From contig CADCJI010000001.1 in the NCBI GenBank assembly GCA_902801625.1, forward strand, positions 186,001 through 250,000: a stretch of DNA of 64,000 bases, in the 5' to 3' direction. Of the stretch, positions 1-64,000 are shown piece after piece; position 1 is the stretch's first letter; every line of letters starts with the position of its first letter. Below the pieces are notes generated by a model, which had not been told where the DNA came from, did no database searches, and saw nothing but the letters and a program-made list of their open reading frames with translations. The DNA comes from an uncultured Bacteroidia bacterium. GTDB lineage: Bacteria; Bacteroidota; Bacteroidia; Bacteroidales; F082. The position numbers were made by a program, and so were the translations under genes.

Positions 1-1837
1 AAGAGGCGTGGCTGACAGAGTTGGGCGTTGGATTCACGCGGTAAGGCATGATGGAGCCATCACCGAGCACGTGGTAAGCTTGCCAGTAATAGGTAGGATT
101 GGAACTGGTTTGGTAACCACCAGTGCTTGCATAACAAACTGCTAGGTTGCCAAGGAAGACGATGGATGATACGGTGTTGTAGGTTTCGTCCATCCAAATG
201 CCGTCATAAACACCAGTGGCAGTGTTTTCTAGTGTAGGTGTTTGGTTAAAGACGTTGGTGGCACCTACGCCGAAATAATAATCCTCATACCAATAGGTCA
301 CTGGGCAGGAACCGATATAGGAATAAGCGGCTTTGTTCTCGCCACGGAGCATGGCCTCGCCGAAGCAGGGTTGGCTATAGCCGAAGTTACCCGTCAGACA
401 GCAGTTGCCCATAGCCAAGAAATACTTGTTTGTGTTGGTAAGTGCGTTGACGTTGGAAACCGAAAAATACGGGTCGGACCAGCTGGTCTCTTCGCCGTGA
501 GCCGTATAGTTGATGAAACCTACGCCTGTGTTCAGGGTGTTATAACAACCCGTGTATTGACCTTGTTGGAGGTATGCATTCACTTGATTGAAGCCATGGG
601 CGGTATTATAATAATAGGTGGTGGCATAGTTGATGGTGGGTCGACCGATACGTGCGTTCCAATAGCTGTCCCAACCAGCGATGAGGGTCACATTGCTCAG
701 GTAGCTCGGGTCGGGCATGGTGTATTGCTCGTATTGCAGGATCTTGTTGACGATGGCAGTGACTTGGTTGGTGTTCTCGGCCGACATACGGCTGTAGAAC
801 ATGTCAGGGAAGTAATCGTTGTCAACAGAACCATAGTAGAGGTCGGTCACTTTTTGGGTAGCATTGCCGCTGGTTCTTCCTGGTATTTGCCCAGTGTCGC
901 CAACAAGAACAAGGAATGTCGGTGTAGCGCCTTGGCTGACACCTGTATTGTAGAGGTTCTGCACGTAAGACTGAATGGCGGTAAAGGTACTACCGGCTTG
1001 GGCTGTGGTTACCACATTTACATCAAAGCCTTTTTGGATTTTCCAATTAATCCATGGCTGCAATGCGGAGATGTAGTTTTCGGGTGTGATGACAATCATG
1101 TGGACAGGATAAGCCATCAGATCGGGATGATCGGAATAAACATCCATGATTTGACGGTAGTTGAACATCTGCTTGTAGACGATGTCGAAATACGGGCTGT
1201 AGGTGTTCAACAGCATGCGCTCAGTCTCGGCACGGTCGGCACCATCGAAGTTGATTTCCACTTCGATGTTGTTGAACACGCGCAAGGTGTTGGAAGCAGG
1301 GTTATAGCTCACGGGATTAATGACCAACGAGCCGATGCGGATACCGCGCATGGTGCCTTGCACTTCAATCGTGGCTTCAGGCATTGTGGCGAGGCTGCGG
1401 GTTTGATAGGCTGCGGCATTGTAAACGAACTCAACTTCATCAGGATTCTGGTCCTTGCGGACGGAAGGCTGATGGGGCAAAAGGGTTTTGATGCCGTAGT
1501 CGGAGAGGCGGTAATCTGTAGTGGTGAAACTGGTTACGCTGACGCTAGGCGTGGCACCGAAAGGTACGGCCAACAACTGGTGTGAAGCAGGCAATTCGGG
1601 AGTGCCGATTTCGCCTGAGGCGTAGGTGCCTTCGATGGCGATTTCGGAGAAGGTGCCTCTTTCGGTGGGCACTTCGATGCTCTCAACAGAGCAGTAGCTA
1701 AATGTGGCACGCAAAGTGGAAAAGTCACTATGCGTGATTTCGGCCGAAGAAATGCTGCGCAAGTCGATACGGCCGTTCTGTGCCAAGGCAATTAAAGTGC
1801 TCAAGGCCAAGACGATGAGTAAGGATATTTTTTTCAT
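1..1837 (-). CDS. Gingipain-type cysteine peptidase (family C25), C-terminus cut by window edge
   Basis: I translated this leftward frame by hand; it is open from the ATG at 1837 to the window edge, 612 codons. It begins with a Lys/Leu-rich signal peptide ending near ALAQ. The middle has the C25 signature: YTAHGEETSW (His about residue 447), then MGNCCLTGNF, where the second Cys (about residue 480) aligns with the gingipain nucleophile. C25 enzymes are exported by the type IX secretion system and cleave proteins after Arg or Lys; which residue this one prefers cannot be read here. The region before the catalytic domain (about residues 30-230) fits the usual propeptide. The sorting domain would lie beyond the window. 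A minus-strand -7 box TATTTTTG sits at 1906-1913; no matching -33 box was found. Family call confident; substrate unknown. Confidence 0.88.
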   Translation of the reverse strand, partial: MKKISLLIVLALSTLIALAQNGRIDLRSISSAEITHSDFSTLRATFSYCSVESIEVPTERGTFSEIAIEGTYASGEIGTPELPASHQLLAVPFGATPSVSVTSFTTTDYRLSDYGIKTLLPHQPSVRKDQNPDEVEFVYNAAAYQTRSLATMPEATIEVQGTMRGIRIGSLVINPVSYNPASNTLRVFNNIEVEINFDGADRAETERMLLNTYSPYFDIVYKQMFNYRQIMDVYSDHPDLMAYPVHMIVITPENYISALQPWINWKIQKGFDVNVVTTAQAGSTFTAIQSYVQNLYNTGVSQGATPTFLVLVGDTGQIPGRTSGNATQKVTDLYYGSVDNDYFPDMFYSRMSAENTNQVTAIVNKILQYEQYTMPDPSYLSNVTLIAGWDSYWNARIGRPTINYATTYYYNTAHGFNQVNAYLQQGQYTGCYNTLNTGVGFINYTAHGEETSWSDPYFSVSNVNALTNTNKYFLAMGNCCLTGNFGYSQPCFGEAMLRGENKAAYSYIGSCPVTYWYEDYYFGVGATNVFNQTPTLENTATGVYDGIWMDETYNTVSSIVFLGNLAVCYASTGGYQTSSNPTYYWQAYHVLGDGSIMPYRVNPTPNSVSHAS

Positions 1838-2050
1838 TTTAAACAAATTGATTATTTAACTTCAGTGAAATCTCCGATTCAAAGAACTGATCTTCGATTT
1901 GAGTGCAAAAATAGAAAAAACAATCAAGTTTTGTGCGATTTATGATGTAAAACTCATTTTTTTGGAATAAAACGGTACAAGATATGGAAATTATTCATAC
2001 TTTTGCAGCAAAATATGAAAAATCATACTAATCATCAAAATCAAACTATT

Positions 2051-2260
2051 ATGGAAGCAGAAAATGGAAAATACATTTTTGGCGTAGTGAAGGTGGGCGA
2101 TCGGGGACAGATTGTCATCCCAAAGGAAGCCCGCGAGGTGTACGACATCAAGGCTGGTGACAGTCTTTTGGTACTAGGCGACCAAAGAGGAATGGCACTT
2201 TTGAAAACGGAAATCTTCCAAGCAGCTATCGACCAGGCGATGGAGGGCCTTCCCAAATGA
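2051..2260 (+). CDS. AbrB/MazE-type (SpoVT-AbrB fold) DNA-binding regulator
   Basis: A 69-residue protein with the swapped-hairpin AbrB signature: VVKVGDRGQIVIPKEAR followed by a YDIKAGDSLLVLGD strand pair. Such proteins are dimeric transcription factors or antitoxins. The frame extends upstream through an ATG at 2015 and a TTG at 2003, but a -7 box TACTTTTG lies at 1998-2005, so transcription should begin about where those codons lie. The ATG at 2051 is therefore preferred. Its stop overlaps the start of the membrane acyltransferase by four bases (ATGA), so the two are co-translated. AbrB-like proteins paired with acyltransferases are probably local regulators. No toxin partner is visible. 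Confidence 0.8.
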   Translation: MEAENGKYIFGVVKVGDRGQIVIPKEAREVYDIKAGDSLLVLGDQRGMALLKTEIFQAAIDQAMEGLPK

Positions 2261-3369
2261 GAAAGCATTGGATTGACAATTTACGCTGGGTGACGGTGCT
2301 TTTGGTGCTGTTCTACCATGTTTTTTATTTCTACAATAACAAGGGTGTCTTTGGCGGCATTGGCGGTTTTGGCGAATATCCGCAGTGTAAGCAGTATCAA
2401 GATGTCATCATGTATATTCTATATCCTTGGTTCATGCCGCTTATGTTTTTGTTGGCAGGCATCAGTGCTCGCTATGCGTTGGAAAAGCAGTCGGCAGGGG
2501 AGTGGTTCAGGGCCCGCACCCGCAAGCTTTTGGTGCCTGGCACTATCGGCCTGCTCGTGTTCCATTGGATGGTCGGCTATTTCAATACCGTTGTGGCCTC
2601 AAGACAAGGTGTGTTTGACGGTGTGCCCGCAATAGCAAAGTATTTCATCATGGCATTTAGCGGCACTGGACCGTTGTGGTTCATCCAAGTGCTGTGGTTG
2701 CTGTGTCTTGTGCTGCTATTGGTGCGTGTGATAGACAGAAAAGACAGATTCTGGAATTGGTGTGGGAAGGCCAACCTCGTTGCCGTCATCCTGCTGGGTG
2801 TGCTGTTTTGGGCAGGGGAGCAGACGTTGATCAAGAATCCCCGCCCCGAAAGTTTGGACGGCCTCTTGAACTTGTATAAGCCTCTCTTCTATTTGGTGCC
2901 TTTCCTGATGGGTTATTTCGTATTCTCGCATGATGAGGTGCAGGAGAAGCTGGAGAAAGCTTGGGTTCCGTTGCTGGCTTGTGCAGTCGTTGCTGGTACA
3001 GTGCTGATTGTCACCACCTTCGGTCAAGACAACACTTCGCCTCAGTATCTGGGTAGTCCGCTCAATTGCCTCTATGGCTGGTTGATGTGCTTGGCGATGA
3101 TGGCTTGGTTCAAGGCGCGTTTTGACCGTACTGGCGCTTTTGCAGGTTATATGACGCGTTCCAGCTATGGCGTCTATATCCTTCATTACCTAGTGATTGC
3201 CGCATTGGGCTATATGATGAAGCAGTACACTTCGTTGGCACCTTGGATGATGTATGCCATCCTATTCGTGGCGGTGATGACGATTCCTTTCGCGTTGAAT
3301 GAAATCATCAAGCGGATACCCTTCATTCGTTGGTGTGTGTTAGGTATCAAAAAGGAGAAAACCGCATGA
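2257..3369 (+). CDS. Membrane acyltransferase, acyltransferase-3 (OafA-like) family
   Basis: A 370-residue integral membrane protein with about ten hydrophobic segments. It opens with RKHWIDNLRWVTVLLVLFYH, the typical first helix of the acyltransferase-3 family with its conserved His, and ends in a basic tail. Members move acetyl or other acyl groups onto cell-surface sugars or small molecules from the cytoplasmic membrane. The substrate here is unknown. The gene overlaps the AbrB-like gene upstream and the AlkD-like gene downstream by four bases each, so all three share one transcript. That operon mixes unrelated functions and gives no clear clue to the acceptor. Confidence 0.82.
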   Translation: MRKHWIDNLRWVTVLLVLFYHVFYFYNNKGVFGGIGGFGEYPQCKQYQDVIMYILYPWFMPLMFLLAGISARYALEKQSAGEWFRARTRKLLVPGTIGLLVFHWMVGYFNTVVASRQGVFDGVPAIAKYFIMAFSGTGPLWFIQVLWLLCLVLLLVRVIDRKDRFWNWCGKANLVAVILLGVLFWAGEQTLIKNPRPESLDGLLNLYKPLFYLVPFLMGYFVFSHDEVQEKLEKAWVPLLACAVVAGTVLIVTTFGQDNTSPQYLGSPLNCLYGWLMCLAMMAWFKARFDRTGAFAGYMTRSSYGVYILHYLVIAALGYMMKQYTSLAPWMMYAILFVAVMTIPFALNEIIKRIPFIRWCVLGIKKEKTA

Positions 3370-4079
3370 ATACCTTATATGAGAATATCCTCGCCAAACA
3401 GGACCCAAATCAGGTTGAAGGCTTGTCGCGCTTCTTCAAGACAGGGAAGGGTCAATATGGCGAAGGCGACAAGTTTTTGGGCATCAAAGTGCCCGTGACG
3501 CGCGAAGTGGTGAAACAATGCTGGCAAGAAACCTCTTTTGATGACCTGGAAGTCTGCATCACCTCCGAATACCACGAGATGCGCCTGGCCGCCTTATTGA
3601 CCTTGGTGCAAATATTCAAACATGCCAAGAAAGACAAAGATTTGCAGCAACAATGCGTTGATTTCTACCTCTCGCACACGCAATATATTAATAATTGGGA
3701 CTTGGTCGACCTCTCCTGTTACGAGCTTTTGGGCTCTTGGCTTTTGGACAAAGACAGGACTTTGCTCTATGACCTTGCCCGTGATGGCAAAACGATTTGG
3801 GAGCAACGCATCGGGATGGTAAGCACAATGCTGTTCATCCGTCATGGCCAGTTAGATGACACCTACGCTATCGCAGAAATCTTTTTAACCAAGCCGCAAC
3901 CTTTGCACGACCTTCTGCAAAAGGCTGTAGGTTGGCTCTTGCGCGAGGCGGGGAAACGCAATGAGCAACGGCTGAAAGATTGGCTGTCAATACGATATAA
4001 ATCCATGCCGCGCACAATGTTGCGGTATGCCATTGAGAAGTTTTCTGAAGAGGAACGCGGTTATTTTATGGCATTGTAG
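3366..4079 (+). CDS. DNA alkylation repair protein, AlkD-like HEAT-repeat glycosylase
   Basis: A 237-residue, all-helical protein matching the AlkD family: the N-terminus reaches GDKFLGIKVPVTREVVK, and the centre has NNWDLVDLSCYELLGSWLL, the conserved core of the DNA alkylation repair family. AlkD enzymes excise bulky or positively charged alkylpurines (3-methyladenine, 7-methylguanine) without flipping the base. The start at 3366 overlaps the acyltransferase stop (ATGA). The frame is also open upstream to 3330, but that part lies inside the preceding gene. The C-terminus keeps the SMPRTMLRYAIEKF helix. Full length for the family. Confidence 0.88.
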   Translation: MNTLYENILAKQDPNQVEGLSRFFKTGKGQYGEGDKFLGIKVPVTREVVKQCWQETSFDDLEVCITSEYHEMRLAALLTLVQIFKHAKKDKDLQQQCVDFYLSHTQYINNWDLVDLSCYELLGSWLLDKDRTLLYDLARDGKTIWEQRIGMVSTMLFIRHGQLDDTYAIAEIFLTKPQPLHDLLQKAVGWLLREAGKRNEQRLKDWLSIRYKSMPRTMLRYAIEKFSEEERGYFMAL

Positions 4080-4107
4080 GAAAAACAATAACTTTTGACC
4101 AATTTGG

Positions 4108-4137
4108 TTGAGTTTTAAAAAAAACTTTATATATTTG
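4108..4137 (+). promoter_or_regulatory. Promoter for the FHA/phosphatase/kinase cassette
   Basis: TTG at 4108-4110, a 19-base spacer and TATATTTG at 4130-4137 match the Bacteroidota housekeeping promoter (TTG-N19-TAnnTTTG). It lies 60 bases before the first ATG of the cassette. Confidence 0.72.
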
Positions 4138-4199
4138 CAGGTTGCAAAATAATAAAGAATAGTTATTATATCAATTAAAACTCTCAAAAACAAAAAGTT

Positions 4200-4907
4200 A
4201 TGGTTTCAGGTTACAAAAGATGTCCCAATGGTCATTTCTATAAGGATGACCTGGCTCAATGCCCTTATTGTTCAAGTAGTGCTGGCGCTCCAAATGCTAC
4301 GCAAGCTTCCCCTGCTGGAGGTGGTGCCTATAATAGTGGTACCACAATGCCAGGTATAGGAGCTGCTATGCCGATGGGAGGAGCCACAATTCCAAGTGGT
4401 GGCGGAATGAGTGACCCCAACAAAACCCGTGTTATGCCTGATATGGGTGCTCCGATGGGCGGCGAAACTGTACCCAACTCTGGTGCCTTTACTGCTGCGG
4501 AGCCGGAACGTGTGGTCAACACGCCTATTTCATCCGCTTCAAAGACAATGATCTTCGATGAATCAGTACCAGGAGTAGGTGGCGGCGAAGTGCGCAGCTC
4601 ACGCAAATTAGTTGGTTGGCTGGTCTCATATACCCTCAACGATATGGGTGTCGACTTCAAACTCTTTGAAGGACGCAACACCATTGGTCGCGACCTGGAC
4701 TGCCAAATTAGCATCAATGACAACACTGTATCTGGCAAACATGCCGTTCTGCTCTACCGCGAAGGCAGTTACTTCATTCAGGACAGCCTCTCGACTAGCG
4801 GCACCCGAGTCAATGGCAGCGACACAGGCGTAAACGCTGTTGCCTTGAACGACGGCGATGTCATCCAAGTGGGCAAGACAATCTTCAAGTTCCGTACTTC
4901 GTTCTGA
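4200..4907 (+). CDS. Zinc-ribbon and FHA domain protein
   Basis: A 235-residue soluble protein. The N-terminus has a short metal-binding pattern (RCPNGHFYKDDLAQCPYC, residues about 7-24), followed by about 100 residues rich in Gly, Ala, Pro and Met that look disordered. An FHA domain occupies about residues 150-235, with the signature NTIGRDLDCQ, SGKHAVL and GTRVNG. FHA domains bind phosphothreonine peptides. This is the first gene of a cassette containing a PP2C phosphatase and a Ser/Thr kinase, so it is probably a phospho-dependent adaptor. The Thr-containing linker may itself be a kinase target; that is inference. Confidence 0.83.
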   Translation: MVSGYKRCPNGHFYKDDLAQCPYCSSSAGAPNATQASPAGGGAYNSGTTMPGIGAAMPMGGATIPSGGGMSDPNKTRVMPDMGAPMGGETVPNSGAFTAAEPERVVNTPISSASKTMIFDESVPGVGGGEVRSSRKLVGWLVSYTLNDMGVDFKLFEGRNTIGRDLDCQISINDNTVSGKHAVLLYREGSYFIQDSLSTSGTRVNGSDTGVNAVALNDGDVIQVGKTIFKFRTSF

Positions 4908-4939
4908 ACCTTGTCTTTTCGCATTTAATCCATTTACCT

Positions 4940-6490
4940 ATGAAAAAGATCTTTGCCTTTGCAATGTTGTGCATATTGTGCCCTTTCGCCATGATTGCAC
5001 AGACCGAGGGGTATATGAAGGAGACCTTCAACTCGGAGGCCTTTCCTGAGGTGTCGTTTGTGTGGCACGACGACGGAGCTGTACAACTGTCGGAGAATGA
5101 TGTCCGCTTCTTGAAGGAAAATGGCCTGAGCAAGCCCTTCACCATGCAAATGCTGCAACGCGATGCGCAGAATGCAGGTCATCACATTGTCATCTTATGG
5201 GAGGACTTCATGGAGATTAGTAAGGGGAAGGACATCCGTGCGGGTCAGCATGAGTTCGTGAAGAACAGTATCAACCTGTTCTTGTCGAGCAACGAGTTGG
5301 GTGCTGGTGATCAGGTGATGGTTGCCCAGTTTCACCGCAGCATCAACACTACTACGGTGATGCAGCCGCTCGGCGACGGCTTCTCCAACGACTTCGGCTA
5401 CCTCAAGGACTTGGTGATGAACCACCGCCACTCAGATCGTAGCTTCACCGACGCGCCCAATAGCACCGACCTCTATACCGCTGTGCGCGAGGCCGTTGAA
5501 CTGTTGCGTGACTTGCCTGAGGACGGCAAGTCAAGGGCGGTGTATCTGTTCACCTCAGGCCATCCGCGCAACGTGGCGGGTGCCGACTCGGCCGATCAGG
5601 TGCTGCTGTTGGCCCAACGCTGTAATATCCCCGTGTATATCCTTGAGTATTATCCTGCCAGTGGCGTGGCTCTCGAGCCGGCTAACTTTGCCAAGGCCAC
5701 CGAAGGCGATTTCAAGGCCTTTGACCAAAATGAAGAAGAGCAGGCCTGCGCCGCCATGTTGGGATGGTACAACAAGATTGATGAATCCTATTTTGGCCAT
5801 GACTATCGTTTCACCTTTGAATCGAGCATGAAACGTGGCGATGCCCCCCAGACGGTTGCTATTAATATTAAAGGTGTCGAGTATCAGGAACAATACATGC
5901 CCCCTGCGTTCTCGCTAAAAGAATGGATTAAAGAGCATGTCCTGCTTACGGTGTTGATAATCTTGCTTGTCCTTATGCTGATTGTTTTGGCCATCGTGCT
6001 CAGCGTGATAGGTCACAAGAAAAAAGCACGTAAGCTGAAAGACTTGGAGAACAAGCAACGTGTTGCCGAAGCTGAGGCCCAACAGGCTATTGCCCAAGCC
6101 AACAGCTCGTTGGATGAATACAAACGTCAACAGGAGAAGAACCGTGTTGCCGACCAGGAGCGGGCTGAGCAGGAACGCTTAGCCACCTTGATGAAAACAA
6201 AGAACGTCTATCCTCGTTTGGTGTACGAGCTAGAGGGCTTGAAGTCGACATACGACATGACCAAGCCCACCGTGACTATAGGACGCGATGCGAGCAACGA
6301 TATCGTGTTAAACCATTCATCGGTGTCGCGCCAACACGCCATCATCACCTATGATGGTTATGGATTCTACATCATCGACACAAACAGCACCAACCACGTC
6401 ATCGTGAACGGCATGGTGCAGGCACAGACAGTGCTTCATAGTGCCGACACAATCCAATTGGGACAGGTTAAAATCATCTTTTATCTTTGA
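4940..6490 (+). CDS. Membrane protein with VWA-like periplasmic domain and cytoplasmic FHA domain
   Basis: 516 residues: a signal peptide ending near MIAQ (1-20); a periplasmic part (about 25-320) resembling a von Willebrand A domain; one transmembrane helix (about 328-352, LLTVLIILLVLMLIVLAIVL); a Lys/Glu/Gln-rich coiled coil (about 355-415); and a C-terminal FHA domain with TIGRDASNDIVL, SVSRQHA and NSTNHVIVNG. The usual metal-site motif DxSxS is replaced by WEDFMEIS, so the VWA site may not hold a metal. The topology fits a receptor that passes an envelope signal to the phosphatase and kinase encoded directly downstream. The ligand is unknown. Confidence 0.8.
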   Translation: MKKIFAFAMLCILCPFAMIAQTEGYMKETFNSEAFPEVSFVWHDDGAVQLSENDVRFLKENGLSKPFTMQMLQRDAQNAGHHIVILWEDFMEISKGKDIRAGQHEFVKNSINLFLSSNELGAGDQVMVAQFHRSINTTTVMQPLGDGFSNDFGYLKDLVMNHRHSDRSFTDAPNSTDLYTAVREAVELLRDLPEDGKSRAVYLFTSGHPRNVAGADSADQVLLLAQRCNIPVYILEYYPASGVALEPANFAKATEGDFKAFDQNEEEQACAAMLGWYNKIDESYFGHDYRFTFESSMKRGDAPQTVAINIKGVEYQEQYMPPAFSLKEWIKEHVLLTVLIILLVLMLIVLAIVLSVIGHKKKARKLKDLENKQRVAEAEAQQAIAQANSSLDEYKRQQEKNRVADQERAEQERLATLMKTKNVYPRLVYELEGLKSTYDMTKPTVTIGRDASNDIVLNHSSVSRQHAIITYDGYGFYIIDTNSTNHVIVNGMVQAQTVLHSADTIQLGQVKIIFYL

Positions 6491-6495
6491 TTCAA

Positions 6496-7674
6496 ATGAA
6501 CTGCGAACATTATTTAGTCAGCAACACCAACATAGAGGCTTATGGTCTCACTATCACGGGTCAGGTGCGTCAGGCCAACGAGGACTCATGTGGCTTTGCT
6601 ACTGTGCCCAACGGCGAGCTTTTTGTCGTTTGTGACGGCATGGGCGGCCATGTGGGCGGAGCTACTGCTTCGCGCATCGCTGTGGAACAGATTATTCAGC
6701 ATTTCAAGGCCCAACGCTATCCAAACATCTACCAAGCCCTGCATGATGCGCTGTGCCGTGCCAATATCCAGATTATCGGTGCTGCCAACGCTGAGCCTTC
6801 GCTGAAAGGTATGGGCACCACGGCTTGCATCATGCTGTTCGATGGCAATGATGCTTATATTGCGCATGTAGGCGATAGCCGCATCTATCTCTTTGAAGGT
6901 CAAAAGAATCGTCTTTTCCGTATCACCAAGGATCATTCCTATGTGCAGTCCCTTGTCGATATGGGGCAACTTGACGACCGTGAAGCCGAACATCATCCGC
7001 GCAAAAACGTGATCATGAAAGCATTGGGAACCAAGGAGGAGCTGAAACCGGAAGTGTATATGTCTCCCGTGCAGCCTGCCAAGGGTGATATGTTCCTGAT
7101 TTGCAGCGATGGACTCTCAGGCATGGTCGATGATGATGGCATTGAAGCCATTCTGTCGACGGATCAGTCCATAGAGCAAAAGGTGCTCGATCTGGTGACC
7201 AACGCCAACGTGCCGGGCAAAGGTTTGGACAACATCACTGCTCAAGTCATCAAGGTGGTGGAAAGTCCTTATCCTTTCAGCAATCACCCCGACCACAACC
7301 CCAACTGGCGGAAAGAAGCTTGTTCGACTCCGACCCATAATGAGAAAAATAATCCCACTCCACAACAAGTAGCACCTCCCAAGAAAAAGAAAACCAAATT
7401 GTTGCTCGCCATCCTGATTCCCGCTGTGATACTTATGCTGCTGATTGGCGGCGGAGTAGCGGCCTATTTCATTTGGTGGCATGGGAAGGAAAAGATAGAG
7501 GAACCTATCCAGACGAAGCAAGAAGCAGAAGAGGGAGTGAACCTACAAGATGCAAAAAACGAGATGGAGGAGAATACCGACCAAGAAATGAAAGCCGAAA
7601 CGGAATCCGAGTCGAATGCGAAAGATGCTGATGGGAAAAATGAGAATAAAACCATCGATGTTGAACTGATCTGA
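6496..7674 (+). CDS. PP2C-type (PPM) Ser/Thr protein phosphatase with C-terminal membrane anchor
   Basis: A 392-residue protein. The catalytic domain (about 1-255) has the metal-ligand motifs of PPM phosphatases: RQANEDS, VCDGMGGH, HVGDSRIYLF, CSDGLSG and DNITAQVI. A Pro/Lys linker is followed by a hydrophobic helix (about 300-325, LLLAILIPAVILMLLIGGG) and an acidic tail. It should reverse phosphorylation made by the kinase encoded next. The ATG at 6496 is used; a TTG nine bases earlier overlaps the preceding stop. All metal-binding Asp residues look intact, so the enzyme should be active. Confidence 0.92.
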   Translation: MNCEHYLVSNTNIEAYGLTITGQVRQANEDSCGFATVPNGELFVVCDGMGGHVGGATASRIAVEQIIQHFKAQRYPNIYQALHDALCRANIQIIGAANAEPSLKGMGTTACIMLFDGNDAYIAHVGDSRIYLFEGQKNRLFRITKDHSYVQSLVDMGQLDDREAEHHPRKNVIMKALGTKEELKPEVYMSPVQPAKGDMFLICSDGLSGMVDDDGIEAILSTDQSIEQKVLDLVTNANVPGKGLDNITAQVIKVVESPYPFSNHPDHNPNWRKEACSTPTHNEKNNPTPQQVAPPKKKKTKLLLAILIPAVILMLLIGGGVAAYFIWWHGKEKIEEPIQTKQEAEEGVNLQDAKNEMEENTDQEMKAETESESNAKDADGKNENKTIDVELI

Positions 7675-7702
7675 TAATAGCGAAAATAAGGAATTGAATA
7701 AG

Positions 7703-8524
7703 ATGGACCTGCCAAATCTGGGACAATATCGTTATGATGTCTTCGACGTCCTGAGTGATTCGGGCGGCTTTGCCAGAGTGTATCGTGCCATCGACACCAA
7801 GACTGGGTATCTGGTGGCCATCAAGGAACCGCGCAAGCCGACACTTGAACAACTGAAAGCCTTGGAGAAAGAGGCTCAGATGTACTTGTACCTTTCGCAA
7901 AAGAACGAGCACATCACCAAGCTCAAGGACTTCATCAAGATGCCCAATCAGGACTATCTTGTCTTGGAGTTTATTGATGGTTGGACGCTGGACGAATACC
8001 AGCGCAAGGTGGTTAAAGGACCCATACGCGACAACATTGCCATCCCGCTTTTCCTACAGATTCTTGACGCAGTGGGCTACATCCATCGTAACGGCTATGT
8101 CCACAAGGACATTAAGCCGGCTAACATTATGGTGCGTAAGACGGACATGACCGTGAAGATGCTTGACATGGGCATCTCCGCCAAGCTAAAGGACATCAAC
8201 AACAACGCCCGTGCCGTGGGCACTCCCGCTTTCATGCCCCCTGAGCAATTCCAAAAGGAGCAGTGCGGTCCCGCGACCGACATCTTTGCTTTGGGTGTGA
8301 CGCTCTTTTGCTTGCTCACCTACCATTTGCCCTTTGACGGGGCGACTACAACTGATATCTGGAACAAGATTAAGATGGGTAACATCCCTGCTGCACATCA
8401 GATTTGTCCCTACGTCAATCCAGAATTCCAACCTATCATTGAAAAGGCCCTTCGCCCCGAACCTTGGCTGCGGTATCAAACCTGCGCCGAGATGGCTGAG
8501 GATATTATTAAGATAAACATATAA
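7703..8524 (+). CDS. Hanks-type Ser/Thr protein kinase, soluble
   Basis: A 273-residue kinase domain without a membrane helix or sensor domain. Visible motifs are the Gly loop SDSGGFARVYRA, VAIK (Lys 41), the catalytic HKDIKPAN (Asp 136) and GTPAFMPPEQ. The magnesium-binding DFG is DMG (Asp 155 kept), a tolerated change. The HKD form in place of HRD means it lacks the Arg of activation-loop-regulated kinases. It lies between a PP2C phosphatase and three FHA proteins, an arrangement like the signalling sets of type VI secretion systems, but no such secretion genes occur here. The ATG at 7703 follows AAGGA; a TTG at 7694 is less likely. Confidence 0.92.
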   Translation: MDLPNLGQYRYDVFDVLSDSGGFARVYRAIDTKTGYLVAIKEPRKPTLEQLKALEKEAQMYLYLSQKNEHITKLKDFIKMPNQDYLVLEFIDGWTLDEYQRKVVKGPIRDNIAIPLFLQILDAVGYIHRNGYVHKDIKPANIMVRKTDMTVKMLDMGISAKLKDINNNARAVGTPAFMPPEQFQKEQCGPATDIFALGVTLFCLLTYHLPFDGATTTDIWNKIKMGNIPAAHQICPYVNPEFQPIIEKALRPEPWLRYQTCAEMAEDIIKINI

Positions 8525-8528
8525 ACAC

Positions 8529-9104
8529 ATGAAAGTAATTACCATAGGCCGATTAAAAGGCAACGATGTCATCATCGACAACGACGATAGGGTGTCGCGT
8601 CATCACCTGCAGATTGTGCAGCTTGACGACGGCACTTACCATTTGATAGACTTCAACAGCACCAACGGAACCTTTGTAAACGGTAACCGGGTTCAAGGTG
8701 AGGTGGTGCTTGATGAAGGCGACTTTGTTCGTATCGGTGACACTATGCTGCCCTGGACTACCTATTTCGAGCCTGATTTTGTCAGTCAGGCGCAAGAAGG
8801 TGTCGAAGAGGCAGTTACACCTACTGGAGACCATAAAGCTGAAGATTCCGTGGCTGCGCCACAGACATCAGGCTCCAATGCTTTTGCCATCCTTGGCTTC
8901 ATCTTCGCTTTCCTCATTTCACCTCTGGGCCTCATCTTCTCGATAGTAGGTCTCGCGAAGGCCAAAAAGATGGGCGGTAAGCAGAAAGGTTTGGCTATTG
9001 CAGGTTTAATCATTTCTATTATCTCACTTGTGATAACAATCATTTACATCACCCTTATTGCTGGTGCGATTGGTGTGATTGGTGGCGCGTTTGACTCATA
9101 CTAA
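8529..9104 (+). CDS. FHA domain protein with C-terminal double membrane helix
   Basis: 191 residues. An FHA domain covers about 1-80 (TIGRLKGNDVII, VSRHHLQI, NSTNGTFVNG). After a linker, two hydrophobic helices (about 112-133 and 148-178) flank the basic loop AKAKKMGGKQKG, a layout like DUF4190-type membrane domains. The membrane part is almost identical to that of the gene at 9387-9911, while the FHA domain differs more. It starts four bases after the kinase stop, so it belongs to the same operon. It is probably a membrane-bound reader of kinase products. Confidence 0.82.
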   Translation: MKVITIGRLKGNDVIIDNDDRVSRHHLQIVQLDDGTYHLIDFNSTNGTFVNGNRVQGEVVLDEGDFVRIGDTMLPWTTYFEPDFVSQAQEGVEEAVTPTGDHKAEDSVAAPQTSGSNAFAILGFIFAFLISPLGLIFSIVGLAKAKKMGGKQKGLAIAGLIISIISLVITIIYITLIAGAIGVIGGAFDSY

Positions 9105-9115
9105 ATCTAAATATT

Positions 9116-9355
9116 ATGAATACATATACCATTGGAAGAAGAACAGGGAAGACCATTTGCTTCTCAAATCCTGAAGTCAGTAATGACCATGCAGAAATCG
9201 TAGAGAACAACGGAAGTTATCTCCTGATAGACCACAGCACTAACGGTACTTTGGTCAACGGCAACAGGGTTCACAACGCATCGTATCCCGTCAACCGTGG
9301 CGACGTCATCTTGTTTGGTGGTGGCGCAGTTCTGAACTGGAACTTAATTAAATAA
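9116..9355 (+). CDS. Stand-alone FHA domain protein
   Basis: A 79-residue protein that is only an FHA domain (TIGRRTGKTICFSN, VSNDHAEI, STNGTLVNG). It is about 85% identical by eye to the FHA part of the next gene but lacks its membrane tail: it ends at WNLIK, where the relative continues into a linker. It is probably a tandem duplicate, or a remnant of one, rather than a separate function. Spacing to its neighbours is 11 and 31 bases. Confidence 0.78.
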   Translation: MNTYTIGRRTGKTICFSNPEVSNDHAEIVENNGSYLLIDHSTNGTLVNGNRVHNASYPVNRGDVILFGGGAVLNWNLIK

Positions 9356-9386
9356 TCAATAACAAAATCATCTAAATCTTAACATT

Positions 9387-9911
9387 ATGAATACTTATAC
9401 TATTGGAAGAAGACCCGGAAAGACCATTTGCTACTCGAATCCGGAAGTCAGCAATGACCACGCAGAAATCGTGGAAAACAACGGCACTTACACACTCATT
9501 GACCACAGCACGAATGGCACATTGGTCAACGGTAATAGGGTACACAACGCATCGTTCCCCATCAATCGTGGCGACATCATCATGTTTGCCGGTAGGGAAG
9601 TACTCAACTGGAACATGATTGGCGGTGGCACGAGTGAGCCAGCACCTGCTGCTCCACAACAGCCCTCGGGTGCCAACGTTTTTGCCATTTTGGGCTTTAT
9701 CTTCGCTTTTGTCCTCTCACCTCTGGGCCTCATCTTTTCAATCATAGGTCTCTCAAAAGCCAAGAAGATGGGTGGCAAGCAGAAAGGATTGGCTATCGCA
9801 GGCTTGATTATTTCTATCATCTCCATTGTGATATGGATCATCTACTTTACCGTTATTGCTAGCGCGATTGGCGCAATTGGTGGCGCGTTTGACTCGTATG
9901 ATTACTATTGA
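9387..9911 (+). CDS. FHA domain protein with C-terminal double membrane helix
   Basis: 174 residues: FHA domain (1-78), a Pro/Ala linker, and two hydrophobic helices around SKAKKMGGKQKG. The FHA half matches the preceding 79-residue protein, and the membrane half matches the protein at 8529-9104, so this gene is a mosaic of both. It is the last of four FHA genes after the kinase. Its TGA overlaps the ATG of the following hydrolase by one base. Confidence 0.82.
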   Translation: MNTYTIGRRPGKTICYSNPEVSNDHAEIVENNGTYTLIDHSTNGTLVNGNRVHNASFPINRGDIIMFAGREVLNWNMIGGGTSEPAPAAPQQPSGANVFAILGFIFAFVLSPLGLIFSIIGLSKAKKMGGKQKGLAIAGLIISIISIVIWIIYFTVIASAIGAIGGAFDSYDYY

Positions 9912-10594
9912 TGTCTGACATCCAGCTTCACTATATCGAACAAGGCCAAGGCAAGCCACTCATCCTGCTTCATGGTAATGGCGAGAACTGCGACTATTTT
10001 GAGCATCAGATACCCTGCTTTGCAAGAGATTATCGTGTAATAGCCATTGATACACGCGGTCATGGACAGTCACCAAGAGGTGACAAGCCGTTCACCATCA
10101 AGCAGTTTGCCGAGGACTTGCACGACTTTATGGATGAAAAAGCCATCGGAAAAGCCATTCTATTGGGCTTTTCCGATGGTGGTAACATTGCTTTGACCTT
10201 TGCGCTGAAATACCCGGAAAGGGTCGATAAAATGATCGTTGATGGTGCCAACCTGTTTCCAAGCGGCGTAAAGCCGATCTACCAATGGCCCATCGAAATC
10301 GGCTATCGTATCGCAAAAATGTTTGCGGAGAAGTCCGAGGAAGCCAAAAAAAATGCCGAGATGCTCGGCCTGATGGTGAACGAGCCGCATATTGAGCCTT
10401 CCGAATTGGCTCGTCTGGCGATGCCCGTGTTGGTTGTGGCGGGCACAAAGGACATGATTAAGGATGAACATACGCGGCTAATTTACAACAGTTTACCCAA
10501 TGCGCAACTTTCCATCCTTGAGGGCGACCATTTTGTGGCGAACAAGAATTATGAGGCTTTTAATACAGTAGTGGAAGCTTTTTTGAAAGAATAA
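9911..10594 (+). CDS. Alpha/beta hydrolase
   Basis: A 227-residue cytosolic alpha/beta hydrolase with the oxyanion motif LLHGNGE, the nucleophile elbow LGFSDGG (Ser about residue 86) and a late His in EGDHFVANK. The acid is probably the Asp in AGTKDMI. It resembles small esterases and lactonases, but the substrate cannot be predicted. The start at 9911 overlaps the stop of the FHA gene (TGATG), so it is translated from the same message although its link to phospho-signalling is unclear. Confidence 0.87.
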   Translation: MSDIQLHYIEQGQGKPLILLHGNGENCDYFEHQIPCFARDYRVIAIDTRGHGQSPRGDKPFTIKQFAEDLHDFMDEKAIGKAILLGFSDGGNIALTFALKYPERVDKMIVDGANLFPSGVKPIYQWPIEIGYRIAKMFAEKSEEAKKNAEMLGLMVNEPHIEPSELARLAMPVLVVAGTKDMIKDEHTRLIYNSLPNAQLSILEGDHFVANKNYEAFNTVVEAFLKE

Positions 10595-10631
10595 TCCTAC
10601 ATTTGCAGGCAGTTATTCCAATTCATTGAAT

Positions 10632-13169
10632 ATGAAAAAGCTCTTTCTACTACTTTTTGTATTGGCTATCAATGTGATAAGCCTTCAATCTAAGCCTATC
10701 GACCGCAATATTGCCTTGACTGCGGCCCAGAAATTCGCAACGGTGCAATTCTCCATGGAGCGCGCTATGCCTGAACTCGTTTATACGGGTCAGAATGAGG
10801 CGTATTATGTGTTCAACCTCAATGATCATAGCTTCGTCATTATCGCTGGCGACGATGCACACCGCCCTGTCATCGGCTACTCCGACGAGTCGGCTTTCGA
10901 TGCCTCGAATATTCCTCCAGCGTTGTCCTATTATCTGGACGGCGTGACAGAGTGCATGTTACAACTGCATCAGGCAGTTGCCACTCCCGATGTGGCAGCG
11001 GAGTGGAACTCCTTGCTTCAGCATGGACGACTTATGTCGCGCATTCAAGGTCGCGGTACGGGCTATTTCTGCCAAACCAAATGGAACCAGACATATCCGT
11101 ATAACTACTGCTGTCCTGAGGATCCCGCTGGTTCGGGTGGCCATGCCATCGTGGGTTGTCTCGCCACAGCCATGTCGCAGCTGATGCGTTTCTGGGCCAA
11201 TCCCGCTCAAGGCATCGGTAGCCATTGCTACACTCATGAGACTTACGGTCAGATTTGTGCCGACTTCGGCAACACCATATACGACTGGGACAATATGCCC
11301 AATGTGTTGGACAACAACTCTACAGAGGCCGAAAAATTGGCCACGGGAACTCTGTGCTTCCATTGCGGCGTGACTATCGACATGGGCTATGGCCCTGATG
11401 GTAGCGGCGGCGGCTCAGGCCCCATTCCAGGCGCTATGCATGACTATTTCGACTATAGTGATTCCAATGTGCAACTCAGACGCAATGACTTTGAGACCGA
11501 AACTTGGAAGACCATGGTGCGTGAGCAGTTCGACATGGGCTGGCCGATGTATTACGGAGGCTGCGACAACGGTGGCTGCCACGCCTTTGTGTGCGACGGA
11601 TACGACGACAACGATTACTTCCACTTTAACTTAGGTTGGGGTGGGGGATCCGATGGCTGGTATCTCATCGACGATGCACCTTACACGAATCCCGCCGATG
11701 CCATGTTCAACTTCGTTCCCTCTGAGGTCTATAACCAAACGCCCTCGGCTCCCGTTGACTTTACTGCGGTTCCAGCTTCGGATACCGACCTTAAAGTACG
11801 CCTCAATTGGGCCAATCCCACTACAACCCTTGATGGCACGCCAATAGATGTGATCGAACAAGTCTTGGTGTTGCGTGACAATGAAGTTGTTGCGACTTTG
11901 ACCGATGTGGCTCCTGGTGCTATGATGGAATTCGAAGATAACGATGTGCCGCGCTACGATGTGTTTCATTATGCAGTGTATGTTGTCGCCAATGGCCGCG
12001 TCGGAAAACATGCCAATGTCATGAAAGTCATGGTTGGACCTTCCTGCAACTGGCGTGTCATTATGACTTCTAACGACGCTCAAGGATGGAAAGGTGGCAC
12101 GCTCACAGTGTGTACTTCCACGGGCCGCGAAATCACTCGTATGACGACCACCACTTCTGCTGCAGTTCAGATTGAACCGGAGCTGCCTTTGGGACGCTTG
12201 AGCTTTGTTTGGACGGCACCTGAGGAAACCGTCAGCCAAATGGCTTTTGTCATCAAGGATTCCAACGGAGAGACCGTGTATTCCTATTCGGGTTCTTCCG
12301 ACGATTTGACTTCGGGTGTTTTCTTTGAGGCCAACAATGGTTGTGGAAATGAAATGACTTGTGACACGCCTGAGAATCTTGTCGCCACTGCCCAAGGTGA
12401 TGCCATTTTGCTCACTTGGGATGCTGTTGAGCATGCGGGTTATGGCTATCAAATCTATCGTGACGACTTGCTTTATCGCCTCATTCCTTCTGGCAATGTC
12501 TTTTTGGATGAGGCGGTGGCCATGGGCGGTCATTGTTACCGCGTGGGTGTTCTCTGCGAAGGTGGCGAAAACGGCGAGTATTCCAACGAGTCGTGTGCTA
12601 CGGCAGGCCCTTGCTATCCTCCTCGCAACTTGGATTTCGAGTATACCAACAATTATAAGGTCAAGTTGAATTGGGAAGCGCCTCAGCCTAATGACGGCCT
12701 GTCGGGCTATTATCTCTTCAGAAAAGAAGGCGAAGGCGAATACCATCGTATCAAGGTGTTGAATGCAACTGCGGTCACTTTCACGGACAATTCACTGTCA
12801 GAGGAAGGCGACTACTATTATCGTCTTTATGCCTATTATCGTGACTGGGACTGCACCTCATCGCCTGCCAATAGGAAATACTATCCCAATGAATTTGAGC
12901 TGCACGCCTATTATTCTTCCACAGGCATGGATGAAACCGAGGCACAGGTGAAGGTCTATCCTAATCCTGCTAAAGGCATTGTCATGGTCGAAGCTGAAGG
13001 CATGACTTCAGTTTCGATATACAATGTGTTGGGACAGTGTATGATAAAGAGAGAGGTTGCAGATAACCAAACGACTATTGATTTGCACAATATGTCCGAG
13101 GGTCTTTATTTGTTGCGTGTCAAGACCGAGAACGGAATCATCTCCAAGCGTATCACCATTGAACACTAA
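10632..13169 (+). CDS. Secreted C10 (streptopain/PrtT-like) cysteine peptidase with T9SS sorting domain
   Basis: 845 residues. After a signal peptide (about 1-21) comes a propeptide like the Spi/PrtT inhibitor domain (ALTAAQKFATVQF), then the C10 catalytic domain: GCLATAMSQ (Cys 176) and GGCHAFVC (His 317), followed by FNLGWGG. Fibronectin-like segments follow (about 380-760), and the last 80 residues are a type A T9SS sorting domain (VYPNPAKG, YNVLGQ, LYLLRVKTENG). The product should be an extracellular or surface protease. A -7 box TACATTTG lies at 10598-10605, so it has its own promoter. Relatives include interpain and PrtT. Confidence 0.92.
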   Translation: MKKLFLLLFVLAINVISLQSKPIDRNIALTAAQKFATVQFSMERAMPELVYTGQNEAYYVFNLNDHSFVIIAGDDAHRPVIGYSDESAFDASNIPPALSYYLDGVTECMLQLHQAVATPDVAAEWNSLLQHGRLMSRIQGRGTGYFCQTKWNQTYPYNYCCPEDPAGSGGHAIVGCLATAMSQLMRFWANPAQGIGSHCYTHETYGQICADFGNTIYDWDNMPNVLDNNSTEAEKLATGTLCFHCGVTIDMGYGPDGSGGGSGPIPGAMHDYFDYSDSNVQLRRNDFETETWKTMVREQFDMGWPMYYGGCDNGGCHAFVCDGYDDNDYFHFNLGWGGGSDGWYLIDDAPYTNPADAMFNFVPSEVYNQTPSAPVDFTAVPASDTDLKVRLNWANPTTTLDGTPIDVIEQVLVLRDNEVVATLTDVAPGAMMEFEDNDVPRYDVFHYAVYVVANGRVGKHANVMKVMVGPSCNWRVIMTSNDAQGWKGGTLTVCTSTGREITRMTTTTSAAVQIEPELPLGRLSFVWTAPEETVSQMAFVIKDSNGETVYSYSGSSDDLTSGVFFEANNGCGNEMTCDTPENLVATAQGDAILLTWDAVEHAGYGYQIYRDDLLYRLIPSGNVFLDEAVAMGGHCYRVGVLCEGGENGEYSNESCATAGPCYPPRNLDFEYTNNYKVKLNWEAPQPNDGLSGYYLFRKEGEGEYHRIKVLNATAVTFTDNSLSEEGDYYYRLYAYYRDWDCTSSPANRKYYPNEFELHAYYSSTGMDETEAQVKVYPNPAKGIVMVEAEGMTSVSIYNVLGQCMIKREVADNQTTIDLHNMSEGLYLLRVKTENGIISKRITIEH

Positions 13170-13177
13170 GCAAAAAA

Positions 13178-13208
13178 ACTCTAAACTCTAAACCCTAAAC
13201 TCTAAACT
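13178..13208. repeat. Four tandem heptamers, CTCTAAA/CCCTAAA
   Basis: Three CTCTAAA units and one CCCTAAA unit stand in tandem just upstream of the mrp promoter box. The unit resembles plant telomere repeats but is short and intergenic. Similar short repeats are common in Bacteroidota intergenic regions. Confidence 0.7.
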
Positions 13209-13242
13209 ATTTATTACCTTTGCAGCGTAATTTAGAATCATT

Positions 13243-14265
13243 ATGCTGAACAAAGAAAATGTACAGGAAGTCCTGAAGGACGTTATTTATTTCCCTAAGG
13301 GGGATAATATCATTGCATTGAATATGGTTGAAAACCTGATGGTTAAGGACAATGCCATCCGTTTCGACCTAGTTATGGAACATGTCAATGACCCAAAGAA
13401 CGATATTTTGGTGAACGGTGCCAAGCGCACATTGACCGAGGTTTTCGGTGAGGATATCGACATCGAAATCAAGGTGGTGGAAGAGAAGACAGCACTTTCG
13501 AAGGTGAAGCACATCATTGCGGTGGTTTCAGGTAAGGGTGGTGTCGGAAAGTCGACGGTGGCGTCCAATTTGGCCATCGCTTTGGCGCGTGCCAACCAGA
13601 GAGTGGGTTTGATTGATGCCGACATCTACGGCCCTTCTGTCCCGATGATGTTTGGCACCGAGAATGAGCGTCCTGCCGCTTTCGAGAAAGACGGCAAGAC
13701 GGTGATGTTGCCGATTGAGAAATATGGTATCAAGTTGTTGAGCATCGGCTATTTTGTCGATGCCGATCGTCCCCTCATTTGGCGTGGACCTATGGCCACT
13801 AGTGCCCTTAACCAGCTAATGAACGACACCCTTTGGGGTGAATTGGACTGGATGGTGGTCGATATGCCTCCTGGAACGGGCGACATCCAGCTGACGCTGG
13901 CGCAGCAATATAACGTGTCAGGTGCCCTCATCGTGACCACGCCGCAGAAGGTTGCTTTTGCCGATGTGCTCCGTGCTGCGATGATGTTCAGAGAAGAAGC
14001 CTTACAGATTCCCATTTATGGTTTGGTTGAAAACATGGCCTACTTCACGCCTTCCGACATGCCTGAGAAGAAATACTACATCTTCGGTAAGGAAACAGGT
14101 CAACAGTTTGCCGAGCAATTGGATGTGCCGCTTTTGGGTCAGATTCCGATTACGGAGAAGATTGCCGAATGTGGCGATGCCGGTACCCCACTCGCTCTTG
14201 ATGCTGACTCTCCCGTCACCAAGGCTTTCGACAAGATTGCACAAGAGATTATCAATAAAGGATGA
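13243..14265 (+). CDS. mrp: Mrp/ApbC family P-loop Fe-S cluster carrier ATPase
   Basis: 340 residues: an N-terminal DUF59/MIP18-like domain (about 1-85), then a MinD-like P-loop ATPase with the deviant Walker A SGKGGVGKS (about residue 95) and VVDMPPGTGD. Mrp proteins carry Fe-S clusters to apoproteins. The CxxC that often binds the cluster is absent; the segment reads ENMAYFTPSDMPEKKYYIFG, as in other Bacteroidota copies I know. An NFU scaffold gene follows 81 bases later, supporting an Fe-S role. The -7 box TACCTTTG is at 13215-13222. Confidence 0.92.
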   Translation: MLNKENVQEVLKDVIYFPKGDNIIALNMVENLMVKDNAIRFDLVMEHVNDPKNDILVNGAKRTLTEVFGEDIDIEIKVVEEKTALSKVKHIIAVVSGKGGVGKSTVASNLAIALARANQRVGLIDADIYGPSVPMMFGTENERPAAFEKDGKTVMLPIEKYGIKLLSIGYFVDADRPLIWRGPMATSALNQLMNDTLWGELDWMVVDMPPGTGDIQLTLAQQYNVSGALIVTTPQKVAFADVLRAAMMFREEALQIPIYGLVENMAYFTPSDMPEKKYYIFGKETGQQFAEQLDVPLLGQIPITEKIAECGDAGTPLALDADSPVTKAFDKIAQEIINKG

Positions 14266-14271
14266 GGAATT

Positions 14272-14290
14272 GAGCCCCGTAGGGGCGACA
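14272..14290. repeat. Short palindromic repeat (GCCCCGTAGGGGC)
   Basis: GCCCCGTAGGGGC is a near-perfect palindrome between mrp and the NFU gene. It resembles short interspersed palindromes of Bacteroidota genomes and could form a hairpin in the transcript. No U-tract follows, so it is not a terminator. Confidence 0.5.
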
Positions 14291-14346
14291 GCCAACAAGC
14301 AGGCGACGTAAGTCCCTGCGCAATAAAACAGCAAACAGTAATAGAT

Positions 14347-14598
14347 ATGGATAAAGAAACCATCCTCAGAAAAGTCAAAAACGTTCTCGAACAAGTGCGT
14401 CCCTACCTTCAGCAGGACGGTGGTGATGTCAACTTCGTGGAACTCACCGACGACAACACCGTGATTGTGGAACTGACAGGAGCTTGTGGCAACTGTCCCC
14501 ACAGCAAAATGACCCTGAAAAACGGCATCGAATCCGTGATGAAGAAAGTCATCCCTGAAATCAAGGCGGTGGAGCAGGCTGAAACATTGGAGTTATAA
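14347..14598 (+). CDS. NfuA/NifU C-terminal-domain Fe-S scaffold protein
   Basis: An 83-residue protein consisting of one NifU-like domain: VRPYLQQDGGDVNFVEL and GACGNCPHSKMTLKNGIE, in which the CGNC pair binds a bridging 4Fe-4S cluster between two subunits. It is a minimal NFU protein as found in many Bacteroidota. It lies just after mrp, and the two probably act in the same cluster delivery route. Confidence 0.92.
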   Translation: MDKETILRKVKNVLEQVRPYLQQDGGDVNFVELTDDNTVIVELTGACGNCPHSKMTLKNGIESVMKKVIPEIKAVEQAETLEL

Positions 14599-14600
14599 AT

Positions 14601-14685
14601 AGCTATCAGCCATCAGCTATCAGCAGTCAGCGTATATAGTTAGTGAGTGAAAGCTGCTGATTGCTGACGGCTGAAAGCTGGTAGC
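14601..14685. repeat. Imperfect long inverted repeat built of AGCTATCAGC-like units
   Basis: The left arm contains repeated TATCAGC/CATCAGC units (14601-14631) and the right arm their reverse complements (14652-14685), around an AT-rich centre. A transcript could form a long imperfect hairpin. It sits between the NFU gene and the next secreted-protein gene and is typical of palindromic interspersed repeats. Confidence 0.65.
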
Positions 14686-14726
14686 AAAGAAATCAAACTA
14701 ATTGTCAAACATAAAATCTAACGAAA

Positions 14727-16376
14727 ATGAAAAAAGTTCTATTCTCATTAGTGGCCATGCTGCTCCTTTCGTTGAGCGGCATTGCTCAAACGACATTTGC
14801 AAAGGTCACCTCGGCCTCTGAGCTTGAGCCAGGTGCCAACTACCTTATCGTGGCGCATCACGATGACTTTGGCGCTCTCGCGATGGGCTACCAAAAATCC
14901 AACAACCGTAATGCTGTGGTTGTTACAGAAAGTGGCGACGCTATCACCGTTACCCTTGGCACGGATCCTAACAGTTCGACCGATGTATTCCAATTCACTT
15001 TGGGCGGAAACGCTGGCGCATGGACTTTATTCGATGAAGTGAAAGGTGGCTATCTGTACGCGGCTAGCAGCTCTGGTAACCAGCTGAAGACCCAGACAAC
15101 TCTTGATGCCAACGGCGAATGGAACATTACCTTCAACAACGATGGTACAGCTGAAGTCGTTGCCCAAGGCGAAAACACCCGCAACAACATGCGTTTCAAC
15201 CCTAATACCTCGAATGGTGATCCGCTTTTCAGTTGCTATTCCGAGACATCCAACATTGATACGCGTGTCAGCTTCTATAAGGCTGGCGGTGCACCTGTCC
15301 CGCCCACTCCTCCATGTGCCTATCCTACCAACTTTGCGGTCAGTCATGTCGATGGTGTTGATGTGACCCTCGGCTGGATTGATGCTCCATGTGATGTCAA
15401 GTATTTGGTGTTAGCCTCGACGGGTAACATCACTGTTCCCACCAATGGCACGCCAGTTCCTGATGGCCCATTAGCCTTAAATGTGAATGATGGTATTCAA
15501 ACTGTGACCTTCAGAGGTTTGGAAGGCAACACCACGTATAATTTTGCTATTTTCCCCTATACCGGTAGTGGTGCCGGCATCCTCTATTTGACGGATGTTC
15601 CTTATCCTATGGCAAATGCTACTACGGCAAACATCGAGTATTTGCTCTATGAGGACTTTGAAGATGGTCTTGGCGTGTTTACGGCCTACGATGCTTACGG
15701 TGACCAAAGCTGGCACCAAGGCACTTACCAAGGTACAACTTACGCCAATATGAACGGCTATGCTGAAGGAGCCCCTCACCAAAATGAAGACTGGCTGATT
15801 AGTCCCACCATCGACATCCAAAGCGGCTTATACGAGGAATTGCTATTTGATTTCCGTACGGCCAAGAAGTTTGAAGGTCCTGACATTCAGGTGTTGGTCT
15901 CCATGGATTACGACGGCCAAGATGAGCCTGGTGAATACACTTGGCTTGACATCACCGATGCCTTCGATCTTTCGACGGGTAACTATGAGTGGGTGGAATC
16001 GGGCACGTTTGTCATTGATGAGATCATCCCTGGACACTATCACTTTGCTTTCAAGTACACTAGCACTAATGAGGCTGCTGCTTCATGGGAGATTGACTAC
16101 GTGAAGTTGATAGGTAAGGCTACGACCTCGGTGAATGAGAACAACATCCAATCAGTCAGCCTCTATCCTAATCCCGCTCGCGAGCAGGTTTCGTTCATGC
16201 TGGAAAGCGATGCCCAAGTCAGTGTCTTCGACATGACGGGCCGCAAGGTGAGCGAGATGAATGCCACTGCTGGCGATGCCCAACTCAACGTGAGCCAACT
16301 TGATAACGGTGTCTACTTCATCAATGTCCGCTATGCCAACGGCACGACGGCAGTTTCGAAGTTCGTGAAGTTCTAA
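14727..16376 (+). CDS. Secreted protein with fibronectin-like and choice-of-anchor-J-like domains and T9SS sorting domain
   Basis: 549 residues with a signal peptide ending at SGIAQ (about 1-20). Residues 25-190 resemble the beta-rich domain often found before a Pro-rich linker (PVPPTPP) in secreted Bacteroidales proteins. A fibronectin-like segment follows (about 200-300), then a choice-of-anchor-J-like domain containing HQNEDWLISPTIDI (about 310-465). The end is a T9SS type A domain (SLYPNPAREQ, FDMTGRKV, GVYFINV). No catalytic motif is visible, so it may bind surface or matrix ligands. No clear promoter was found; an inverted repeat lies upstream. Confidence 0.82.
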   Translation: MKKVLFSLVAMLLLSLSGIAQTTFAKVTSASELEPGANYLIVAHHDDFGALAMGYQKSNNRNAVVVTESGDAITVTLGTDPNSSTDVFQFTLGGNAGAWTLFDEVKGGYLYAASSSGNQLKTQTTLDANGEWNITFNNDGTAEVVAQGENTRNNMRFNPNTSNGDPLFSCYSETSNIDTRVSFYKAGGAPVPPTPPCAYPTNFAVSHVDGVDVTLGWIDAPCDVKYLVLASTGNITVPTNGTPVPDGPLALNVNDGIQTVTFRGLEGNTTYNFAIFPYTGSGAGILYLTDVPYPMANATTANIEYLLYEDFEDGLGVFTAYDAYGDQSWHQGTYQGTTYANMNGYAEGAPHQNEDWLISPTIDIQSGLYEELLFDFRTAKKFEGPDIQVLVSMDYDGQDEPGEYTWLDITDAFDLSTGNYEWVESGTFVIDEIIPGHYHFAFKYTSTNEAAASWEIDYVKLIGKATTSVNENNIQSVSLYPNPAREQVSFMLESDAQVSVFDMTGRKVSEMNATAGDAQLNVSQLDNGVYFINVRYANGTTAVSKFVKF

Positions 16377-16395
16377 GTAAGTAGCAAGTATTTTG

Positions 16396-16479
16396 AATCC
16401 CCCCAACCCCCTTTGAAGGGGGAGCAGCTTCATGAAAAGTAAAAGCTGCTCCCCCTCTGAGAGGGGGATGGGGGGGAGT
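16396..16479. repeat. Long inverted repeat with C-rich and G-rich ends
   Basis: AAGCTGCTCCCCC (right arm) is the reverse complement of GGGGGAGCAGCTT (left arm), with outer CCCCCC and GGGGGG runs extending the pairing. It ends about 18 bases before a TTG-started gene and could hold that region in a hairpin. It matches a common Bacteroidota repeat type by appearance. Confidence 0.75.
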
Positions 16480-16496
16480 CAAGTAAAACCTACCTC

Positions 16497-18053
16497 TTGA
16501 AAAATCTTTTCCTCATAGCACTCCTTCTCATCATAAACTGGGCCTCAGCCCAGCAGGTGGAGCCCGTGCGCTATGAGGTAAACCGCTGGAACAAGGAGCA
16601 AAATTTTCATTTTCAGTCGTTTGATGAAAAAGGTGGCCTCGTGGTTTACGAGACTGAAAAAACCGACAAGGACAAACGCCGCCTATGGAACTTTGCCTGT
16701 GTCGACAGTAGCCTCTACGAGACCCGCAGCGACTTGATTCCTTTGCCCGACAAGCTTAAATTTGTCGACTCGGGCAGTGATGAACATTTTGCTGCCTTCC
16801 TTTTTACTAATGAGGGTAACAAAAAAGCAGCCGACTCACTGGATTTTCTTGTGGTGAGTTTCAATCGGGAGGAAAGGACCTACCAGACCTTTTGGAACAA
16901 ATGGCCTGAGAAGTCGGTGCCGTTGTCGGTCGAAGTCGCTGGCGGCACGATGATGATGGCACTCAACAACAAAAATGGCAATGGTGCTTTGCATTTCTTT
17001 GACCTTTCGAACAACCAATGCCGAGTGGTGACGCCCTCCTCAGGGAGTTTTGTGCTGTTCCAAACAGAAGCCTTTCAGAAAGAACATTGTTTCGTGGTGG
17101 CGGCCAAGGAGTACGTGGACAAGCACTTTGTGTCCACCTCGTTTAATGTCTATTCGCCCATGGGCAACCTGCAAGGCAGCTTTCGCTATGAAAACATCCC
17201 CAATGCCGCGTTGGGTCGCATGGTCTTCCGTTTTGATGAAAACCAAAACCTTGTTGTCATTGGCACCTTGGAACGAGAGACGGGACGCAAAGTCAACCTC
17301 GAAGGCGTGACCGAAAACTTCGACAAAGAGAGTCTTGGCGTAGTTTGGATGCGCTTTGTTAACGGAGAGCCTGATAGTAAAGTGTATTTGTTTAAGGACA
17401 TGCCTGAGATTGAGCATGCTTTGACGGCTTCCGACCGCGTCAAGTTGCGCGAAGAGAAGTTGAAACTGAGCAAGAACCAGAAGGCTACGAAAGGCGAAAT
17501 CGCTTTCCAGTTCCTGACGCCGCGCTTGACCGATTTTGGCGACTTGACGGTGTTTGCAGTGGAGGCTTTCATGCCATATTACCACACTGAGACGCGCATG
17601 AGTTATTGCTATTACGGCTATTATGGTGGCTATCCGTATACTTATACCGTTTTTGACGGCTACGACTTCTTTAGTGAAATACTGTTAGCCTTTGACCAAG
17701 AGGGCAACTTAAAATGGCAGCAGTCGGTAAAGTTTGACAATGAGCTTACCTACGACCTCTTTCCCCATGCCTCTGAAGGTGTTTGTTTCGATGAGTTGGT
17801 GGTAGCTTCGCCTTATCATAACAACTTGCGATACACCGCTTTCGACAAAGATGCCCAAGTCTTGATGAACCAACAGACCGAGAAATTGGCTCCAAGTCAC
17901 GGTGGCGACTATGTGGATGATGAGTATTTCGCCGAGATGACGAAATGGTATGGCAACCGATTCCTTATCTTTGGTTCACAAATCATCCAAAACAGCAGTC
18001 AACCTCAGGCAAAGCGTTCGGTGTTTTATCTGCAAAAGGTTCAATATGATTGA
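16497..18053 (+). CDS. Secreted protein of unknown function, TTG start
   Basis: 518 residues beginning at TTG (16497) with KNLFLIALLLIINWASAQ, a clear signal peptide. No in-frame ATG precedes it within the open frame. The body is beta-rich with regular aromatic and Asp residues, suggesting a propeller-like fold, and has a Tyr/Gly-rich patch near residues 365-385 (YCYYGYYGGYPYTYT). I recognise no family and see no sorting domain, so it is probably periplasmic. It is followed three bases after its stop by the methyltransferase-like gene, so the two are co-transcribed. Confidence 0.75.
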   Translation: MKNLFLIALLLIINWASAQQVEPVRYEVNRWNKEQNFHFQSFDEKGGLVVYETEKTDKDKRRLWNFACVDSSLYETRSDLIPLPDKLKFVDSGSDEHFAAFLFTNEGNKKAADSLDFLVVSFNREERTYQTFWNKWPEKSVPLSVEVAGGTMMMALNNKNGNGALHFFDLSNNQCRVVTPSSGSFVLFQTEAFQKEHCFVVAAKEYVDKHFVSTSFNVYSPMGNLQGSFRYENIPNAALGRMVFRFDENQNLVVIGTLERETGRKVNLEGVTENFDKESLGVVWMRFVNGEPDSKVYLFKDMPEIEHALTASDRVKLREEKLKLSKNQKATKGEIAFQFLTPRLTDFGDLTVFAVEAFMPYYHTETRMSYCYYGYYGGYPYTYTVFDGYDFFSEILLAFDQEGNLKWQQSVKFDNELTYDLFPHASEGVCFDELVVASPYHNNLRYTAFDKDAQVLMNQQTEKLAPSHGGDYVDDEYFAEMTKWYGNRFLIFGSQIIQNSSQPQAKRSVFYLQKVQYD

Positions 18054-18056
18054 GTT

Positions 18057-18725
18057 ATGCTGTTGAGTTATCTGAAATATTTGTTGCGACGCAAGAGCAA
18101 ATATAAGGTGCATTCACCTTTTGTGTACGACTTTATGACCAAGGTCTTGTACGACAAAGGTCCCAATACTGATTACGATACCATGTTGAGAATCAGTCGC
18201 TTGTTGGATGGGAAGAGATATGCTACGCGTTCACGTCGCAAAGAAGCGCGATTGCTTTATCGCTTGGTCAACTATCTTGAGCCCGAGTCTGTTGTGTCGT
18301 TTGGTACGCTTTCGGCACTCAATACTACAGCATTGGCTTTAGGTAACTTGCAAACCAAGGTCTATCTCGATCACTCAGCCGACTTCCTTGAAACCATAAA
18401 CTCTATGGGTGTGGTCAATGTCAACCTGTTGCGTCGCGACAAACCCGAGCCGGAACAGTTGGAGCGACTGAGTCTCGATTATGTGTTTTTTGGGTTGAAT
18501 GACTTTGGCGAAGACACTTGGAACAAACTTGAGGAAGCTTACGCGCAAGCCAATGAGGAGACGGTGCTGATTTTTGAAGGGATTCATCATTCAGGCCGTA
18601 CAGAGGAAGCTTGGGAAGCCATTATCGCCGACGAAGATGTCACCCTAAGCATGGACTTGTATTCCGTGGGCATTGTTTTCTTCCGCGAAGGCATTGAGAA
18701 GCAAGATTTTGTATTGAAGTATTAA
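18057..18725 (+). CDS. SAM-methyltransferase-like protein of the HSPFVYDF type
   Basis: 222 residues. The N-terminus has the KYKVHSPFVYDF motif found in a Bacteroidota group usually annotated as class I SAM-dependent methyltransferases. The expected glycine-rich SAM loop is degenerate (VVSFGTLSALNTTALAL) and the rest is weakly conserved, so catalysis is uncertain. It starts three bases after the preceding stop. The substrate is unknown. Confidence 0.62.
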   Translation: MLLSYLKYLLRRKSKYKVHSPFVYDFMTKVLYDKGPNTDYDTMLRISRLLDGKRYATRSRRKEARLLYRLVNYLEPESVVSFGTLSALNTTALALGNLQTKVYLDHSADFLETINSMGVVNVNLLRRDKPEPEQLERLSLDYVFFGLNDFGEDTWNKLEEAYAQANEETVLIFEGIHHSGRTEEAWEAIIADEDVTLSMDLYSVGIVFFREGIEKQDFVLKY

Positions 18726-18734
18726 TTATTAAAT

Positions 18735-18780
18735 CGGCCCTTCGACGAGCTCAGGGACCTTGAGCCTGTCGAAAGGCCCG
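18735..18780. repeat. Interspersed palindrome RE1 (GGCCCTTCGAC / GTCGAAAGGCC), full copy
   Basis: CGGCCCTTCGACGAGCTCAG and CTTGAGCCTGTCGAAAGGCC are inverted arms of one hairpin. Related copies or half-copies occur at 34570, 46814, 54457, 56611, 59059 and 61358, three of them inside genes. This copy lies in the leader of the adenosyltransferase gene. Confidence 0.8.
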
Positions 18781-18795
18781 ACAGAATAGATAAAC

Positions 18796-19356
18796 ATGAA
18801 AAACATCACTTATACCAAAACTGGTGACGAAGGCAAGACCTCGTTGATTGGTGGTCTGCGCGTTGCGAAATATGATGACAGAGTAGAGGCTTACGGCACT
18901 GTCGATGAATTGAGTGCGTTCATCGGGGTACTTTATGACCAGGAAGGTGTCACTGCTGAGATGAAGGGCGTGTTGGACATTGTGCAAAACAAGTTGTTCA
19001 CCATCGAGTCGCATTTCGCCTTGGATGAGAACTCTGAGGTGAAGAAGATGATTCCTGTGCTGACCCCCGAAGATGTGGCTTTCGTTGAGCATGAAATCGA
19101 CATGATGAACGAGCAGTTACCAGAGTTGAAATCCTTTGTCATCCCTGGCGGAAATCTCAAGGCAAGTTATGCCCATGTGTGTCGTACCGTGTGCCGTCGT
19201 GCCGAGCGTCAAGGTTGGCGTTTGGCAGCCCAACATCCCATCGATACACTCGATTTGAAGTACCTGAATCGGCTGTCAGATTATTTCTTTGTTTTGGCAA
19301 GATATTTTGGCTTTTTAGACAATGTTGGTGAAAACAATTGGGAATCAAATAAATAA
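18796..19356 (+). CDS. Cob(I)yrinic acid a,c-diamide adenosyltransferase, PduO type
   Basis: 186 residues matching PduO-type ATP:corrinoid adenosyltransferases: YTKTGDEGKTSLIGG near the start binds ATP, and CRRAERQGWR plus YLNRLSDYFFVLAR form the C-terminal active-site helices. The enzyme makes adenosylcobalamin from cob(I)alamin and ATP, the cofactor of methylmalonyl-CoA mutase in the propionate pathway common in Bacteroidales. No other cobalamin gene is adjacent and no B12 riboswitch was seen. An RE1 repeat ends 15 bases before the start. Confidence 0.92.
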   Translation: MKNITYTKTGDEGKTSLIGGLRVAKYDDRVEAYGTVDELSAFIGVLYDQEGVTAEMKGVLDIVQNKLFTIESHFALDENSEVKKMIPVLTPEDVAFVEHEIDMMNEQLPELKSFVIPGGNLKASYAHVCRTVCRRAERQGWRLAAQHPIDTLDLKYLNRLSDYFFVLARYFGFLDNVGENNWESNK

Positions 19357-19383
19357 AAAATTGTTATTTATACAAAAAAGCCC

Positions 19384-19413
19384 TTGCTAGTTCCAAAAAT
19401 ACTTGTACTTTTG
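19384..19413 (+). promoter_or_regulatory. Promoter of the DUF2795 gene
   Basis: TTG at 19384-19386, a 19-base spacer and TACTTTTG at 19406-19413 match the Bacteroidota consensus. The ATG follows 38 bases later. Confidence 0.75.
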
Positions 19414-19451
19414 CGCCCTCAAAAAAGAGTAAAACAAAAAACGAAAATACA

Positions 19452-19673
19452 ATGTATTGGACACTAGAATTAGCCTCAAAATTAGAAGACGCTCCATGGC
19501 CTGCTACCCGTGATGAACTGTTGGATTGGGCCTTGCGTACAGGCGCGCAAGAAGAAATCATCGAGAACCTTCAGGAAATCGAAGACGAAGGCGAGATATA
19601 CGAACGCATCGAAGACCTTTGGCCCGATTATCCTTCTAAGGATGACTTCTTTTTCAACGAGGACGAGTACTAA
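19452..19673 (+). CDS. DUF2795 family small acidic protein
   Basis: A 73-residue acidic protein beginning MYWTLELASKLEDAPWPATR, which matches a conserved Bacteroidota DUF2795 protein; the DELLDWALRTGA helix is characteristic. Its function is not known. It has its own promoter and is followed by an intrinsic terminator, so it is a one-gene unit bordering the accessory module to the right. Confidence 0.85.
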   Translation: MYWTLELASKLEDAPWPATRDELLDWALRTGAQEEIIENLQEIEDEGEIYERIEDLWPDYPSKDDFFFNEDEY

Positions 19674-19697
19674 ATAAGTTAGTAAGCAGTAAAATAA

Positions 19698-19726
19698 GAC
19701 CCTTGGGTGACCGAGGGTCTTTTTTT
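19698..19726 (+). terminator. Intrinsic terminator of the DUF2795 gene
   Basis: GACCCTTGG / CCGAGGGTC form a 9-bp stem (one G-U) with loop GTGA, followed by seven T. A palindromic operator begins directly after the T-tract. Confidence 0.88.
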
Positions 19727-19743
19727 GTGACATATAGTGTCGC
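19727..19743. promoter_or_regulatory. Palindromic operator O3, GTGACATATAGTGTCGC
   Basis: Identical to operator O1 at 25919-25935 except for one base in the last arm (GTCGC for GTCAC). A possible -7 box TCCTTTTG at 19753-19760 begins nine bases after it, so the site would cover the -33 position, as at the other two operators. A second possible -7 box, TTACTTTG, is at 19796-19803. Probably controls the gene at 19831. Confidence 0.68.
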
Positions 19744-19830
19744 AAACTATTTTCCTTTTGGTGTCGTGCGTATTCCTTTTTCTTGTTACTTTGCAGCAGA
19801 AAAAACTATGTGAAACTAAAAATAAAAAAG

Positions 19831-20058
19831 ATGTCCCGATTATTGGAAGATTTGTTATGCGGAGCTTTGGGTTACGGCTTCGGCAAGCGCAACCGCGAGT
19901 TCACCCAAGAAGAGGTAGAATCATTGATTCGTTCCTACTTGAAAGGTGTCCCATTGGAAGCAGTCATCGGCCATTGGATGGAGGCCAACGATTATGGAAT
20001 GAGTTCACCCATTATTGCCCATCGCCTGCGCGAGAAGGCGGATGAGATAGAATTGTAA
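19831..20058 (+). CDS. Small protein of unknown function, first gene after operator O3
   Basis: 75 residues, starting MSRLLEDLLCGALGYGFGKR. The N-terminal third is hydrophobic with Gly, but too short for a certain membrane helix; the rest is helical and charged (TQEEVESLIRSYLKG). The frame is open to 19783, but the ATG at 19831 gives the compact protein. I recognise no family. It lies 64 bases before the gene at 20122, with no terminator between, so both are probably under operator O3. Confidence 0.6.
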   Translation: MSRLLEDLLCGALGYGFGKRNREFTQEEVESLIRSYLKGVPLEAVIGHWMEANDYGMSSPIIAHRLREKADEIEL

Positions 20059-20121
20059 GTATGATTTTTTTGCAATAGCATTACTCCTCTGCCTTAAGGC
20101 AACCATACATAAAACATTATT

Positions 20122-20526
20122 ATGGAAAAGCAAACCATTACAAAGGCTAAATTTCAAAAGCTGTTGACTTCCATCGGTGACGAAACCTACGAAATTGTTC
20201 TTGAAGGACTTAATTGGTACGAACAGCTCACCGATGGCGAGACGGTATACCAATATAAATTGATGTCGTTGCAGGAACAGAAATTTTCTGACTTTTGGGA
20301 CAAAGCAAAGTTTCCAGACAAGTTGTTTTCGGAGGGTAAGGTGTATGCCTATGCCTATATTGATGGGAACACCATCAAGTATTATCTTGTCCCTGAAAAG
20401 GTATTGGAAAGTGAAATCAGAAAGGCAAGAGAGATGGTGATGAACTACACCAGATGGTTGGTTGGAATGAAATCTTCGAGGCCGCCTCGCATCACAAGAA
20501 TGGTTCGAGAAGGAACTTCGAAATGA
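20122..20526 (+). CDS. Unknown protein, paralogue of the gene at 26365
   Basis: 134 residues, soluble and mixed alpha/beta. It shares with the protein at 26365-26775 the pattern WYEQLTDGETVYQYKLMS (there WFEQLTDGKAVYQHRLLS), the preceding DETYEIV/VTYQIV strand and a later Y-x-Y-LVP motif. Both are members of one small family I cannot name. Both sit in transcription units headed by GTGACA-type operators, so the duplication spans the module. Two paralogues under one regulator suggest they act together or on related partners. Confidence 0.66.
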   Translation: MEKQTITKAKFQKLLTSIGDETYEIVLEGLNWYEQLTDGETVYQYKLMSLQEQKFSDFWDKAKFPDKLFSEGKVYAYAYIDGNTIKYYLVPEKVLESEIRKAREMVMNYTRWLVGMKSSRPPRITRMVREGTSK

Positions 20527-20568
20527 AATTAAAATAGTTCCAGCAGCTTTGTGTATTGAAAAGATTAT

Positions 20569-20620
20569 TAGTTTTGTAACGAAATAAAAAAGCGGATGCC
20601 GAAAAGCTAGATGAGTAGGC
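20569..20620 (+). promoter_or_regulatory. Promoter box and truncated copy (A) of the leader RNA element
   Basis: A -7 box TAGTTTTG lies at 20569-20576. The element at 20591-20620 repeats the first half of the leader seen at 34972 and 36923: AGCGGATGCCGAAAAGC and ATGAGTAGGC, with the GCC/GGC stem kept. The second hairpin (GCGCCCGACACTCAT) is missing. It ends 23 bases before the ATG at 20644. Confidence 0.62.
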
Positions 20621-20643
20621 GTAACAAACATAATAGTCATAAT

Positions 20644-21687
20644 ATGAAAATAGAAATTGGAGAATCGTTGGTTTACACATGGCTTCGTCATGTAAAACAA
20701 TGCCAGATGGTTCAAATGAACTGGACACCATCTGATCTGTGGACGTTGAAGCATCAATCAGATTTGGATCAAATCATGAAAACAGTAGATTTGTTATTTC
20801 CTAAATATGCTATCTTTGGTCATAAAACGAAAATGCCGTTGAAGCAGTTTATTGCTCATGCTGAAATTGATGTTTTGGGTTCGTTAGATTTAGGAAATAC
20901 AATCTTTGCAGTGGATGTGGCTTTCCATGAAAATGGTCTAGGTTATGGTGGTACAGCTGAGAACGCAGCAAGGGTCGTAAAGAAGTGCTTGCGCGCAGCC
21001 ATGTGTATATATGGGTATTTTGATAAGAAAGATGCTGAGATCATCTTCGTTTCGCCTAAGATTCATAAAAAGGACTGGCCTGTAATTGCTCAGAATGTGA
21101 GAGACCTGGAATGCGAATTGAATAATATGGGATATAGTTTTGTTTTTAAGGTGATATGCGATCAGTCAACGCCTGATTTTCAATCCGAGATTCTAGATCC
21201 GGTACTCAGCGTAATTAATAACATAGCCGACACAAATGAGCTATTTGTCAGAAGTGTCCAATTACTGCACATGTTTTACAGTTGTTCTTCAAAAGCAAAG
21301 GTGGCCCCAAGAGGAAAGGGGGCCGGTCTACGCCCTTCCACGCCTCCCTTGAAAAAGCAATTTTCTGTTAATGGTACTTTATGTCGAACATACGGCGAAG
21401 TCGCTTTGGAAGCCGTGAGGATTTATGTATCTAAAAATCCTGGTTTTAATGCAACCCAGATTGCTAGTGCTTGGGCTCCTTTAAAAGTAGTATCTAATCA
21501 AGTTGAAACGGATTTTGATCATAATGCGAGAAAAAGCAGATCAAAAGACCCCGATTTTGATAAAAGAAGTTACGAAGTAAAACTGAAACAAGGATCTGTT
21601 TTCGTTTCCAATCAGTTTACGGATAAAAAAGTAATCGAATTGGCGAAAAAAGTAAATGTTCAACCTTGGGGTATTACAATTTCATAA
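20644..21687 (+). CDS. Possible PD-(D/E)XK-like nuclease of unknown family
   Basis: 347 residues from the ATG at 20644; an ATG at 20611 is part of the leader repeat and is not used. The segment HAEIDVLGSLDLGNTIFAVD through VAFHENGLGYGG has the spacing of a restriction-endonuclease-like core (Asp, then a D-x-A-x-H-E pattern with no clear Lys). Residues about 230-250 form a basic, Pro-rich linker, and the C-terminal 110 residues look like a separate winged-helix-like domain. Base use is AT-rich compared with its neighbours, suggesting transfer. It converges on the DUF2779 gene with a 14-base overlap. Nuclease activity is a guess from motif spacing. Confidence 0.5.
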   Translation: MKIEIGESLVYTWLRHVKQCQMVQMNWTPSDLWTLKHQSDLDQIMKTVDLLFPKYAIFGHKTKMPLKQFIAHAEIDVLGSLDLGNTIFAVDVAFHENGLGYGGTAENAARVVKKCLRAAMCIYGYFDKKDAEIIFVSPKIHKKDWPVIAQNVRDLECELNNMGYSFVFKVICDQSTPDFQSEILDPVLSVINNIADTNELFVRSVQLLHMFYSCSSKAKVAPRGKGAGLRPSTPPLKKQFSVNGTLCRTYGEVALEAVRIYVSKNPGFNATQIASAWAPLKVVSNQVETDFDHNARKSRSKDPDFDKRSYEVKLKQGSVFVSNQFTDKKVIELAKKVNVQPWGITIS

Positions 21688-23179
21688 GCCTCTCCAGCAC
21701 CTTCACCAGCGCCAAGGTATCGAGTTCGCAATAGCGTAACAATGCTTCGCGGGTAGCGGCGGCTTCTTCCGGTTGCATATCTTTGATCTTCGGGAATATA
21801 TCCATCGCTTCGGTGCCGTTCTGCACGCGATCGTCAAGGTTATGGTAGTTTAATGACGGATCGTTAGGGAACATGGCCGGCAGCACACTTTTGATGCTGA
21901 AAGACTTTCCCATGGCAGACACATAATAATGACCATCCTTAAATGGGTCGCGTAGATCTTTGATGTTATTGCTGATATTCAAAAGATGACTGGCCAGGTC
22001 CGGGAAGTCTTCTGCCAGTTTATTGATGATATTGAATTCGGTGCTTTTGTGATATGCCAGCGTGCAGACATCCTTGGGAATGTCCTTGCAGAGCTGCTCC
22101 GCCAGCGAACGCCGTGGATCGCTTCCGTCACTTGCGGCGAGGAATTCCTTGTGCTGACATGAAGCCGTCTCGCTCTCTTTGATATGCAGCGAATATTGGA
22201 AAGGAATCTGCTGGAAAGGCTTTGTTCCCTTAAATTCGGGCACTACTGGTTCCATGGTTTCGAAATCGAGGAAATAGAGCGGATAAGATAGTGTGTTGAG
22301 AAACTGTTGAATGCGTTCGCGGTTGATAAAAGCCCTTCCAGTAAGAGCGGCTTCGATCTGCATTTCACGTATTCCGTCAAACGACATTTCCTGCAGACTG
22401 TCGAATGAAATGTTTCCATTGCGATAGCAGTCGAGCTTCTTGCCGAAAGAAAAGCCTGTTCCGTAGAGGTCGAACACATTAGGTTGAGGTAAGTTGCGTG
22501 TACAATAATTCCAGAAACCGCAATCAAAAGGCTTTTTGCAGTTTTCTGATAGGTCTATGTCGGGCTCTGCCTCGCTGTCGAGAACCGTTCTTGCCTTTTC
22601 GATCCGTTCAGGCACAAGATTATAATGGTTTTCAATATCCTTGCTCACATCGATTACTGCAAAAAGCCCTGTCAAATCAAGGGTTTCTTCGCGAACGTAA
22701 TTGCTGTTGAGACAGACAAGATAAGCGTCAGTGACATTGACTCCACATTGTGTCAGCACCCATTTTTGGTATGCGATGTCTGGATAATACTTTTCTACCT
22801 TTTTTCTTTCATTTGAGCTAATGCTTTTCACTTCGTAAATACTCCAACCTGTGTCGGTTTTCCTAAGAAGGTCGACCGCACAATAATTGCCTTGATAGCT
22901 AAACGATGCTTCGCAGATGACATTCGTTCCTTTTATCATCTCCCGCTCAGTCTTATCTATCATAGTGGAAAGGTCAAGTTTACCATTAGGAAGGAGTGTA
23001 GTGACTTCCACATAGTCACCAAAGAGACCCATGGCCAGATCACCCACTTCGTTGCCTTGCTCAAGACGGGCTTGTCTATCATCTTCAATCACTTCAACTT
23101 CAGGCATGAAGTATTTCAACCACAACGCTTTAGGACATTGACAAAATGTGGTATATTTTGATTTGGATAGTCCTCTCAT
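21674..23179 (-). CDS. RecB/Cas4-like plus DUF2779 (DEDD exonuclease-like) protein
   Basis: 501 residues. The N-terminal domain (about 1-240) is Cas4/RecB-like: KYTTFCQCPKALWL near the start, IYEVKS as the nuclease-core strand, and a Cys cluster CKKPFDCGFWNYC suited to an Fe-S cluster. The C-terminal DUF2779 domain has FLDFETMEP, AYHKSTEFNIINKL and YCELDTLALV, the order of a DEDD exonuclease. Such proteins are common but not characterised well. It overlaps the WYL regulator gene by four bases, so it is the third gene of the AAA-WYL-nuclease operon. Predicted role: DNA or RNA end processing. Confidence 0.83.
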   Translation of the reverse strand: MRGLSKSKYTTFCQCPKALWLKYFMPEVEVIEDDRQARLEQGNEVGDLAMGLFGDYVEVTTLLPNGKLDLSTMIDKTEREMIKGTNVICEASFSYQGNYCAVDLLRKTDTGWSIYEVKSISSNERKKVEKYYPDIAYQKWVLTQCGVNVTDAYLVCLNSNYVREETLDLTGLFAVIDVSKDIENHYNLVPERIEKARTVLDSEAEPDIDLSENCKKPFDCGFWNYCTRNLPQPNVFDLYGTGFSFGKKLDCYRNGNISFDSLQEMSFDGIREMQIEAALTGRAFINRERIQQFLNTLSYPLYFLDFETMEPVVPEFKGTKPFQQIPFQYSLHIKESETASCQHKEFLAASDGSDPRRSLAEQLCKDIPKDVCTLAYHKSTEFNIINKLAEDFPDLASHLLNISNNIKDLRDPFKDGHYYVSAMGKSFSIKSVLPAMFPNDPSLNYHNLDDRVQNGTEAMDIFPKIKDMQPEEAAATREALLRYCELDTLALVKVLERLMKL

Positions 23180-24111
23180 TTTTTATTGTTTTGTATGTCG
23201 TTTTTGTATCTCTCCTCCATCTTCCCAATCTTTTCCTTTATCGCTTCTCTAACCTCGGCTGGTTCTAGCACTTCGAGGAGTTCACCTTCGTGCAGCAAGG
23301 CTTGGTAGAAGTCGTTGGCGGGACGCAACCTAAAAGTGAAAATGCTATAGTCTTCGTGTTGTTCCTCTTCTTGGCTGTGGTGAAGCGGCAGGGCGCGGTA
23401 GTAATTCGCACGTGCGGCATCAACCTTCATTTTGATAGTCGACAAAGCACCGTTCATGCCCGTCGTGATACCATAAACGTCATTGAAGTATTCTTCCGCA
23501 CTGAAACCTTTGGGGAGCTTGAAAGTGCTCTTTAACATTTTTAAGTCGCTTATCTGGTCCAACGAAAACGTTCGCATCCCATTGTCGTTTTTGTTTGTTT
23601 TCTCATCGGTTTGGCATATAACGTACCATCGACGTTCAAACAGTTTGACGCAGTAAGGCTCCACATGCTCATGCGGTTTCGGCTTGTGCTCCGGGTTGTT
23701 GTAGTATTTGGTATATTTGAAGCTGATCCTGCGGTTTTGCTCCATGGCCTCTAGGATGACCTGAAGTTTGTCTTCGTCATTGCTCGATGGGATATGCTCC
23801 AACAAGATACGGTCCTTTAAGGCTTCTCGGTCGTCAAGGAGGTTCATCAGCGAGAAGGTGTTGAACATCCAGTTGTTCAGTGAGTTGTTTTGGATAAGGT
23901 CTTTGCTCGCATCCGACAGGTCAAACTTACCTTTAGTGTTGGTGATCTCGATATGTAGTCTCTCCTTGATGGTATCGATCCATCGGTAGATGGTTCGTCT
24001 GTCGACCTGGAAATACAGGGTCAAGTCCTCCATGTCGCGAGGCTGTTTTAGCAGCCTCGCGATGAACTCGTGATAACGGTCTGAAGTTTGTCGTGGCATA
24101 GGTTTTTGCAT
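23176..24111 (-). CDS. WYL-domain transcriptional regulator with N-terminal HTH
   Basis: 311 residues from the ATG at 24111 (an ATG at 24099 is also possible). The N-terminal winged HTH reads RQTSDRYHEFIARLLKQ then VDRRTIYRWIDTIKE. A WYL domain covers about 120-220 (ISFKYTKYYN, ERRWYVICQTDE, MRTFSLDQI), followed by a WCX-like dimer domain. WYL proteins, such as BrxR and CapW, repress defence operons and respond to nucleic-acid ligands. This gene lies between the AAA+ and nuclease genes in an operon headed by palindromic operators, so autorepression is likely. A TATATTTG box at the AAA/WYL junction may give a weak internal promoter. Confidence 0.85.
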   Translation of the reverse strand: MQKPMPRQTSDRYHEFIARLLKQPRDMEDLTLYFQVDRRTIYRWIDTIKERLHIEITNTKGKFDLSDASKDLIQNNSLNNWMFNTFSLMNLLDDREALKDRILLEHIPSSNDEDKLQVILEAMEQNRRISFKYTKYYNNPEHKPKPHEHVEPYCVKLFERRWYVICQTDEKTNKNDNGMRTFSLDQISDLKMLKSTFKLPKGFSAEEYFNDVYGITTGMNGALSTIKMKVDAARANYYRALPLHHSQEEEQHEDYSIFTFRLRPANDFYQALLHEGELLEVLEPAEVREAIKEKIGKMEERYKNDIQNNKK

Positions 24112-24139
24112 ATTGGTGAGGATGCAAATATAACATTTT

Positions 24140-25855
24140 TTATTCATCATCGTGTCGTTTGTTATGAAAACCTGTGATTTGGGTGCGCGGCTTGGCCAAA
24201 AGCTCTTCATCGCAGAAAGTCTTCAGCATGCCGAAATCGGGCTTCTTGCCTTCCAGAATGCTTTCAATGCGGCATTTGCGGGCGATGTTCTCAATCTGGC
24301 CGCCGCTGAACGCATAACTTTCCACAATCCGGTCGTGATTTTCGATGTCCTTGATCTCTGGAATCATGTCTTCCCAGATGTGCAGTCGAGCGTTGACGTC
24401 GGGGTTGCCAAACTTGACCTTGAACAAGAAACGACGCTCGAAAGCCGAGTCAAGGTTTTCGGTGAGGTTGGTAGTAGCGATGAGGATACCGTCGAGTTTC
24501 TCCATCGCTTCAAGGATGATGTTCTGCATGGTGTTCTCCATCTTCTCGACCGAGTGGTTGATGTTGGTGAAGCGGTTGCCCAACAAAGCGTCGGCTTCGT
24601 TGAGGAGCAGGATGGGAGCCACCTCGGAGTGTTTGACAATGGAACGGTATTGTTTGAAGATGTTTTTCACGTTCTTCTCACTTTCGCCCACCCATTTGCT
24701 GCGGATGTTGGCCATGTTGACCTGGTAGATGCCTCTCCCCGTCATGCGTGCCAGTTGCAGGGCGGCTTCGGTCTTACCCGTTCCTGGACCGCCATAAAAC
24801 AGGCAGGCAAAACCAGTGCGCAACCCGTTTTGGACAAGTCTCTCATGGATGCCCAGATAGTTTTCCTGCTGCAGCAAGCCACTTAAACGCTTGATTTGTT
24901 TGTCGACACCATCGTTGAAATACAGTTGTTTTGGCATAATGCTGTTGAACGGGATGTAATCTTTCATGTTCTTGAACTGAATACCATCGATATTAGAGAT
25001 TACCTCCGAGAGTAGTTCTCTCTTGGCTTTCTTGGTCAATTCAAACTGCTCGTCGTCCTCGAAACCGTTGTCGCAGCTGGGCTCGATAAGTTCCTGGAAT
25101 ATGAGATTATGGGTGCCGTTGGCAAGCTCATCCCAGCTATTGCTGAGATAATCGCGATCAACGAAGCGTGAAAAATCGTCGGAATCAAAGCAGAATTTGT
25201 CGTGGCAGCACAGCAGGATGCAGGCGCCGACGAGCATGCCCTGGTCGTTTCGATCGAGGTTGTAGCCTTTGAGCGCTTTGGTGAACATAAAGTGCTGGTT
25301 GTCGTCAAGCAGGAGTTGTAGCTCGTTGTGGAATTCTTCACAGGTGTGAATGAACGGGCCATCGAATTCGTATGACATCGTCTCAATGGCATGCATCATT
25401 TTGATACAAGTGTCGTAGACAACAGGGGTGTGATGGCAGATCTCGTTGTTCCCAAATGCATCCATGATGTCCCATCTAGTACTGTAGACTTTTGATGAGT
25501 ACTTGCCAATCAGGCTTTTGTTTGCCAGGTCGTCCAACTCTTTGACGAAAGTCAATGCATTCAGGTTGGAGCATCCAAAAAACTTGCTTAATCTAGAGAT
25601 GGTGACATGGTTGTCGGCGCCCAACTCGCAGACCACAGAAAGCAATACGGCTTGCTTCTCATTGATATGCAGCCTTTCGCAGAGATAGTGGATGGGCTTC
25701 TGCAAATAGAAGAGCAGGTTGTCGGTAAAGCCGGTGTTCTCCGAATGTTCCACAATGAGGTTCATGGCCTCAAGGATTTCGGTCGGTTCCGTTTCCAGAG
25801 GAAACAGATAAGGGTCTTTGAGCGGGATGTTTGTTCTTGAAATACGGTTTACCAT
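24140..25855 (-). CDS. AAA+ ATPase (spastin/proteasome-ATPase-like) with helical N-terminal region
   Basis: 571 residues. About 330 N-terminal residues are helical with no motif I recognise. A classical AAA domain follows: Walker A GGPGTGKT (Lys 361), pore-like MANIRSKWVGESEKNVKNIF, and Walker B LLLNEADALLG, in which Asn replaces the usual Asp before catalytic Glu 420. Sensor 1 is ATTNLTENLD, followed by an AFERRFLFKV Arg finger. It is the first gene of the leftward operon under operator O1; the WYL gene begins 29 bases after its stop. It probably remodels a protein or nucleoprotein complex; the target is unknown. Confidence 0.83.
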   Translation of the reverse strand: MVNRISRTNIPLKDPYLFPLETEPTEILEAMNLIVEHSENTGFTDNLLFYLQKPIHYLCERLHINEKQAVLLSVVCELGADNHVTISRLSKFFGCSNLNALTFVKELDDLANKSLIGKYSSKVYSTRWDIMDAFGNNEICHHTPVVYDTCIKMMHAIETMSYEFDGPFIHTCEEFHNELQLLLDDNQHFMFTKALKGYNLDRNDQGMLVGACILLCCHDKFCFDSDDFSRFVDRDYLSNSWDELANGTHNLIFQELIEPSCDNGFEDDEQFELTKKAKRELLSEVISNIDGIQFKNMKDYIPFNSIMPKQLYFNDGVDKQIKRLSGLLQQENYLGIHERLVQNGLRTGFACLFYGGPGTGKTEAALQLARMTGRGIYQVNMANIRSKWVGESEKNVKNIFKQYRSIVKHSEVAPILLLNEADALLGNRFTNINHSVEKMENTMQNIILEAMEKLDGILIATTNLTENLDSAFERRFLFKVKFGNPDVNARLHIWEDMIPEIKDIENHDRIVESYAFSGGQIENIARKCRIESILEGKKPDFGMLKTFCDEELLAKPRTQITGFHNKRHDDE

Positions 25856-25900
25856 GGCTGTTTCTTTTTCATTAAACTTTTGTTTTTACGATTGGGGCGG

Positions 25901-25935
25901 CAAAAGTAGAAACGACTTGTGACATATAGTGTCAC
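25901..25935 (-). promoter_or_regulatory. Promoter and operator O1 of the AAA-WYL-nuclease operon
   Basis: Read leftward, the palindrome GTGACACTATATGTCAC (25919-25935, 6-bp perfect arms) is followed after ten bases by the -7 box TACTTTTG (25901-25908). The palindrome covers the position expected for the -33 box, where a repressor would block the polymerase. Confidence 0.78.
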
Positions 25936-25948
25936 TAAAACTTTTTTG

Positions 25949-25983
25949 GTGACATTATATGTCACTTTTTTGGTGTTCCTTTG
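25949..25983 (+). promoter_or_regulatory. Promoter and operator O2 of the rightward operon
   Basis: GTGACATTATATGTCAC (25949-25965, 6-bp perfect arms) is followed after ten bases by a -7-like box TTCCTTTG (25976-25983). Its centre is 30 bp from the centre of O1, about three helical turns, so two bound dimers could touch on the same face. Confidence 0.75.
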
Positions 25984-26092
25984 CAGTCCGATAAAAATAA
26001 AAGAAATGAAAAAGGTTAAGATATATATTATTATGAAATAATAATATAGGTAGGACCATTATATACTTCAACAACTAAAAAATCAAACGCCA

Positions 26093-26308
26093 ATGGAAGA
26101 TCTCTTTATCCTTCTGCTCGTTCTCATCATGATCGTAGCATTCATCATCGCCCTTGTCGGCAGCATTATTGAAGGCCTGTTTCAACTGCTTTGCGGCTTT
26201 TTCCAGCAAGTTGGCGCTCTCTTTGCCGGAGCTGGCATCTATGGCATCATCACCATCGTGAGTGTCGTAGTATTCATCATTGCCATTATATACATTATAA
26301 ATAATTAG
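26093..26308 (+). CDS. Small two-helix membrane protein
   Basis: 71 residues, almost entirely hydrophobic: helix about 4-27, a loop with CGFFQQ, and a second helix about 44-70 rich in Ile and Val. No family recognised. It is the first gene after operator O2, 109 bases downstream of the promoter box. Small membrane proteins in defence or toxin systems can act as effectors, but nothing here proves that. Confidence 0.65.
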   Translation: MEDLFILLLVLIMIVAFIIALVGSIIEGLFQLLCGFFQQVGALFAGAGIYGIITIVSVVVFIIAIIYIINN

Positions 26309-26364
26309 GCAATCAAATATACCACTAATAATTCAATGCATTCATAACCTAAAACTTTAACAAC

Positions 26365-26775
26365 ATGGAAATTAAAAAAGTAAACAAGACCGATTTTGTT
26401 GAGGTGGCCAGCGCCATCGGTACCGTAACCTATCAAATCGTCAGCAATGGTAACGTCTGGTTTGAGCAATTGACCGACGGCAAGGCAGTGTATCAACACA
26501 GACTACTTTCCATTAAGAGAATGAAAAGCGATGCGTTGTTCAACAAAGCTTTGGTTGAAGCCCACAAAGAGCCTTCCCGCTTGAAGGATGCATCAGGATG
26601 CACCTATGCCTTTGTTTATGAGAGTGGCTCGTTCGTCTACTATTGCTTGGTCCCTGTTACTAAAAGGGAAAAGGCTCGTGCCGACCGACAAGTGAGGTTG
26701 TATGCCCAATGCTTGGCGCCCAAAAAAGCGACCCCGTTGCCGCACCAACCGAATGAAAACAGAATAGCTGCTTAA
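26365..26775 (+). CDS. Unknown protein, paralogue of the gene at 20122
   Basis: 136 residues. It shares WFEQLTDGKAVYQHRLLS, the start pattern of a Lys/Thr segment followed by VASAIGTVTYQIV, and the YYCLVPV strand with the protein at 20122-20526; overall identity is moderate. The C-terminus is basic and Pro-rich. It lies 56 bases after the small membrane protein in the O2 unit. A long hairpin follows ten bases after its stop. Confidence 0.66.
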   Translation: MEIKKVNKTDFVEVASAIGTVTYQIVSNGNVWFEQLTDGKAVYQHRLLSIKRMKSDALFNKALVEAHKEPSRLKDASGCTYAFVYESGSFVYYCLVPVTKREKARADRQVRLYAQCLAPKKATPLPHQPNENRIAA

Positions 26776-26784
26776 CTATTCACA

Positions 26785-26820
26785 CTGGTTGTCTGCCAAT
26801 CACGATTGGCAGACAACCAG
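26785..26820. other. Perfect 16-bp inverted repeat with 4-base loop
   Basis: CTGGTTGTCTGCCAAT and ATTGGCAGACAACCAG are exact reverse complements around CACG. No U-tract follows on either strand, so it is not a standard terminator. It may set the relative expression of the genes before and after, or protect the upstream message from decay. Confidence 0.85.
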
Positions 26821-26844
26821 GAAAATTTAAAAGAAGCAACTACT

Positions 26845-27687
26845 ATGGAAACTACAAATCCCAACATCACTCCCGAGGGCAATTTCACCCTCGTCTATCG
26901 TCCTAGCGATCCGAATGCAGAGCCACATACGGCACTTGAGGCTGGTATCCAATTCTTGTATGACTGCTGGAATTCGAATTGGCCCCACACCGATGAGGAG
27001 ACCCTTCAATACCTACATCGTTATAATCAGTTTAACCGTCCGTTGTCCATAAAAGCCCGGAAACGCTTGCAGCGCATCATCGACAAGGTGCTCCAACCGG
27101 CATTCGAGGAAGGTAACCATGATGCCACCTATGGATTGTATTTTGCATACGATGTAGGTGTGGGGGTGGAACGAGATGAAGACAAGGCTTTGGAATATCT
27201 GAAGACTTTGGCTGAAAGCGGCTACATAGATATGCAGTGGAAATTGGCGTCGATGTGTCAATGTTACTACTGGGACAACCGCGAAAGGGAAATGCACCGC
27301 GAAGCAGTGAAATGGTATGAAAAACTGGCGATGCTGGGTGAAGAGGAAGCGATGTACCGTCTTGGAGTGTGTTTTAGAGACAAAAACTCGGGTAAACGTA
27401 GTTGCAGAAAGTCGTTTTTGTGGTACAAGAGGGCTGCAGAGAGAGGCCATAAAGAAGCTATGGAGGAGCTAGGGTTTTGCTACCAAAAGGGAATAGGTGT
27501 CAAGAAAGATCTTGCCACTGCTGCTGAATGGTACGAAAAGGCTGGAATGCATGACAAAGCTGAAAGACTTAGAAATGGCGAGGATGAATTTGCCTTTAAC
27601 GTTTTTCCATCTCATCCTGTCCCTTATATGGAAGAAGTAGACGGTTTAATACCTTTTCCAGAAATGGATATGGATATTCCATTTTAG
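26845..27687 (+). CDS. Sel1-repeat protein
   Basis: 280 residues. Sel1-like repeats cover about 90-255: YGLYFAYDVGVGVERDEDKA, AMYRLGVCFRDKNSGKRSC and AMEELGFCYQKGIGVKKDLA. Sel1 repeats are helical scaffolds for protein binding. The ATG at 26845 is used; a TTG at 26806 lies inside the hairpin. No signal peptide, so it is cytosolic. The acidic C-terminal tail has no motif. It is probably an adaptor within the O2 operon. Confidence 0.78.
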   Translation: METTNPNITPEGNFTLVYRPSDPNAEPHTALEAGIQFLYDCWNSNWPHTDEETLQYLHRYNQFNRPLSIKARKRLQRIIDKVLQPAFEEGNHDATYGLYFAYDVGVGVERDEDKALEYLKTLAESGYIDMQWKLASMCQCYYWDNREREMHREAVKWYEKLAMLGEEEAMYRLGVCFRDKNSGKRSCRKSFLWYKRAAERGHKEAMEELGFCYQKGIGVKKDLATAAEWYEKAGMHDKAERLRNGEDEFAFNVFPSHPVPYMEEVDGLIPFPEMDMDIPF

Positions 27688-27724
27688 TGAAGGAGTGCAT
27701 TTTTAAACATAAAATACAACAATC

Positions 27725-28519
27725 ATGGAAACAAACGACACGTTAGATCAAAAGACAAAAGCAAAACAACTCATGATACATGGGTATAAACTGTGTACCA
27801 GTGGAAATTATACCGATGGAGCCAAATACTTTAAGAAAGCAGCAGTCTTGGGCGATTTGGAAGCGGTCTATGGCTTGGCCTTTTTGTACTACGAAGGCAA
27901 GGGCGTTGAGAAAGACCTTGCGGAAGCAACCAGATGTTTCGAGACTTTAGCAAATCAAGAGTGTGATTTTCGTGAAGTTTCCCAACTACGGCTCGCCAAA
28001 CTGGCCAACATCTCTTCGGGTGAAGGTATTGGGATTGTAGAGGTGATGGAACATTTTAACGCAGACTTTTTTGCCAAGCAGAGGAATTATCCCCGTTTGT
28101 GGAAACGAGCCCTCAATGGAGACTGGAGAGCGCAAAAGTGTATTGCTGACACGATTTACTCTGATCTGTATTTCAGGCATCTTGACACCGATGGCGAAAC
28201 CATGATGAGGTATTATTTGAACTTGGCCGAGCACGACAATGTGGGTGCACAAGAGAGCCTCTTTTTCATCTATAGTAGTGATCAAGTAGGCGTCGGACTT
28301 GGTAAGAAGAATTTGAGCGAGGCCATCAAGTGGGGTATGAAAGCGGCCCATAACGGCAGCGTGCATGTCCAAGCTTTGCTTGCCAACGCTCTGTTGGAAG
28401 GGAATTTTGAAGGTGAACCTGTCGAACAAGACCGGGAAAAGGCAATTTTTTGGTTTAGAAATGCTGCAAAAAAAGGTTATAAGAAAGCCAAGAAAAAACT
28501 TACCGAACTTGGCATGTAA
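27725..28519 (+). CDS. Sel1-repeat protein
   Basis: 264 residues with Sel1-like repeats near the ends: YGLAFLYYEGKGVEKDLAEA (about 55-75) and HVQALLANALLEGNFEGEPV (about 215-235). Between them the repeats are degenerate. No signal peptide. It follows the other Sel1 gene by 37 bases and ends the rightward unit; no clear terminator was seen before the next promoter at 28612. Confidence 0.76.
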   Translation: METNDTLDQKTKAKQLMIHGYKLCTSGNYTDGAKYFKKAAVLGDLEAVYGLAFLYYEGKGVEKDLAEATRCFETLANQECDFREVSQLRLAKLANISSGEGIGIVEVMEHFNADFFAKQRNYPRLWKRALNGDWRAQKCIADTIYSDLYFRHLDTDGETMMRYYLNLAEHDNVGAQESLFFIYSSDQVGVGLGKKNLSEAIKWGMKAAHNGSVHVQALLANALLEGNFEGEPVEQDREKAIFWFRNAAKKGYKKAKKKLTELGM

Positions 28520-28663
28520 GGATTTGTTTGGCGGGTTTTGCAAATAAAGATGAGTACTAAACCGAAATTGCATTTAAAATGTTGGTAACGATTATGTTTT
28601 AGATTTTTTTGTACTTTTGCACCCTCTTTTAAAAAGCCAAATAATAAACTTAAATACCTCAAA

Positions 28664-31600
28664 TTGAAAAACTTACTAAAATCTCTATCACTGTTTGTCG
28701 CTCTTTTCGCCTTCACACAAGGCGTTTGGGCGGAGACCTTTATTACCGATGTAATGGTCATCGCTGGCGACCAAAGCCAAACCGACGGTTACAAGACCCA
28801 ACTCCAAAATCAGGGCTGGACGGTCATCGACAACGACCTGAATGCCGGTGCGGGCGGCAAATTCATCTATTTGCTCTACAAGACGAATGAAAGTTCGGGA
28901 AGCAGTGGCACGGCCGTCACGGGCTTCTATCTCAAAACGGGGAATAGCGATCATCCCAATACCCTAACCTATGATGGACACACATATAACCTCGCTTCTG
29001 CGGTCGGTTCCAACGACCTCAACTGCGGTGCCGGTGGTGCCTACATCTTTCTCTATTATACCAAGGAAGCCTTTTCGCCCGGTCGCATGGTCACCGACAT
29101 CTACTTCAACAACAACTCAAATGGTGCATTGGGTGCCAATGGCAACACATCCAGTGGCTTCGACCTCAACAGCGGTGCGGGTGGCGACTACATCTATATG
29201 CACGTTGTCACCGTCACTACGGATGATATCATTGATGTTTATACGGAAGCCCAGTTGAGGAATGCGGTGATGCTCAACGATGCCAACATCCGGATGATGG
29301 CCGACATCAACATCACCTCGGAGGTTGAAATCAACAACAATCGTACGGTCACGCTCGACTTGAACGGTCATACGCTTGACCGTGGCTTGAGCAGCGCCAC
29401 CAATTACGGCCATGCGCTGAAGGTCATCAGCGGCAGCACACTCACCATCAACGATGCCAGCGGCGACAACAGCGGCATCATCAAGGGAGCTTACACGGGA
29501 CAAGGCGGAGGCATCCGCAACTATGGCACAATCATCATCAACGGCGGCACCATCCGCGACAACCATAGCGGCACCAAGGGCGGCGGCATTAACAACCACA
29601 ACGGAGCCTCGCTCACCATCAACGGCGGTGTCATCACGAATAACGAAGCGCAAGACGGCGCTGGCATTTATAACGAAGCCGACGGAACGATAACGATTAA
29701 TAACTGCTCCATCATTGGCAATACCACCAATAAATATGGTGGGGGAGGAATCACAAACTACGGCACCCTTGCCTTCTACGGCGGCACGGTCTCCAACAAC
29801 ACAGCTATCCAGGACGGTGGTGGTATTTGGACCGACAATTCACTCACTGTCAGCGGGGTTGCCATAGAGGAAAATAGTGCCCTAAATGGCGGGGGCATTT
29901 GTATCAACCACGGAACGGCCGATCTCACCAACGTCACCATCAGCGGCAACACTTCAAAAGACGGCGGAGGCATTTACGTCTATTCAGTCGGAACCCTCAC
30001 TTTCAACAGCGGCTCCATCTCTGACAACACGACTACAGAGTACGGTGGAGGTGGCATAGCCAATCACGGCAATACTACCATCTTCAGTGGCTCCATCACC
30101 GACAACACAAGCGTGGAAAACGGTGGTGGCATCTGGACAGGGAATACGCTTACCCTCAAAGGGGGTACCATCACAAACAACCACGCCGGCAGCAATACGC
30201 ATGGCGACGGTGTCTATTATTATGGCGGCACCTTCAACCTGGAAGGCAATCCGCAGATCTATGGAAACCTGAAAGCCGATGGCCAACCCGGCATCAATGT
30301 CTATCTGCCAAGTGGCAAGAAGTTTACCGTCACCGGAGCCTTCACCGAAGAGGCCAACGTGTTTGTTACTATGGAATCGCTAGGTGTCTTTACAACAGGC
30401 TTCAAGAGCCACGATAGTATCACCAATGCCTTCGAAGTGTTCATTTCCGACAATCTTGGCTATTATGTGACGGAGGAGAACGACGAGGCACGTTTGACTT
30501 CCTTGGGCAATCAGGTAGCATACATCCAACGTTATTGGAATGCCCCAACCCATAAGGTAATGGCACAAATGATGACTCGTAATGATTTCGTCAGGTTAGA
30601 AGGCAGCAGTTCCAACAGCTACACAGAACTCGGCAATGGCTGGTATGTGGTTGACAGAAATGTGACTTACAATAAACTCATCAAGATTGTCGGCAATGAT
30701 GTCAACATCATCCTTTGCGATGGCGCAACGCTCAACGCCAATGGTGGTATCTTTATCCAAGACGACATGAGGCTTACTGTTTATGGGCAGTCCATCGGAT
30801 CGGGCAAGATTAAAGCCCATCCAGGCAGCGGTCCGGGCATCGGAGGAGGGTATAACACGGTGGCCGGACACTTTGTGGTGAAAGGCGGCACCATCGATGC
30901 CGAGGCAGGCTCAGAGTACAATGCCGGCATTGGCGGCGGCAACGGTGGAGGCAGCGGCATTAGAACCATTTCCATCTATGGTGGCACGGTCACCGCACAC
31001 GGCGGAAAATGTGGCGCTGGTATCGGCAAGGGGCGTGCCAACGGTGTAAGTGAATGGATTACCATATATGGCGGCGTTATTAAAGCATGGGGAGGTGAAT
31101 ACGCTGCCGGTATTGGCGGTGGCGAAAACCGCACCAATGGCATCATCGAAATCTGGAACGGCAAAGTGAAGGCATACGGTGGCGATGAAGCCGCTGGCAT
31201 TGGCGGTGGAAAAAGCGGCAGTCAACTTTACCCCATCACCATTCACGGCGGTTATGTCTATGCCTATGGGGGCTGTGAAACCGCAGGCGATCATGCTGGC
31301 GCTGGCATCGGTGGCGGCTATCATGGCAAAGGCGGTGAGGTGACCATCAATGGTGGAACTGTGAAAGCATTCGGCGATAGATTTGGTGCTGGCATCGGTG
31401 GAGGTAGCTTTGCCGCTTGTGGCAACATCACCATCAACGATGGCGAGGTGACTGCCGGTTGCCTTTCTCATCCTGGCCGTGGTGCTGGTATCGGTTCGGG
31501 CACGGAGAGAAGCCAAGTAGGCACCATCACCATTAATGGTGGCATTGTCACAGCCGAAAGTAAATTGGGCGCTGGCATTGGAGGCGGCTACGAAGGTAAC

Positions 31601-34600
31601 GCTGCCATCATCAACATCACCGACGGCCTGGTTCAGGCAAGCTCCAAGGAAGGTGCTGGCATCGGTGGTGGCGGCGGTCCGGGTGGTGGCGGCGGCGGCA
31701 ACGGCGGAACCACCAATATCTCCGGCGGCGTAGTCATTGCCTCTTCCACTAAGAAAGGCGCTGGCATCGGTGGAGGAAACGATGGCGACGGCGGAACCGT
31801 CAACATCTCTGGTGGACATGTCACCGCCACAGGTGGCGATTATGACTTCGATTATTGGAGAGAACACCATGAACCCAATTACCTTTCTTTTATCAAGAAT
31901 TTTGGAGGAAGGGACTATCACAGTTCGGTGCTGTATTTCATAGCTGATCTCATCTTCTCGGGTAGCTACGGTGGTGCTGGCATCGGCGGCGGCGACGACG
32001 GCGACGGCGCTAATGTGAACATTACTGGCGGCACCGTCATTGCAAGCGCCTCCAATGCCTACGCCATCGGAAGAGGCGATGGCGGCGGCACCTTTGGCAT
32101 CTTGAACCTTTATGAAGAATCCATGGTTCAAACGAAAGAAGGAGGCAACTGGGTTTTGCAAAGTGTTGCTAATCGTATTCATAAAGTCCAACATGGTATG
32201 TATGCAGTTATCGAGCCTTGTCCGCACGAGAGCGTCACCTACCTCATCAACAACGACCAAAACCACTCCGTGCAGTGCAATTATTGCGGTCACGTCCATG
32301 CTGAGCCACATGCTTTCGACCCTTCAACGTTCCAATGCGTCTGTGGCTTGGGCGCGACCACCCACACCGTCACGGTCTATCAAGCCTCTGAAAATGGCAA
32401 CGGTGCGTATGCCTCTGGCGTCAGCAACACGGTAGCACACGGCTTCGACTTCATGCTACCTTCTAATGCGGTCAACCCCGAAAACCTTGAATTTGTGGGT
32501 TGGATGGTGGGTACTCCCAGCCAAGTCAACGGCTACGAAGTCACTGGTGGGGAGACACTTTATGCTGAGGGCGAGGCCTATAACGTCACCGACGATGTTG
32601 CGTTCATCGCCCGATACAAGAACTACTGGAATGGTACTGGTTCGGGAGCGGGGAACGACCCCTTCCTGATTGCCACCACCGACGACCTCATCCAACTTTC
32701 CAACCGCGTGAACGCTGGCGAAGATTACGAAGGCAGGTATTTCCTCCTCGTCAACGACCTCGTATTTGACGGCACAGCGAACAACTTCACTGCCATCGGC
32801 AACAACGATCATAGATTCAATGGCACTTTCGATGGCAATCATCACAGCATCAGCGACATCAATATCAATAAAAGCCAATACTTCCAAGGCCTGTTCGGTG
32901 TCGTTGGACAAAACGGCACTGTCAAGGGCGTGACGCTCCAGGATTGCACTATCAGAGGAAATGCCTATTCGGGTAGCATAGTGGGAAGCAACTTGGGTAC
33001 AGTGGAACGTTGCTTGGTGGTCGGCAGTACTGTCCAAGGTACGGAGAGTGGCGGTGTTGTGGGTTACACCAACGGCAACCTCCGTTTCAACTACTACACT
33101 GGCAATAACACGACAGGAATCGGATTCGACAACCACAATAGCAATGTTGACAACATCCTTGGCGGCAACAAAGGCTACACCATCAGTTGCGCCGAGGGTT
33201 TGACCTTTGATTATGTCATGGGCTCCGCCACAGGAAGCGAGGAAGATGCCATCATCGAACATAGTGGCACTTACTATACCGCCGAAGGTGCCATCATCTC
33301 TTTTGCGGTGGATTCACCATTGGGCTACACAATTTCTTCACTCATGATCAACGGCACGACTATCATGCCTGACGTAGAGGGCACCTATATCTTCATCATG
33401 CCTGCCGCTAATGTCAATATCACCTCCACTCTAGTACAACCCACCTTTATCCATGAGGGGCTTTGGGACGATGAGGAAAACTGGAGCAACGGTCTTCCTT
33501 TAGGGGGCAGTGATGTCGTCATTGCCGCTCCGGCCATCATCGAAGGTGTTGCCAATGTAGGTCACATCACCTTTGAGAATGGCGGCAGCATCACCATTGC
33601 CAAAGGTGGAGAACTGACCCACAGCGACAATGTGACTGCTACTTTCCTGAAAGGCATCAGCGCCTATAATGATGACAGCGACGGATGGTTTACCATCGCT
33701 TCTCCAGTTACCTATAACCTGCTCATTGATAACCACTTCACTACAGAAAGCGATTACGACTTATACCTTTACCATGAGCCCACGCATTACTGGTGGAACG
33801 CCAAAGACTCCGACAACAACTTCACGGTACTTAAGCATCTCGAAGGCTATCTCTATGCTAATGCCGAAAATGTCACACTGTCGTTTGAAGGCAATATGCT
33901 GGCCACAGACCAGACGGTCACCATACCGCTTAGTTGTTATGCTGCTGGCGGTTTGAAAGGCTACAACCTTGTAGGCAATCCCTTCACACGCCGCCTTACC
34001 GAGGAGGATGTCATCAAGATCGGTGATGACGACCTGACCACCTATCTCGTGGCTGATGGTGGTGAAGAGCTAGTTCCTTACACCCTTGTTGAAAGACCCA
34101 TCGAGCCAGGCGAGGGATTCTTTGTGCAATCCACCGAACCAGGCCAAAACCTAGTCATCAACTACGCCACCCGTGGGGAACAAGCAAAACGGAAACCTGT
34201 TTATCTCTGCATAGAGGCAGGTAAAGATGGCGCATACGGTCGTGCCTATGTTCAGATGTCCAGCGGTAACACCTTCCGCAAGATGAAACTCAACAACAAT
34301 ACACCGAGCGTTAGCGTCTGGCACAATGGCGAAGACTGGGCTGCGGCCACCCTCGAAAGTGCCACGGGTGAACTGCCTGTCAATTTCAAGGCCGCAGAGA
34401 ATGGAACCTATACCATTAGCGTCAGCACTGAGAACTTGGAGTTGGATTATCTGCACCTTATTGATAATAAGACAGGTGCCGAGATTGACCTGCTCCAGAC
34501 CCCGAGCTATAGTTTTGATGCCAAGACGACTGACTATGAATCACGCTTCAAACTGGTGTTCAGCACTCAGGTCCCTGAGCCTGTCGAAGGGCCGGACCAA

Positions 34601-34798
34601 CCATTTGCGTTCATCACTAACGGTGAGATCATCATTAATGGCGAAGGCTTTTTGCAGGTCATCGACATGACGGGGCGCATTATCATCGATAGAGACGGCG
34701 TGCACACCGTCTCTACCAACGGGATGACACTCGGCGTTTATGTATTACGCCTTATCAATGGTGAGATGGTGAAGACACAAAAGATAGTCATTCAATAG
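28664..34798 (+). CDS. Giant secreted beta-helix protein with MABP-like N-terminus and T9SS sorting domain
   Basis: 2044 residues from a TTG start with signal peptide KNLLKSLSLFVALFAFTQGV. Residues about 25-185 hold three repeats of DLN(A/C/S)GAGG-x-x-(I/Y), the mark of an MABP beta-prism. Residues about 280-505 are polymorphic-outer-membrane-protein-like (GGGI-x-N repeats). Residues about 720-1140 hold many GAGIGGG repeats of a right-handed helix. GLUG-like repeats follow (about 1340-1485), and the end is a sorting domain (about 1995-2044). A repeat-derived VPEPVEGP sits near residue 1970. No catalytic residues seen; probably a surface adhesin. -7 box TACTTTTG at 28612-28619. Confidence 0.82.
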   Translation: MKNLLKSLSLFVALFAFTQGVWAETFITDVMVIAGDQSQTDGYKTQLQNQGWTVIDNDLNAGAGGKFIYLLYKTNESSGSSGTAVTGFYLKTGNSDHPNTLTYDGHTYNLASAVGSNDLNCGAGGAYIFLYYTKEAFSPGRMVTDIYFNNNSNGALGANGNTSSGFDLNSGAGGDYIYMHVVTVTTDDIIDVYTEAQLRNAVMLNDANIRMMADINITSEVEINNNRTVTLDLNGHTLDRGLSSATNYGHALKVISGSTLTINDASGDNSGIIKGAYTGQGGGIRNYGTIIINGGTIRDNHSGTKGGGINNHNGASLTINGGVITNNEAQDGAGIYNEADGTITINNCSIIGNTTNKYGGGGITNYGTLAFYGGTVSNNTAIQDGGGIWTDNSLTVSGVAIEENSALNGGGICINHGTADLTNVTISGNTSKDGGGIYVYSVGTLTFNSGSISDNTTTEYGGGGIANHGNTTIFSGSITDNTSVENGGGIWTGNTLTLKGGTITNNHAGSNTHGDGVYYYGGTFNLEGNPQIYGNLKADGQPGINVYLPSGKKFTVTGAFTEEANVFVTMESLGVFTTGFKSHDSITNAFEVFISDNLGYYVTEENDEARLTSLGNQVAYIQRYWNAPTHKVMAQMMTRNDFVRLEGSSSNSYTELGNGWYVVDRNVTYNKLIKIVGNDVNIILCDGATLNANGGIFIQDDMRLTVYGQSIGSGKIKAHPGSGPGIGGGYNTVAGHFVVKGGTIDAEAGSEYNAGIGGGNGGGSGIRTISIYGGTVTAHGGKCGAGIGKGRANGVSEWITIYGGVIKAWGGEYAAGIGGGENRTNGIIEIWNGKVKAYGGDEAAGIGGGKSGSQLYPITIHGGYVYAYGGCETAGDHAGAGIGGGYHGKGGEVTINGGTVKAFGDRFGAGIGGGSFAACGNITINDGEVTAGCLSHPGRGAGIGSGTERSQVGTITINGGIVTAESKLGAGIGGGYEGNAAIINITDGLVQASSKEGAGIGGGGGPGGGGGGNGGTTNISGGVVIASSTKKGAGIGGGNDGDGGTVNISGGHVTATGGDYDFDYWREHHEPNYLSFIKNFGGRDYHSSVLYFIADLIFSGSYGGAGIGGGDDGDGANVNITGGTVIASASNAYAIGRGDGGGTFGILNLYEESMVQTKEGGNWVLQSVANRIHKVQHGMYAVIEPCPHESVTYLINNDQNHSVQCNYCGHVHAEPHAFDPSTFQCVCGLGATTHTVTVYQASENGNGAYASGVSNTVAHGFDFMLPSNAVNPENLEFVGWMVGTPSQVNGYEVTGGETLYAEGEAYNVTDDVAFIARYKNYWNGTGSGAGNDPFLIATTDDLIQLSNRVNAGEDYEGRYFLLVNDLVFDGTANNFTAIGNNDHRFNGTFDGNHHSISDININKSQYFQGLFGVVGQNGTVKGVTLQDCTIRGNAYSGSIVGSNLGTVERCLVVGSTVQGTESGGVVGYTNGNLRFNYYTGNNTTGIGFDNHNSNVDNILGGNKGYTISCAEGLTFDYVMGSATGSEEDAIIEHSGTYYTAEGAIISFAVDSPLGYTISSLMINGTTIMPDVEGTYIFIMPAANVNITSTLVQPTFIHEGLWDDEENWSNGLPLGGSDVVIAAPAIIEGVANVGHITFENGGSITIAKGGELTHSDNVTATFLKGISAYNDDSDGWFTIASPVTYNLLIDNHFTTESDYDLYLYHEPTHYWWNAKDSDNNFTVLKHLEGYLYANAENVTLSFEGNMLATDQTVTIPLSCYAAGGLKGYNLVGNPFTRRLTEEDVIKIGDDDLTTYLVADGGEELVPYTLVERPIEPGEGFFVQSTEPGQNLVINYATRGEQAKRKPVYLCIEAGKDGAYGRAYVQMSSGNTFRKMKLNNNTPSVSVWHNGEDWAAATLESATGELPVNFKAAENGTYTISVSTENLELDYLHLIDNKTGAEIDLLQTPSYSFDAKTTDYESRFKLVFSTQVPEPVEGPDQPFAFITNGEIIINGEGFLQVIDMTGRIIIDRDGVHTVSTNGMTLGVYVLRLINGEMVKTQKIVIQ
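34570..34595. repeat. RE1 half-copy inside the giant secreted protein gene
   Basis: GGTCCCTGAGCCTGTCGAAG and the following GGCC match one arm of RE1. It is in frame and encodes VPEPVEGP just before the sorting domain, a place that tolerates insertion. Confidence 0.78.
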
Positions 34799-34820
34799 AC
34801 TTGTAGACAGATAGAAAATG

Positions 34821-34852
34821 GACTCTTAGGATATCTAAGAGTCTTTTTTTTT
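34821..34852 (+). terminator. Intrinsic terminator of the giant secreted protein gene
   Basis: GACTCTTAG and CTAAGAGTC form a perfect 9-bp stem followed by nine T. Confidence 0.92.
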
Positions 34853-34921
34853 GTTTATTATCCTTATTTTTTGGCACGCTTTTTGTTTTTGAATAGGGCA
34901 GAGCTAAAAATTTCTCTTTTA

Positions 34922-34953
34922 TTTTGAGAATTCAAAACTAAGGTGTATATTTG
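34922..34953 (+). promoter_or_regulatory. Promoter of the first leader-coiled-coil unit
   Basis: TTTTG at 34922-34926, exactly 19 bases, then TATATTTG at 34946-34953. A near-perfect Bacteroidota promoter. The leader element begins 18 bases later. Confidence 0.82.
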
Positions 34954-34971
34954 CGGCTGAAAAAGTAAAAT

Positions 34972-35040
34972 AGCGGATGCCGAAAAGCTTATGAGTAGGC
35001 AATAAATTAAAGGTTGCGCCCGACACTCATCTAGGGATTA
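34972..35040 (+). ncRNA. Candidate structured leader RNA, copy B
   Basis: Two short hairpins: GCC-(loop with AUGAGU)-GGC at 34979-35000 and CCC-(loop with ACUCAU)-GGG at 35019-35035. The loop sequences AUGAGU and ACUCAU are exact complements, so the hairpins could kiss. The second hairpin ends about ten bases before the ATG at 35045, where it could control translation. I cannot match it to a known riboswitch class. Copy C at 36923 keeps both hairpins. Confidence 0.62.
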
Positions 35041-35044
35041 TGAA

Positions 35045-35545
35045 ATGAAAAAGTTTATTATTTCTGCAGTAATGGCTCTCTTGATTGGTGGTTTTGCCTT
35101 CACCGCCAATGCACAGCCTGGAAGTGATGCTGCTAAGCAAAATGAAAAAGCAAAGTTTGAACAAGCTAATTCTGAAAAGAAAGTTAAAATGAATTCCAAA
35201 ATTAATGAGGGATCTTCAAAAGCTGTTGATAAACAGAATAAAGCTGTAGAACAACAAAAAGCTGAAGAACAAAAAAAAGCTGCTGAACAGAAAAACTATG
35301 ATCAAATGATTAGTCAGTATCAAGATGCAATTAATAAATTTGAGGCTGATTTTAATAAATTTAAGGAAGGAAAGGACACGGAGAAGCTAAACCTTCAGGG
35401 TGACATGAAAAAAGCAGGAGAAAAGCGTAAAGCCCTTGAAAAAATTCAGGAGAAACTGACCAATAAACAAAAGAATACTTTTAAGGAACTTAAAGCAGGT
35501 CATGATAAGTTGTTGTCGAATTATGAGAAGTTTTTCACAAAATGA
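35045..35545 (+). CDS. Periplasmic coiled-coil protein, leader-regulated
   Basis: 166 residues: a signal peptide ending FTANAQ (about 1-23), then a highly charged Lys/Glu/Gln-rich region predicted to be one long coiled coil (KAVEQQKAEEQKKAAEQK). AT-rich. The signal peptide is almost identical to that of the protein at 36997, while the rest has diverged. Both genes share promoter type, leader RNA and terminator type. No family recognised; an exported structural or chaperone-like protein is possible. Confidence 0.75.
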   Translation: MKKFIISAVMALLIGGFAFTANAQPGSDAAKQNEKAKFEQANSEKKVKMNSKINEGSSKAVDKQNKAVEQQKAEEQKKAAEQKNYDQMISQYQDAINKFEADFNKFKEGKDTEKLNLQGDMKKAGEKRKALEKIQEKLTNKQKNTFKELKAGHDKLLSNYEKFFTK

Positions 35546-35617
35546 GTCTTCTAGTTCCTTTTCCATGATTTCGAAGTAGTGAATTAGAAAACTCAAGAAG
35601 AGTATTCTTATCTGACA

Positions 35618-35655
35618 GGGGCAAGAGGAAAACCTTTCCTTTTGCCCTCTTTTTT
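35618..35655 (+). terminator. Intrinsic terminator after the first coiled-coil gene
   Basis: GGGCAAGAGGAAA and TTTCCTTTTGCCC pair imperfectly, followed by a T-rich tract. Similar in sequence to the terminator at 37453. Confidence 0.8.
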
Positions 35656-35685
35656 GATCTCTTTCTCGAAATACAAGTTTCACAA

Positions 35686-36240
35686 ATGCCGTTGCCTTTG
35701 TTCCATAGATTTCGTCTCGTTGCCCAAATCACCCGAGGCCTTTTCCTTACCGATTCCAAACGTTCGGTTTGGGGGCGGTTTTGGCAACTGTTTTCCAGAT
35801 TCACCTGGGAACTGCCTCAGACGCTTGTGGGCTGGCTGTATTCCATAGGACGTGCCTTGTTGGGCCGTGCTGACCGTGTTGATACTTTTGGAGGTATCAC
35901 CTTTGTGACGAAGAAGGACAACAAATTTGGTAGGGGTGTGTCGCTAGGAACCTTCATCGACCTATGGAGCGCTTCCTGGATGCAGGGTGAAGGAGATAAT
36001 TATATCCTAGGCAACCAGATTTGTATGCATGAGTTCGGGCATACCGTCGATAGTCAGCGTTTTGGTTGGGCTTATCTGTTCGTCATCGGTCTGCCTAGTC
36101 TGTTGAGTGCCATGGGCAAAGGCGACCATAATGTTTTTTGGACGGAAACACGAGCCAACCGCCACGCTAAAAGGTATTTCGGCAAGCATTATAGCATCGC
36201 ATGGAACGAAGCGGGCTATCCTACAAAACATCTCGCTTAA
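35686..36240 (+). CDS. Zincin-like protein with HEFGH motif
   Basis: 184 residues. The C-terminal half has CMHEFGHTVDSQRFGWAYLF, an HExxH zinc motif, followed by a hydrophobic segment and TETRANRHAKRYFG, whose Glu could be the third ligand. The N-terminal half has a basic amphipathic start and a weak hydrophobic segment, so it may be membrane-associated. Short for a protease. The start is uncertain: the sequence around 35670-35700 matches a segment near 37500, which could include a promoter. Closest idea is a small metallopeptidase; substrate unknown. Confidence 0.62.
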   Translation: MPLPLFHRFRLVAQITRGLFLTDSKRSVWGRFWQLFSRFTWELPQTLVGWLYSIGRALLGRADRVDTFGGITFVTKKDNKFGRGVSLGTFIDLWSASWMQGEGDNYILGNQICMHEFGHTVDSQRFGWAYLFVIGLPSLLSAMGKGDHNVFWTETRANRHAKRYFGKHYSIAWNEAGYPTKHLA

Positions 36241-36782
36241 ATCACCTTCTCATTCACTACCCTCCATTCACCAGGCTGTAGTTCTCCAAGTGAAATGTTC
36301 CCAATTTGAACACGGATGAGTCGCAGTGTGGGGAAACCGACGGTGGCAGTCATGTGGCGCACTTGCCTGTTCTTGCCTTCGATGAGGGTGAGACGCACCC
36401 AACTGGTCGGGATGTTGGCGCGATAGCGGATGGGAGGCACCCGCTCCCAAAGGTTTTCTGGCGGGTTAACCATCTGAGCTTGGCAAGGTTTGGTGCGATA
36501 GCCTTTGATGTTTACCCCTTTTTTCAACTGATTGACAGCCTCTTGCGTGATGTGTCCATCGACTTGCGCCAAATACGTGCGTGGGTGTTCGAATTTTGGA
36601 TCCAACAGTTTCTTGATGAGCCATCCATCATCGGTAAGCAGTAAAGCCCCCTCGCTGTCATGGTCGAGACGACCAGCGGCATACACGCCAGCAGGGAATC
36701 CGAATTCGTTGAGCGCCTGATGTCCGGCTTCGGGAGTGAATTGGCTGAGTACGCCAAAAGGTTTGTTGAAAAGAATCACCAT
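36237..36782 (-). CDS. RsuA/RluB/RluE-family pseudouridine synthase
   Basis: 181 residues, consisting of the catalytic domain without an S4 domain, as in RluE. Motifs: ILFNKPFGVLSQF, the catalytic GRLDHDSEGALLLTDDG (Asp of RLD), and LIEGKNRQVRHM. RluE makes a pseudouridine in 23S rRNA; the target here is likely but not proven. The ATG at 36782 is preferred over an upstream start at 36812 because a -7 box TATTTTTG lies at 36810-36817. It converges on the HEFGH gene with a 4-base overlap. Confidence 0.87.
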   Translation of the reverse strand: MVILFNKPFGVLSQFTPEAGHQALNEFGFPAGVYAAGRLDHDSEGALLLTDDGWLIKKLLDPKFEHPRTYLAQVDGHITQEAVNQLKKGVNIKGYRTKPCQAQMVNPPENLWERVPPIRYRANIPTSWVRLTLIEGKNRQVRHMTATVGFPTLRLIRVQIGNISLGELQPGEWRVVNEKVI

Positions 36783-36894
36783 AATCAATCTGCAAACACA
36801 AATCAGATGCAAAAATACAATATTTTAGTGACAAAAAATAGCGAGTTATTACTCATTTTGGCACATTTTTTGTAAAAGTCACAAGGTAAAGGTA

Positions 36895-36994
36895 TATGTT
36901 TGCAGCTGAAAGAATTTAGTTTAGCGGAAGCCGAAAAGCTTACGAGTAGGTGAAAAAAATAATGGTTGCGCCCGACACTCATTTAGGGATTATA
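36895..36994 (+). ncRNA. Promoter box and candidate structured leader RNA, copy C
   Basis: A -7 box TATGTTTG lies at 36895-36902. The leader (36923-36994) matches copy B in GCCGAAAAGCTTA, GAGTAGG and GGTTGCGCCCGACACTCAT. Stem 1 changes from GCC/GGC to GCC/GGU, keeping pairing by wobble; the loop AUGAGU becomes ACGAGU, leaving one mismatch with ACUCAU. It ends three bases before the ATG at 36997. Confidence 0.62.
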
Positions 36995-36996
36995 AA

Positions 36997-37425
36997 ATGA
37001 AGAATTTTATTATTACCACAGTAATGGCTCTGTTGATTAGCGGCTTCGCATTTACCGCTAGTGCACAGGATAGGAAAAATAATCCAGCCGTAAAATCAAG
37101 GGCAAAAATTGAAAAGCAGGAAAAAACTTCGAACAAAAAGCAGGATTTGAAGCTTAATGTAAATAAGAATCCCAAGAAAGTCCATGCTGATCCCGAACAA
37201 AAAGCAATACAAGAGAATAATGAGTTGCTCAATGAGTTCGTGAAAACAGTCGACAAGTGTGAAATAGAGCACAATAAGAAGCATGACGAAAAAAACCAGT
37301 TTAGTCAGTATGTGGAAAAAGCCTTGAGGTTGAGTACAAAGATTAACACAAAGTTGCTGACCAATGCGCAAAAGGCAACTTTTGAGGCGAGCAAAGCCAA
37401 GCTTAATGGCTTCCTTAAGAGATAA
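36997..37425 (+). CDS. Periplasmic charged helical protein, paralogue of the gene at 35045
   Basis: 142 residues with signal peptide ending FTASAQ. The mature part is Lys/Asn/Glu-rich and helical, with two Cys-poor coiled-coil stretches. Apart from the signal peptide, similarity to the protein at 35045 is limited to composition and the ending helix (NAQKATFEASKAKL versus KQKNTFKELKAGHDKL). No family recognised. Single-gene unit with leader and terminator. Confidence 0.74.
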   Translation: MKNFIITTVMALLISGFAFTASAQDRKNNPAVKSRAKIEKQEKTSNKKQDLKLNVNKNPKKVHADPEQKAIQENNELLNEFVKTVDKCEIEHNKKHDEKNQFSQYVEKALRLSTKINTKLLTNAQKATFEASKAKLNGFLKR

Positions 37426-37452
37426 AAGTAAGGGTATAATCATATCTAAAAT

Positions 37453-37484
37453 GGGCAAGGGAAAAATTTTTCCTTGCCTTTTTT
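37453..37484 (+). terminator. Intrinsic terminator after the second coiled-coil gene
   Basis: GGCAAGGGAAAAA and TTTTTCCTTGCC form a long stem, followed by six T. Confidence 0.92.
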
Positions 37485-37528
37485 ATGCCAATACCAAGCT
37501 ACAAGTTTCATAAATGTCGTCGCCTTTG

Positions 37529-37558
37529 TTGCATTGATAAATAAAATCCGTATCTTTG
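37529..37558 (+). promoter_or_regulatory. Promoter of the lipid acyltransferase gene
   Basis: TTG at 37529-37531, 19 bases, then TATCTTTG at 37551-37558. The ATG at 37597 is 38 bases downstream. Confidence 0.76.
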
Positions 37559-37596
37559 CCGTTTGAATGATAATTGTGCCATAGGCATAAACGACC

Positions 37597-39384
37597 ATGC
37601 GAAAAGTTGTAACCAATGCGGATTTGAAAAAGGCTTTCGGCATGAAAGGCTTCTTCGGCACTTGTGTGGCGGGGTTGGCCTACGGTTTTCTCCGTTTGGG
37701 CAAAATCAATCGGTTGTTCGATGGAGCCGCTGATTATCAAGGCCGTGAGTTTGCCGATCATTTGCTTGAAAACATGGGCATCACCATCGATGTCAGCCCC
37801 GAACAATTGGAGAGCATTCCCAAAGAGGGCGGTTTTGTGATGGTCAGCAATCATCCCTTCGGTGGCATCGAAGGTGTGATGCTGTTGAGTGCCATTGCCA
37901 AGGTGCGTCCCGACTTCAAGTTGATGGCCAACTTCATCCTGTCGCATATCCCGAACCTCAAGGAATGCTTCTTCTCGGTGAATCCTTTCGAGAAAAACCC
38001 TGAATGGAAGAGCAGTGTGGGAGGCATCAAGGGTGCCATGATGCACATTGCTGCGGGCAATGGCTTGGGTGTGTTTCCTGCGGGTGAGGTGTCGCGTTAC
38101 CATGGTCACGACTTTCCGGAAGATTTGCCGTGGAGCACTTCCATTGCCCGAATCATCAAGAACGCTGGAGTTCCTGTGATTCCCGTGTTTTGGGACGGTT
38201 GCAATTCCAAATTGTTCTATTTTGAAGATAGGATTCACAGTATGTTGGGCACATCACGCCTGACCAAAGAATTAATCAACAAACACGATACTTGCTTCAA
38301 CTTGCAGATTGGCAAACCGATTCTGCCCGCTGAAATTGCCACTTACGAGAAACCTGCCGACTTGGCGGCCTATTTGCGTAGTCGTTCATACGCCCTCGAA
38401 GCCAATTTTCCCCCGAAGCCAGTGGAGAAGAAAGCTGTGAAACAAACTGAGATTGATGCGCCAAGCGAGTTGTCGCTCATGTTGGCTGAATTGGAGGCTA
38501 TCCGCGAGAAGTCCTTCCTTTTCTCTGCTTCCGATTTCGAGTGCTATTTGGCAGATTATGAAGATATTCCGAATCTCATTCATGAAATCGCGCGTTTGCG
38601 TGAAGAGACTTTCCGCGCCATCGGAGAGGGTACAGGCAAGAACCTCGACCAAGACGAGTTTGACTCGCATTTCAAGCATTTGATCCTTTGGGATAAGGCG
38701 AAACAAAAGATTGTGGGTTGCTATCGTCTTGGCATCGGTAGTGAGATTGTCCCGAAGTATGGTATCAAGGGCTTCTATGTCAGCACATTGGTCAATTTCA
38801 GCGAGTCTTTCATTCCGTATTTGGAGCATACCATCGAGTTGGGTCGTTCTTTTGTTGCGCTCGACTATCAGAAAGAGGTGCTACCGTTGGTGCTATTGCT
38901 ACGCGGCCTTTCGGATGTGGTGGTGCGTTACCCCAACATTGAGCATTTCATCGGTCCGGTGAGCATCAGCAGCTGGTATCCTAAGTTCTACCAAAGTATG
39001 ATTGTGAAGTATGTCACCGAGAAGCATCCTGTGAGCGATGACCTTGCCCACATGGCCACGCCGATGACGCCTTTCCGTGAAGATTTCCTGAAAGTGGATG
39101 CCGATGTGCTGATGAAGGGCAATATGGAGAGCATTGACAAGTTCGACAAGTTCATGTTCCGGTTGAGCAATGGCCAATATCGTCTGCCTACACTGTTCAA
39201 GAAATACCTGAAACTGAATGCCAAGTTCCTCTGTTTCAATGTCGATCCTGATTTCAACGACACCCTCGACTCACTCCTTTTCCTTACCTTCACCGACTTT
39301 CCAGAGGATGAGGTGATGCCACTTTTCCGTGATAGCAGCGATGAAGAAAAGGAAAATGTCAGGAAGCGTTTCGGATATATTTAA
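37597..39384 (+). CDS. Bifunctional acyltransferase for ornithine/glycine-type aminolipids (OlsF-like)
   Basis: 595 residues in two domains. The first (about 60-270) is a PlsC-like acyltransferase with VSNHPFGGIEG and FPAGEVSRY; its HX4D is altered to HPFGG, as in haemolysin-like members. The second (about 300-595) is an OlsB-type N-acyltransferase (GNAT fold; VGCYRLGIGSEI, GIKGFYVSTLV, LGRSFVA). In OlsF-type proteins the C-terminal domain acylates an amino acid with a 3-hydroxy fatty acid and the N-terminal domain adds the second chain. Bacteroidales make glycine, serine-glycine and ornithine lipids, so the head group is unknown. Confidence 0.82.
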   Translation: MRKVVTNADLKKAFGMKGFFGTCVAGLAYGFLRLGKINRLFDGAADYQGREFADHLLENMGITIDVSPEQLESIPKEGGFVMVSNHPFGGIEGVMLLSAIAKVRPDFKLMANFILSHIPNLKECFFSVNPFEKNPEWKSSVGGIKGAMMHIAAGNGLGVFPAGEVSRYHGHDFPEDLPWSTSIARIIKNAGVPVIPVFWDGCNSKLFYFEDRIHSMLGTSRLTKELINKHDTCFNLQIGKPILPAEIATYEKPADLAAYLRSRSYALEANFPPKPVEKKAVKQTEIDAPSELSLMLAELEAIREKSFLFSASDFECYLADYEDIPNLIHEIARLREETFRAIGEGTGKNLDQDEFDSHFKHLILWDKAKQKIVGCYRLGIGSEIVPKYGIKGFYVSTLVNFSESFIPYLEHTIELGRSFVALDYQKEVLPLVLLLRGLSDVVVRYPNIEHFIGPVSISSWYPKFYQSMIVKYVTEKHPVSDDLAHMATPMTPFREDFLKVDADVLMKGNMESIDKFDKFMFRLSNGQYRLPTLFKKYLKLNAKFLCFNVDPDFNDTLDSLLFLTFTDFPEDEVMPLFRDSSDEEKENVRKRFGYI

Positions 39385-39387
39385 TTC

Positions 39388-39545
39388 TCATGCAGAAATC
39401 GAAGATTCAACTGCAGAAATCGAAGATTCAACGGAGTTAATGCGCAGAAATGCAAAGCATTCAACGAAATTAAATCGCAGAAATTTCTCGTACGCAAACT
39501 TGGCGACGCTTTGCGCTTCATATAGTTCTGCGAGTTCTGCGTGCA
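39388..39545. repeat. Interspersed GCAGAAATCG-type repeat with tandem units
   Basis: Two tandem 21-bp units (GCAGAAATCGAAGATTCAAC plus one base), then related AT-rich text, and a closing TTCTGCGAGTTCTGCGTG that inverts the start. A relative occurs at 47309-47400. Fills the gap between the convergent acyltransferase and rsmD genes. Confidence 0.72.
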
Positions 39546-39553
39546 ACAAAACA

Positions 39554-40111
39554 TTATTCTTCTGATTCCTCTTCTATAGTTTGGGCGAAGAAGCTGAAAT
39601 TCACTTTGCCGTAATGCCGCTGTTCCATGAAATGGGGATGCTCCTCAAAATTTTGATATTTATCATGCTCTAGAACAAACATGCCGCCTTCACGCAATAA
39701 GTTGTTGTCGAAGATGAGTTGCACCAAAGTGTCGTAGTGTTCACAGTCGTAAGGCGGGTCGGCGAAGATGAGGTCGTATTGCATCTTGTGCTTTTCGAGG
39801 AAGCGGAACACATCGGAGCGGACTACAAGCAACTCTTTCATGCTGAGTTTGTTGGCCGTCTCGCGAATGAACTTCACACAGCCGAAGTCCTGGTCGACGG
39901 AAACAACTTTAGGACAGCCTCTTGAGACCAGTTCGTAAGAGATGTTGCCTGTACCTGCAAACAAGTCCATGGCTTCGGTTTCTTCAAAGTCGAAATGGTT
40001 TTCGATGATGTTGAACAGGCTTTCCTTGGCCATGTCGGTGGTGGGGCGAACTGGCAGGTTGGTTGGGGCAGTGATTTGCCGCCGTTGGTATCTTCCTCTT
40101 ATGATTCTCAT
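39554..40111 (-). CDS. rsmD: 16S rRNA guanine-N2 methyltransferase RsmD
   Basis: 185 residues with the RsmD signature: MRIIRGRYQRRQI, RPTTDMAKESLFNII, the SAM motif DLFAGTGNISYE and the catalytic DLIFADPPYD. RsmD methylates G966 of 16S rRNA during small-subunit assembly. Its start overlaps the stop of the DUF3822 gene upstream by four bases, a pairing common in Bacteroidota. It converges on the repeat at 39388. The C-terminus is acidic and short. Confidence 0.94.
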   Translation of the reverse strand: MRIIRGRYQRRQITAPTNLPVRPTTDMAKESLFNIIENHFDFEETEAMDLFAGTGNISYELVSRGCPKVVSVDQDFGCVKFIRETANKLSMKELLVVRSDVFRFLEKHKMQYDLIFADPPYDCEHYDTLVQLIFDNNLLREGGMFVLEHDKYQNFEEHPHFMEQRHYGKVNFSFFAQTIEEESEE

Positions 40112-40959
40112 CTTAGTGCTTGATAAAGAATGAAATAGTACTGGAATGGCACCTTGTCCGCTGACTTGCTCATTTGCAATGCATGCGGGTCATCTACAAA
40201 GTGTAGGTCTTTCACATAACGCCCGCAAAGGTCGATGATGTCCGAGGCAGGACGGATGAGGCCTGCGAAGCATACTGGAGTATCTTGTCCCGATACACCA
40301 TTTTGTTCCATGGCAAATAGCAGGAAGTAGGCGAAATCCTCTTTTGTGATGAACTTGAAATTGTTGAAGAACAAAAGTTTACCATCTTTCTTAATGAGCA
40401 CGTCGAAGTCGCGGTTGCGGACATTGGCGAAAACGCCGTTGGCATCCTTATTTTGCATTATGCTGTTGATGAACACACTGCTTGAATGGACGATAAGGGC
40501 GCTTGCCCATTTGGCCAACATCTTGTCTTGCAAGGCTTTCGAAAAGGCGAAGACAGTGAAGCATTGTGTCGACTCCAATTGTTCCGAAACGATAGCGTAT
40601 CCTTCTGGGATTTGGAAACCAAAGTCAAGGTATTTGGCTTGATCTGCCTCGTTGAACAAAGGCTTGGGAACGAGAGTGCAGTAACGATTGTCAATGATGC
40701 CAACCACCGATTGGAAGGTCTTGTTGTTCAACCCTTTCGATTCCAAAGCGCGTTCCAAGGTGCGGAAAAGGTCGTCGCTGTCGGCAAGCAAGTCCGACTG
40801 GTAGCATTCCAATGCGACTAGCTTTTGTGTGGCGGTGTCGAGAAGGGCAAAAGAAAGACCACCCAATGAACATTGGATGGCCATTCTGTATTGCGATGAC
40901 TTCTCGGCATCAAACTCCTCGCTGTATTGGGAGATATAAGGATTCAACGATGCCGTCAT
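40108..40959 (-). CDS. DUF3822 family protein
   Basis: 283 residues matching the DUF3822 family: LGGLSFALLDTATQKLVALE near the start and an Asp/Gly-rich second half. Family members are predicted to have an actin-like ATPase (ASKHA) fold and are usually encoded next to rsmD, as here, but the function is unknown. It overlaps rsmD by four bases and follows the membrane-anchored gene at 40973 by 13 bases. Confidence 0.82.
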   Translation of the reverse strand: MTASLNPYISQYSEEFDAEKSSQYRMAIQCSLGGLSFALLDTATQKLVALECYQSDLLADSDDLFRTLERALESKGLNNKTFQSVVGIIDNRYCTLVPKPLFNEADQAKYLDFGFQIPEGYAIVSEQLESTQCFTVFAFSKALQDKMLAKWASALIVHSSSVFINSIMQNKDANGVFANVRNRDFDVLIKKDGKLLFFNNFKFITKEDFAYFLLFAMEQNGVSGQDTPVCFAGLIRPASDIIDLCGRYVKDLHFVDDPHALQMSKSADKVPFQYYFILYQALR

Positions 40960-40972
40960 TCATCCTAAACAT

Positions 40973-41617
40973 TTAGAGTTTCTCCCAGTTACCCTCGGTG
41001 GATGCTTCTTCCATGGAGCCGACTTTCAGACCTGCATAACGCTGGATGCTTTCCTTTTCAGCCTTAAGGTTGTCAACACGCTGTTTCCATTCCTTTTCGC
41101 TGAAATTGTCGCCAGGAGTGCCCAGATAGACTTCATAAGGTGTGCGGGCTTCAAAGATCGGGACTTTGATACCGCTGCTTTCCTTAGTGCCGGCTTCAAG
41201 TTCGAAATACTTTTGCGGTTGGCTGAAAGGTACCACCTTTATGTCGTTGATATTGAAATTGGCACGACCAGTTTTGAGGGAGTCCATTACTTTTACGAAT
41301 CCAATGGTGTCGTAATCAGTATAATAAGTGGAGTCTTCCATGTTTTGCTTTGAAATCATTTGCACCACAGGAATCTCTGCGGTTTGGCAGAATTTAATCA
41401 GGGTGTCGAAATTATCCGTGTACTTGTTGTTGGCGTTTTTGTAAAGCACCTCGGCGTTACGGATGTCGATAAGGCGCTCAATCACTTGGACTTCACGGGC
41501 TTTCTGCTCGTTATTGAACTTGATAGGAGCTTGAATGCTCTTCACGACTTGCCATGCTAAAAGCACGATGATGGCAAACAGAACGATGTTGATGACGATG
41601 GATAATCCTTTTTTCAT
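40973..41617 (-). CDS. Membrane-anchored protein of unknown function
   Basis: 214 residues with one N-terminal transmembrane helix (about 5-25, GLSIVINIVLFAIIVLLAW) and a charged periplasmic part. It resembles a conserved Bacteroidales hypothetical protein with a NAEVLYKNANNKYTDNFDTL segment like pseudopilin-type domains. It is the first gene of a three-gene run with DUF3822 and rsmD. A minus-strand -7 box TAACTTTG lies at 41663-41670. Confidence 0.66.
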   Translation of the reverse strand: MKKGLSIVINIVLFAIIVLLAWQVVKSIQAPIKFNNEQKAREVQVIERLIDIRNAEVLYKNANNKYTDNFDTLIKFCQTAEIPVVQMISKQNMEDSTYYTDYDTIGFVKVMDSLKTGRANFNINDIKVVPFSQPQKYFELEAGTKESSGIKVPIFEARTPYEVYLGTPGDNFSEKEWKQRVDNLKAEKESIQRYAGLKVGSMEEASTEGNWEKL

Positions 41618-41711
41618 TGTAGTATGATTTTCTAATTATTTTCTACTAGGTCTGATTGGCGGCAAAGTTAGGATTTTTTCTGTTATGTAGGACAAAAAAT
41701 TTCGCTTGAAA

Positions 41712-42113
41712 TTAAAAATGGATTTTGTGGAAATTTAAATATTTGTCGTCCAAATATTTACGGATTTTATCAGCGAGGACGATAAAGACTTGGAGTTCGT
41801 TTTTTTCCAACCATAAGGTAGCGTCATCGTCTCTGTTGATGGCTTTTGCAAAGGCCAGATTGACCTCAAAATGGTTTTTGATGAGCCATTCTTCAGCTTT
41901 TGGCTCCTTGTCGATGACACTGTCGATAGCGGCCAAGTGGGGAAACCCGTGTTCCATCAGCCAGTCCTTGGCCTTGGTGTCGCCTTGGATGGTCTGGCTC
42001 AAGGCACCCAGTTCGGGATAGCCGTTACGCATCAACCATTCGAAGAATTCGTCGCCCTCAGGCTCAAAGGTGCAGCCGAAAGCCATCAGTATTTTTACGG
42101 GGTAGTGGGTCAT
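41712..42113 (-). CDS. Unknown repeat protein, third gene of the toxin-antitoxin operon
   Basis: 133 residues made of about three to four repeats of a 30-35-residue unit, each with A-x-x-WL-x-x-(N/H) and L-x-x-(I/L) positions (FFEWLMRNGYPEL, AKDWLMEHGFPHL, AEEWLIKNHFEVNL, ATLWLEKNELQVFI). No family recognised; the fold may be an alpha-solenoid. It starts two bases after the toxin stop, so it is expressed with the toxin and antitoxin. It may bind or modulate them, but that is a guess. Confidence 0.62.
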   Translation of the reverse strand: MTHYPVKILMAFGCTFEPEGDEFFEWLMRNGYPELGALSQTIQGDTKAKDWLMEHGFPHLAAIDSVIDKEPKAEEWLIKNHFEVNLAFAKAINRDDDATLWLEKNELQVFIVLADKIRKYLDDKYLNFHKIHF

Positions 42114-42115
42114 TG

Positions 42116-42430
42116 TTATTCTTTAATGAGTTTTGAGGCCAAAATCTTGTCAATGATGACTTTATCTCTATAAGTATGAAAGAAAATGCTCCATTTTTTG
42201 TTATGGGTCACAAGCAATTTTTCTCTTTTGCTTTTGCTGTATTTCTTGGCAATTTTCCACTCGGTAACCTTTATGCTATCCGCAAGAAAAGTCAATGAGA
42301 GCATTTCCGCATAAAGTTCAGCCGCGTAACGCTCGGCGTGTTCGCGGCTGTTTTTTTCGACAATGAAATCCTTAATCTGCTCAATGTCTTTCTTTACTAC
42401 ATTACGAATCTGGATTTCATACCTTTTCAT
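42116..42430 (-). CDS. RelE/ParE-type toxin of a type II toxin-antitoxin system
   Basis: 104 residues with the RelE/ParE fold pattern: YEIQIRNVVKKDIEQIKDFI, a long helix with SREHAERYAAEL, and KLLVTHNKKWSIFFHTYRDKVIIDKIL. The terminal strand with basic residues may be catalytic. Whether it cleaves mRNA (RelE) or blocks gyrase (ParE) cannot be told. The small antitoxin gene upstream overlaps it by 14 bases, the usual translational coupling. Confidence 0.8.
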   Translation of the reverse strand: MKRYEIQIRNVVKKDIEQIKDFIVEKNSREHAERYAAELYAEMLSLTFLADSIKVTEWKIAKKYSKSKREKLLVTHNKKWSIFFHTYRDKVIIDKILASKLIKE

Positions 42431-42575
42431 AATGCTCCCTTATTTTCTCATTCAACAGGTCTTGAAATTCCTCAAATGAGAAACATCCTTTCAAGGTTTT
42501 GGGGTAAGCTTTTTTCTTTTGGCGAGAAGAAGTGGTTGAGTTGGTTTGCCTTATAGTTGTCGTTGTGGTTTGCAT
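42417..42575 (-). CDS. Small antitoxin, partner of the RelE/ParE toxin
   Basis: 52 residues from the ATG at 42575: a Thr-rich N-terminus (MQTTTTTIRQTNSTTSSRQK) and an acidic C-terminal helix (SFEEFQDLLNEKIREHY) that would wrap the toxin. It overlaps the toxin start by 14 bases. The upstream frame runs further into the receptor gene, but the promoter at 42598-42628 fixes this start. No DNA-binding domain is obvious, so autoregulation is uncertain. Confidence 0.72.
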   Translation of the reverse strand: MQTTTTTIRQTNSTTSSRQKKKAYPKTLKGCFSFEEFQDLLNEKIREHYEKV

Positions 42576-42597
42576 ACGATTGATGTGTTTTGCATTG

Positions 42598-42628
42598 CAA
42601 AAATAGATATTTTTGTTATTGGTCGCAA
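42598..42628 (-). promoter_or_regulatory. Promoter of the toxin-antitoxin operon
   Basis: On the minus strand TTG (42626-42628), 20 bases, then TATTTTTG (42598-42605), 23 bases before the antitoxin ATG. Confidence 0.72.
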
Positions 42629-42639
42629 GTATTTTTCTT

Positions 42640-44942
42640 TTACAGTCTATTCTTCTCTTCATTTCCCGCCCCAGTGCCTTTGTACTTGCTGCGCGTGGTG
42701 TTGAACTTGTAGCGTATGGTGAGACCAAACTCGCGGCTGTCGCTCCAGCCGATTTGCTTGGTTTGGATGCCGTCAAAGTATGAGAGCATTTTGTTCTTTT
42801 CGGTTCCAAGCATGTCGTAGCCTTGCAAGCGGATGGAAAGTCGGTCGTCAAAGAAGGTTTTGGTAAGGCTAATGTTCAGCGACCCAGTATTTCCAATGAA
42901 CGAACCGTTTTCTTGGTCGCCGATGGTGGTTAGCCAACCATCGATGGAAGCCACCCAGCCGTGACCGAATTCAAAACTGTTATCCATACCAAATTGAAAT
43001 ACAGGTCGGTTCAATACGTAATCGCCAGTGGAAGTATGCAGTGTGAACCTTTGCTTTTCCATTGCGACAGTAAGTTGAGGCGACCAAATTTCGAATTTCG
43101 GAGCCACAGCCACCATTGCCGAAACGCTTTTCAGAGATGGGATGTTCGTTTGCGTGATGACCGTGACGCTACTATGCCCCTCCAAAGGCTTGGACCACAT
43201 AATGATAGCATCTTTGCGGTCGCTGTAATTCACCGAGCATTGCAGAAACTTCCAAAGTCCCGTCAAAGTGAGATCGTGTACATATTCGTGTTTCAAAGAG
43301 GGATTACCTGTCTGCATCAAGAAGCGGTTGCCATAACTCATATTGTTACTCAATTGATTATAAGTAGGGCGGCGAGTCTTGGCGGCATAACTCAATTGCA
43401 GTTGCACTTGATCGATTTGTGTGGCGAAAGAGAGACTGGGGAAAAAGTTGCCGAAATTGCGACTTTGCTCATCGATGTGGAGACCGTTTTCAAAATAGTC
43501 GAACTTCACCCATTCGTAGCGTAGGCCTGCTGAAAGTTGCCCGATAGGTGTTTCGCGGCTGTATTCCATAAAGGGCGCTATGTTCGACTCTTCCAACTTG
43601 GCGAAAGAAGTCGGCACATAGTTTTCGGGCTGGATGTAGTCGTCGTTACGGTGGGTGTTGGTGTACTCTGCACCAGCCGTCAGATTACCGCCGAAAAGCG
43701 GATAATCAACTGTGAGTTTTGAGGCAAAAAGTTGGTTTTTCACGATGTTTTCCGAGGTGAATATGCGGCTTTCCTGACTGTCGCTTTGTTCGTTGAAAAG
43801 GGCGTATTCGTGGCTGTCGTTGCTCAAAAAGTCCGTGTTGAAATTGATTTCCGCATCACCGATTTTGCCTCTGTAATAAGCATTTATCGTTTGCCCAGGT
43901 TGCTGATAAGTCGTTCTGTCATCGACCGTGTTTTCCATGTGGTCAAAATACTGACCATTGGCGGTAATGTCGCTTGACGACCAAGGTGTTTCTATTCTGT
44001 CAGGTCGAAGCGTGAAGTTGTAGCGAAAGCCGATGGAATTGTTCTCATCGAAAGCGTAATTGGCACCAATCACATTGCGCGAGGTTTGGCTTTTGATGCG
44101 ATTGTCTTGGATAAACAGTTGTTCCCATAAGGTGTCGGAGGGTACAATCGTGGTGGTAATGCTTTGCCAGCGAATGTTGGTCAAGGAATAATGCAGTGTG
44201 CCGAACACATCTAATTTGTTATGGCGATAATTCCAGTTGAGTTGTTCTACGAGGTCGGTGTTTTCCGATTGATAGTAAGAGGAACGTACGTCAAAACCGA
44301 AGCCTTCGCCTTGCACGGGCTTGGTGCGTATCTTGACCACACATTTCACCGAAGCATCATAACTCGCTCCCGGATTGGTGATAACCTCCACGTTTTTAAT
44401 GTCTTCTGATTTCAGTTGGTCGAGTTCGGAAACATCGTGCACCTCGCGCCCATTGATATAGATAAGCGGAGCACCTTTGCCGAACACTTCAAAACCTTCG
44501 CCCTTTTTGGTCAAGCCAGGGATTTTGGCCAGCACATCTTCTGCTGTTCCCGCCTTGCTCAGCACGGAGTTTTCTACTTGTGTGGCAATGCCTTCGGAGG
44601 TCATTTTGTAAGTTGGTCGCGAAGCCGTCACTTCCACTTCATTCAAAAGATGTTGGTCGGGCATCATTTTGATGTCGCCCACATTTCCGCCAAGGCAGTT
44701 AATGAATTGCGAAACATAGCCGATGCTTGAAACTTTCAGCAATCCTTGGGCCTGCTTTGCCTCTGTCCGTTGATATCCGAAACAGCACCTTGCACAAATG
44801 TTGAGTCGGGTAACGACAATAATACCACATTGGTGAAAGGCAAGGGTTTGGCGTTTTCATCGATGATTCTTCCATTGATGTTTTGCGCTTGGACAACCAT
44901 CGCCATCAAGCAAAATGTGAGGATAAAAAATGTTTTTTTCAT
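42640..44942 (-). pseudogene. TonB-receptor-like outer-membrane beta-barrel protein with a frameshift
   Basis: About 767 codons when the shift is bridged. The first frame gives signal peptide (KKTFFILTFCLMAM), then a carboxypeptidase-regulatory-like domain (GRIIDENAKPLPFTNVVLLS). It reads VSDINGQ and then a stop in this frame; the other frame resumes GLLKVSSIGYVSQF near 44765, a shift of one base. Downstream, a plug-like region (VLAKIPGLTKKGEGFEVFGK, YINGREV) and a barrel ending FGLTIRYKFNT look intact. The rest shows no decay, so this could be a recent mutation, phase variation or an assembly error. Likely role: uptake or surface receptor. Confidence 0.74.
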
Positions 44943-45041
44943 TGAAAATAGGATTTGAAATTTGATCGTAAGACGGATTTGCCACGAATTAGTTACGCAT
45001 TCATTCATTTTTTCTTATTTTTGCACAAATATTCTGTAGAA

Positions 45042-45812
45042 ATGAAAACCAAGCAAGAAATAGTTGAAAACTGGCTGCCGCGCTATACGGGTCTGTCGCT
45101 GGATAAATTCGGGAAATACATCCTGCTGACCAATTTTCAGAATTATGTGGATCGCTTTGCCGAATGGCAAGGCGTAGAAGTCGTTGGGCGCGACCGTTCT
45201 ATGCCTTGCGCCACCGATGGCGAAATCACCATCATCAACTTCAGCATGGGCAGCGCCAATGCGGCTACCATCATGGACCTGCTGAGCGCCATTCAACCCA
45301 AGGCGGTGTTGTTTCTCGGCAAATGCGGAGGCATCAAGAAAATCAACAAGGTTGGCGACCTGATTCTTCCCATTGCAGCCATTCGTGGTGAAGGTACCTC
45401 GAACGACTACTTCCCTCCTGAAGTGCCTGCGTTACCGGCATTTAGCCTCGAAAAAGCCATCTCCACTACCATCCGTGACTATGGCCGCGACTATTGGACG
45501 GGAACAGTCTACACCACTAACCGCCGCGTGTGGGAACACGATGACGATTTCAAGGACTATCTGCGCAAAATCCGCTGCATGGCAGTCGATATGGAAACTG
45601 CAACCATTTTCTCGGTCGGATTCCACAACGAAATTCCGACGGGCGCATTGCTTTTGGTGTCCGACAACCCAATGGTGCCTGAAGGTGTCAAGACCGAGGA
45701 AAGCGACAAGGTGGTCAGTAAGAATTTCGTCGGCGAACACCTGCGCATCGGCATTGACTCGTTGCGACAACTCATCAATAACGGAATCACTGTCAAGCAC
45801 TTGAAGTTCTGA
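45042..45812 (+). CDS. amn: AMP nucleosidase, short form
   Basis: 256 residues, a phosphorylase-fold nucleosidase with FSMGSANAATIMDLL and FLGKCGGIKK, and MAVDMETATIFSVGF with the catalytic Glu. AMP nucleosidase cleaves AMP to adenine and ribose-5-phosphate. The short form lacks the N-terminal domain of the enterobacterial enzyme and is common in Bacteroidota. A -7 box TATTTTTG lies at 45016-45023. The stop overlaps holA by one base, so the two are co-translated. Confidence 0.86.
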   Translation: MKTKQEIVENWLPRYTGLSLDKFGKYILLTNFQNYVDRFAEWQGVEVVGRDRSMPCATDGEITIINFSMGSANAATIMDLLSAIQPKAVLFLGKCGGIKKINKVGDLILPIAAIRGEGTSNDYFPPEVPALPAFSLEKAISTTIRDYGRDYWTGTVYTTNRRVWEHDDDFKDYLRKIRCMAVDMETATIFSVGFHNEIPTGALLLVSDNPMVPEGVKTEESDKVVSKNFVGEHLRIGIDSLRQLINNGITVKHLKF

Positions 45813-46813
45813 TGACTTACGACCAGATCCTTTCTGACATTCATAAAAAGACTTTCGCACCCATCTATTTCCTGACGGGTGAGGAACCGTATTTCATCGA
45901 CATGATTTCGGACACCATAGAGAATGAAGCTTTGGATGAGGCTGACCGTGCCTTCAACCAAATTGTGCTCTATGGCCGTGATGTGGATGTAGAGACCATC
46001 GCCAATCACGCCCGCAGCTTCCCGATGATGGGCGAGCGCATGGTGGTCATCGTCAAGGAAGCACAGGATGTGAAGGACTTGGAGAAATTTGAGGCTTATC
46101 TTGATACTATTCCTGAGACCACGCTTCTTGTTTTTGCTTACAAGTACAAAAAATTCGACAAGCGCAAGACCTTGGCCAAGAAGATTGACAAGAAGGGTGT
46201 TTGGTTTGAGTCGAAGAAGCTGTATGACAGCAACATCCCTGGCTGGATTCAGAACTACCTGAAGGCAGACGGCTACAGCATTACGCCAAAAGCTACGCAA
46301 ATGCTGGCCGATTTCCTTGGCACTGACCTTCACAAAATCGCCAACGAACTGAAGAAACTCACTATTGCCCTGCCCAAAAACAAGAGCATCGATGATGCTG
46401 ATGTGGAGCGCAACATCGGTATCTCGAAGGATTACAATGTTTTTGAGTTACAGAATGCCATCGGCAGCCGCGATGTGCTGAAAGCCAACCGTATCGTGAA
46501 CTATTTCGGTGATAATGGCAAGGACAATCCTCTGTTGGTCACGGCGATAACGCTTTACGGCTATTTCACCAAAATCCTGAAATTGCATTTTGCCGCCGAC
46601 AAGTCGCAGGGTGCTTTGGCAAGTATGTTGGGCGTCAATCCTTATTTTGTCAAGGATTACCAGCTAGCTGCCCGCAATTATCCACCTGGCGCCTGCATCC
46701 GCTGTATCTCCATCCTTCGCGAGTTCGATATGAAGTCGAAAGGCTATGAGAGCGGCGAAGTAACCGAGAAGGATTTGTATAGGGAGATGATTTTTAAACT
46801 AATGCATTGTTGA
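45812..46813 (+). CDS. holA: DNA polymerase III delta subunit
   Basis: 333 residues matching HolA: IYFLTGEEPYFIDMISDTI near the start (degenerate P-loop), SFPMMGERMVVIVKEAQD and the three-domain clamp-loader layout, with C-terminal DLYREMIFKLM. The delta subunit opens the sliding clamp. It overlaps amn by one base and is followed by an RE1 repeat and dtd. Confidence 0.93.
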   Translation: MTYDQILSDIHKKTFAPIYFLTGEEPYFIDMISDTIENEALDEADRAFNQIVLYGRDVDVETIANHARSFPMMGERMVVIVKEAQDVKDLEKFEAYLDTIPETTLLVFAYKYKKFDKRKTLAKKIDKKGVWFESKKLYDSNIPGWIQNYLKADGYSITPKATQMLADFLGTDLHKIANELKKLTIALPKNKSIDDADVERNIGISKDYNVFELQNAIGSRDVLKANRIVNYFGDNGKDNPLLVTAITLYGYFTKILKLHFAADKSQGALASMLGVNPYFVKDYQLAARNYPPGACIRCISILREFDMKSKGYESGEVTEKDLYREMIFKLMHC

Positions 46814-46845
46814 ATCGGCCCTTCGACGGGCTCAGGGACCTTGAC
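46814..46845. repeat. RE1 copy between holA and dtd
   Basis: CGGCCCTTCGACGGGCTCAG then GGACCTTG, one full arm of RE1. It fills nearly all of the 34-base gap. Confidence 0.8.
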
Positions 46846-46847
46846 TT

Positions 46848-47300
46848 ATGAGAATTGTAGCACAACGAGTAACTCACGCATCCGTCACGATTGACGGTAA
46901 AGTGAAATCGGAAATCGGTTTGGGAATGTTGATTTTGCTTGGCATCGAAGAGGCCGACAACGAAGAGGATGTGGATTGGCTTTGCCAAAAGCTTACAAAA
47001 CTCCGCATTTTCAGCGATGAAAACGATGCTATGAATTTGGACATCAACCAGGTAGAAGGTTCGTTCCTAGTGGTGAGCCAGTTCACACTCCATGCCTTGA
47101 CCAAAAAAGGCAACCGCCCGAGTTTCATCCGTGCCGCCCGTCCCGAAGTGGCTATTCCTCTTTATGAACAGTTCCTGAAACACCTCGCAGAAATCTCAGG
47201 CCGCGAAGTACAAAGCGGTGAATTTGGTGCCATGATGGCCGTAGAGCTGCTTAACGATGGACCGGTGACCATTTTGATGGATTCGAAGCGGAAAGAGTGA
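46848..47300 (+). CDS. dtd: D-aminoacyl-tRNA deacylase
   Basis: 150 residues with the two DTD signatures SQFTLHA and GEFGAMMAVELLNDGPVTI (the family form is GxFGAxMxVxxxNDGPVT). The enzyme hydrolyses D-amino acids from mis-charged tRNA. Full length. Starts three bases after the RE1 repeat. Confidence 0.95.
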   Translation: MRIVAQRVTHASVTIDGKVKSEIGLGMLILLGIEEADNEEDVDWLCQKLTKLRIFSDENDAMNLDINQVEGSFLVVSQFTLHALTKKGNRPSFIRAARPEVAIPLYEQFLKHLAEISGREVQSGEFGAMMAVELLNDGPVTILMDSKRKE

Positions 47301-47308
47301 TTCTTTTT

Positions 47309-47400
47309 CACGCAGAAAACGCAGAATTCACAGAACCTGTCGGACATATTCTTGTCGTCGCTTCGCGCTTCACACAATTCAGCGGATTCTGCGTGCGAAT
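47309..47400. repeat. Palindromic CACGCAGAAA-type repeat
   Basis: CACGCAGAAAACGCAGAATTC at the left and AATTCAGCGGATTCTGCGTG at the right are imperfect inverted arms. Related to the repeat at 39388. It separates the convergent dtd and subtilase genes. Confidence 0.74.
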
Positions 47401-47401
47401 A

Positions 47402-49492
47402 TTATTCCACCACAATTTTCCGTGTTTCGCTACCCAAAGTCACAAAATACATTCCTTGCGGCAATACTAATTTTTCTTTTCCCTTGATTTCCTTGGTCAG
47501 GATGGTTTGGCCGAGGGCATTCGTGACGGTCATATTGCCTGTGCCTTCAATGATAATATATCCCTTGGCAGGATTAGGATAGACTTTGAAGGTGCTTCTA
47601 TGGTTCTCGCAAAGATGATCATAGGGCATCGTGCAGTATACCGCTTCGGGACTCACTGGCGAGGCATAATGCGATCTTGTTTCCTTCTTGCGTTGAGTGA
47701 AAATATAGGAGGTGCTTGGCATTAAGCCTTCAAATACTGGAGATGGTTGCCACTCGCTGCCATTGATGTTATATTCACCATCTTCTATAGCAACAAGAGT
47801 TATGCTTGTGTCGGTGTTGCTCTCCATTTGTGGAGCTTCGGGCATGGGCTGTTCCGCTTTTTTGATAGGGCCAAAAAGAGGTGAAGTTATCGCTCCTGTG
47901 CAGTTTTCGGCCGTGACTTGCACACAGATTTTCTCGAAAATGTCATCTTCGGTCAAAGTGTAGGTTGAATAGACAGCTCCTTCGATAGCTGTTGTGTCTC
48001 TTCGCCATTGGTAATGCAACTCTCCTAAATCAGGAATGGATGGCGTAGAACCCAAATTTGTTTCGGCGGTCAAGGTTTCTCCGAAGAAAGGTTCTCCAGA
48101 AATATTGACTTCGCCTGTTAAAGTGGGTATAATGCTGTCATATAAAACACTTTCGATTGCACCGTAGGCATTCAATCGCCTTCCTGAGGCAACCAAACCA
48201 TCGAGCGAAGGCAAGTGGTCGGCACCGCTAAGAAGGTGATGCCTCATTGAAAGACAGAAATTTGCTGGGTCGTTTTTACATGCTATCATCATCTCCTCGG
48301 GCAAGGCCGCATACATCAATGCGATGGTTCCAGAGACTTGTGGAGTGGCCATTGAGGTTCCAGTCATATTGCCGTAATTGTTGTTAGGAAGTGTAGAATA
48401 GATAGATGTGCCGGGTGCACCAAGGTCGATGTTGTTGACACCATATCCAGCGTTTCCATATTTTTCGTCGGAAGAAGTGGTGTTGGTGATGCCTATGAGA
48501 TAATTTCCAGGACAGGCGGATGGGACATCACCCACCACATCAACATTCACATTCATGTTGGGACCGGCGCCGCAACTTAAAATGCCGACATTGCCCATCT
48601 CGTCATACATCGAACACCAGATGGGATAATCGTCTGGATTCCCGTAATCGACCCCGAAAGAAGAATTAGTAGCTACGATAAAAGCACCTTCTTCTCCATC
48701 AGTTTCATTGTACCGCGCTCGCATCTCCAAAACATAGGAATAGGCTTCTACAACGATAGACTCGTTACTCGAACTGCCGCCGATGGGCATGACTTTCACA
48801 TTCCAATTCACGCCGCAAACGCCTTTTCCATTGTTTCCGACAGCACCGATGATGCCCGAAACATGAGTGCCATGGTTGTTGCTGCCGACATAGCCGTTGT
48901 GGTTGTAAGCATTCCAACCGTGAAAGTCATCGATATAGCCGTTACCATCGTCATCGATGCCATTGTTGGGAATTTCATGAGCGTTTTCCCAGCAATTCAG
49001 GTCCTCATGGGTCCAATCAGCACCTCCGTCGATGACTGCAACCACGATGGTGTCGCCAGTCGCCGTGACACCGCCTGTGGTAAATTCCTCCCATGCTTGA
49101 GGCAGGTTCATAATGGCAGGAGCCCATTGTTGGCCGAAGAAGGGATCGTCTGGAATCGCTTCGCGTAATGTGATGTTGGTATGGTTGTTTTGTATGACAC
49201 GCACATCAGCATTGGCGTTTAAGCGGCGCATTTTGTCTTCTCTAAGCTCTTTGTTGTCGTTGATTTCGAAAAGCCAGATATTCAGCCTTTTGGACAGTTG
49301 TCTTTTCGGCATGATTCCAGTATTGGACTTGGCGGCAAAGTCTGCGGCATCCACATCTTGCTCTAGCCAGATGATGAATTCGTTTTCCACATATGTGGTT
49401 GATTCTTGGCTTTGCTCTGGCTCCTGCGCGTATGAAAACACGGACAAAGCCATTAAGGCCAAAATGAATAGTGGTTTAATGATTGATTTCAT
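47402..49492 (-). CDS. Secreted subtilisin-like serine protease (S8) with T9SS sorting domain
   Basis: 696 residues: signal peptide (about 1-22), an inhibitor-like prodomain (about 25-110), then the S8 domain with VVAVIDGGADWTHEDL (Asp), NNHGTHVSGIIG (His) and MTGTSMATPQVSG (Ser). Ig/fibronectin-like segments follow and the last 75 residues are a T9SS sorting domain (VYPNPAKGY, TNALGQTI, GMYFVTLG). Expected to be extracellular or on the cell surface. Minus-strand -7 box TATTTTTG at 49522-49529. It faces the divergent rbfA. Confidence 0.93.
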   Translation of the reverse strand: MKSIIKPLFILALMALSVFSYAQEPEQSQESTTYVENEFIIWLEQDVDAADFAAKSNTGIMPKRQLSKRLNIWLFEINDNKELREDKMRRLNANADVRVIQNNHTNITLREAIPDDPFFGQQWAPAIMNLPQAWEEFTTGGVTATGDTIVVAVIDGGADWTHEDLNCWENAHEIPNNGIDDDGNGYIDDFHGWNAYNHNGYVGSNNHGTHVSGIIGAVGNNGKGVCGVNWNVKVMPIGGSSSNESIVVEAYSYVLEMRARYNETDGEEGAFIVATNSSFGVDYGNPDDYPIWCSMYDEMGNVGILSCGAGPNMNVNVDVVGDVPSACPGNYLIGITNTTSSDEKYGNAGYGVNNIDLGAPGTSIYSTLPNNNYGNMTGTSMATPQVSGTIALMYAALPEEMMIACKNDPANFCLSMRHHLLSGADHLPSLDGLVASGRRLNAYGAIESVLYDSIIPTLTGEVNISGEPFFGETLTAETNLGSTPSIPDLGELHYQWRRDTTAIEGAVYSTYTLTEDDIFEKICVQVTAENCTGAITSPLFGPIKKAEQPMPEAPQMESNTDTSITLVAIEDGEYNINGSEWQPSPVFEGLMPSTSYIFTQRKKETRSHYASPVSPEAVYCTMPYDHLCENHRSTFKVYPNPAKGYIIIEGTGNMTVTNALGQTILTKEIKGKEKLVLPQGMYFVTLGSETRKIVVE

Positions 49493-49611
49493 GGGAAAGT
49501 AATTATTTATGTTTCAGTTCGCAAAAATAAACATTTTCAGTTTACTGAATGCTTTTCCGAAAGATTTCAAAAGAAATGCCTATTTTTGCAAACAAAAAAG
49601 AAAACTGAATT

Positions 49612-49956
49612 ATGGAGGGTAAGAGACTAGAAAAAGTAAACAAGCTGTTACTAAAAGAATTAGGTGATATTTTCCAGAAGGAGCTGAAGCCGAAAGTGCC
49701 TTCGCTGATGATTACCGTGACGCGCGTCAATGTCACTTCCGACTTGTCGTATGCGCGTGTGTATCTGAGTGTATTCGGTGTGGATGAGAAGAAGAAGGTT
49801 GTGGAAGAGGTGGGCCAAAACGCCAAAGCTATCCGGGGCTTGCTCGGCAACCGTATCCGCCACCAGATGCGCGTGGTGCCTGAGTTGCGTTTCATCGAGG
49901 ACGACTCACTTGATTACATCGAAAACATCGATAACCTGCTGCATCCCGAAAAGTGA
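49612..49956 (+). CDS. rbfA: Ribosome-binding factor A
   Basis: 114 residues with the RbfA KH-like pattern: RLEKVNKLLLKELGDIF, VTRVNVTSDLSYARVYLSVF and NRIRHQMRVVPELRFIEDDSL. RbfA assists 16S rRNA maturation and cold adaptation. -7 box TATTTTTG at 49581-49588. Its stop overlaps the GTG of the permease gene (GTGA), so the two are coupled. Confidence 0.94.
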   Translation: MEGKRLEKVNKLLLKELGDIFQKELKPKVPSLMITVTRVNVTSDLSYARVYLSVFGVDEKKKVVEEVGQNAKAIRGLLGNRIRHQMRVVPELRFIEDDSLDYIENIDNLLHPEK

Positions 49957-51200
49957 GACTGCCGCTGTTCATAGCAAACCGTTACCTGCTGGCCAAAAAG
50001 AGTCACAATCTTATTAATATCATCACATGGATTTCCATTTTGGGTATTAGTGTAGGCTCGTTTGCGCTCATTGTGGTGCTGTCGGCCTTCAATGGACTGG
50101 AGAAGATAATTTCTTCGATGAACAACCGCCTCACTCCCGATTTGCAAATCTCACCGGTGAAAGGTAAGACCATCGACTTGACGGTTTTTCCTTTAGGTCA
50201 ACTTAAAGATATTCAAGGAGTTGATTATGTGATTCCTACGATTACCGAAGACGCACTTTTCCGTGCCAATGACAAACAACATATCGGGCAAGTGAAGGGT
50301 GTTGGCTTGGAGTACCAAAAGATTGCCCGTTTGAAAGAAGTTGTTTTCGGTGGTGGTGATTTGGTACTTTCAGATGAGGATGAGCATTATTTCGCTATTC
50401 CCGGCGCAGGTGTGGCGTGGTATCTTGGTATTAATGCGTACAATCCTTACGCCATGGTGCGCATTTATGTGCCCAAGCGCGGCAATGCATCGCTGATGAG
50501 CCTCGAAAACAGCTTCAACTCCGATGTGCTGACTGTGCGTAGCGTCTTCTCCACCGAGCAGGAACAGGATGAGAAACTGATGCTAGTGCCATTCGATTTG
50601 CTCTCGGAACTACTTGAATATGAGAATAAAGCCTCGAATGTGGAACTTTTTACAGCTCCGAACACCGATATTAATAAGGTAAAGAAGTCGGTTGCCTCCA
50701 TAATAGGCGAGGATTTCAATGTGAAGAACCAACAAGAGCAGCAGGAAACGCTTTATAGAATCATGCGTTCCGAAAAGTGGGCGGTCTATGTCATCCTTAC
50801 TTTCATCTTGATTTTGGCCACTTTCAATGTGGTCGGTTCGCTCTCCATGCTGATGATCGACAAGCGCAAGGACACGGAAATCTTGAAGGCTATGGGTGCC
50901 GATAACCGTCTGATTCAGAAAATCTTCATGAATGAAGGCTTGCTGATTTCCGTGGCAGGCGGTATCATAGGATTGCTATTGGGCATCATTTTGGTGTTGT
51001 TGCAGCAACAATTTGGTTTCGTGAAGTTTGGCACGGGCGGCAATTATGTGGTGGATGCCTATCCGGTGCTGTTGAAACTAAAAGATGTGATGCTGATTTT
51101 TGCCACCATTCTCGTGGTGGGCTGCACTTCGGCTTTTCTCACTGTGCGTCACGCGATGCGCAAAGCTGATACTCAGAAATCAAGATTGAACGACAGATAA
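49953..51200 (+). CDS. LolC/LolE-like lipoprotein-releasing ABC permease (FtsX family)
   Basis: 415 residues, GTG start. One N-terminal membrane helix (about 25-48, LINIITWISILGISVGSFAL), a large periplasmic domain (about 50-265), then three membrane helices (about 278-300, 320-350, 375-395) as in FtsX/MacB permeases. It begins LPLFIANRYLLAKKSHN, the LolC/E pattern. It should release lipoproteins from the inner membrane with a LolD ATPase encoded elsewhere. It converges on the TolB-like gene with a 28-base overlap. Confidence 0.84.
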   Translation: MRLPLFIANRYLLAKKSHNLINIITWISILGISVGSFALIVVLSAFNGLEKIISSMNNRLTPDLQISPVKGKTIDLTVFPLGQLKDIQGVDYVIPTITEDALFRANDKQHIGQVKGVGLEYQKIARLKEVVFGGGDLVLSDEDEHYFAIPGAGVAWYLGINAYNPYAMVRIYVPKRGNASLMSLENSFNSDVLTVRSVFSTEQEQDEKLMLVPFDLLSELLEYENKASNVELFTAPNTDINKVKKSVASIIGEDFNVKNQQEQQETLYRIMRSEKWAVYVILTFILILATFNVVGSLSMLMIDKRKDTEILKAMGADNRLIQKIFMNEGLLISVAGGIIGLLLGIILVLLQQQFGFVKFGTGGNYVVDAYPVLLKLKDVMLIFATILVVGCTSAFLTVRHAMRKADTQKSRLNDR

Positions 51201-54200
51201 TAGCGAGGTTTTTTCGAGATCTGTCCGTCTTGTATTCCCCAAGCCATGTCGCCTCTGATGAAGTAGCCTAAGATGGTGGTGCGTAGGCCAAAGCCAATGC
51301 CGCCCACCAAAGGTTCTTTCATCTCAGTGACGGTGATGTTCAGATTCCCGTCACTAATGTGCGTGTTATAGAGCGAGTTGCTCGGGTCGTATGGATTCCA
51401 GCCCGTCCAAGCGGTACCAAGGTCGCCGAAGGCTACAATCTGGAAGTCTTTGATGAACTTGAGGTTGATGGGACGGTTGGAGAAGTAGCTGAACACTGGG
51501 AAGCGCAACTCGCTGTTCAATACAACGAAGTTGTTGCCGTTGCGAATGTTTTGCCGGAAACCTCGCATGTTGGTGGCAAGGGTCTGATAGGCGTAGTTTT
51601 GCGTGTAGTCGACGGGTGCACCTTGGTCAAAGGAGGCGAAAATCCAGTTGTCGACACCGCCCATGTAATAAATGAGCTTTTGCTGTCCGAACGAACTGCT
51701 GCCGGCAATGCGGTTGGCCCAAATGAAGTTGCGACTGATACGCGTGTAGTTCCTGTAATCGAAGCCGACAACAATCATGTTATTGGTGTTGCGCGCGATG
51801 CGTTGGTAGTATTCGGCAAACACTTTTCCTCTTGCTCCGACGAGCAGGTTGGTTCCGATTTTCTTCGAGTTGTCATAAACCAGTTCGGCACGCAAACCAC
51901 CCCAGTTCTCGTAAACATCTTTGTCGGCGAGACTGTAATCATCGATGGCGAGGTTGACTCGGTGGTCGTTGCGGTAGATGGCTGTGCCTCGCAGACTCAG
52001 GATTTCGCTGAATGGATAGCTCAAGGTATAAAAAGCCTCATTGGTAAAGGTGCGGTAGTAGTAGCTTGAGTTGTCATCAGTGACATAGCGGTGCAGGGTG
52101 ATGCTCTTGTCCAAGCGTTTGCTGTAATCGCTGAAACGCAGCAAGTATTCGTTGTTGGTGAGGCTGGTGTTGAGCTTCACGCCGAGCTCGATTTTGTAGT
52201 CTTCCATCAGATCTTTCATCTTGGTGCCGAGGAAGATGTTGAACCCTGAGTTGAGATAGATGGGCATACCGCCGCCGCTGAAGGGCTGGTAACTGTAGTT
52301 CATGCTGGTGAAGTCGATTTGACTCATCAGCTCATCGGCGAAGAGTTCCACATAATAGTTGTTCGGATGTTGTATGGTGTCTTTCTGTCGTGGCTTGGGT
52401 GCAGGACCATTGCCTTGCACGATTTGGGTTGAGTCGACACCTAAGGGGCCATTGATTGGCCGTTTGCGTCGGGCATAACGATAGCTGGTTGAGAAACGGT
52501 GCTTGGAAATGGGCTCAATGACCGTGTCGTTTTCTTTCTTTCGCAACTCGTTGAGCAGCCTTTTTTGTGCGTACGGACTCATCTGGCTGAGGCTTTGTTC
52601 ATGACCGCGCAAGATGGGCGACAGGAAGAACTTCTCCCCAATATGGTCGGCCATCAGCATGGCGGCTTTGTGGTCGCGAGGCTGGTAGCTATAATCGATG
52701 ATGTTGGTGGAATAGTCCGTAAGTTGTTCTTTTTTACCGAAATAGCGATAGTGTACAATGGTGTCGATATGGCTGATGGCACTATCAAAGCGGATTTGGT
52801 AGAGGTTGTAGAAGCCGCTTGTGTCGTTCAAGAAAAGCAGGCTCCCATCTTTGAGGGGTTCAGGTAGGATGCTATTCGAAAGGCGTTGCTGGGTCAGGTT
52901 TTGAAGCACCGCACCTTTATTAATATAATTGAAAGCAAATAGGTCGAATTGCTTGTTTTGGAACCCGATTTTTTCATCCACTTTCAGTGTGTCGTTGTCG
53001 CGGTTGGAGCTGAACACGATTTGTCGGTCATCGATGGTGAAGACGGGATACAGGTCGGTGTGGTAGTCATTGGTGATTTGTTCCAAAGTATTGGAAAACA
53101 GATTGTAGACATAAATGTCGGGCTTGCCCATGCGGGTGGCAGCCAACACAATCTTACGACTCTTATGGGCATACGAGAACGAACTGACCTTCTGGAAATC
53201 GAAGAGATAGGTGTTGGCTTTCTTTCCGCTGTTGACATCCAAATTGTAGAGCTGGATTTTGCCTTCTTCCTCAAGGATGAACGACAGGATCTCGCCACTG
53301 GGATGCCAAGCCAAAAGAGGGAACGAAGTGTCGATGTTCTCATCAGAGCGGTAGCCTGCCTTGAAGAGTTGTTGCCGTTTGCCGCTTTGCAGGTCTTGGA
53401 GCCAAAGGCGTATCTTGCCCTCATCGTTACTGACATAGGCGATGTATTTGCCGTTCGGGCTAATAGAAGGCTGCGTGAAAGTGCGGTACTTCTTGTATTT
53501 CAGCTTCATCAGGTCGGTGGGTTGGTTGACCAAAAGGCTCTCGTAGCGCGCCTTGTAGTATTCAAACCATTCCTCGACCAAAGCGTTGTATTCCTTGCCG
53601 GTGACATAGAGCAGCGATTTCTTCACATTTTGTGTGCTTTCGGCCAAGGTCATGATGTCGTTGAACGACTTGCTGCCGTACTTTTCATCAATGAAATTCC
53701 AGAAAGAATAGCCTGCAATCAAAGCGTCTTCATCGCGCAGATGGTTGATTTTCTTGTAGCTACCCGATGTTATGCCGCGTTGCAGTTGGGCTTCCTTGTA
53801 ACAGTCCCAGTTACCAGCGATGAAAGCCACCAAACCATCCTGGAACCATTGTGGTATGTCGTAGCGGTAACTGCTGCGCAGTTGTGAACCTATCGATGTG
53901 CCGTTCATCACTTGGCTGAACAGCAGCCGAGCGATGCCTTCTCGGATTTGTGCTTCGAAATGGGTGTAGTCGCCGTCGAAATAGAGGATGACCTTTGTGC
54001 CTATGATTTTGGTGATGCCGCCCGTGTTGCCGTTTTCCTCTTCCTCAAGGTTGATGTTGCTCTGCTTGAAGTCGCCCTTGCTGTTGAATACGAGGAATTG
54101 GATTTTCTTGCTGAAGCGACTGTTTAGGCGGTTTTCCAACTGTGGAATCTGCATTTTGGCGTAGGCTTGGGCATATTGGGCGAGGTCGTTGCCGCCTTGG

Positions 54201-54373
54201 TAGAAATACACATCGAAGTTGTCGTTCATGTAGTACGACCAATGGAAGTCGCCATATTGCACGCGGTTCTTACCGAAGGGCATGTTCATGCCGTTGTAGA
54301 ACTGGGCATGAGCCATGGGAATCATGGCCATGAGAAGCAACAAGAGAATCGCGTATCGTTTTTTCGACAACAT
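51173..54373 (-). CDS. TolB-like propeller plus outer-membrane beta-barrel-like protein
   Basis: 1066 residues from the ATG at 54373 (an ATG at 54394 is less likely because the signal peptide MLSKKRYAILLLLLMAMIPM begins here). The N-terminal part (about 25-280) has a gluzincin-like layout without an HExxH. A TolB-type beta-propeller follows (about 300-560; QPSISPNGKYIAYVSNDEGK, VFTIDDRQIVFSSNRDND). The C-terminal 400 residues alternate in a barrel pattern (bacterial surface antigen-like) and end in YYLSFNLDF. Large proteins of this type are common in Bacteroidota but not understood well. Confidence 0.74.
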   Translation of the reverse strand: MLSKKRYAILLLLLMAMIPMAHAQFYNGMNMPFGKNRVQYGDFHWSYYMNDNFDVYFYQGGNDLAQYAQAYAKMQIPQLENRLNSRFSKKIQFLVFNSKGDFKQSNINLEEEENGNTGGITKIIGTKVILYFDGDYTHFEAQIREGIARLLFSQVMNGTSIGSQLRSSYRYDIPQWFQDGLVAFIAGNWDCYKEAQLQRGITSGSYKKINHLRDEDALIAGYSFWNFIDEKYGSKSFNDIMTLAESTQNVKKSLLYVTGKEYNALVEEWFEYYKARYESLLVNQPTDLMKLKYKKYRTFTQPSISPNGKYIAYVSNDEGKIRLWLQDLQSGKRQQLFKAGYRSDENIDTSFPLLAWHPSGEILSFILEEEGKIQLYNLDVNSGKKANTYLFDFQKVSSFSYAHKSRKIVLAATRMGKPDIYVYNLFSNTLEQITNDYHTDLYPVFTIDDRQIVFSSNRDNDTLKVDEKIGFQNKQFDLFAFNYINKGAVLQNLTQQRLSNSILPEPLKDGSLLFLNDTSGFYNLYQIRFDSAISHIDTIVHYRYFGKKEQLTDYSTNIIDYSYQPRDHKAAMLMADHIGEKFFLSPILRGHEQSLSQMSPYAQKRLLNELRKKENDTVIEPISKHRFSTSYRYARRKRPINGPLGVDSTQIVQGNGPAPKPRQKDTIQHPNNYYVELFADELMSQIDFTSMNYSYQPFSGGGMPIYLNSGFNIFLGTKMKDLMEDYKIELGVKLNTSLTNNEYLLRFSDYSKRLDKSITLHRYVTDDNSSYYYRTFTNEAFYTLSYPFSEILSLRGTAIYRNDHRVNLAIDDYSLADKDVYENWGGLRAELVYDNSKKIGTNLLVGARGKVFAEYYQRIARNTNNMIVVGFDYRNYTRISRNFIWANRIAGSSSFGQQKLIYYMGGVDNWIFASFDQGAPVDYTQNYAYQTLATNMRGFRQNIRNGNNFVVLNSELRFPVFSYFSNRPINLKFIKDFQIVAFGDLGTAWTGWNPYDPSNSLYNTHISDGNLNITVTEMKEPLVGGIGFGLRTTILGYFIRGDMAWGIQDGQISKKPRYYLSFNLDF

Positions 54374-54456
54374 GAATACCAAATTAGCGGACAAAGATAG
54401 GCAATTTCTTTAGATTATTGTGGAAAAAACCTTATCTTTGCCCTCGCAAAAGAATG

Positions 54457-54510
54457 TAGGGCTTCGACAGACTCAACAACCTTAGGCCCTTGAGCCTGTC
54501 GAAAGGCCGT
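54457..54510. repeat. RE1 copy in the leader of the MBL hydrolase gene
   Basis: GGGCTTCGACAGACTCAACA and CCTTGAGCCTGTCGAAAGGC are inverted arms of RE1. It lies between the -7 box TATCTTTG (54433-54440) and the ATG. Confidence 0.8.
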
Positions 54511-54525
54511 ACCAAAAAAGATACT

Positions 54526-55167
54526 ATGCTTAAACTGGAACAATTTGTCTTCAATCCCTTTGCGGAAAACACTTATGTCGTCTATGACGAGAATACCAAG
54601 GAATGTGCCATCATCGACCCAGGCTGCTCGAATGCAGGCGAGGAAAACAAACTCTTTGGTTTCATCGACAGCCATGGCCTCAAGCCGCTGATGGCTATTA
54701 ATACGCATGGCCATGTTGACCATATTGTGGGTAACGTCGCTGTGAAAAAGCGTTACGGTATCAAGGTGGCGGCGCATCCTAATGTGAAGAGCGATTTCCT
54801 TCGCTCGCGGCAACAGTCTGCTATGTTTGGGATGCCGCTTTTGGGTGACAGCGACCTTCCCGATGTCGATTTGGAAGATGGCGAGATCATCAAGGTAGGG
54901 GAGAGCACCCTCGAGGTCATCAGCACGCCAGGCCATGCCATGGGCAGTATTAGTCTCTATGCCGAAATCGAGGGTTGGGTGTTCACTGGTGATGCGCTCT
55001 TCTGCCGCAGCATCGGCCGCACGGACTTTCCAGGTGGCAACTACGAGCAGCTTCGCACCAACATCATCGAACGGCTGTTCCATCTGCCCGATGATACAGA
55101 AGTGTATTCCGGCCATGGCGAAATCACGACCATCTTTGATGAAAGAAAGTATAATATGTTCCTTTGA
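54526..55167 (+). CDS. MBL-fold metallo-hydrolase, glyoxalase-II-like
   Basis: 213 residues with the metal motif THGHVDH, STPGHAMGS and FTGDALF, plus YSGHGEITT near the end. This layout fits the glyoxalase-II/hydroxyacylglutathione-hydrolase-like group. The substrate is unknown. The ATG at 54526 follows an RE1 repeat. The stop overlaps the TPR gene start by one base. Confidence 0.88.
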   Translation: MLKLEQFVFNPFAENTYVVYDENTKECAIIDPGCSNAGEENKLFGFIDSHGLKPLMAINTHGHVDHIVGNVAVKKRYGIKVAAHPNVKSDFLRSRQQSAMFGMPLLGDSDLPDVDLEDGEIIKVGESTLEVISTPGHAMGSISLYAEIEGWVFTGDALFCRSIGRTDFPGGNYEQLRTNIIERLFHLPDDTEVYSGHGEITTIFDERKYNMFL

Positions 55168-56573
55168 TGAAAAGGGTGTTTAACATATTGATTCTTTCTT
55201 TTTTGACTACTTTCATCTTCGCGCAGGATGAGACGCGGGTTATTGATAGCCTTGAGAGCGTCATGTCGAAGCAGGAAGGGCGCGAGAAGGTGGAAACTAT
55301 GATGGAACTGTCTAAGGCTTTCTTTGACTATTCGTTTGATGAGTGTATTGATTGGGGCGAAAAAGCTATTCAGGAAGCGACTCAATTTCGAGATGAGGAA
55401 TTAATAGCTAAATCATATTGGAAAATTGGGATGAGATACCTAAACCATTATGAACTTGACCTGGCTCTTGAAAACTATAATAAGGCTTTGGAACTCCTTA
55501 AGAATAAAGATGATTCGGAATTGTTGGAGGATGTGTTGAACTACAAAGGTCGTGTTGAGTTGTTTATGGGTGATATGGATTCTGCATTGATGACTTATCA
55601 GTATGCGTTGCGAGTTTCTGAAAAACTTGGAGATGAACTAAATTGTGCGGATGTGATCAACAATATGGCTTACATCTATTACCAACGAGATGAAATGGAC
55701 AAATCTTTGGAGTATTTCAAAGAGGCAAGAAAAAGGTTCGAATTGGTTCAAGATACATTGTCAATAGCGCAGTGCGACAACAACATTAGTAACATTTATG
55801 TTGAAAGGCAGCAGTTTGATGATGCGCTTTCATTATTGCAAAAGGTGATTCCTGTATTTGATCATTATCAAGATGAGGCTTCTTTGGCTCATGCATACCA
55901 AAATCTCGGAACAGCGTATGCAAGTGGTTTTGTCAAATGTGATTCGGCCTTGGTATATCTGCAAAAATCAATCGTTTGTGCTGAAAATGTTGGTGACCAA
56001 ATTACCTTGATTGAAGATGAGTTGGAATTGGCTGGTGTAATGCGGCAATTAAATAGAGAAGGGGAAGCAATAAGTCTTTATCAATCTGCATTGCATTCAT
56101 CGGAAGCGATGGGTTACACCATTGGAATGATGGAAGCATATAAGAATCTCGGTATACATTACAATATTGTAGGCGATTTCACAACTTCTGCAGTTTATTT
56201 GAAAAGGTGTATGGACTTGGCCTCGGAGAAGGGCAACCAGTTATATGTCAATACAGTTCGTCCATATCTGATAGCCGATTATGCTCGACTGGGTCAGTTA
56301 ATGGAGATGAAGAAGGAATTAGGTTTGATGCAAGATGAATATTTGGGTATTGTCAATGAGAACAACGCATTGAGCGATGAATTGTCTCGCATCCAATCCA
56401 ATGTAGAAGGCTTGTTGGAACAATACGAATTCCAATCCAAACAGATCCAAACTCTCCAATCCCAACGCAACCAATATCGTTTGGCCTTCTTCGGCTTGCT
56501 GGCTATTGCACTTTTTTTCATAGCTCTGCTAATCGCCTACAAAATTGTTCGGAAAAAACGAGCAAAAGTGTAA
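55167..56573 (+). CDS. Periplasmic TPR protein with C-terminal membrane helix
   Basis: 468 residues: signal peptide ending FAQ (about 1-20); six or more TPR repeats (about 40-390); a coiled coil (about 395-435); and one transmembrane helix (about 440-462), ending in a short basic tail. In Bacteroidota this arrangement often heads a sensor kinase or LuxR-type regulator, but here the protein stops right after the helix, so the output domain is missing or separate. AT-rich relative to its neighbours. It overlaps the MBL gene by one base. Confidence 0.76.
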   Translation: MKRVFNILILSFLTTFIFAQDETRVIDSLESVMSKQEGREKVETMMELSKAFFDYSFDECIDWGEKAIQEATQFRDEELIAKSYWKIGMRYLNHYELDLALENYNKALELLKNKDDSELLEDVLNYKGRVELFMGDMDSALMTYQYALRVSEKLGDELNCADVINNMAYIYYQRDEMDKSLEYFKEARKRFELVQDTLSIAQCDNNISNIYVERQQFDDALSLLQKVIPVFDHYQDEASLAHAYQNLGTAYASGFVKCDSALVYLQKSIVCAENVGDQITLIEDELELAGVMRQLNREGEAISLYQSALHSSEAMGYTIGMMEAYKNLGIHYNIVGDFTTSAVYLKRCMDLASEKGNQLYVNTVRPYLIADYARLGQLMEMKKELGLMQDEYLGIVNENNALSDELSRIQSNVEGLLEQYEFQSKQIQTLQSQRNQYRLAFFGLLAIALFFIALLIAYKIVRKKRAKV

Positions 56574-56610
56574 AACCTTGAAAATAAAACCTTACCTTTG
56601 CACGCCGTAG

Positions 56611-56637
56611 CGGTCACTGAGCTTGTCGAAGTGCCCG
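56611..56637. repeat. Degenerate RE1 half-copy upstream of rocD
   Basis: CGGTCACTGAGCTTGTCGAAGTG resembles one RE1 arm with several changes. It follows the -7 box TACCTTTG at 56593-56600. Confidence 0.6.
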
Positions 56638-56689
56638 CCCTTTCTAGTGAGCAAATCTTAAATCTTTAAATTTTAAATAAACAACAATC

Positions 56690-57912
56690 ATGATCGAAAA
56701 AATCACATCATCACAACAAGCTATGGACCTGGAAGCCAAGTACGGTGCCCATAACTATCACCCGCTGCCGGTCGTCCTCGCCAAGCCAAGGTGTGGGATG
56801 TCGAAGGAAAAGAGTATTTTGACTTCCTGTCGGCTTATTCCGCAGTCAACCAAGGTCACTGCCACCCAAAAATCATCAAGGCCATGACCGATCAGGCCGA
56901 ACGCCTCACCCTCAGCAGCCGCGCTTTCTATAACGACGCACTCGGTGTGTGGGAGAAATATGTGACTGAATATTTCGGCTATGACAAGGTATTGCCCATG
57001 AACTCGGGCGCCGAAGCCGACGAGACGGGTCTGAAGCTTGCCCGTCGTTGGGGTGTCGTCAAAAAGGGTATCCCGAACGATAAGGTGAAGATCGTGTGCT
57101 GCGAAGGCAACTTCCATGGCCGTACCATCACCATCATCACGATGAGTAACGACCCCGAGTCGTATGCCAACTACGGCCCCATGACTCCTGGTTTCATCCG
57201 CATCCCTTACAACGATCCCGATGCCTTGGAACAAGTGCTGGCCAAGGAAGGTAAGGAAATCGCTGGTTTCCTGCTGGAGCCTATCCAAGGCGAGGCTGGT
57301 GTCTATGTGCCGGATGATGGCTACCTGAAGAAGTGCTATGATATCTGCAAGAAGTACAATGTACTGTTCATGGCCGACGAGGTGCAGTGTGGTATCGCCC
57401 GTACAGGTAAGATGCTGGCCTGCGACCACGAAGGTGTGCGCCCCGACATTCTCATCCTGGGTAAGGCCCTCGGTGGCGGTGTGGTGCCGGTCTCTTGCGT
57501 GTTGGCTGACGACGACATCATGCTGAACATTAAGCCTGGCGAGCACGGCTCAACCTTCGGTGGCAACCCGATTGCTGCCCGTGTGAGCATCGCTGCCCTT
57601 GAGGTCATCAAGGAAGAACACTTGATGGAGAATGCCGAGCGTCTTGGTAAGATCTTCCGCGAGGAAATCGGCAAAATCAAGAGCCCGATGATTGAGAAGG
57701 TTCGTGGTAAGGGTCTGTTGAACGCCGTTATCATCAAGCCCAAAGATGGCAAGGAAGCTTGGGATGTGTGCCTCAAGATGCGTGACCTCGGCCTGCTGGC
57801 CAAGCCCACCCACCAGCACATCATCCGTTTCGCTCCGCCCTTGGTCATCACCGAGGCCGAGCTGCGCGAAGCCATCGAAATCATCAAGAAGGCCATCGCC
57901 TCGTTCGAATGA
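56690..57912 (+). pseudogene. rocD: Ornithine aminotransferase with a frameshift near codon 32
   Basis: The first frame reads IEKITSSQQAMDLEAKYGAH then HPLPVVLAK and then leaves the family; the second frame carries [20 protein letters not shown] from 56791 onward to a normal C-terminus. The join GCCAAGCCAAGG lacks the expected GEG-type codons, as if about ten bases between two GCCAAG copies were lost (net shift of one base). The rest, including the PLP-lysine region ([15 protein letters not shown]), is intact. Family role: transfers the ornithine delta-amino group to 2-oxoglutarate. Real mutation or assembly error cannot be told. Confidence 0.84.
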
Positions 57913-57937
57913 TTGATGAGTGAACCTCTGATCGTTT

Positions 57938-57967
57938 AGCCCGCCTGTATGCAGACGGGCTTTTTTT
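57938..57967 (+). terminator. Intrinsic terminator after rocD
   Basis: AGCCCG(C)CTG and CAG(A)CGGGCT form a strong stem around TATG, followed by seven T. Confidence 0.9.
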
Positions 57968-57986
57968 GTTATAAAGATGTCGTTTT

Positions 57987-58017
57987 TTTGACAGTGTTGG
58001 TTTTTTGTCTATTTTTG
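57987..58017 (+). promoter_or_regulatory. Promoter of the nitroreductase lipoprotein gene
   Basis: TTTG at 57987-57990, 19 bases, TATTTTTG at 58010-58017; the ATG is at 58038. Confidence 0.8.
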
Positions 58018-58037
58018 TCAAGCAAAATGATACAACC

Positions 58038-58673
58038 ATGAAAAGAAACTTTCTGATTTTAGCATTGGTTACCTTTGCCTTGTTCTTTACCAGCTGTTGC
58101 CAGAACGACAATGCAAACACCGACAACGAACAAAAGACTATGAGTACAACGATGAACGACCTGCTGACGCGCCGCAGTGTGCGCAGCTACACCGATGAAG
58201 TACCTCCCATGGAGGTGATTGAAGAGATTTGTAAGGCCGGCACCTACGCTCCGACTGGCATGAATCGCCAAGCACCTGTTATCGTGGCCGTTACCAATAA
58301 GGAAGTGCGCGACCGTTTGAGCAAATTGAACGCCGCCGTCTTTGGTCCCGACAACGACATGGATCCGTTTTATGGCGCTCCCGTGGTGTTGGTGGTCTTG
58401 GCCGACACAACTGCAGCCAGGACTTGGAAGGAAGATGGCTCACTTGTGATGGGCAACCTGCTTAATGCAGCTCATGCCAAAGGTTTAGGCTCCTGCTGGA
58501 TACATCGTGCCAAAGAAGTCTTCGAGACCGAAGAAGGCAAAGCTATCTTGAAAGATGCTGGCATCGAGAACGAGAATCTGGTTGGGATTGGCAACTGCAT
58601 CCTAGGCTATACCGCTGGCGATTATCCCGAAGCAGCACCTCGCAAAGACAACTACATCTATTTGATCAAGTGA
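58038..58673 (+). CDS. Nitroreductase-family lipoprotein
   Basis: 211 residues. Unusually it begins with a lipoprotein signal (FLILALVTFALFFTSCCQND; lipobox FTSC). The rest is a nitroreductase: LLTRRSVRSYTDEVPP for FMN, AGTYAPTGMNRQAP, and GLGSCWIHRAKEVF. Nitroreductases reduce nitro and quinone compounds with NAD(P)H, which is scarce outside the cytoplasm, so an exported form raises the question of its electron source. The upstream ATG with a signal sequence agrees with the promoter. It converges on dus with an 8-base overlap. Confidence 0.86.
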   Translation: MKRNFLILALVTFALFFTSCCQNDNANTDNEQKTMSTTMNDLLTRRSVRSYTDEVPPMEVIEEICKAGTYAPTGMNRQAPVIVAVTNKEVRDRLSKLNAAVFGPDNDMDPFYGAPVVLVVLADTTAARTWKEDGSLVMGNLLNAAHAKGLGSCWIHRAKEVFETEEGKAILKDAGIENENLVGIGNCILGYTAGDYPEAAPRKDNYIYLIK

Positions 58674-59751
58674 CGATTCGGAGAGTGTGAGACCTGAAAA
58701 CCGTTTCCACCGCTTCTTCATAATCCTTTAGCGCATTGATTTTCTTAATCTTGCGCCAAATGTCTTGTGGATCATCGAAAGAATACATCAGGTATGACCA
58801 CAATTCTTTCATCCTGCCCAATACCTTTGGGTTGCCGCCCGCATGACGGAGGCGGTCTTCGTACAAGTTAAGGACATAATTGTGTAGTCGTTCGGTCTGT
58901 CGCTTTGCGTCATTGCGAGGAACGAAGCAATCCAGAGAGTCACTCCCTTGGATTGCTTTGTTGTTTCGATTCTTAATGACTGAGGCCTTAATGTCCTCCG
59001 CCAAAAATGGATTCGCCAGAATGCCGCGTCCAAGCATGAATTGGACTATGCTTTTGCAGGTCCCTGAACCCGTGGCCCCTGAGGTCCCTCGAAGGGTCGA
59101 AGGGCCGTTGTTCAGTGTTTTGTGAATCCTTTCAAAACTTTCCACCGAAACAATATCCCCATTATACACCAAAGGTGCATTTATCTGAGGCATTAATTCC
59201 TTAAAGCGTTCCACATCAGCCTCTCCCTTGTAGAGTTGTTTCCCGATGCGCGGATGAATAATCAATTCGCTTAAAGGAAACTTGTTGAAAATCGGAATGA
59301 TGGCATCAATCTCCTCTGGACTAAAATACCCTAAGCGGCATTTCACGCTGAACTTGATATCGATTTCTTCAAAAACCCTGTCCAGCATGGCTTCCACTTT
59401 ATCGGGATAGGGTAGTAGGCCACAGCCTCGTTTCTTGTTGGCTACCCTTGGAAACGGGCAACCCATATTGAGGTTGATTTCCTTGTACCCCAGTTCCTTG
59501 CATTGCTTGGCAAAACGCAAAATCTCCTCAGCGTCAGTGCTTAGGATTTGTGGCGTAAGTGTTTCCACATCGTTGCATCTTGGGTCGATTTCCTCGCCTT
59601 GCAGGTTCTTGGCGTGGTCTTCTTTATGGATGCCTGTGAAAAACGGCGTGTAGAATTTGTCGATGCCGCCGAAATGCCGTTTGAACACATTGCGGAAAGG
59701 CGCGTCGGTGATGCCTTGGAAGGGACCTAAAGAAAGAAGAGGTTGGTTCAT
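58666..59751 (-). CDS. tRNA-dihydrouridine synthase family protein with two repeat-derived insertions
   Basis: 361 residues from the ATG at 59751, overlapping the lnt stop (ATGA). Dus motifs: GPFQGITDAPFRNVF, NMGCPFPRV with the active-site Cys, KCRLGY, LIIHPRIGKQLY and GDIVSVESF. The enzyme reduces uridine in tRNA using FMN and NADPH. Two interspersed repeats are embedded in frame: one encodes STLRGTSGATGSGTCK, the other KAIQGSDSLDCFVPRNDAK. Both fall in places that would be surface loops, so function may persist. Conserved core intact. Confidence 0.9.
   Translation of the reverse strand: MNQPLLSLGPFQGITDAPFRNVFKRHFGGIDKFYTPFFTGIHKEDHAKNLQGEEIDPRCNDVETLTPQILSTDAEEILRFAKQCKELGYKEINLNMGCPFPRVANKKRGCGLLPYPDKVEAMLDRVFEEIDIKFSVKCRLGYFSPEEIDAIIPIFNKFPLSELIIHPRIGKQLYKGEADVERFKELMPQINAPLVYNGDIVSVESFERIHKTLNNGPSTLRGTSGATGSGTCKSIVQFMLGRGILANPFLAEDIKASVIKNRNNKAIQGSDSLDCFVPRNDAKRQTERLHNYVLNLYEDRLRHAGGNPKVLGRMKELWSYLMYSFDDPQDIWRKIKKINALKDYEEAVETVFRSHTLRIVT
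58905..58972. repeat. Repeat RE2 (GTCATTGCGAGGAACGAAGC) inside the dus gene
   Basis: GCGTCATTGCGAGGAACGAA followed by GCAATCC and its inverse GGATTGC form a hairpin. This sequence type is known as an interspersed repeat in many bacteria. It is in frame. Confidence 0.8.
59059..59107. repeat. RE1-type repeat inside the dus gene
   Basis: GGTCCCTGAACCCGTGGCCC and the following GGTCCCTCGAAGGGTCGAAG are related to RE1 arms. In frame; encodes STLRGTSGATGSGTC. Confidence 0.76.
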
Positions 59752-61415
59752 CTCTTCTTTCTTGTGGTGGTTTTGGCCGCCTCCCTGTTCTTGCCAAGGT
59801 CTAAAAATGACTTGGCAATCCATGTGATGAGTAGCACGAAGGTGACATACACCGCAATGCGGCTGAGGTAGTCGCCATTCTTGGCGTAGAAAGTGATTTC
59901 CTTGTTGGCTTTCAAGGTCGCTTTGATGGCGTCGGGTTCCCAGTATTTGGTTTGTTGGAGCACATCGCCGCGCTGGTTGAAGAATCCCGAGCGACCCGTA
60001 TTGGCAGAGCGAGCGATACAGCGGCGGTTTTCAATGGCTCTCAGCTTGGAGAACTCGAAATGCTGCTTATAACCTGGCGTGTCGCCCCACCAACCGTCGT
60101 TAGTGATGACGAAGATTAGGTCGGCACCTTTGGCGCAGAACGAGCCAACATATTCACCGAAAGCCGACTCGTAGCATATTGGCACAGCAACCTTATGTCC
60201 GTCAAAGGTCATGACTTTCGATTCTGGGTCGCCTTTCAACGTTCCACGTGCGATGCCCACGGTGAGACTGAAGTTGCGCAAAAAGCCCATCCACTCGGGA
60301 ATGGCCTCCACGACTGGTGTGAGCTGCGATTTGTTGCGGTGCTGTAACCCGTCGCCACTGATGAGTAAAGCAGAGTTGTGGCAATAGTAGTATTTGTCTG
60401 TGCCGTCAATATGTCGCGCAGGGAAATCGTCTTCCATGCCTTTAGGCACCCACTCGTAGGTGGTACCACCAATGACGAAGGACAGTTGCGAAAATCGTGA
60501 AACATAGTCGTGCAAGGTTTTGAGCGCCTTGGCCTTTTCGGTCTCATGCAGCCAGATGCCTTCCTGGATGGCCGACTCACTACTAACGATGAAACGAGTG
60601 TTAGGTGTCACCAAAGGCAACGACAGATTAATGTTGTTTTGGATGACTTGATCATAGAAATGAGTATCGAATTGTTCGTTCCATGGGTCGCAGTTCTGCT
60701 GCACAACGATGACTTCCGTGTTGGTGCCTTTGTCTTCATAGTGCTTATAAACCCTTGTGCTGATAATGATGGGTACGAGGAGTATAACTGCTTCGAGGCC
60801 GATGCTAATCAAAATGGGTTTCGCCTTTTTGGTTTTGAAGAACTGAAGGATGTTGGCTATTAGTATGTTGACTATTAATACCCAAAGTGTTCCTCCTGCA
60901 ACACCTGTGTATTCGTACCACTGCACCCAGCTGACTTGGCTTGAAAACACATGGCCCAAGTTGAGCCATGGCCATTTGATGGCCCAATGGTAGGTGAGCA
61001 GTTCGAAAGCCATCCAATAGGGGATGAGGATGAAATTGCCCCAAGGATTGTTGCACACTTTCTTTTTTGTGAGGTGGAACAGCCAAAACACGATGGCCAT
61101 GAAGAGCGCGTTCAGTAGCCAAGCCAAAATGGCGGCGGGAGTGGCGTTCCACACCCACCAGGTCGTAACCACATTCCATACGAAGAAGGCGAGAAATGAA
61201 AGCCAAAACATCCTGCCTCGTTCGCCTTCCGCGATGAAGCCTTCAAGCAGCAATAAAGGGACAAAGGCAATGAAGATGAAAGGAGCGATGCCCCAAATTG
61301 GCCAAGCTGCCGTGAGCAGTCCTCCAGTCAGAATAGCTAAGATTATATTGCGTGTCCGCGGCCCTTGTGCCTGTCGAAGGGTCGCTGTCCCTTTGTTATT
61401 TGTCTTTTTCTTCAT
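59748..61415 (-). CDS. lnt: Apolipoprotein N-acyltransferase
   Basis: 555 residues: about six N-terminal membrane helices, then the nitrilase-like periplasmic domain with VSSESAIQEG (Glu), VPICYESAFGEYVG (catalytic Cys) and ITNDGWWGDTPGYKQH, and a last membrane helix (TFVLLITWIAKSF). Lnt adds the third acyl chain to lipoproteins. An RE1-derived LRQAQGP lies just before the first helix, a position that would be cytoplasmic. It overlaps dus by four bases, forming one operon. Confidence 0.92.
   Translation of the reverse strand: MKKKTNNKGTATLRQAQGPRTRNIILAILTGGLLTAAWPIWGIAPFIFIAFVPLLLLEGFIAEGERGRMFWLSFLAFFVWNVVTTWWVWNATPAAILAWLLNALFMAIVFWLFHLTKKKVCNNPWGNFILIPYWMAFELLTYHWAIKWPWLNLGHVFSSQVSWVQWYEYTGVAGGTLWVLIVNILIANILQFFKTKKAKPILISIGLEAVILLVPIIISTRVYKHYEDKGTNTEVIVVQQNCDPWNEQFDTHFYDQVIQNNINLSLPLVTPNTRFIVSSESAIQEGIWLHETEKAKALKTLHDYVSRFSQLSFVIGGTTYEWVPKGMEDDFPARHIDGTDKYYYCHNSALLISGDGLQHRNKSQLTPVVEAIPEWMGFLRNFSLTVGIARGTLKGDPESKVMTFDGHKVAVPICYESAFGEYVGSFCAKGADLIFVITNDGWWGDTPGYKQHFEFSKLRAIENRRCIARSANTGRSGFFNQRGDVLQQTKYWEPDAIKATLKANKEITFYAKNGDYLSRIAVYVTFVLLITWIAKSFLDLGKNREAAKTTTRKKR
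61358..61385. repeat. RE1 half-copy at the 5' end of lnt
   Basis: GCGGCCCTTGTGCCTGTCGA then AGGGTCGC; in frame, giving LRQAQGP near the N-terminus of Lnt. Confidence 0.78.
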
Positions 61416-61539
61416 AGTTTTTACAAAAAATCGGGCAAAGGTACGATTTTTTGTCCGTAACGTTCATGCAATCGCTTTTTTTCTCCAAAACAAGCTTTTA
61501 TATCAAAAAAACAACTATTTTTGCACAAATTTTCATAAA

Positions 61540-62409
61540 ATGAAGAAAGTATTTAAAGTTGCAGGTCACGATTTTGCCATCATCATGCCTGAGGGCGATA
61601 GGACTTGGGAAGAGATACAGCCTTATGAACCATTTGTTACGGAAGATAATAGCAACTATGTTTTTACTGCTGAGTTGATTGATGCGATGCCGGATACGGC
61701 TGACAAGCAGAAGGTAAGGACAAGTTGTGAAGCTCTTGAAGCACCACGTTTTGATGTTTACGATTGGAAAGGGCAGTGGCTGTTTGAGGGTGCTCCAACT
61801 TTTGAGGCTCCAGTGCGGTTCTATTTGATTACGGACAAAGCTTTCACTAAGGCTCAGTTCCGTATGCTTGGTAGCACGAGATTTTCTTTCAATTCAGTGA
61901 TTATGTTGATGTTTGCTTTTGCAACAGAACGTAGAAATACACTATTGATGCATTCTTCTGTCGTAGTGAAGGAAGGGAAGGGCTATCTTTTCTTGGGCAA
62001 GAGCGGTACGGGCAAGAGTACGCACAGCCAATTGTGGCTTAATAATTTGGAAGGATGTGAGCTGCTCAACGACGATAATCCCGTGCTTCGGTTTGAAGAA
62101 AATGGCGAAACGCGTGTTTATGGTTCTCCATGGAGTGGTAAGACGCCTTGTTATCGTAATTTGGATTATCCCGTGGGTGCCATCGTTGACCTACATCAAG
62201 CTAAAGAGAACAAGATTCAAAGGATGTCTATCGTTAAGGCTTATGCGACGATGTATATGTCTTCCTCTGGTATTAGGTTCCTTAAGGAATTGGCTGATGG
62301 AATTCATGCCACTACCGAAAAGATAGTATGTTCGGTACCAATGTATTCGTTGGATTGCTTACCTAATGCGGAAGCGGCTTATTTGTGTTGTAAAACAGTG
62401 ACACAATAG
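61540..62409 (+). CDS. HprK-like kinase domain protein
   Basis: 289 residues. The C-terminal part resembles the P-loop domain of HPr kinase: HSSVVVKEGKGYLFLGKSGT then GKSTHSQLWL, and LLNDDNPVL. Related proteins, LarC-like in some lasso-peptide sets, are encoded beside PqqD-like and S24/S26 genes, as here. -7 box TATTTTTG at 61516-61523. The ATG at 61540 is used; the frame is open further upstream, but that overlaps lnt. The HPr-kinase partner HPr is not encoded nearby. Role in peptide modification is inferred from context. Confidence 0.76.
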   Translation: MKKVFKVAGHDFAIIMPEGDRTWEEIQPYEPFVTEDNSNYVFTAELIDAMPDTADKQKVRTSCEALEAPRFDVYDWKGQWLFEGAPTFEAPVRFYLITDKAFTKAQFRMLGSTRFSFNSVIMLMFAFATERRNTLLMHSSVVVKEGKGYLFLGKSGTGKSTHSQLWLNNLEGCELLNDDNPVLRFEENGETRVYGSPWSGKTPCYRNLDYPVGAIVDLHQAKENKIQRMSIVKAYATMYMSSSGIRFLKELADGIHATTEKIVCSVPMYSLDCLPNAEAAYLCCKTVTQ

Positions 62410-62414
62410 TAATT

Positions 62415-62852
62415 ATGGATAGGATCGTCCTTCCGAATGATGTGCTTTTGAACGAAGTCGCCCAGTTGCTTGGCGAAGGTCGCGAAGTGGTTATCACCCC
62501 TAAAGGCAGAAGTATGCTTCCATTCATTCGTGGTGAGGTCGATCGCATCAAATTGCATCAACCAGGCAACTTGAAGGTGGGTGACATTGTTTTAGCTTAT
62601 TTTGAAGACCGTTATGTATTGCATCGTATAATTGCTATTAATGGTGATGAAATAACCTTGATGGGTGATGGCAATTTGAAGGGTACTGAACAAGGGGTGC
62701 GTAAGGATGTAGTTGGTAAGGTGGTTGAGATTATTACACCCGACCATCGTCAACACAAGCCGGGTAAAGCATGGTTATGGCGACACACTTTGTTTCTTAG
62801 GAAATATCTGTTGAAAGTGTATAGAAAATGGAATAAGTTGAAAAACAAATAA
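62415..62852 (+). CDS. S24/S26-family peptidase-like protein
   Basis: 145 residues with GRSMLPFI, which carries the Ser of the signal-peptidase (S26) or LexA (S24) type active site, and RYVLHRIIAINGDEI. The C-terminus is basic, perhaps a membrane-proximal tail, but no transmembrane helix is clear. It starts six bases after the HprK-like stop. In similar gene sets this protein probably removes leader peptides. Substrate unknown. Confidence 0.74.
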   Translation: MDRIVLPNDVLLNEVAQLLGEGREVVITPKGRSMLPFIRGEVDRIKLHQPGNLKVGDIVLAYFEDRYVLHRIIAINGDEITLMGDGNLKGTEQGVRKDVVGKVVEIITPDHRQHKPGKAWLWRHTLFLRKYLLKVYRKWNKLKNK

Positions 62853-62871
62853 TTCTAATAAAATAATTGAT

Positions 62872-63147
62872 ATGAGATTTAAAAAAGGTTATAGATTGCG
62901 TTCTTTAGGTCAGGAGTTTATCCTTATTGCTGAAGGACTGGAAGCGGTGGATTTCAGCCGTATGATTTCAATGAACGAGAGTGCTGCTTTCCTTTGGAAG
63001 GAAGTGGAAGGTATGGATTTCGATGCAGAAATGCTGGCCACACTTTTGGTAGACAACTATGGCGTAGCTCGTGAAACAGCTCAGAATGATGTAGCAGCGT
63101 TACTAGAGTCATGGTCGGCTGCTGGCCTCATCGAGGACGAGAAATGA
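62872..63147 (+). CDS. PqqD-family peptide chaperone
   Basis: 91 residues with the PqqD pattern: a beta segment (YRLRSLGQEFILIAEGL), SMNESAAFLWKEVEG, and a DNYGVARETAQNDVAALLES helix. PqqD-type domains (RRE) bind leader peptides of ribosomally made peptides and present them to modifying enzymes. It follows the S24/S26 gene by 19 bases and precedes the nucleotidyltransferase gene. Confidence 0.85.
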   Translation: MRFKKGYRLRSLGQEFILIAEGLEAVDFSRMISMNESAAFLWKEVEGMDFDAEMLATLLVDNYGVARETAQNDVAALLESWSAAGLIEDEK

Positions 63148-63179
63148 GTTTATAGTATTAATATTAATAAGGTGTAGTC

Positions 63180-64000
63180 GTGTCGACTGTCGAACAACAA
63201 TATTTCGCATTGCTTCGTTCTGCCCTTTGGGACACATCGGTTTCCATTGTTGGTGAAATCGATTGGGAAGCCGTTATGAAGATGGCCGAGTTCCATAGCA
63301 ATAATGTGTTGGTCGCCGATGTGGCTTCACGAATGACAGACGGAAGAAAGCCTTCACCTGTAATTCAGGCCAAGTTGCAGTCGCTTATGCGTAGCAATTT
63401 GTTCCACCTTATGCAGCTGAGACAGATTTTGGTGTCGGCGGTGAAATTATTGCGTGAACATGGTATTGAGCCGGTAGTGCTGAAAGGTTTTGGCCTAGCC
63501 CTGCTTTATCCCAATCCGAGCTTACGTCAGATCGGTGATATAGATCTTTTTATAGGAATTGCGGATTTCCATGAGGCTTGCACATTACTACGCACATTGC
63601 CAGGCAGCTACAATTGGGGTGAGGAAATTGATGTGGGCAGACATTATAACATTGAATTCGGAGGCATCCCATTGGAGGTACACCGTGTGAGTGCTGATAT
63701 TGAAGATGCGAAGCTTTATCCTCATTATGCAGCTATGGAGAAAGAGGGCTTGATAGACCATCCACAGCGCATCGACTATGAAGGCTTTGAGATTTCCATC
63801 CCCTCCAAAGAGTTTGTGGTGTTCTTCACGTTTTATCATGCATGGCACCACTATCTTGAAACGGGTGTGGGGTGGCGGCAACTCAGTGACGTTGCGATGG
63901 CTCTTCATTCTTATCATGGGCAACTAGACTTGGATAAGTTGCGAAAATGGCTCAACAACATGCGAGTCATGACCCCTTGGCAGACCTTTGGTTATCTGCT
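63180..64000 (+). CDS. Nucleotidyltransferase-fold protein (PF14907-like), C-terminus cut by window edge
   Basis: At least 273 residues from the GTG at 63180 (AAGG eight bases upstream); open to the right edge. The motif VVLKGFGLALLYPNPSLRQI then GDIDLFI is the conserved core of the uncharacterised nucleotidyltransferase family often encoded near PqqD and HprK-like genes. It could transfer a nucleotide to a peptide or sugar. A GTG start and truncated end leave its length uncertain. Confidence 0.8.
   Translation, partial: MSTVEQQYFALLRSALWDTSVSIVGEIDWEAVMKMAEFHSNNVLVADVASRMTDGRKPSPVIQAKLQSLMRSNLFHLMQLRQILVSAVKLLREHGIEPVVLKGFGLALLYPNPSLRQIGDIDLFIGIADFHEACTLLRTLPGSYNWGEEIDVGRHYNIEFGGIPLEVHRVSADIEDAKLYPHYAAMEKEGLIDHPQRIDYEGFEISIPSKEFVVFFTFYHAWHHYLETGVGWRQLSDVAMALHSYHGQLDLDKLRKWLNNMRVMTPWQTFGYL

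Follow-up and report, generated by a model that had tools for sequence, protein, structure and literature searches.

The module described here lies in a 64,000-nucleotide stretch of DNA, here called the window, from a rumen Bacteroidales genome, and it is built around a leftward operon with the gene order AAA, WYL, DUF2779. Two palindromes, O1 and O2, separate the AAA+ ATPase gene from a rightward unit that encodes small and Sel1-repeat proteins, and a third, O3, stands 5' of the gene for a 75-aa protein. The features are listed below by coordinate; operator types A, B, C and D are defined further on.

19727-19743: operator O3, GTGACATATAGTGTCGC, 5' of the 75-aa gene; found in five loci
19753-19760, plus strand: TCCTTTTG, the -7 box first assigned to O3; present in 3/5 loci, not conserved and probably not the promoter
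19786-19793, plus strand: TTACTTTG, 42 bp from O3 and conserved in 5/5 loci; the likely -7 box for the unit of the 75-aa gene
19831-20058, plus strand: 75-aa protein under O3
20122-20526, plus strand: 134-aa protein, a paralogue (about 36% identity) of the 136-aa protein under O2
20611-21687, plus strand: 358-aa protein; the content of this slot varies between genomes
21674-23179, minus strand: DUF2779 gene, with a weak Cas4-like match
23176-24099, minus strand: WYL regulator with wHTH, helical linker, WYL and WCX parts, the candidate reader of O1-O3; its ORF reaches upstream to 24210
24125-24132, minus strand: TATATTTG, the WYL gene's own -7-like box, without a type-A operator
24140-25855, minus strand: AAA+ ATPase, first gene of the O1 operon
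25901-25908, minus strand: TACTTTTG, -7 box of the AAA operon, 10 bp from O1
25919-25935: operator O1, GTGACATATAGTGTCAC, 17 bp, of the leftward AAA operon; kept in loci L098 and L097
25949-25965: operator O2, GTGACATTATATGTCAC, 17 bp, of the rightward small-protein/Sel1 unit
25976-25983, plus strand: TTCCTTTG, -7 box 10 bp from O2
26093-26308, plus strand: 71-aa hydrophobic protein, first gene under O2
26365-26775, plus strand: 136-aa protein under O2
26845-27687, plus strand: Sel1-repeat protein
27725-28519, plus strand: Sel1-repeat protein

When the ten module proteins were scanned with PADLOC, matches were returned for the WYL protein, for the ATPase (against the IetA and TRIP13 models) and for Cas4 models, together with weaker matches to the Cas3c, mad8 and PtuA models. 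Neither a CD-NTase or BREX core protein nor a complete system was found by PADLOC among the ten, and NCBIfam gave no match above its cut-off for any of them.

Occurrence of the operators in the genome

All three of the matching palindromes reported in the first-pass annotation are present where it placed them. Five places in the 3.58-Mb genome (assembly 84% complete) match the strict pattern GTGACAN5TGTCRC, O1-O3 being the sole intergenic copies, and the reversed pattern has no match in the same 3.58-Mb, 84% complete assembly. The other two strict matches, on contigs C5 and C11, both lie inside ORFs and were rejected as members of the regulon. When up to three mismatches are tolerated, the window has 13 matches against a shuffle mean of 16, which is no enrichment, and a genome search at two mismatches returned 16 sites, counted regardless of context; for both reasons, weight is placed on the near-perfect copies only.

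Spacing of operators and -7 boxes

The 10 bp that had been claimed between O1 or O2 and their -7 boxes is exact at both. The same distance separates the palindrome end from a -7-like box in 14/14 divergent promoters of seven loci (two promoters each), with palindromes that are 17 bp long or, in three cases, 19 bp; in this seven-locus measurement the operators were chosen by eye before measuring. O1 and O2 are centred 30 bp apart, as had also been claimed, and this centre distance is not general, since it amounts to 30, 32 and 30 bp at type A loci, 63-64 bp in type B and 55 bp in type C. The WYL gene has its own -7-like box (TTANNTTTGC) in 7/7 loci.

At O3 the geometry is different. The site had been assigned a -7 box 9 bp downstream, with one geometry shared by all three operators, and TCCTTTTG is indeed found at that place in the window and in loci L099 and L101, but it is absent from L098 and L097. 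In contrast, a TTNCTTTGCAG box lies exactly 42 bp 3' of O3 in 5/5 loci that keep O3. Because this 42-bp box, and not TCCTTTTG, is conserved, O3 is probably centred 50.5 bp before its box, which puts its centre 32 bp (about three helical turns) further from the box than the centres of O1 and O2; a single geometry for all three sites was therefore wrong for O3. If O3 were used through TCCTTTTG, 9 bp away, its geometry would be nearly that of O1 and O2, and its centre distance of 17.5 bp would be one base off the family register described below. This reading has the presence of TCCTTTTG at three loci in its favour, yet we consider it improbable, given that TCCTTTTG is missing in exactly the two loci, L098 and L097, where the operator and the 42-bp box persist.

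Relative to the -7 and -33 consensus of the phylum, as outlined in PMC7366714, the -7 boxes at O1 and at both type-C promoters are of consensus form, whereas TT stands in place of TA at O2 and at most targets of class D. Among class-D targets, TTTCTTTG is found in 48/56, and TATCTTTG is found in 4/4 class-D WYL genes. Upstream of genes, TANNTTTG is enriched (137 sense, 67 antisense), whereas TTNNTTTG is not (49 sense, 73 antisense). TTTG occurs 18-19 bp before the box in 5/13 palindrome promoters. TTTG at -33 did not serve as a measure of promoter quality, the motif being rare at every distance in 206 background promoters.

Operators and regulator at orthologous loci

Three loci carried duplicate identifiers (L036/L098, L037/L097 and L099/L100) and were counted once. 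The palindromes, whose absence near orthologous operons the first-pass annotation had regarded as refutation, are present in the two nearest orthologues. At L098 (WYL 74% identical), GTGACATATAGTGTCAC precedes the 75-aa gene and two operators occupy the divergent region; no AAA gene was found at this locus, and the operators and WYL gene are still there. At L097 (WYL 55%, AAA 91%), the divergent region again holds two operators, and GTGACGTTTAGCGTCAC, before the 75-aa gene, is a symmetric double change of O3 that preserves the palindrome. At L102 and L038, the 75-aa gene lies directly 3' of the 71-aa gene.

Across the seven loci, operator type tracks the HTH type of the WYL protein, with type A in the window, L098 and L097, type B (GTGCAATTATTTTTCGCAC and GTGTATTTTAATTGCAC) in L099, L101 and L038, and type C (CTGACATAAAATGTCAG and CTGACATTTTACGTCAG) in L102. 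At four of these seven loci the WYL protein has a different N-terminal domain, and there the palindromes of the divergent region differ too. L102 also has its DUF2779 gene as a separate unit (the match is split over two frames), and a third type-C operator, belonging to this unit, precedes a TATTTTTG box by 10 bp.

That operators and HTH change together is drawn from two pairwise comparisons. Between L102 and L038, identity is 95.1% over 1587 bp of the AAA body and 90.6% over 309 bp beyond the right -7 box, whereas a stretch of ~200 bp that holds the AAA start and the operators finds no match when taken alone and WYL aligns only in patches of 65-69%; as a counterpoint, a long alignment (90.8% over 2423 columns) crosses the operator stretch. 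Between the window and L099, DUF2779 and the WYL 3' end are 94% identical, the DNA left of the module 89%, the alignable parts of AAA 77-85% and the right side 76.5%, with no match at 23323-24203 (WYL), 24830-25510 (the middle of AAA) and 25822-25968 (the operators). With the AAA middle unmatched and the right side at 76.5%, this apparent swap is less clean than that between L102 and L038. L099 and L101 are 96-99.6% identical in their WYL, AAA and operator DNA and 88-93% identical in neighboring genes, and the higher identity of the module suggests a recent transfer or swap of WYL, AAA and operators.

O3 did not follow these changes everywhere, as it is still of type A in L099 (degraded) and L101 (perfect) though the WYL protein there is of type B. 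In the genome of L101 (G103, 99% complete), a single WYL match was found, of type B, and no type-A reader. We take the type-A O3 of that genome to reflect the recency of the swap, but another protein could use it.

A common register around related WYL genes

The first sign of a wider rule was that scanned loci of more distant WYL relatives had palindromes in the same promoter place. The scans that follow relied on a criterion for which no operators were chosen (perfect six-base arms, 15-23 bp, a box of the form T[AT]NNTTTG), and covered the whole fetched stretch of each locus, nearness to the WYL gene not being required. In 40 non-D loci of the genus (467 kb), the palindrome centre preceded the box by 18.5 bp in 16/117 pairs of palindrome and box, and at most 5 pairs shared any other distance, while five shuffles of these loci gave 0-1 pairs at 18.5 bp. 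The 23 loci around class-D WYL or AAA relatives yielded 44/136 pairs at 18.5 bp (next highest 6; shuffles 0-2). Out of sample, 459 kb from 40 loci of the order's other families, drawn from the best-scoring matches where 101 of 294 genomes had a match, gave 14/127 at 18.5 bp, with a next highest value of 5 and 0-4 in Markov controls. WYL-free DNA (204 kb) had 1/59 pairs at this distance. Around related WYL genes, 18.5 bp is a single strong peak. Two of the 14 other-family pairs, at L289 and L317, look like chance.

Palindromes with perfect arms at the register come from 14/40 genus loci and from 10/40 in other families, which leaves the majority of loci without such a site, and some register palindromes are kilobases away from the WYL gene. 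TG at offsets -7/-6 is shared by 22/30 register palindromes, counted from the genus and other-family lists. Directly 5' of the WYL genes of Segatella copri, S. hominis and Prevotella sp. E2-28, no full palindrome was found; a TGTGC half-site can be seen by eye at the register in these three, and was not used as proof.

Each fetched locus has 0-7 copies of the class-D palindrome, CTGTGC-N9-GCACAG, which is also found immediately 5' of WYL genes and 5' of AAA relatives. With class-D WYL defined by at least 75% identity to P0009, the motif with a box was found in 32/38 genomes that have a class-D WYL and in 11/61 that do not (Fisher 6e-11, a value that, like the Poisson values, is too small because promoters of orthologues, those of class D most of all, do not count as independent), and the reversed class-D pattern was found in none of the 99 genomes. 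An alternative palindrome filter was dropped for the counts, as it missed most class-D sites, the arms of which start further out.

Related WYL regulators in the order thus often have their own palindromes at the same promoter place, and the pattern suggests that accessory gene clusters are switched in one common manner. A different regulator might instead bind the palindromes, with the WYL gene linked to them by chance or by shared mobility, and the type-A O3 that persists in G103 without a type-A WYL would fit such an arrangement. We nevertheless regard it as very improbable, in view of the joint change of operators and WYL HTH around a shared AAA body, the recurrence of the register near many WYL genes, and the association, in 99 genomes, of class-D sites with class-D WYL genes. 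O1-O3 are, very probably, binding sites of the neighboring WYL-domain regulator, as predicted here.

Comparison with known WYL regulators

Among solved WYL proteins, DriD ranks above the others in the structure comparison, and DriD and PafBC rank above CapW in the profile search. DriD of Caulobacter crescentus is described in a preprint (PMC12340889) as a WYL homodimeric activator with a site over -35 at constant distance from -10. The wHTH, helical linker or bundle, WYL and WCX parts are all present in the window protein, the palindromes lie over the corresponding -35/-33 region at a constant distance from -10/-7 (O3 excepted), and a divergent promoter adjoins the regulator, as in the account of DriD. 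Nonoptimal promoters are a further feature given for DriD, and here O2 and most class-D boxes are non-consensus, whereas O1 and type C have the consensus. The two differ in that the site centre here would lie ~29 bp before the start and not on a -35 element, and in that the promoters here are of the sigma-ABfr kind, serve accessory clusters and include one site (O3) further upstream, whereas a response to ssDNA is described for DriD.

CapW and BrxR, reported as WYL repressors of CBASS and BREX with operators over or downstream of -10 (PMC9122588, PMC9122601), share with the present system the domain order, palindromic or inverted-repeat operators and a link to defence genes, which those reports describe and which is putative here. 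In contrast to them, O1 and O2 are 10 bp clear of the -7 box, with no operator overlapping or downstream of -7; the structural match is weaker, and the ten proteins scanned contain no CD-NTase or BREX core protein. PafBC, a mycobacterial WYL heterodimer described as an activator acting in the -35 to -10 interval, is alike in that the WYL protein here would likewise activate from this promoter interval, and unlike in the asymmetric -26 motif that its heterodimer binds, the sites here being palindromic. SiwR, a mycobacterial WYL activator for which activation was shown, is described as a homodimer on a 19-bp imperfect palindrome between -35 and -10 (PMC10693628); it resembles our proposed dimer and its palindrome in the promoter, here with putative dimerization and activation, and differs in that the account given there concerns one operon and describes no family of private operators.

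Discussion

We consider it rather probable, for the explanation as a whole, that a WYL dimer reads O1-O3 and activates, where we infer the binding, the dimer, the activation and the signal alike. The WYL protein (23176-24099) would bind O1, O2 and O3 as a dimer through its N-terminal winged helix, on palindromes that at O1 and O2 would span about -37 to -21 (with the -7 box centred at -7) and cover the -33 region. The bound dimer would help RNA polymerase holoenzyme at promoters with poor elements, that is, activate them much as DriD does, and O3, being 32 bp further upstream of its box, may do so from a class-I-like position. The probable role of the WYL domain is to sense a signal, e.g. single-stranded nucleic acid that arises when DNA is damaged or a phage attacks, and the predicted regulon consists of the AAA-WYL-DUF2779 operon and two units starting with small proteins. 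An activator is favoured because of the fixed spacing, the place over the -33 region, the weak -7 boxes at many targets and the match to DriD. A constant spacing may, however, be a matter of inheritance, and it would fit repression as well.

Repression by a WYL dimer at the same sites would work by covering -33 and excluding polymerase, with release by a ligand as in CapW and BrxR, and autorepression at O1 would silence the module until infection. The domain order shared with BrxR and CapW, both of which are reported to repress defence genes, speaks for this, as do the consensus -7 box of O1 and the place of the WYL gene within the operon that O1 precedes. However, CapW sites overlap the -10 element and the R-BOX1 of BrxR is downstream of its promoter, as those reports describe, whereas the sites here leave the -7 box free and hold one register; moreover, the -7 box departs from the consensus at many targets, O3 would be a poor block at a distance of 50.5 bp, and DriD is structurally nearer than CapW or BrxR. 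We therefore judge repression unlikely, though not negligibly so. Of the earlier proposal that one WYL repressor controls three units, the single, local WYL regulator is retained, in keeping with the tracking of HTH by operator type and the recurrence of the register near related WYL genes in other families, while repression is not supported and is less likely than activation by the same dimer.

Neither WYL regulators nor their palindromic sites nor activation near -35 are new. Our literature search, which had subscription journals and most preprints outside its reach, found no paper on Bacteroidales WYL operators; the new part, not found in the literature searched, is that of order-wide private operators in one fixed register, exchanged together with the HTH. 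We are evenly divided on the broader proposal that a Bacteroidales-wide WYL family may constitute a set of near-orthogonal switches, each with a private palindrome (in many of them a TG..CA core has the same offset), a fixed distance to the -7 box and several accessory defence-like units, in which HTH and operators would be exchanged jointly by recombination while the module body stays.

A string-level observation has in this way been turned into a testable regulon with a predicted reader. The rule that the palindrome centre lies 18.5 bp before the -7 box can be used to find WYL-controlled promoters in Bacteroidales, and the DNA specificity of WYL regulators could be read from the natural series of HTH/operator pairs. 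If activation is true, the DriD mode would be extended to sigma-ABfr promoters.

As a side observation on gene neighborhoods, the WYL relatives in Segatella and Prevotella adjoin annotated DUF262, exonuclease and nuclease genes, and these surroundings look defence-like.

Features beside the operators and WYL operon

The elements beside O2 and O3 and the slot next to the WYL operon were located as follows:

Window, about 26018-26062: A/T-rich leader 3' of operator O2, containing the inverted repeat TATTATTAT...ATAATAATA as well as TAGGACCA
Window, 19699-19726: terminator-like hairpin with a T run, immediately 5' of O3, the operator upstream of the 75-aa gene
Window, 20611-21687: variable slot
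Orthologous locus L099, 2661-5183: variable slot
Orthologous locus L098, 7106-8470: variable slot
Orthologous locus L038, 6398-8732: variable slot

Five of the seven loci share a leader of this kind following O2, the exceptions being L102 and L038. In the slot bounded on one side by the WYL operon and on the other by the 134-aa gene (or by the region left of WYL), gene content differs by genome, and some of the genes have related ends; this content looks like exchangeable cargo.

Possible gene remnants and a repeat in the orthologous loci

At L098 (9376-9560) the AAA gene is absent and the operators are kept, and what seems, by eye, to be a leftover of the AAA 3' end precedes WYL. In the loci with type-B WYL genes (L099, L101 and L038), an inverted repeat, CTATGC...GCATAG, whose loop varies, lies upstream of WYL's own -7-like box; the repeat is possibly a terminator of AAA. 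L102 (366-1827 and 2912-3013) holds a DUF2779 match split between two frames and, away from its WYL gene, a second, short WYL 3'-end fragment.

Paralogues and other WYL relatives

The window's genome has a second locus on contig C1 (L110, 63000-80000), with paralogues of both AAA and P136, the 136-aa protein under O2; no WYL match to P0001 was found in this locus, and the genes between the two paralogues are read as SbcC/SbcD-like. A class-D WYL, of the relatives with their own palindrome motif, is also present in this genome (L045, contig C10), where that motif has four matches on C10, one on C11 and one on C23. WYL relatives with 25-53% identity to the class-D reference protein P0009 occur in L328 (MT837679.1) and in eight further unannotated records labelled bacteriophage, whose contigs were deposited as phage from human faeces. 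Upstream of the class E WYL genes (L246, L248, L250 and L253), the palindrome TGTTTCAYGTTTTGAAACA lies 44-53 bp from the WYL start, with its box oriented toward the divergent gene and away from WYL, an arrangement like that described for driD, the gene of a homodimeric WYL activator of Caulobacter crescentus (preprint PMC12340889).
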